NCBI GenBank assembly: GCA_003136795.1
Contig: PLDP01000123.1
Coordinates: 1,601 to 11,623 of the forward strand
Direction: 5' to 3'
Length of the DNA stretch: 10,023 nucleotides
Origin: Actinomycetota bacterium
Lineage (GTDB): Bacteria; Actinomycetota; Thermoleophilia; Gaiellales; Gaiellaceae
Of this stretch, positions 1 through 10,023 are shown piece by piece (position 1 is the first letter of the stretch; each line of letters opens with the position of its first letter). A model generated the notes under the pieces. The model was not told the DNA's origin, did not search any database, and saw only the letters and a list, made by a program, of their open reading frames with translations. A program made the position numbers and the translations under genes.

Positions 1-125
1 GCCAGGGACGCCGAGGTGACGACGACCTGGAAATGGTCGCCACCGCCCGTGCGGTCGATCACGTCGAGCTCGGTCGCATCCGGGAAGGCGCTCTCGAGCA
101 ACTGTCGCAACGGTTGCGTGCTCAC
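1..125 (-). CDS. BolA-family protein, N-terminal part (cut by window edge)
   Basis: On the reverse strand a GTG codon at 125-123 opens a frame that stays open to the window edge (41 codons). It reads STQPLRQLLESAFPDATELD, then VIDRTGGGDHFQVVVTSASL. The sequence L..AFP.A....D.TGGGDHF.V.V.S closely matches the start of the BolA/IbaG fold, including the GGGDHF loop before the first strands. BolA proteins are small (about 80-100 residues) and work with monothiol glutaredoxins in iron-sulfur cluster handling and redox or iron sensing. A glutaredoxin gene downstream would be typical but lies outside the window. The GTG start overlaps the TGA of the upstream DUF192 gene by 4 bases (GTGA), so the two are probably translationally coupled. 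The C-terminal half, with the conserved histidine region, is not visible. The family call is fairly secure; the specific role is inferred. Confidence 0.8.
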   Translation of the reverse strand, partial: MSTQPLRQLLESAFPDATELDVIDRTGGGDHFQVVVTSASL

Positions 126-472
126 GCGTCGATCGTAGCGAGCGAGAGGCGGTCGCCCGGGGCGACGCCCACTGCGGCCCCTTCGGCGAGCTCGATCACG
201 ACCTTCGCGCCTCGGCGCGACGCCATTCGCCAGGGACGGAGCCCGCGGACGACGTCGACGACCTCGAGCTCGCGCGTGCAGAACACCGCGTCGATCGAGA
301 ATCGCATGAAGAACATGTGGATCGAGCCGGCCGGACGGAAGAGCATTCCTTGGTCCGGCGCAAGCGCCGCGCGCCCGAGCAGCCCGCGCATGCGCGCGAA
401 CGAACTCGTTGCGAGCTGGCAACGCGCGCACAGCACCGTCCCGTCATTTCTTGTCAGCGTCGCTTGTTCCAT
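122..472 (-). CDS. DUF192 family protein
   Basis: This gene encodes 116 residues with the signature of short DUF192 proteins. It has RMRGLLGR (28-34), a D-Q-GMLFRP stretch (40-47), SIHMFFMRFSIDAVF (50-64), an RPWR motif (79-82) and a closing ELAEGAA...PGDRL segment (94-109). The biochemical function of DUF192 is not established; the fold is a small beta-barrel-like domain. There is no signal peptide, so the protein should be cytoplasmic, unlike longer exported DUF192 proteins. C15 and C18 form a CxxC pair at the N-terminus, which is common in this short subgroup as I recall it and could bind metal or act in redox. The gene diverges from the Tad operon and overlaps the BolA gene. In my recollection DUF192 genes often lie beside Tad loci in several phyla, so a pilus-linked role is possible but unproven. 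The ATG at 472 is the first clear start; no strong ribosome binding site precedes it. Confidence 0.88.
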   Translation of the reverse strand: MEQATLTRNDGTVLCARCQLATSSFARMRGLLGRAALAPDQGMLFRPAGSIHMFFMRFSIDAVFCTRELEVVDVVRGLRPWRMASRRGAKVVIELAEGAAVGVAPGDRLSLATIDA

Positions 473-607
473 AAGGGGGATGCATCGTCACTCTTCGGGG
501 TGATCTTTGCGCACGTCGCGCAAGCTTTGTGCAACCGCGGTTTCTTCACCTCCGCAAGCCAAGCAGTTTCAACCGCCCCGCCGCCGCTTGAAGGGAGGTG
601 TACCTAG
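473..607. promoter_or_regulatory. Divergent intergenic region with two palindromes
   Basis: This 135-base gap separates the leftward DUF192 gene from the rightward pilus operon and must hold the promoters of both unless transcription comes from elsewhere. TTGCGC (507-512) and GCGCAA (518-523) form an inverted repeat with a 5-base spacer. AACCGCGGTT (533-542) is a perfect 10-base palindrome. CGCAAGC occurs at 519-525 and 553-559, each followed by CAACCGC (532-538 and 570-576), giving two loose direct-repeat units. I found no convincing -35/-10 pair on either strand: TTGTCA at 451-456 is a fair -35, but the nearest -10-like CATAAG (470-475) is only 13 bases away. The palindromes may be operators, but this rests only on symmetry. 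Confidence 0.4.
593..600 (+). promoter_or_regulatory. Strong Shine-Dalgarno of first Flp pilin
   Basis: GGGAGGTG lies 7 bases before the ATG at 608, or 9 bases counted from the GGAGG core. It is a near-perfect anti-16S complement and by far the best ribosome binding site in the window. It fixes the start of the first pilin gene and fits the high expression expected of a major pilus subunit. The second pilin has no comparable site. Confidence 0.8.
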
Positions 608-784
608 ATGAAATTTCGCGACTGGTTCGAGCTGGTGCGCATCCAGCTCCATCGCGAGGAAGGTCAGACGATGGCCGAGTACGGCATCTTGATCGCCGTG
701 ATCGCAATCGTCGCAGCCGTCGGTGCCGCCGTGTTTGGCACCGCCCTGTCAACCTTCTTCACTGGCCTCTCCGGCAAGCTCTAG
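608..784 (+). CDS. flp: Flp-family type IVb prepilin (first copy)
   Basis: This small gene encodes 58 residues. A 19-residue charged leader (KFRDWFELVRIQLHREEG) ends in a glycine. It is followed by QTMAEYGILIAVIAIVAAVG, the hydrophobic helix that packs the pilus core. G19|Q20 with E24 at +5 and Y25 at +6 is the classic Flp prepilin site, cut by a TadV/CpaA-type peptidase. The mature peptide would be about 39 residues, in the usual Flp range. It ends in FFTGLSGKL with almost no globular part. It probably forms the shaft of the Flp pilus used for adhesion or biofilm formation. The start is fixed by the strong Shine-Dalgarno just upstream. It is the first gene of the Tad operon and is separated from the second pilin by a 12-bp stem-loop, which could let it be expressed at a higher level. 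Confidence 0.93.
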   Translation: MKFRDWFELVRIQLHREEGQTMAEYGILIAVIAIVAAVGAAVFGTALSTFFTGLSGKL

Positions 785-794
785 ACGTCCGCCT

Positions 795-826
795 CGGCGG
801 GCCCTCGCCGCCCTGAGGGCCCGCCG
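795..826 (+). terminator. Perfect 12-bp stem-loop between pilin genes (no U-tract)
   Basis: CGGCGGGCCCTC (795-806) and GAGGGCCCGCCG (815-826) are exact inverted complements around an 8-base loop (807-814). The structure lies 10 bases after the first pilin's stop. The following bases are CGAAACC, not a run of T, so it is not a standard intrinsic terminator. In GC-rich organisms a hairpin without a U-tract can still cause partial termination. It can also protect the 3' end of an upstream mRNA, which would give an abundant short pilin transcript. The hairpin itself is certain from the sequence; its role is inferred. Confidence 0.55.
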
Positions 827-853
827 CGAAACCCTCGACCAGAAACCGCCGCC

Positions 854-1021
854 ATGCCGCAGATGTTCCACACAGCCAGCACCGACGAACGCGGCCAGAC
901 GATGGCCGAATACTCCGTCGTCGTCGCGGTCATCGCGATCGTCGTCGCACTCGTGCTCCCGCAGCTCGCCACGGCGATCGGAGCGTTCTTCACCGAAGCC
1001 GTTCAGGCGCTGGGAGCCTGA
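854..1021 (+). CDS. flp: Flp-family type IVb prepilin (second copy)
   Basis: This gene encodes 55 residues in a second Flp-like prepilin. A short leader (PQMFHTASTDERG) is followed by QTMAEYSVVVAVIAIVVALV and an amphipathic tail, FFTEAVQALGA. G14|Q15 with E19 at +5 and Y20 at +6 repeats the processing site of the first copy. The stretch CAGACGATGGCCGA is identical in both genes, which fits tandem duplication followed by divergence. Against the first copy, G26 is replaced by serine, the core helix has more valine, and LPQ (35-37) puts a proline in the helix. The start could be ATG 854 or ATG 863; neither has a good Shine-Dalgarno, so this gene is probably translated less than the first. The stop lies 1 base before the next gene. 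It could be a minor pilin, a tip or base subunit, or an alternative shaft subunit. Confidence 0.9.
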   Translation: MPQMFHTASTDERGQTMAEYSVVVAVIAIVVALVLPQLATAIGAFFTEAVQALGA

Positions 1022-1022
1022 C

Positions 1023-1424
1023 GTGGCACGCCGGGGATCGCTGCTGCGGAGTGAGAACGGGCAGGCCGCCGTCGAGCTGGCGTTCGTGCTGCCGCTCCTC
1101 ATTGCACTGCTGCTCGCAATCGTGCAGTTCGGAATCGCCTTCAACAACTACATCACGCTCACCGACGCGACGCGCGCCGGCGCACGCAAGGCGGCGGTCA
1201 GCCGCTTCGCCGGCGACAACGGTGCGTCGGCGGTCGCTGCGGTCAAGGCCGCGGCGAGCGACCTGGATCAGACCAAGCTCAGCGTCACCGTCACGTCGAC
1301 CGACTGGACGACGCCCGGCAGCGACGTCTCCGTGAGCGCCACCTATCCCTTCTCCGTGAACATCCTCGGCTGGTCGGTCACATCCGGGACGCTCACGAGC
1401 ACGACAGAGGAGCGCCTCGAATGA
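1023..1424 (+). CDS. tadE: TadE-like minor pilin / pseudopilin
   Basis: This gene encodes 133 residues. The GTG start at 1023 is supported by GGGAG (1012-1016), 6 bases upstream, and by its position 1 base after the preceding stop. The N-terminus has SLLRSENG then QAAVELAFVLPLLIALLLAI, the TadE/TadG-type signature of a short basic leader, a G|Q-A-A-V-E site (G13, E18) and one hydrophobic helix. FNNYITLTDATRAGARKAA follows, also typical of the family. The rest (about 55-133) is a Ser/Thr/Val-rich domain expected outside the membrane. TadE-like proteins are processed by the same prepilin peptidase as Flp and are thought to prime or cap pilus assembly. The stop overlaps the cpaB start by 4 bases (ATGA). 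No separate TadF or TadG gene is visible, so this may be the only pseudopilin of the cluster. I cannot tell TadE from TadF by sequence alone. Confidence 0.88.
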   Translation: MARRGSLLRSENGQAAVELAFVLPLLIALLLAIVQFGIAFNNYITLTDATRAGARKAAVSRFAGDNGASAVAAVKAAASDLDQTKLSVTVTSTDWTTPGSDVSVSATYPFSVNILGWSVTSGTLTSTTEERLE

Positions 1425-2185
1425 CCTACCGTGTGAGGAACATCGTCGTCGCCGTCGCGCTGGCCCTGATCGCGGCGCTCCTGACGACCTTCTACGTCGC
1501 GAACTACAAGCGGCACGTCCGCCAGAGCGAGAGCACCGTCACGGTCTACGTGGCGAAGCACGACATCCCGCAAGGCACGACGGGCGCCGATTTGATCAAG
1601 AACGGCTGGATCTCGACACAGCAGGTCGTCCAGCGGACGGTCGTCCCGGGCGCGATCTCCAACCCCGACCAGGTGCGCAACCTGATCACGCGCCAGGACA
1701 TCTACACGGGCGAGCAGGTCTCGCTCCGCCGCTTCGCAGACCACGCCGAGCAGGGCGTTCGCGTTCAACTCCACGGCGCGCTGCGCGCGATCTCGATTCC
1801 CGGCTCCGCCGACGCCCTCCTCCAGGGAACGCTGCGCGACGGAGACCACGTCGACGTGATCGCCGACCTGAAGACCGGTGACTGCTCGACATGCCTCGCC
1901 GTGCGCGACGTCGCCGTCAACGTGCTCGTTCTGAACGCATCCGAACCGGGCACCGGAACGAGCAGCATCGGAGGAACGACCGGCTCGGTGATGCTGGCGG
2001 TCAGCAACCGCGGCCAGGCGCAGAAGATCTACTACGCGGTCGAGAACTCGGTCGGCTGGTCGCTCGTGCTCCGCCCCGTGGCGAACGCCGTCGACGCCCC
2101 CGCGGATGTCGAAGGAGTCACGTCGGTGCTCAAGGACGGCGCCTCCTCGGCCAGCCTGCAGCACCTGACGGCAGGTGGACAATGA
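1421..2185 (+). CDS. cpaB: Flp pilus assembly protein CpaB/RcpC
   Basis: This gene encodes 254 residues. A single N-terminal membrane segment (about 7-27) follows a short basic start (MTYRVRN), so the remainder should be outside the cytoplasm. Residues about 38-105 form the SAF-like domain, with VTVYVAKHDIPQGTT, a W-I-S-T segment and the typical IYTGEQVSLRRF. Residues 112-225 match the RcpC/CpaB domain, with AISIPGSADALLQGTLRDGD then HVDVIADL and a closing VGWSLVLRP. In Gram-negatives CpaB works with the secretin; in single-membrane bacteria it may line or brace the pilus exit through the wall. C155 and C158 form a CxxC pair in GDCSTC, which I do not recall as a general family trait. GAGGAG (1407-1412), 8 bases upstream, is a strong ribosome binding site. 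Its ends overlap tadE and the next gene by 4 bases each. Confidence 0.92.
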   Translation: MTYRVRNIVVAVALALIAALLTTFYVANYKRHVRQSESTVTVYVAKHDIPQGTTGADLIKNGWISTQQVVQRTVVPGAISNPDQVRNLITRQDIYTGEQVSLRRFADHAEQGVRVQLHGALRAISIPGSADALLQGTLRDGDHVDVIADLKTGDCSTCLAVRDVAVNVLVLNASEPGTGTSSIGGTTGSVMLAVSNRGQAQKIYYAVENSVGWSLVLRPVANAVDAPADVEGVTSVLKDGASSASLQHLTAGGQ

Positions 2186-3369
2186 GCGAGCAGACGACCC
2201 CGCGCACGCGCCTGTACTTCACCGGCAACTGCGACGGCTTCAACGAATTGCGCGACGCGCTCGCGCAGCACCCCGAGCTCGAGGTGATCGGCTCCAGCGA
2301 GCACGTCGCCCAGGCAACCGGGGTCCTCGCCGGCGGCCACCTGGAGTGCATCCTCCACGGGACGCGGTCCGGCGCGTTCCCCGCGGACGAGGTCGCCGCG
2401 ATCCGCGAGCAGACCCGCGCGCCGATCGTCGTCGTCGCGGCCGGAGGAACGGCCGCGATCCTCGACGAGGCGCTCGAGGCCGACGTCTCGGACGTCCTGC
2501 TGCTCCCGCAGATGATCGAGAACGTCGTCTTCACGGTGAAGAAGGCATCGCATGCCAAGCGCGCGGTGCCGGAGAGCTCGCGCACCCAACTCGGACGGGT
2601 CGTCACGGTGTTCTCGCCGAAGGGCGGCACCGGCAAGACCGTCACCGCGTCGAACTTCGCCTGCACGCTCACCAAGCAGGGCCGCAGGACGCTCCTGCTC
2701 GACCTCGACCTGCAATTCGGCGATGCCGCGATCGTGCTGGGCATCGAGCCGGAGAAGACGATCTACGACCTGGTCGTCGCACCGGGCGAGCTCGACTTCG
2801 AGAAGCTCGCCGGTTACACGACCAAGCATCCGTGCGGCCTCGACATCCTCCCCGCCCCGCTGCGCCCGGAGGATGCCGAGCTCGTGACCGAGTCGAAGAT
2901 CACGCGTCTTCTGGAGGTCGCGCGCGAGTGCTACGACGTGATCGTCGTCGACACGTCGCCGTTCTTCCACGGGCCGATGCTCGCGACCCTCGACCGCACG
3001 GACGACCTGCTCGTTCTCTGCGGGCTCGACGTGCCGACGCTGAAGAACGTGCGGCTCGCGATGCAGACGCTCGAGCTGCTCTCGTTCCCGAAAAGCCGCA
3101 TCCGGTTCGTCCTGAACCGCGCGAACACGAAGGTCGGCCTCAGCAAGCGCGAGGTCGAGAGCGCGCTCAGGATCACGATCGACGTCGAGATGCCGTCGGA
3201 CCGCGCAGTCCCCGTGTCGGTCAACCAGGGGGCGCCGGTCGCCCTCTCCAATCCCGGCTGCGACTTCGCGAAGGCGATCGCCAGCCTGACCAAGGTGGTC
3301 GTCACCGAACAGAAGGCGAAGGGAAAGGCGAAGGCCGGCAGGCGGCGCTTGAGCCTGGCGAGGAGCTGA
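2182..3369 (+). CDS. cpaE: TadZ/CpaE-type ParA/MinD-like ATPase with atypical receiver domain
   Basis: This gene encodes 395 residues. Residues about 9-125 look like a response-regulator receiver fold. The usual phospho-acceptor aspartate strand reads ECILHGT (54-61), with His59 near the expected Asp position, so phosphorylation is unlikely. Residues 137-370 are a MinD/ParA-type ATPase. The deviant Walker A is FSPKGGTGKT (144-153), with K147 as signature lysine and K152 as P-loop lysine. Walker A' is LLLDLDLQFGD (171-181) and Walker B is DVIVVDTSP (252-260). TadZ/CpaE proteins mark the assembly site, often the pole, and recruit the other Tad components. The C-terminal tail (377-395) is rich in lysine and arginine and may bind membrane lipid or nucleic acid. 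The ATG at 2182 was chosen because it overlaps the cpaB stop (ATGA) and follows AGGTGG (2173-2178). The frame is open further upstream, but only as out-of-frame cpaB sequence. Confidence 0.93.
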   Translation: MSEQTTPRTRLYFTGNCDGFNELRDALAQHPELEVIGSSEHVAQATGVLAGGHLECILHGTRSGAFPADEVAAIREQTRAPIVVVAAGGTAAILDEALEADVSDVLLLPQMIENVVFTVKKASHAKRAVPESSRTQLGRVVTVFSPKGGTGKTVTASNFACTLTKQGRRTLLLDLDLQFGDAAIVLGIEPEKTIYDLVVAPGELDFEKLAGYTTKHPCGLDILPAPLRPEDAELVTESKITRLLEVARECYDVIVVDTSPFFHGPMLATLDRTDDLLVLCGLDVPTLKNVRLAMQTLELLSFPKSRIRFVLNRANTKVGLSKREVESALRITIDVEMPSDRAVPVSVNQGAPVALSNPGCDFAKAIASLTKVVVTEQKAKGKAKAGRRRLSLARS

Positions 3370-3370
3370 C

Positions 3371-4801
3371 GTGGGGCTCCACGACCGCATCTCCAAGCAA
3401 GGCGACGGCACCGCGACGCTGACCGTCGTGCCGAGCGGTGCTCGGAGCACCGGCCAGTCCGCGCGCACCGAGGATCCCTACGCCGAGCTGAAGGCCCGCA
3501 TCCACCACCAGTGCATCGCCAACCTCGGGCCCGAGCTCTTCAAGCAGGACGGCTCCGATGACCTCGCAGACCAGGTCTATCGCGCCGTCACCGAGGAGCT
3601 CGCGCTCGACCGCACGCCACTCACCCGCGAGGAGCGGCGCGAGGTCGTCAGGCAGCTCACCGACGACATCCTCGGGTACGGGCCTATCGAGCCGCTGCTC
3701 CGCGACGACACCGTCACCGAGGTGATGGTGAACGGGCACGACAGCGTCTACGTCGAGCGTGGAGGCAAGCTCGAGCGCAGCGACGTGAGTTTTGTCGACG
3801 AGTCGCACGTCATGCGCATCATCGACAAGATCGTCTCGCAGGTCGGGCGCCGCATCGACGAGGCCTCGCCGATGGTCGATGCGCGCCTTCCCGATGGCAG
3901 CCGTGTCAATGCGATCATCCCGCCGCTTGCGCTCAACGGCCCCACGCTGACGATCCGCAAGTTCTCGCGTGACCCGTACACGATCAACGACCTGATCACG
4001 TTCGGAACGCTCACCGCACGCTCGGCGCAGTTCCTCGCAGCCTGCGTCAAGGGCAAGCTGAACATCCTCATCTCGGGTGGAACCGGCACCGGCAAGACGA
4101 CCACGCTGAACGCGATGAGCGCCTTCATCCCGGGCGACGAGCGCATCGTCACGATCGAGGACGCAGCCGAGCTCCAGCTCCAGCAGGACCACGTGATCAC
4201 GCTCGAGTCGCGCCCGTCGAACATCGAGGGGAGCGGCGAGGTCAAGATCCGCGAGCTCGTCCGCAACGCGCTGCGCATGCGGCCCGACCGGATCATCGTC
4301 GGCGAGGTTCGCGGGGCCGAGACGCTCGACATGCTCCAGGCGATGAACACGGGCCACGAGGGCTCGCTGACGACGATTCACGCCAACTCGCCCCGCGACG
4401 CGCTCGCGCGCCTCGAGACGCTCGTGCTCTCCGCGGGCGTCGAGCTGCCGCACCGCGCGATCCGCGAGCAGATCTCGAGCGCGTTCGACGTGCTCCTACA
4501 GATCCAGCGCCTGGTCGACGGCTCACGCCGGATCACCCACATCTCCGAGGTGCTCGGGATGGAGTCGGACGTGGTGACGCTCCAGGACATCTTCGTCGCG
4601 TCGCCTCCCGGCGAGGACGAGGCGTATGCCGCGGCGCACCGGCTGCTCTCGCCGCTGCGCGTCACCGGTCTGAAGCCGCACTTCCTCGAGAAGCTTGCGG
4701 CGAACAACGTCGTCCTCCCGCCCACCTTCTTCTCGGGCGACGACCCCGAGCAGCTGCGGGCGTCGTTCGCCGCCACGGGCTTCGGCGGTGCCTACGAATG
4801 A
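3371..4801 (+). CDS. tadA: TadA/CpaF pilus assembly ATPase
   Basis: This gene encodes 476 residues and is the hexameric secretion motor of the Tad system (VirB11/PulE-type ATPase). Residues about 35-135 are the N-terminal domain, with [10 protein letters not shown] (101-110) and VTEVMVNG (115-122). Residues 150-455 hold the RecA-like core. Walker A is [11 protein letters not shown] (234-244), with K242 the catalytic lysine. The Asp box is [11 protein letters not shown] (260-270), Walker B is RIIVGEVRG (307-315), and the His box is [15 protein letters not shown] (327-341). All key residues are intact, so it should hydrolyse ATP and drive extension and possibly retraction through TadB/TadC. The GTG start follows AGGAG (3361-3365) and lies 1 base after the tadZ stop. 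Its TGA overlaps the next ATG by 4 bases. The first 33 residues are low in conserved features, and length is near the family norm. Confidence 0.96.
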
Positions 4802-6690
4802 CCGCCCGCCTGCGCCGGCGCCGCCGCCGCTGGGCCCTGCGCGGCCTCCCCATCGCGTTCGCCGCGCTCGTCGTCGTGCCCTCCGCGCTCGCCGCGGTGC
4901 GCATCAGCGCGATCGACACCTCCAACCTTCCCGCCGTGCGCGCCACGCTCGTCGGCCCGCTCGGCGCTCCGGCGCCGTCGCTCACCGAGAACGGCCGGCC
5001 GGTCGTGGGGTACTCCGCGGTCAACCTCGCGCGTGAGAAGTCGATCGTGCTGGCGCTCGACCGGTCACAGTCGATGCGGGGCCGTCCGCTCGCCGCTGCG
5101 GTCGCCGCCGCACAGTCATTCGTGGCCGCCGCCGGCGCGACCGACCACGTCGGCGTCGTCGTCTTCGGCCACGCCGCGCTTGCGCTAACGCCCTCGTCCG
5201 CCTCCCCGGCCGACGCGCGCAGCGCGCTCGAGGGGCTGACGGTCGATCCGCGCTCCGGGACCGCGCTGTACGACGCGGTCAGCCTGGCCGCGAGCCGTCT
5301 CGTCGGCGACGACCGGCCGGGCCGCGCGATCGTCGTCGTGACCGACGGCCGAGACGTCTCGAGCAGCGAGACGATCGAGCAGGCGATCGCCGCGGCGCAG
5401 GCCGCGCACGCCGCCGTCTACACGATCGGGATCGGCGGGCCGAGCTTCACGCCGGGCGCGCTGCGCAAGCTCGCAGCGGCGACCGGAGGCTCCTACCACC
5501 AGACGCGAAGCGCCGCACGGCTGCGCGACGTCTACGCGGCACTCACGGGCGAGCTCGCGCGCACGTGGCAGCTCTCGTACGTCACCTCCGCCCGTCCGGG
5601 CGCCCACCTGCAGCTCGCAGCGACCGTCGCCGGCGTCGGCACGGCGCGGAGCGAGCTCGATCTGCCGGGCGACGCGGGCGCTGGCTCGAGTGCACCGTCA
5701 TCGTTGATCCCGGCCGCCGGCTACAGCACGACCGGGACCGTCATCGTCGCTGTCCTCTCCGGCCTGCTCGTCCTGCTGGCGTGCGGCTTCTGGTTCACGG
5801 CACGCGGCAGCAACCGCGTGCGCGACCGCATCGAGCCACATCTCAGCGCCGTGGCGCGCACGCCGCGGGCCCGCCGCCAGCGCGGCCGGGTCGCCGCGCG
5901 CACGCACATCGCCGACGGGATCGAGCGCGCGATCGGCGGCCTCGCTCGCTTCAAGCGCCTGCAGGTGACGATCGACCGCGCCGACCTGCCGCTGCGCGCC
6001 GGCGAGCTCGTGGCTCTCTGCGCCGCGTCAGCGCTCTTCTTCGGGCTCGTCACCGCGCTGACGGTGTCGTCGCCGCTCCTCGTTGTGTTGATGGTCGCGC
6101 TCTTCGCCTCCCTGCCCGTCGGGTACGTCTCGCTGAAGGCGACGGCGCGGATCAAGAGGTTCGAGAACCAGCTCCCCGACCTCCTGATCACGATCGCAGC
6201 GTCCCTCAAGGCGGGTCACAGCTTTCGCCAGGGCATCCAGTCGGTGGTCGACGAAGGCTCCGAGCCGGCTGCGAAGGAGTTCCGGCGCGTGCTGACCGAG
6301 ACCCAGCTCGGCAAGCCCATCGACGACGCGCTCGCCGACCTCGCGACGCGGATCGGCTCGAAGAACCTCACGTTCGTGATCAATGCCGTCACCATCCAGC
6401 GGCAGATCGGCGGCGCGCTCGCCGGGCTCTTCGACATGGTCGCGGACACGGTGCGCCAGCGCCAGCAGTTCGCGCGCAAGGTCAAGGGGCTGACGGCGAT
6501 GGGACGCATGTCGGCGTACGTCCTCGCCGGGCTCCCGGTCTTCGTCGGCCTCGTCGTGAGCGCGCTCAACCCGTCGTACATGGCCCCGCTCGTCCATACC
6601 GCAACCGGTCAGAAGCTGGTGATCACCGGGTTCGCGATGATCGGGGTTGGGACGCTCATGCTCAAGAAGATCGTGTCGTTCAAGGGATAG
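4798..6690 (+). CDS. tadB: Fusion of secreted von Willebrand A domain and TadB platform protein
   Basis: This gene encodes 630 residues, about twice a normal TadB. A basic run (R4-R11) and hydrophobic segment (about 16-33, ending SALAA) form a signal peptide or anchor. Residues about 82-250 are a VWA domain with an intact metal-ion-dependent adhesion site: D88-R-S90-Q-S92, T155 in SGTALYD, and D183 in VVTDGRD. A Gly/Ser/Pro linker (291-310) leads to a membrane segment (312-334) and a basic stretch (335-370). Residues about 385-630 are a TadB-type T2SSF protein: two adjacent helices (403-446), the cytoplasmic bundle (NQLPDLLITIAASLKAGHS, 457-475; AGLFDMVADTVRQR, 542-555), and two C-terminal helices (571-591, 605-625). 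The frame is continuous with no sign of an artificial join. The VWA domain should lie outside the membrane. TadG proteins elsewhere carry VWA domains, so this fusion may supply that function. It is coupled to tadA by ATGA. Confidence 0.9.
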   Translation: MTARLRRRRRRWALRGLPIAFAALVVVPSALAAVRISAIDTSNLPAVRATLVGPLGAPAPSLTENGRPVVGYSAVNLAREKSIVLALDRSQSMRGRPLAAAVAAAQSFVAAAGATDHVGVVVFGHAALALTPSSASPADARSALEGLTVDPRSGTALYDAVSLAASRLVGDDRPGRAIVVVTDGRDVSSSETIEQAIAAAQAAHAAVYTIGIGGPSFTPGALRKLAAATGGSYHQTRSAARLRDVYAALTGELARTWQLSYVTSARPGAHLQLAATVAGVGTARSELDLPGDAGAGSSAPSSLIPAAGYSTTGTVIVAVLSGLLVLLACGFWFTARGSNRVRDRIEPHLSAVARTPRARRQRGRVAARTHIADGIERAIGGLARFKRLQVTIDRADLPLRAGELVALCAASALFFGLVTALTVSSPLLVVLMVALFASLPVGYVSLKATARIKRFENQLPDLLITIAASLKAGHSFRQGIQSVVDEGSEPAAKEFRRVLTETQLGKPIDDALADLATRIGSKNLTFVINAVTIQRQIGGALAGLFDMVADTVRQRQQFARKVKGLTAMGRMSAYVLAGLPVFVGLVVSALNPSYMAPLVHTATGQKLVITGFAMIGVGTLMLKKIVSFKG

Positions 6691-6697
6691 CCGGCCG

Positions 6698-7603
6698 ATG
6701 CTCCTGCTCCTGGCCATCCTCTGTGTCGGCGCCGCGATCTTCGTGCTCGGCGAGGTCGCGACGTATCCTGAGCGGCTGAAGGCAAGGTCGGTCCGCCGAG
6801 CGACCGACTACGGCCACATCCGCGTGCGGACCTCCGAGCGCGAGCTGATGCGTTTCCGCGAGCGCGTGCTCGTGCCGGCCGCGTCGCGGCTGGCTGCGAT
6901 CCCACTCAAGCTCAGTCCGCGTACGAGCGTCGAAGCGATCGCCAGCAAGCTCGTGGCAGCCGGTCTCGCGTCCCGCCTCGACGCGCGCGGCTTCCTCGCG
7001 ATCAAGGGCGGTGCGACCATCGCGGCCGGCCTCACCGGTTTCGCGCTCGGCGCCAGCGGCTCAGCCACGAACGCGCTGCTGCTCACTCCCGCGTTTGCGG
7101 CGATCGGCTTCATCGCCCCCGACTGGATCCTGACGATGAAGATGCGCGCCCGGCGGGAGGAGATCCGCAGCGAGCTGCCGGATGCACTCGACCTGCTGGC
7201 GGTCAGCGTCGAAGCCGGCCTCGGCTTCGACGGCGCGGTCACCAAGCTCACCGAGCACATGAGCGGCCCGCTGATCGACGAGTTCGCGCTGACGCTGAAC
7301 GAGATTCGCGTCGGCGAGTCGCGCCAGGTGGCGCTGAAGAAGATGGCGGCCCGGGTCGACGCGACCGAGCTCTCGAACTTCGTCCGCGCGGTCGTGCAGG
7401 CGGAGCAGCTCGGGATCTCGCTGGGGCGCATCCTGCGCGTCCAGGCCGCGGACACGCGCCTGCGCCGTCAGGCCGCCGCCGAGGAGAAGGCGATGAAGGC
7501 ACCGATCAAGATGCTCTTCCCGACGGTGATCTTCATCTTCCCGTCGATGTTCATCGTCGTGCTCGGCCCCGCGATGCTCACGATCCTGAAGGCATTCAAA
7601 TGA
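6698..7603 (+). CDS. tadC: TadC pilus assembly platform protein
   Basis: This gene encodes 301 residues, the usual length for TadC. It has an N-terminal membrane helix (about 2-20), a basic cytoplasmic stretch (24-57), two helices (about 104-146), and a T2SSF cytoplasmic bundle (about 158-268). Hallmarks in the bundle are RSELPDALDLLAVSVEAG (157-174) with GLGFDGAV directly after, and QAEQLGISLGRILRVQA (234-250). The bundle is followed by the C-terminal membrane segment (PTVIFIFPSMFIVVLGPAML, about 275-294). TadC pairs with TadB in the inner membrane and couples the TadA motor to pilin insertion. The ATG at 6698 lies 7 bases after the tadB stop. AAGGGA (6682-6687) is a usable ribosome binding site 10 bases upstream, and the start gives a clean first membrane helix. 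A longer upstream reading is open but lies inside tadB out of frame. The stop overlaps the next gene by ATGA. Confidence 0.94.
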   Translation: MLLLLAILCVGAAIFVLGEVATYPERLKARSVRRATDYGHIRVRTSERELMRFRERVLVPAASRLAAIPLKLSPRTSVEAIASKLVAAGLASRLDARGFLAIKGGATIAAGLTGFALGASGSATNALLLTPAFAAIGFIAPDWILTMKMRARREEIRSELPDALDLLAVSVEAGLGFDGAVTKLTEHMSGPLIDEFALTLNEIRVGESRQVALKKMAARVDATELSNFVRAVVQAEQLGISLGRILRVQAADTRLRRQAAAEEKAMKAPIKMLFPTVIFIFPSMFIVVLGPAMLTILKAFK

Positions 7604-9042
7604 CGCACGAGACCGAGAAGGGATTCGGCACCGGCCTCCGTTCGAAGCTCGAGCGGACCCAGAACGGCGGCTCGATCGAGCCGGAGGTCGTGGAGCCGGT
7701 CGCGGTCGTCGTCTCTGCGCCCGTCGACGTGATCGTGCAGGGCACCGTGCCCGAGCTCGATGCGATGCGCGGTGAGCTGCAGGCCGCACTCGAGCGCGAG
7801 CAGATCCTGCGCGAGGAGACGCATGCAGCCTGCCGCGCGGTCGCCGAGCGCGAGTCCGAGCTGGAGTCGTGGACGGCCGAGCTCCAGGAGCGCGAGGAAG
7901 CGATCGGCCGGCGCTCCGACGAGCTCGAGCGGGAGCATCGGACGCTCGTCGACCGGCACACGGAGATCGTCTCCGAGTACGCACGCGTTCAGGAGCTCTC
8001 GAGCCACGCCGAGTCGCGCGTGGACGAGCTGCAAGGCGCGGAGCGCGACCGCGCCGAGGCGGCGGCCGAGATCGCAAAGCAGCTCGCGTCACTCTCCGAG
8101 CGCGAGCGCGAGTTGAAGCGCGAGCGCGCGGCCTACGACGCCCGCCAGCAGGAGGCCGAATCGCGGCTCGCATCACGCGAGAGCACGCTGCGCGAGCGCG
8201 ACGTAACCGTCGCAGAGCGCGAGCGCCGGGTCCGTGACGCCGACACCGGCGCCGCGGGCATGCGAGCCCGTCTGGAGGCGCGCGACCAGTCGCTCGCAGC
8301 GAACGAAGCGCGCCTCACCCAGGAAGTTGCCGCGCTCGAGGACCAGCGCGCGGCAGTCGAAGCGACGCTCGATGAACGAGCCCGGTCGGTCGCCGACGGC
8401 GAGGCGGCGCTGCAGGTGTGGGAGCAGCGACTGCGCGCCGAGGCCGAGCGCATGCAGGACGAGCGCACCGAGCACGGCGTTACCTCGCAGGACGCATTCG
8501 CGCTGATGGCGGAGCTCGAGACGCGCGAATCCGCGCTCGCCAAACGCGAAGCCGAGGTGCTCGACGCCCAGTCGCGGCTGCAGGCCGCCTCCGCCGTCGC
8601 GCCGCGCGACCGCGACCTCGACGAGCGCGAAACGGCCCTGGTCGCCCGTGAGGCGGAGCTGAACCGGCGTCTGGCCACCGCGGCCCGGGACGAACGCGAC
8701 AACGACCTCGTCGAGCAGCTGCGCATCGAGCTGCGCAAGCGCGAGGACGAGGTCGCAGCCCGCGAGCAGTTCTTCGCCGACCGGCGCGAGCGGATCGAGG
8801 CTCGTGAGGAACGGCTCGTCTTCGTTGAGCGCGACCTCGCGGAAAAGACGGCCCAGACCGAGCGGCTCGAGGACGATCTCCGCGTCCAGTCGGCACGCCA
8901 CGAGGCCGATCTGGAGCTGCGCGAGGACAAGGTCGACGAGCGTCTGCATGACGTCGAGGAGCGCGAGCGGCGCCTCGAGCAGCGGGAGGCCGATCTGTCG
9001 ACGTACGTGATCTCGGTGCAAGAGCGCTTCAGCGCGGCATAG
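7600..9042 (+). CDS. Long charged coiled-coil protein of unknown function, coupled to tadC
   Basis: I do not recognise a named family. The 480 residues contain no signal peptide and no membrane helix, so the protein should be cytoplasmic. Residues 1-50 are a low-complexity head, with VEPVAVVVSAPVDVIVQ at 31-47. From about 51 to 467 it is a long, highly charged coiled coil, dominated by Glu, Arg, Ala and Leu, with repeats of the form L-x-x-R-E-x-x-L. R-E pairs recur at exact seven-residue spacing, for example R381/R388/R395/R402 and R441/R448/R455/R462. Likely breaks fall near 213-220 (RDADTGAA), 291-298 and 330-336 (ASAVAPR), dividing it into several rods. The start overlaps the tadC stop (ATGA) and TGAAGG (7587-7592) lies 7 bases upstream, so it is co-translated with the pilus genes. 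It could be a cytoskeletal scaffold that positions the Tad machine or a filament-forming protein. This is context-based inference. Confidence 0.85.
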   Translation: MTHETEKGFGTGLRSKLERTQNGGSIEPEVVEPVAVVVSAPVDVIVQGTVPELDAMRGELQAALEREQILREETHAACRAVAERESELESWTAELQEREEAIGRRSDELEREHRTLVDRHTEIVSEYARVQELSSHAESRVDELQGAERDRAEAAAEIAKQLASLSERERELKRERAAYDARQQEAESRLASRESTLRERDVTVAERERRVRDADTGAAGMRARLEARDQSLAANEARLTQEVAALEDQRAAVEATLDERARSVADGEAALQVWEQRLRAEAERMQDERTEHGVTSQDAFALMAELETRESALAKREAEVLDAQSRLQAASAVAPRDRDLDERETALVAREAELNRRLATAARDERDNDLVEQLRIELRKREDEVAAREQFFADRRERIEAREERLVFVERDLAEKTAQTERLEDDLRVQSARHEADLELREDKVDERLHDVEERERRLEQREADLSTYVISVQERFSAA

Positions 9043-9043
9043 C

Positions 9044-9049
9044 TACAAT
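9044..9049 (+). promoter_or_regulatory. -10-like box of the tRNA-Leu promoter
   Basis: TACAAT matches the -10 consensus at five of six positions and stands out in a GC-rich region. It lies just after the stop of the coiled-coil gene. Transcription would begin about 7 bases on, near 9056, leaving only a few bases before the mature tRNA at 9060. I see no matching -35 hexamer 16-18 bases upstream, where the sequence is AGAGCG, so the promoter may be weakly conserved there. Confidence 0.55.
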
Positions 9050-9059
9050 TCCGCCGCGC

Positions 9060-9143
9060 GCGGATGTGGCGGAATTGGTAGACGCGCACGGTTCAGGTCC
9101 GTGTGCCCGTAAGGGCGTGGAGGTTCAAGTCCTCTCATCCGCA
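9060..9143 (+). tRNA. tRNA-Leu, anticodon CAG
   Basis: An 84-base class II tRNA with a complete cloverleaf. The acceptor stem is GCGGATG (9060-9066) paired with CATCCGC (9136-9142), with A9143 as discriminator base. The D stem is GCG/CGC (9069-9071, 9083-9085). The anticodon stem is CACGG/CCGTG (9087-9091, 9099-9103), with loop TTCAGGT and anticodon CAG at 9094-9096, reading CUG. A long variable arm (GCCC/GGGC, 9105-9108 and 9113-9116) is typical of leucine tRNAs. The T arm is GGAGG, loop TTCAAGT, CCTCT (9119-9135), with one G-U pair at its base. CCA is not encoded. The gene is intact. CUG is a heavily used leucine codon in this GC-rich genome. Confidence 0.97.
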
Positions 9144-9172
9144 CTCTGAAGAGGGTCACACTCCTATTTCTG

Positions 9173-10023
9173 ATGGCGGCGGCCGCCGCCGTCGCTCTGT
9201 CGGGCGACGTGCAGGGCGCACGCCCCGATCCAACGACCGAGGTCGTCGTGACGCTGCGCGCGCCGGCGCTCTCGACCTTCGGCCGCAGCCTGCTCTCCGC
9301 GTCCCACCGCGACTACCTGGCCCGCCTCGACGCCGAACAGAGCGTCGTCGCGCGGCGGATCGTTTCGGCGCTGCCCGCCACCCGGGTGCGCTGGCACTAC
9401 CGGTACGTCGTGAACGGCCTGGCCGTCGTCGTCCCCCGCTCCGAGGTCGCGGCGCTGGCCCACGTTCCCGGCGTCGTCGAGGTGTGGCCGAGCGTCCGCT
9501 ATCACGCGCTGAGCGACACGGGCGGGCCCGAGCAGATCGGCGCCGACCAGCTCTGGGGCACGAACTTCGAGACGGCGGGCAACGGGATGAAGATCGGGAT
9601 CATCGACGACGGCCTGGATGCCACCCACCCGTACTTCGACCCGAACGGCTTCCAGTATCCGCCCGGCTTCCCGAAGGGGCTGACCCAGTACACAACGCCC
9701 AAGGTGATCGTCCAGCGGGTCTTCACCCCCGCGTCGCCGACGTCGAAGTACGCGAAGCTGCCGTTCGACCCCGCGAACTCGTTCCACGCGACTCACGTCG
9801 CCGGCATCGCCGCGGGCAACCACGGCGTTATTGCAGCCGGGACGGCCATCTCCGGCGTTGCGCCGAACGCGTACCTCGGCAACTACAAGGCGCTGACCAT
9901 CCCGACGCCGGGCTTCGGCCTCGACGGCAACAGCGCGGAGATCGCCGCCGCGATCGACGCCGCCGTCTCGGACGGGATGAACGTGATCAACCTGTCGCTC
10001 GGCGAGCCCGAGGTCGAGCCGTC
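9173..10023 (+). CDS. Subtilisin-like S8 serine peptidase, N-terminal part (cut by window edge)
   Basis: The frame is open from the ATG at 9173 to the window edge (283 codons). Numbering from that ATG, residues about 22-115 resemble an I9-type propeptide: EVVVTLRAP near the start, then YRYVVNGLAVVVPRSEVAAL and VPGVVEVWPS, as in prodomains that fold and inhibit the enzyme. The S8 catalytic domain follows. The Asp motif is KIGIIDDGLDATHP, with catalytic D145. The His motif is FHATHVAGIAAGN, with catalytic H205. NVINLSLGEP matches the substrate-binding strand. The catalytic serine lies beyond the edge. The 60-residue gap between Asp and His exceeds the 32 of subtilisin, so there is an insertion. 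HATH replaces the usual HGTH. It is probably secreted, but the ATG lacks both a basic N-region and a nearby ribosome binding site; the same frame extends back to a CTG at 9146 and would give a good signal peptide. Confidence 0.85.
   Translation, partial: MAAAAAVALSGDVQGARPDPTTEVVVTLRAPALSTFGRSLLSASHRDYLARLDAEQSVVARRIVSALPATRVRWHYRYVVNGLAVVVPRSEVAALAHVPGVVEVWPSVRYHALSDTGGPEQIGADQLWGTNFETAGNGMKIGIIDDGLDATHPYFDPNGFQYPPGFPKGLTQYTTPKVIVQRVFTPASPTSKYAKLPFDPANSFHATHVAGIAAGNHGVIAAGTAISGVAPNAYLGNYKALTIPTPGFGLDGNSAEIAAAIDAAVSDGMNVINLSLGEPEVEP

Follow-up and report, generated by a model that had tools for sequence, protein, structure and literature searches.

The TadB platform protein of a Tad pilus system is usually about 300 amino acids long and has no further domains. 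According to the accessible part of one report, the contact of CpaF with the platform proteins CpaG and CpaH has been modelled and probed by mutation (PMC11300603), and by analogy a TadB platform should rest on the TadA hexamer together with TadC. CpaL of Caulobacter, as presented in the accessible text of a second study, is a TadG-like minor pilin and a candidate mechanosensor, with a VWA domain that modelling places at the pilus tip (PMC12607857). In addition, a large survey left many actinobacterial systems generic because recognisable parts were lacking, as stated in the portion of that source available (PMC6668835). The locus described here encodes a TadB that carries its own VWA domain. 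It shares with TadB/CpaG of Flp/Tad systems the PF00482 domain, the membrane helices and the position between tadA and tadC, and it shares with TadG and CpaL, as far as the accessible text goes, the condition of being a Tad-system protein with a metal-site (MIDAS) VWA domain (PMC12607857). However, CpaL in that text combines a pilin-like module, a split VWA domain and a tip location, whereas the fusion has its VWA domain on the motor platform and, in a Pfam-A search at E <= 0.1, no match to PF13400 or PF07811 (TadE) that would indicate a TadG/CpaL-type pilin-like N-terminus. The adhesins PilB of S. sanguinis (from the accessible part of its source) and Mfa5 are likewise pilus-linked VWA proteins, but their VWA domain is at the pilus tip and not on an inner-membrane platform.

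The window, by which we mean the whole stretch of 10,023 nucleotides that was analysed, carries on its + strand a Tad pilus locus that extends from two Flp-type pilin genes through tadC and is followed by genes for a coiled-coil protein and a subtilase-like protein. The two small frames in tandem upstream of tadE, at 608–784 (EEGQTMAEY) and 854–1021 (DERGQTMAEY), stop codons included, are presumed to encode Flp-type pilins from the GQTMAEY motif; each is below the 60-aa limit of the list of open reading frames. The tadE gene (1023–1424; PF07811) is given a GTG start at 1023 that is a guess, the listed frame beginning at 723. It is followed by cpaB/rcpC (1421–2185; TIGR03177 above cut-off), a gene for a CpaE/TadZ-like ATPase (2182–3369; profile match), tadA (3371–4801; PF00437, with TIGR03819 slightly below cut-off), the fusion gene (4798–6690), whose ATG start overlaps the tadA stop codon (ATGA, 4798–4801), and tadC (6698–7603; PF00482), all on the + strand. 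Flp pilin, TadE, CpaB, TadZ, TadA, TadB and TadC are thus encoded within one locus, and a prepilin-peptidase-type match (PF01478) occurs elsewhere in the same genome, outside the window. A 480-aa coiled-coil-like protein rich in Glu and Arg is encoded at 7600–9042, overlapping the tadC stop codon. Downstream of the tad genes, 9173–10023 encodes a protein that resembles subtilases (S8 proteases) and matches an I9 pro-domain. Both are also present in the relative G003, where the protease again lies downstream of the tad genes. Some stretches of the source contig (L035) outside the window read as N. Among the closest relatives listed, those that bear a name belong to the Gaiellaceae (class Thermoleophilia, phylum Actinomycetota).

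The first-pass annotation had described 4798–6690 as one continuous frame joining a signal-like N-terminus, a VWA domain, a linker, a membrane helix and a T2SSF region, and had proposed a Pfam search of the full protein. Its description is borne out. The frame is uninterrupted, begins with ATG and encodes 630 aa, and the Pfam-A matches to VWA_2 (PF13519, residues 83–184, E 9.9e-15), VWA (PF00092, residues 83–244, E 1.5e-13) and T2SSF (PF00482, residues 464–587, E 3.4e-16, 59.8 bits against a cut-off of 25.2) are all above the curated cut-offs. The single PF00482 domain and the gene position between tadA and tadC are those of a TadB platform, and the length of 630 aa and the VWA domain depart from the single-domain protein of about 300 aa. 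The Sec-type signal-like N-terminus (residues ~1–32; 4798–4893) is Arg-rich and hydrophobic and has an Ala-X-Ala-like end; by hydropathy, the hydrophobic stretch covers residues 12–41 after an Arg-rich start, and comparable N-termini were recognised with a simple pattern in 41 of 43 fusions. In an AF2 model, beta strands lie on the N-terminal side (residues 35–76; 4900–5025) and the C-terminal side (residues 256–288; 5563–5661) of the VWA domain (5044–5529), and this region is followed by a low-confidence linker (residues 293–301) and the helical platform. The mean pLDDT of the model is 82.0, and its pTM is 0.46, so the relative placement of the domains is uncertain. The first platform transmembrane helix (residues 308–337; 5719–5808) is followed by Arg-rich sequence and is oriented N-out/C-in by the positive-inside rule; further hydrophobic segments form a hairpin at residues ~399–448 and lie at 569–593 and 607–626, with the T2SSF core at 6187–6558. 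The VWA domain is therefore predicted to lie outside the membrane, as the first-pass annotation had proposed, and the T2SSF domain inside, a topology that is drawn from hydropathy and the positive-inside rule and not from a trained topology predictor. About 305 residues are added before the platform and are predicted to be outside; the unfused TadBs in our survey are mostly open frames of ~310–480 aa without a VWA domain. Only a short gap separates the VWA module from the TadB part: its median is 23 residues across 123 loci, among which some records occur twice. Because VWA domains fill the matches when the full model is used for a structure search, this search is uninformative on the platform part. 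To our knowledge, Bat-type VWA membrane proteins have another architecture, and their solved chains contain no T2SSF platform. When the VWA part was compared with PDB sequences, such proteins (BatB, 3ibs; 4jdu) were among the three matches.

The metal site of the window's fusion, DxSxS...T...D, is complete, and the residues that had been named for it earlier (D88, S90, S92, T155 and D183) were verified in the sequence. These positions are identical in 45 of 45 fusions of a first set, and in a wider set of 105 distinct fusions, 100 retain an intact MIDAS. The five fusions with a degraded site (L088, L107, L111, L117 and L123) lie close together in the TadB tree, on its Acidimicrobiia side. The loss of MIDAS residues in these five indicates that metal binding is dispensable, and the retention of the site in the other 100 at large divergence argues for metal-dependent ligand binding. 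On sequence grounds, the conservation of the MIDAS supports a ligand-binding role.

The fusion is widespread but patchy in Actinomycetota, and it is far from universal. Matches that span the query from residue 90 or before to residue 600 or beyond occur in 28 of 61 genomes, the source genome included, and within the same genus G008 has an unfused TadB and G010 carries one as its second copy. Both PF00092 and PF00482 were found in 120 of 120 homologues listed (the best 120 of 2345), many of which bear the label "tight adherence protein B" in one source. Full-length fusions were found in at least 61 of 396 sampled Actinomycetota genomes, the 61 coming from 31 family codes; this is a lower bound, as at most three candidates were scored per genome. 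Some match at E <= 1e-20 is present in 241 of the 396, and 180 of these 241 have no full-length row among the matches listed. In a sample of the class, 100 of 299 genomes match at E <= 1e-20, fused and unfused together, and the rows of family f5 among the matches listed align with the TadB part alone. A scan of named genomes covered the best 80 of 581 relatives, and 40 of these 80 loci were scored as fused with our own profile. The fused loci among these best 80 of 581 come from Acidimicrobiia, Coriobacteriia, Nocardioidaceae, Intrasporangium, Lentzea, Flexivirga, Candidatus Aquicultor and several unplaced Actinomycetota MAGs, and two of them (L075 and L117) are in MAGs labelled Acidobacteria. 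TadC is encoded immediately downstream in all 40 and TadA immediately upstream in 36; of the remaining four, three loci open within the fusion at the edge of a contig, and the TadA match of the fourth is split. A second, divergent group of fusions (L041–L044, L032 and L033) occurs together with the first in, for example, G015, G035 and G046, which means that some cells possess two VWA-TadB systems.

In a quick tree of 145 distinct TadB rows, 103 of them fused, the 24 rows contributed by Acidobacteriota, Gemmatimonadota, Chloroflexota and Bacillota lie on one side, and every one of them is unfused. The Actinomycetota side comprises 121 rows, 103 fused and 18 unfused by our own profile, a share of fused rows that is inflated because rows were picked by similarity to the fusion; among those scored as unfused, two rows (L021 and L132) lie at contig ends and a third, L123, turned out to carry a diverged VWA domain. 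The distribution of the two states requires 12 changes, and this tree alone cannot separate gain from loss of the VWA domain. In a quick tree of the VWA domains, 2 changes separate the 105 fusion VWAs from 23 other VWAs, compared with a mean of 21.4 after shuffling, and the well-supported branches force just 1 change. The simplest reading of these trees would be one joining event followed by losses, and the fusion may also have been transferred between lineages.

The first-pass annotation saw no tadG in the cluster and proposed that the fusion replaces TadG. The observation is correct for the window, where cpaB already begins at 1421, before the end of the tadE frame at 1424, which leaves no tadG between them; it fails for the genome and for the operon of the nearest relative. 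In the source genome, whose assembly is 81% complete, a 433-aa TadG-type protein is encoded on contig C279, with PF13400 and a VWA domain slightly over the cut-off. In G003, the nearest relative, a tadG-like gene lies between tadE and cpaB inside the fusion operon, and such genes are present in the fusion loci of other relatives as well. The retention of TadG in the source genome and in the fusion operons of relatives means that VWA-TadB coexists with TadG, and the proposed replacement is not supported. A related possibility is that the VWA domain moved from the tip pilin TadG to TadB and that tadG was then lost. The window operon without tadG would fit this course, as would the TadGs of fusion loci, none of which has a Pfam VWA domain (0 of 18 and 0 of 11, or 0 of 27 distinct proteins, one of them of 202 aa). 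However, TadGs outside fusion loci also rarely carry one (1 of 15 and 3 of 19, or 4 of 34 distinct proteins, with 30 of 34 lacking it), in a set that includes proteins of 144 and 260 aa, fragments or edge cases like the 202-aa protein, and one TadG ~7 kb from a fusion on the opposite strand. The mutual exclusion of VWA domains on TadB and TadG is thus not significant (0 of 27 vs 4 of 34, Fisher p 0.12). The carriers identified by locus are L087 and L173, the remainder being known as totals of the Pfam scans. For this survey, PF13400 and VWA were searched in the source genome and PF13400 in 61 genomes, followed by Pfam scans of the TadG proteins; TadGs were found by profile, as a motif pattern missed most of them. 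Furthermore, no TadG VWA was among the rows matched by a model of the fusion VWAs at E <= 1e-3 over at least 110 positions, and because this model is too weak for TadG VWAs, Pfam was used for the TadG scans. With the TadG-type protein on C279 and the tadG genes retained in fusion operons, we consider a relocation from TadG very improbable.

The probability that two genes were joined by an assembly chimera or a frameshift is negligible, since the same fusion occurs in many separate genomes and in metagenome proteins as one open frame without stops; the sequencing error that the first-pass annotation had named as a possible refutation is thereby dismissed. A VWA domain on TadB could in principle serve as a cell-surface adhesin that binds environmental or host ligands, in line with the adhesion proposed in the first-pass annotation. 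However, the fold is shared with TFIIH subunits and Bat proteins and is therefore no proof of adhesion, and the hosts of the fusion are presumably walled, single-membrane cells. At the usual dimensions of cell walls, the short tether would hold the VWA domain near the membrane and within the wall zone, which favours a role at the pilus base over a far-reaching adhesin. It is doubtful that the domain reaches external surfaces, and we regard the adhesin explanation as quite unlikely. Alternatively, the VWA domain and its flanking strands may be a structural module without ligand sensing, which would either enclose the pilus at its exit as a ring or collar or oligomerise the platform. The constant position of the gene in the operon and the retention of the domain in some members after MIDAS loss are in keeping with such a module, but the preservation of the site in nearly all fusions despite their divergence points to metal-dependent binding, and an exclusively structural role seems to us unlikely, if less so than adhesion.

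We tentatively prefer, at a little under an even chance, the reading in which a CpaG-type TadB platform gained an outside VWA domain, probably once, and uses its MIDAS for a contact at the pilus base that is linked to the motor. The N-terminus of the fusion would be exported by the Sec route, and a short tether would then keep the VWA domain close to the outer face of the membrane, with the T2SSF part inside, seated on the TadA motor together with TadC. Through a divalent metal, the VWA domain may bind an acidic residue on another component of the pilus base; candidate partners are minor pilins (TadE or TadG, for example), the filament as it emerges, and the wall. Such binding would link pilin capture or pilus load to the motor platform, and VWA-TadB would work beside TadG, not in its place.

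Text searches, with subscription papers and preprints outside their scope, returned no description of a VWA domain on TadB. Moreover, no VWA-TadB fusion is described in the accessible parts of PMC12075869, PMC3244431, PMC6668835, PMC11300603, PMC10757668, PMC12008871, PMC7716237 and PMC12607857. The architecture is common in sequence databases, yet apparently undiscussed in the literature. For the way in which a pilus motor senses load or contact, one recent study proposes a sensor at the pilus tip, CpaL (PMC12607857). The recurrent VWA-TadB platform, with a MIDAS domain of its own that is predicted to lie outside, offers a single protein in which sensing at the base can be tested. It is conceivable, although we think it rather unlikely, that the Tad machines of Actinomycetota form a distinct class in which a VWA clamp, switched by metal and positioned where the pilus emerges from its base, would sense load or pilin arrival and signal to TadA from within the same polypeptide as the platform, replacing or adding to sensing at the tip. 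VWA-TadB may also be usable as a marker of actinobacterial Tad systems.
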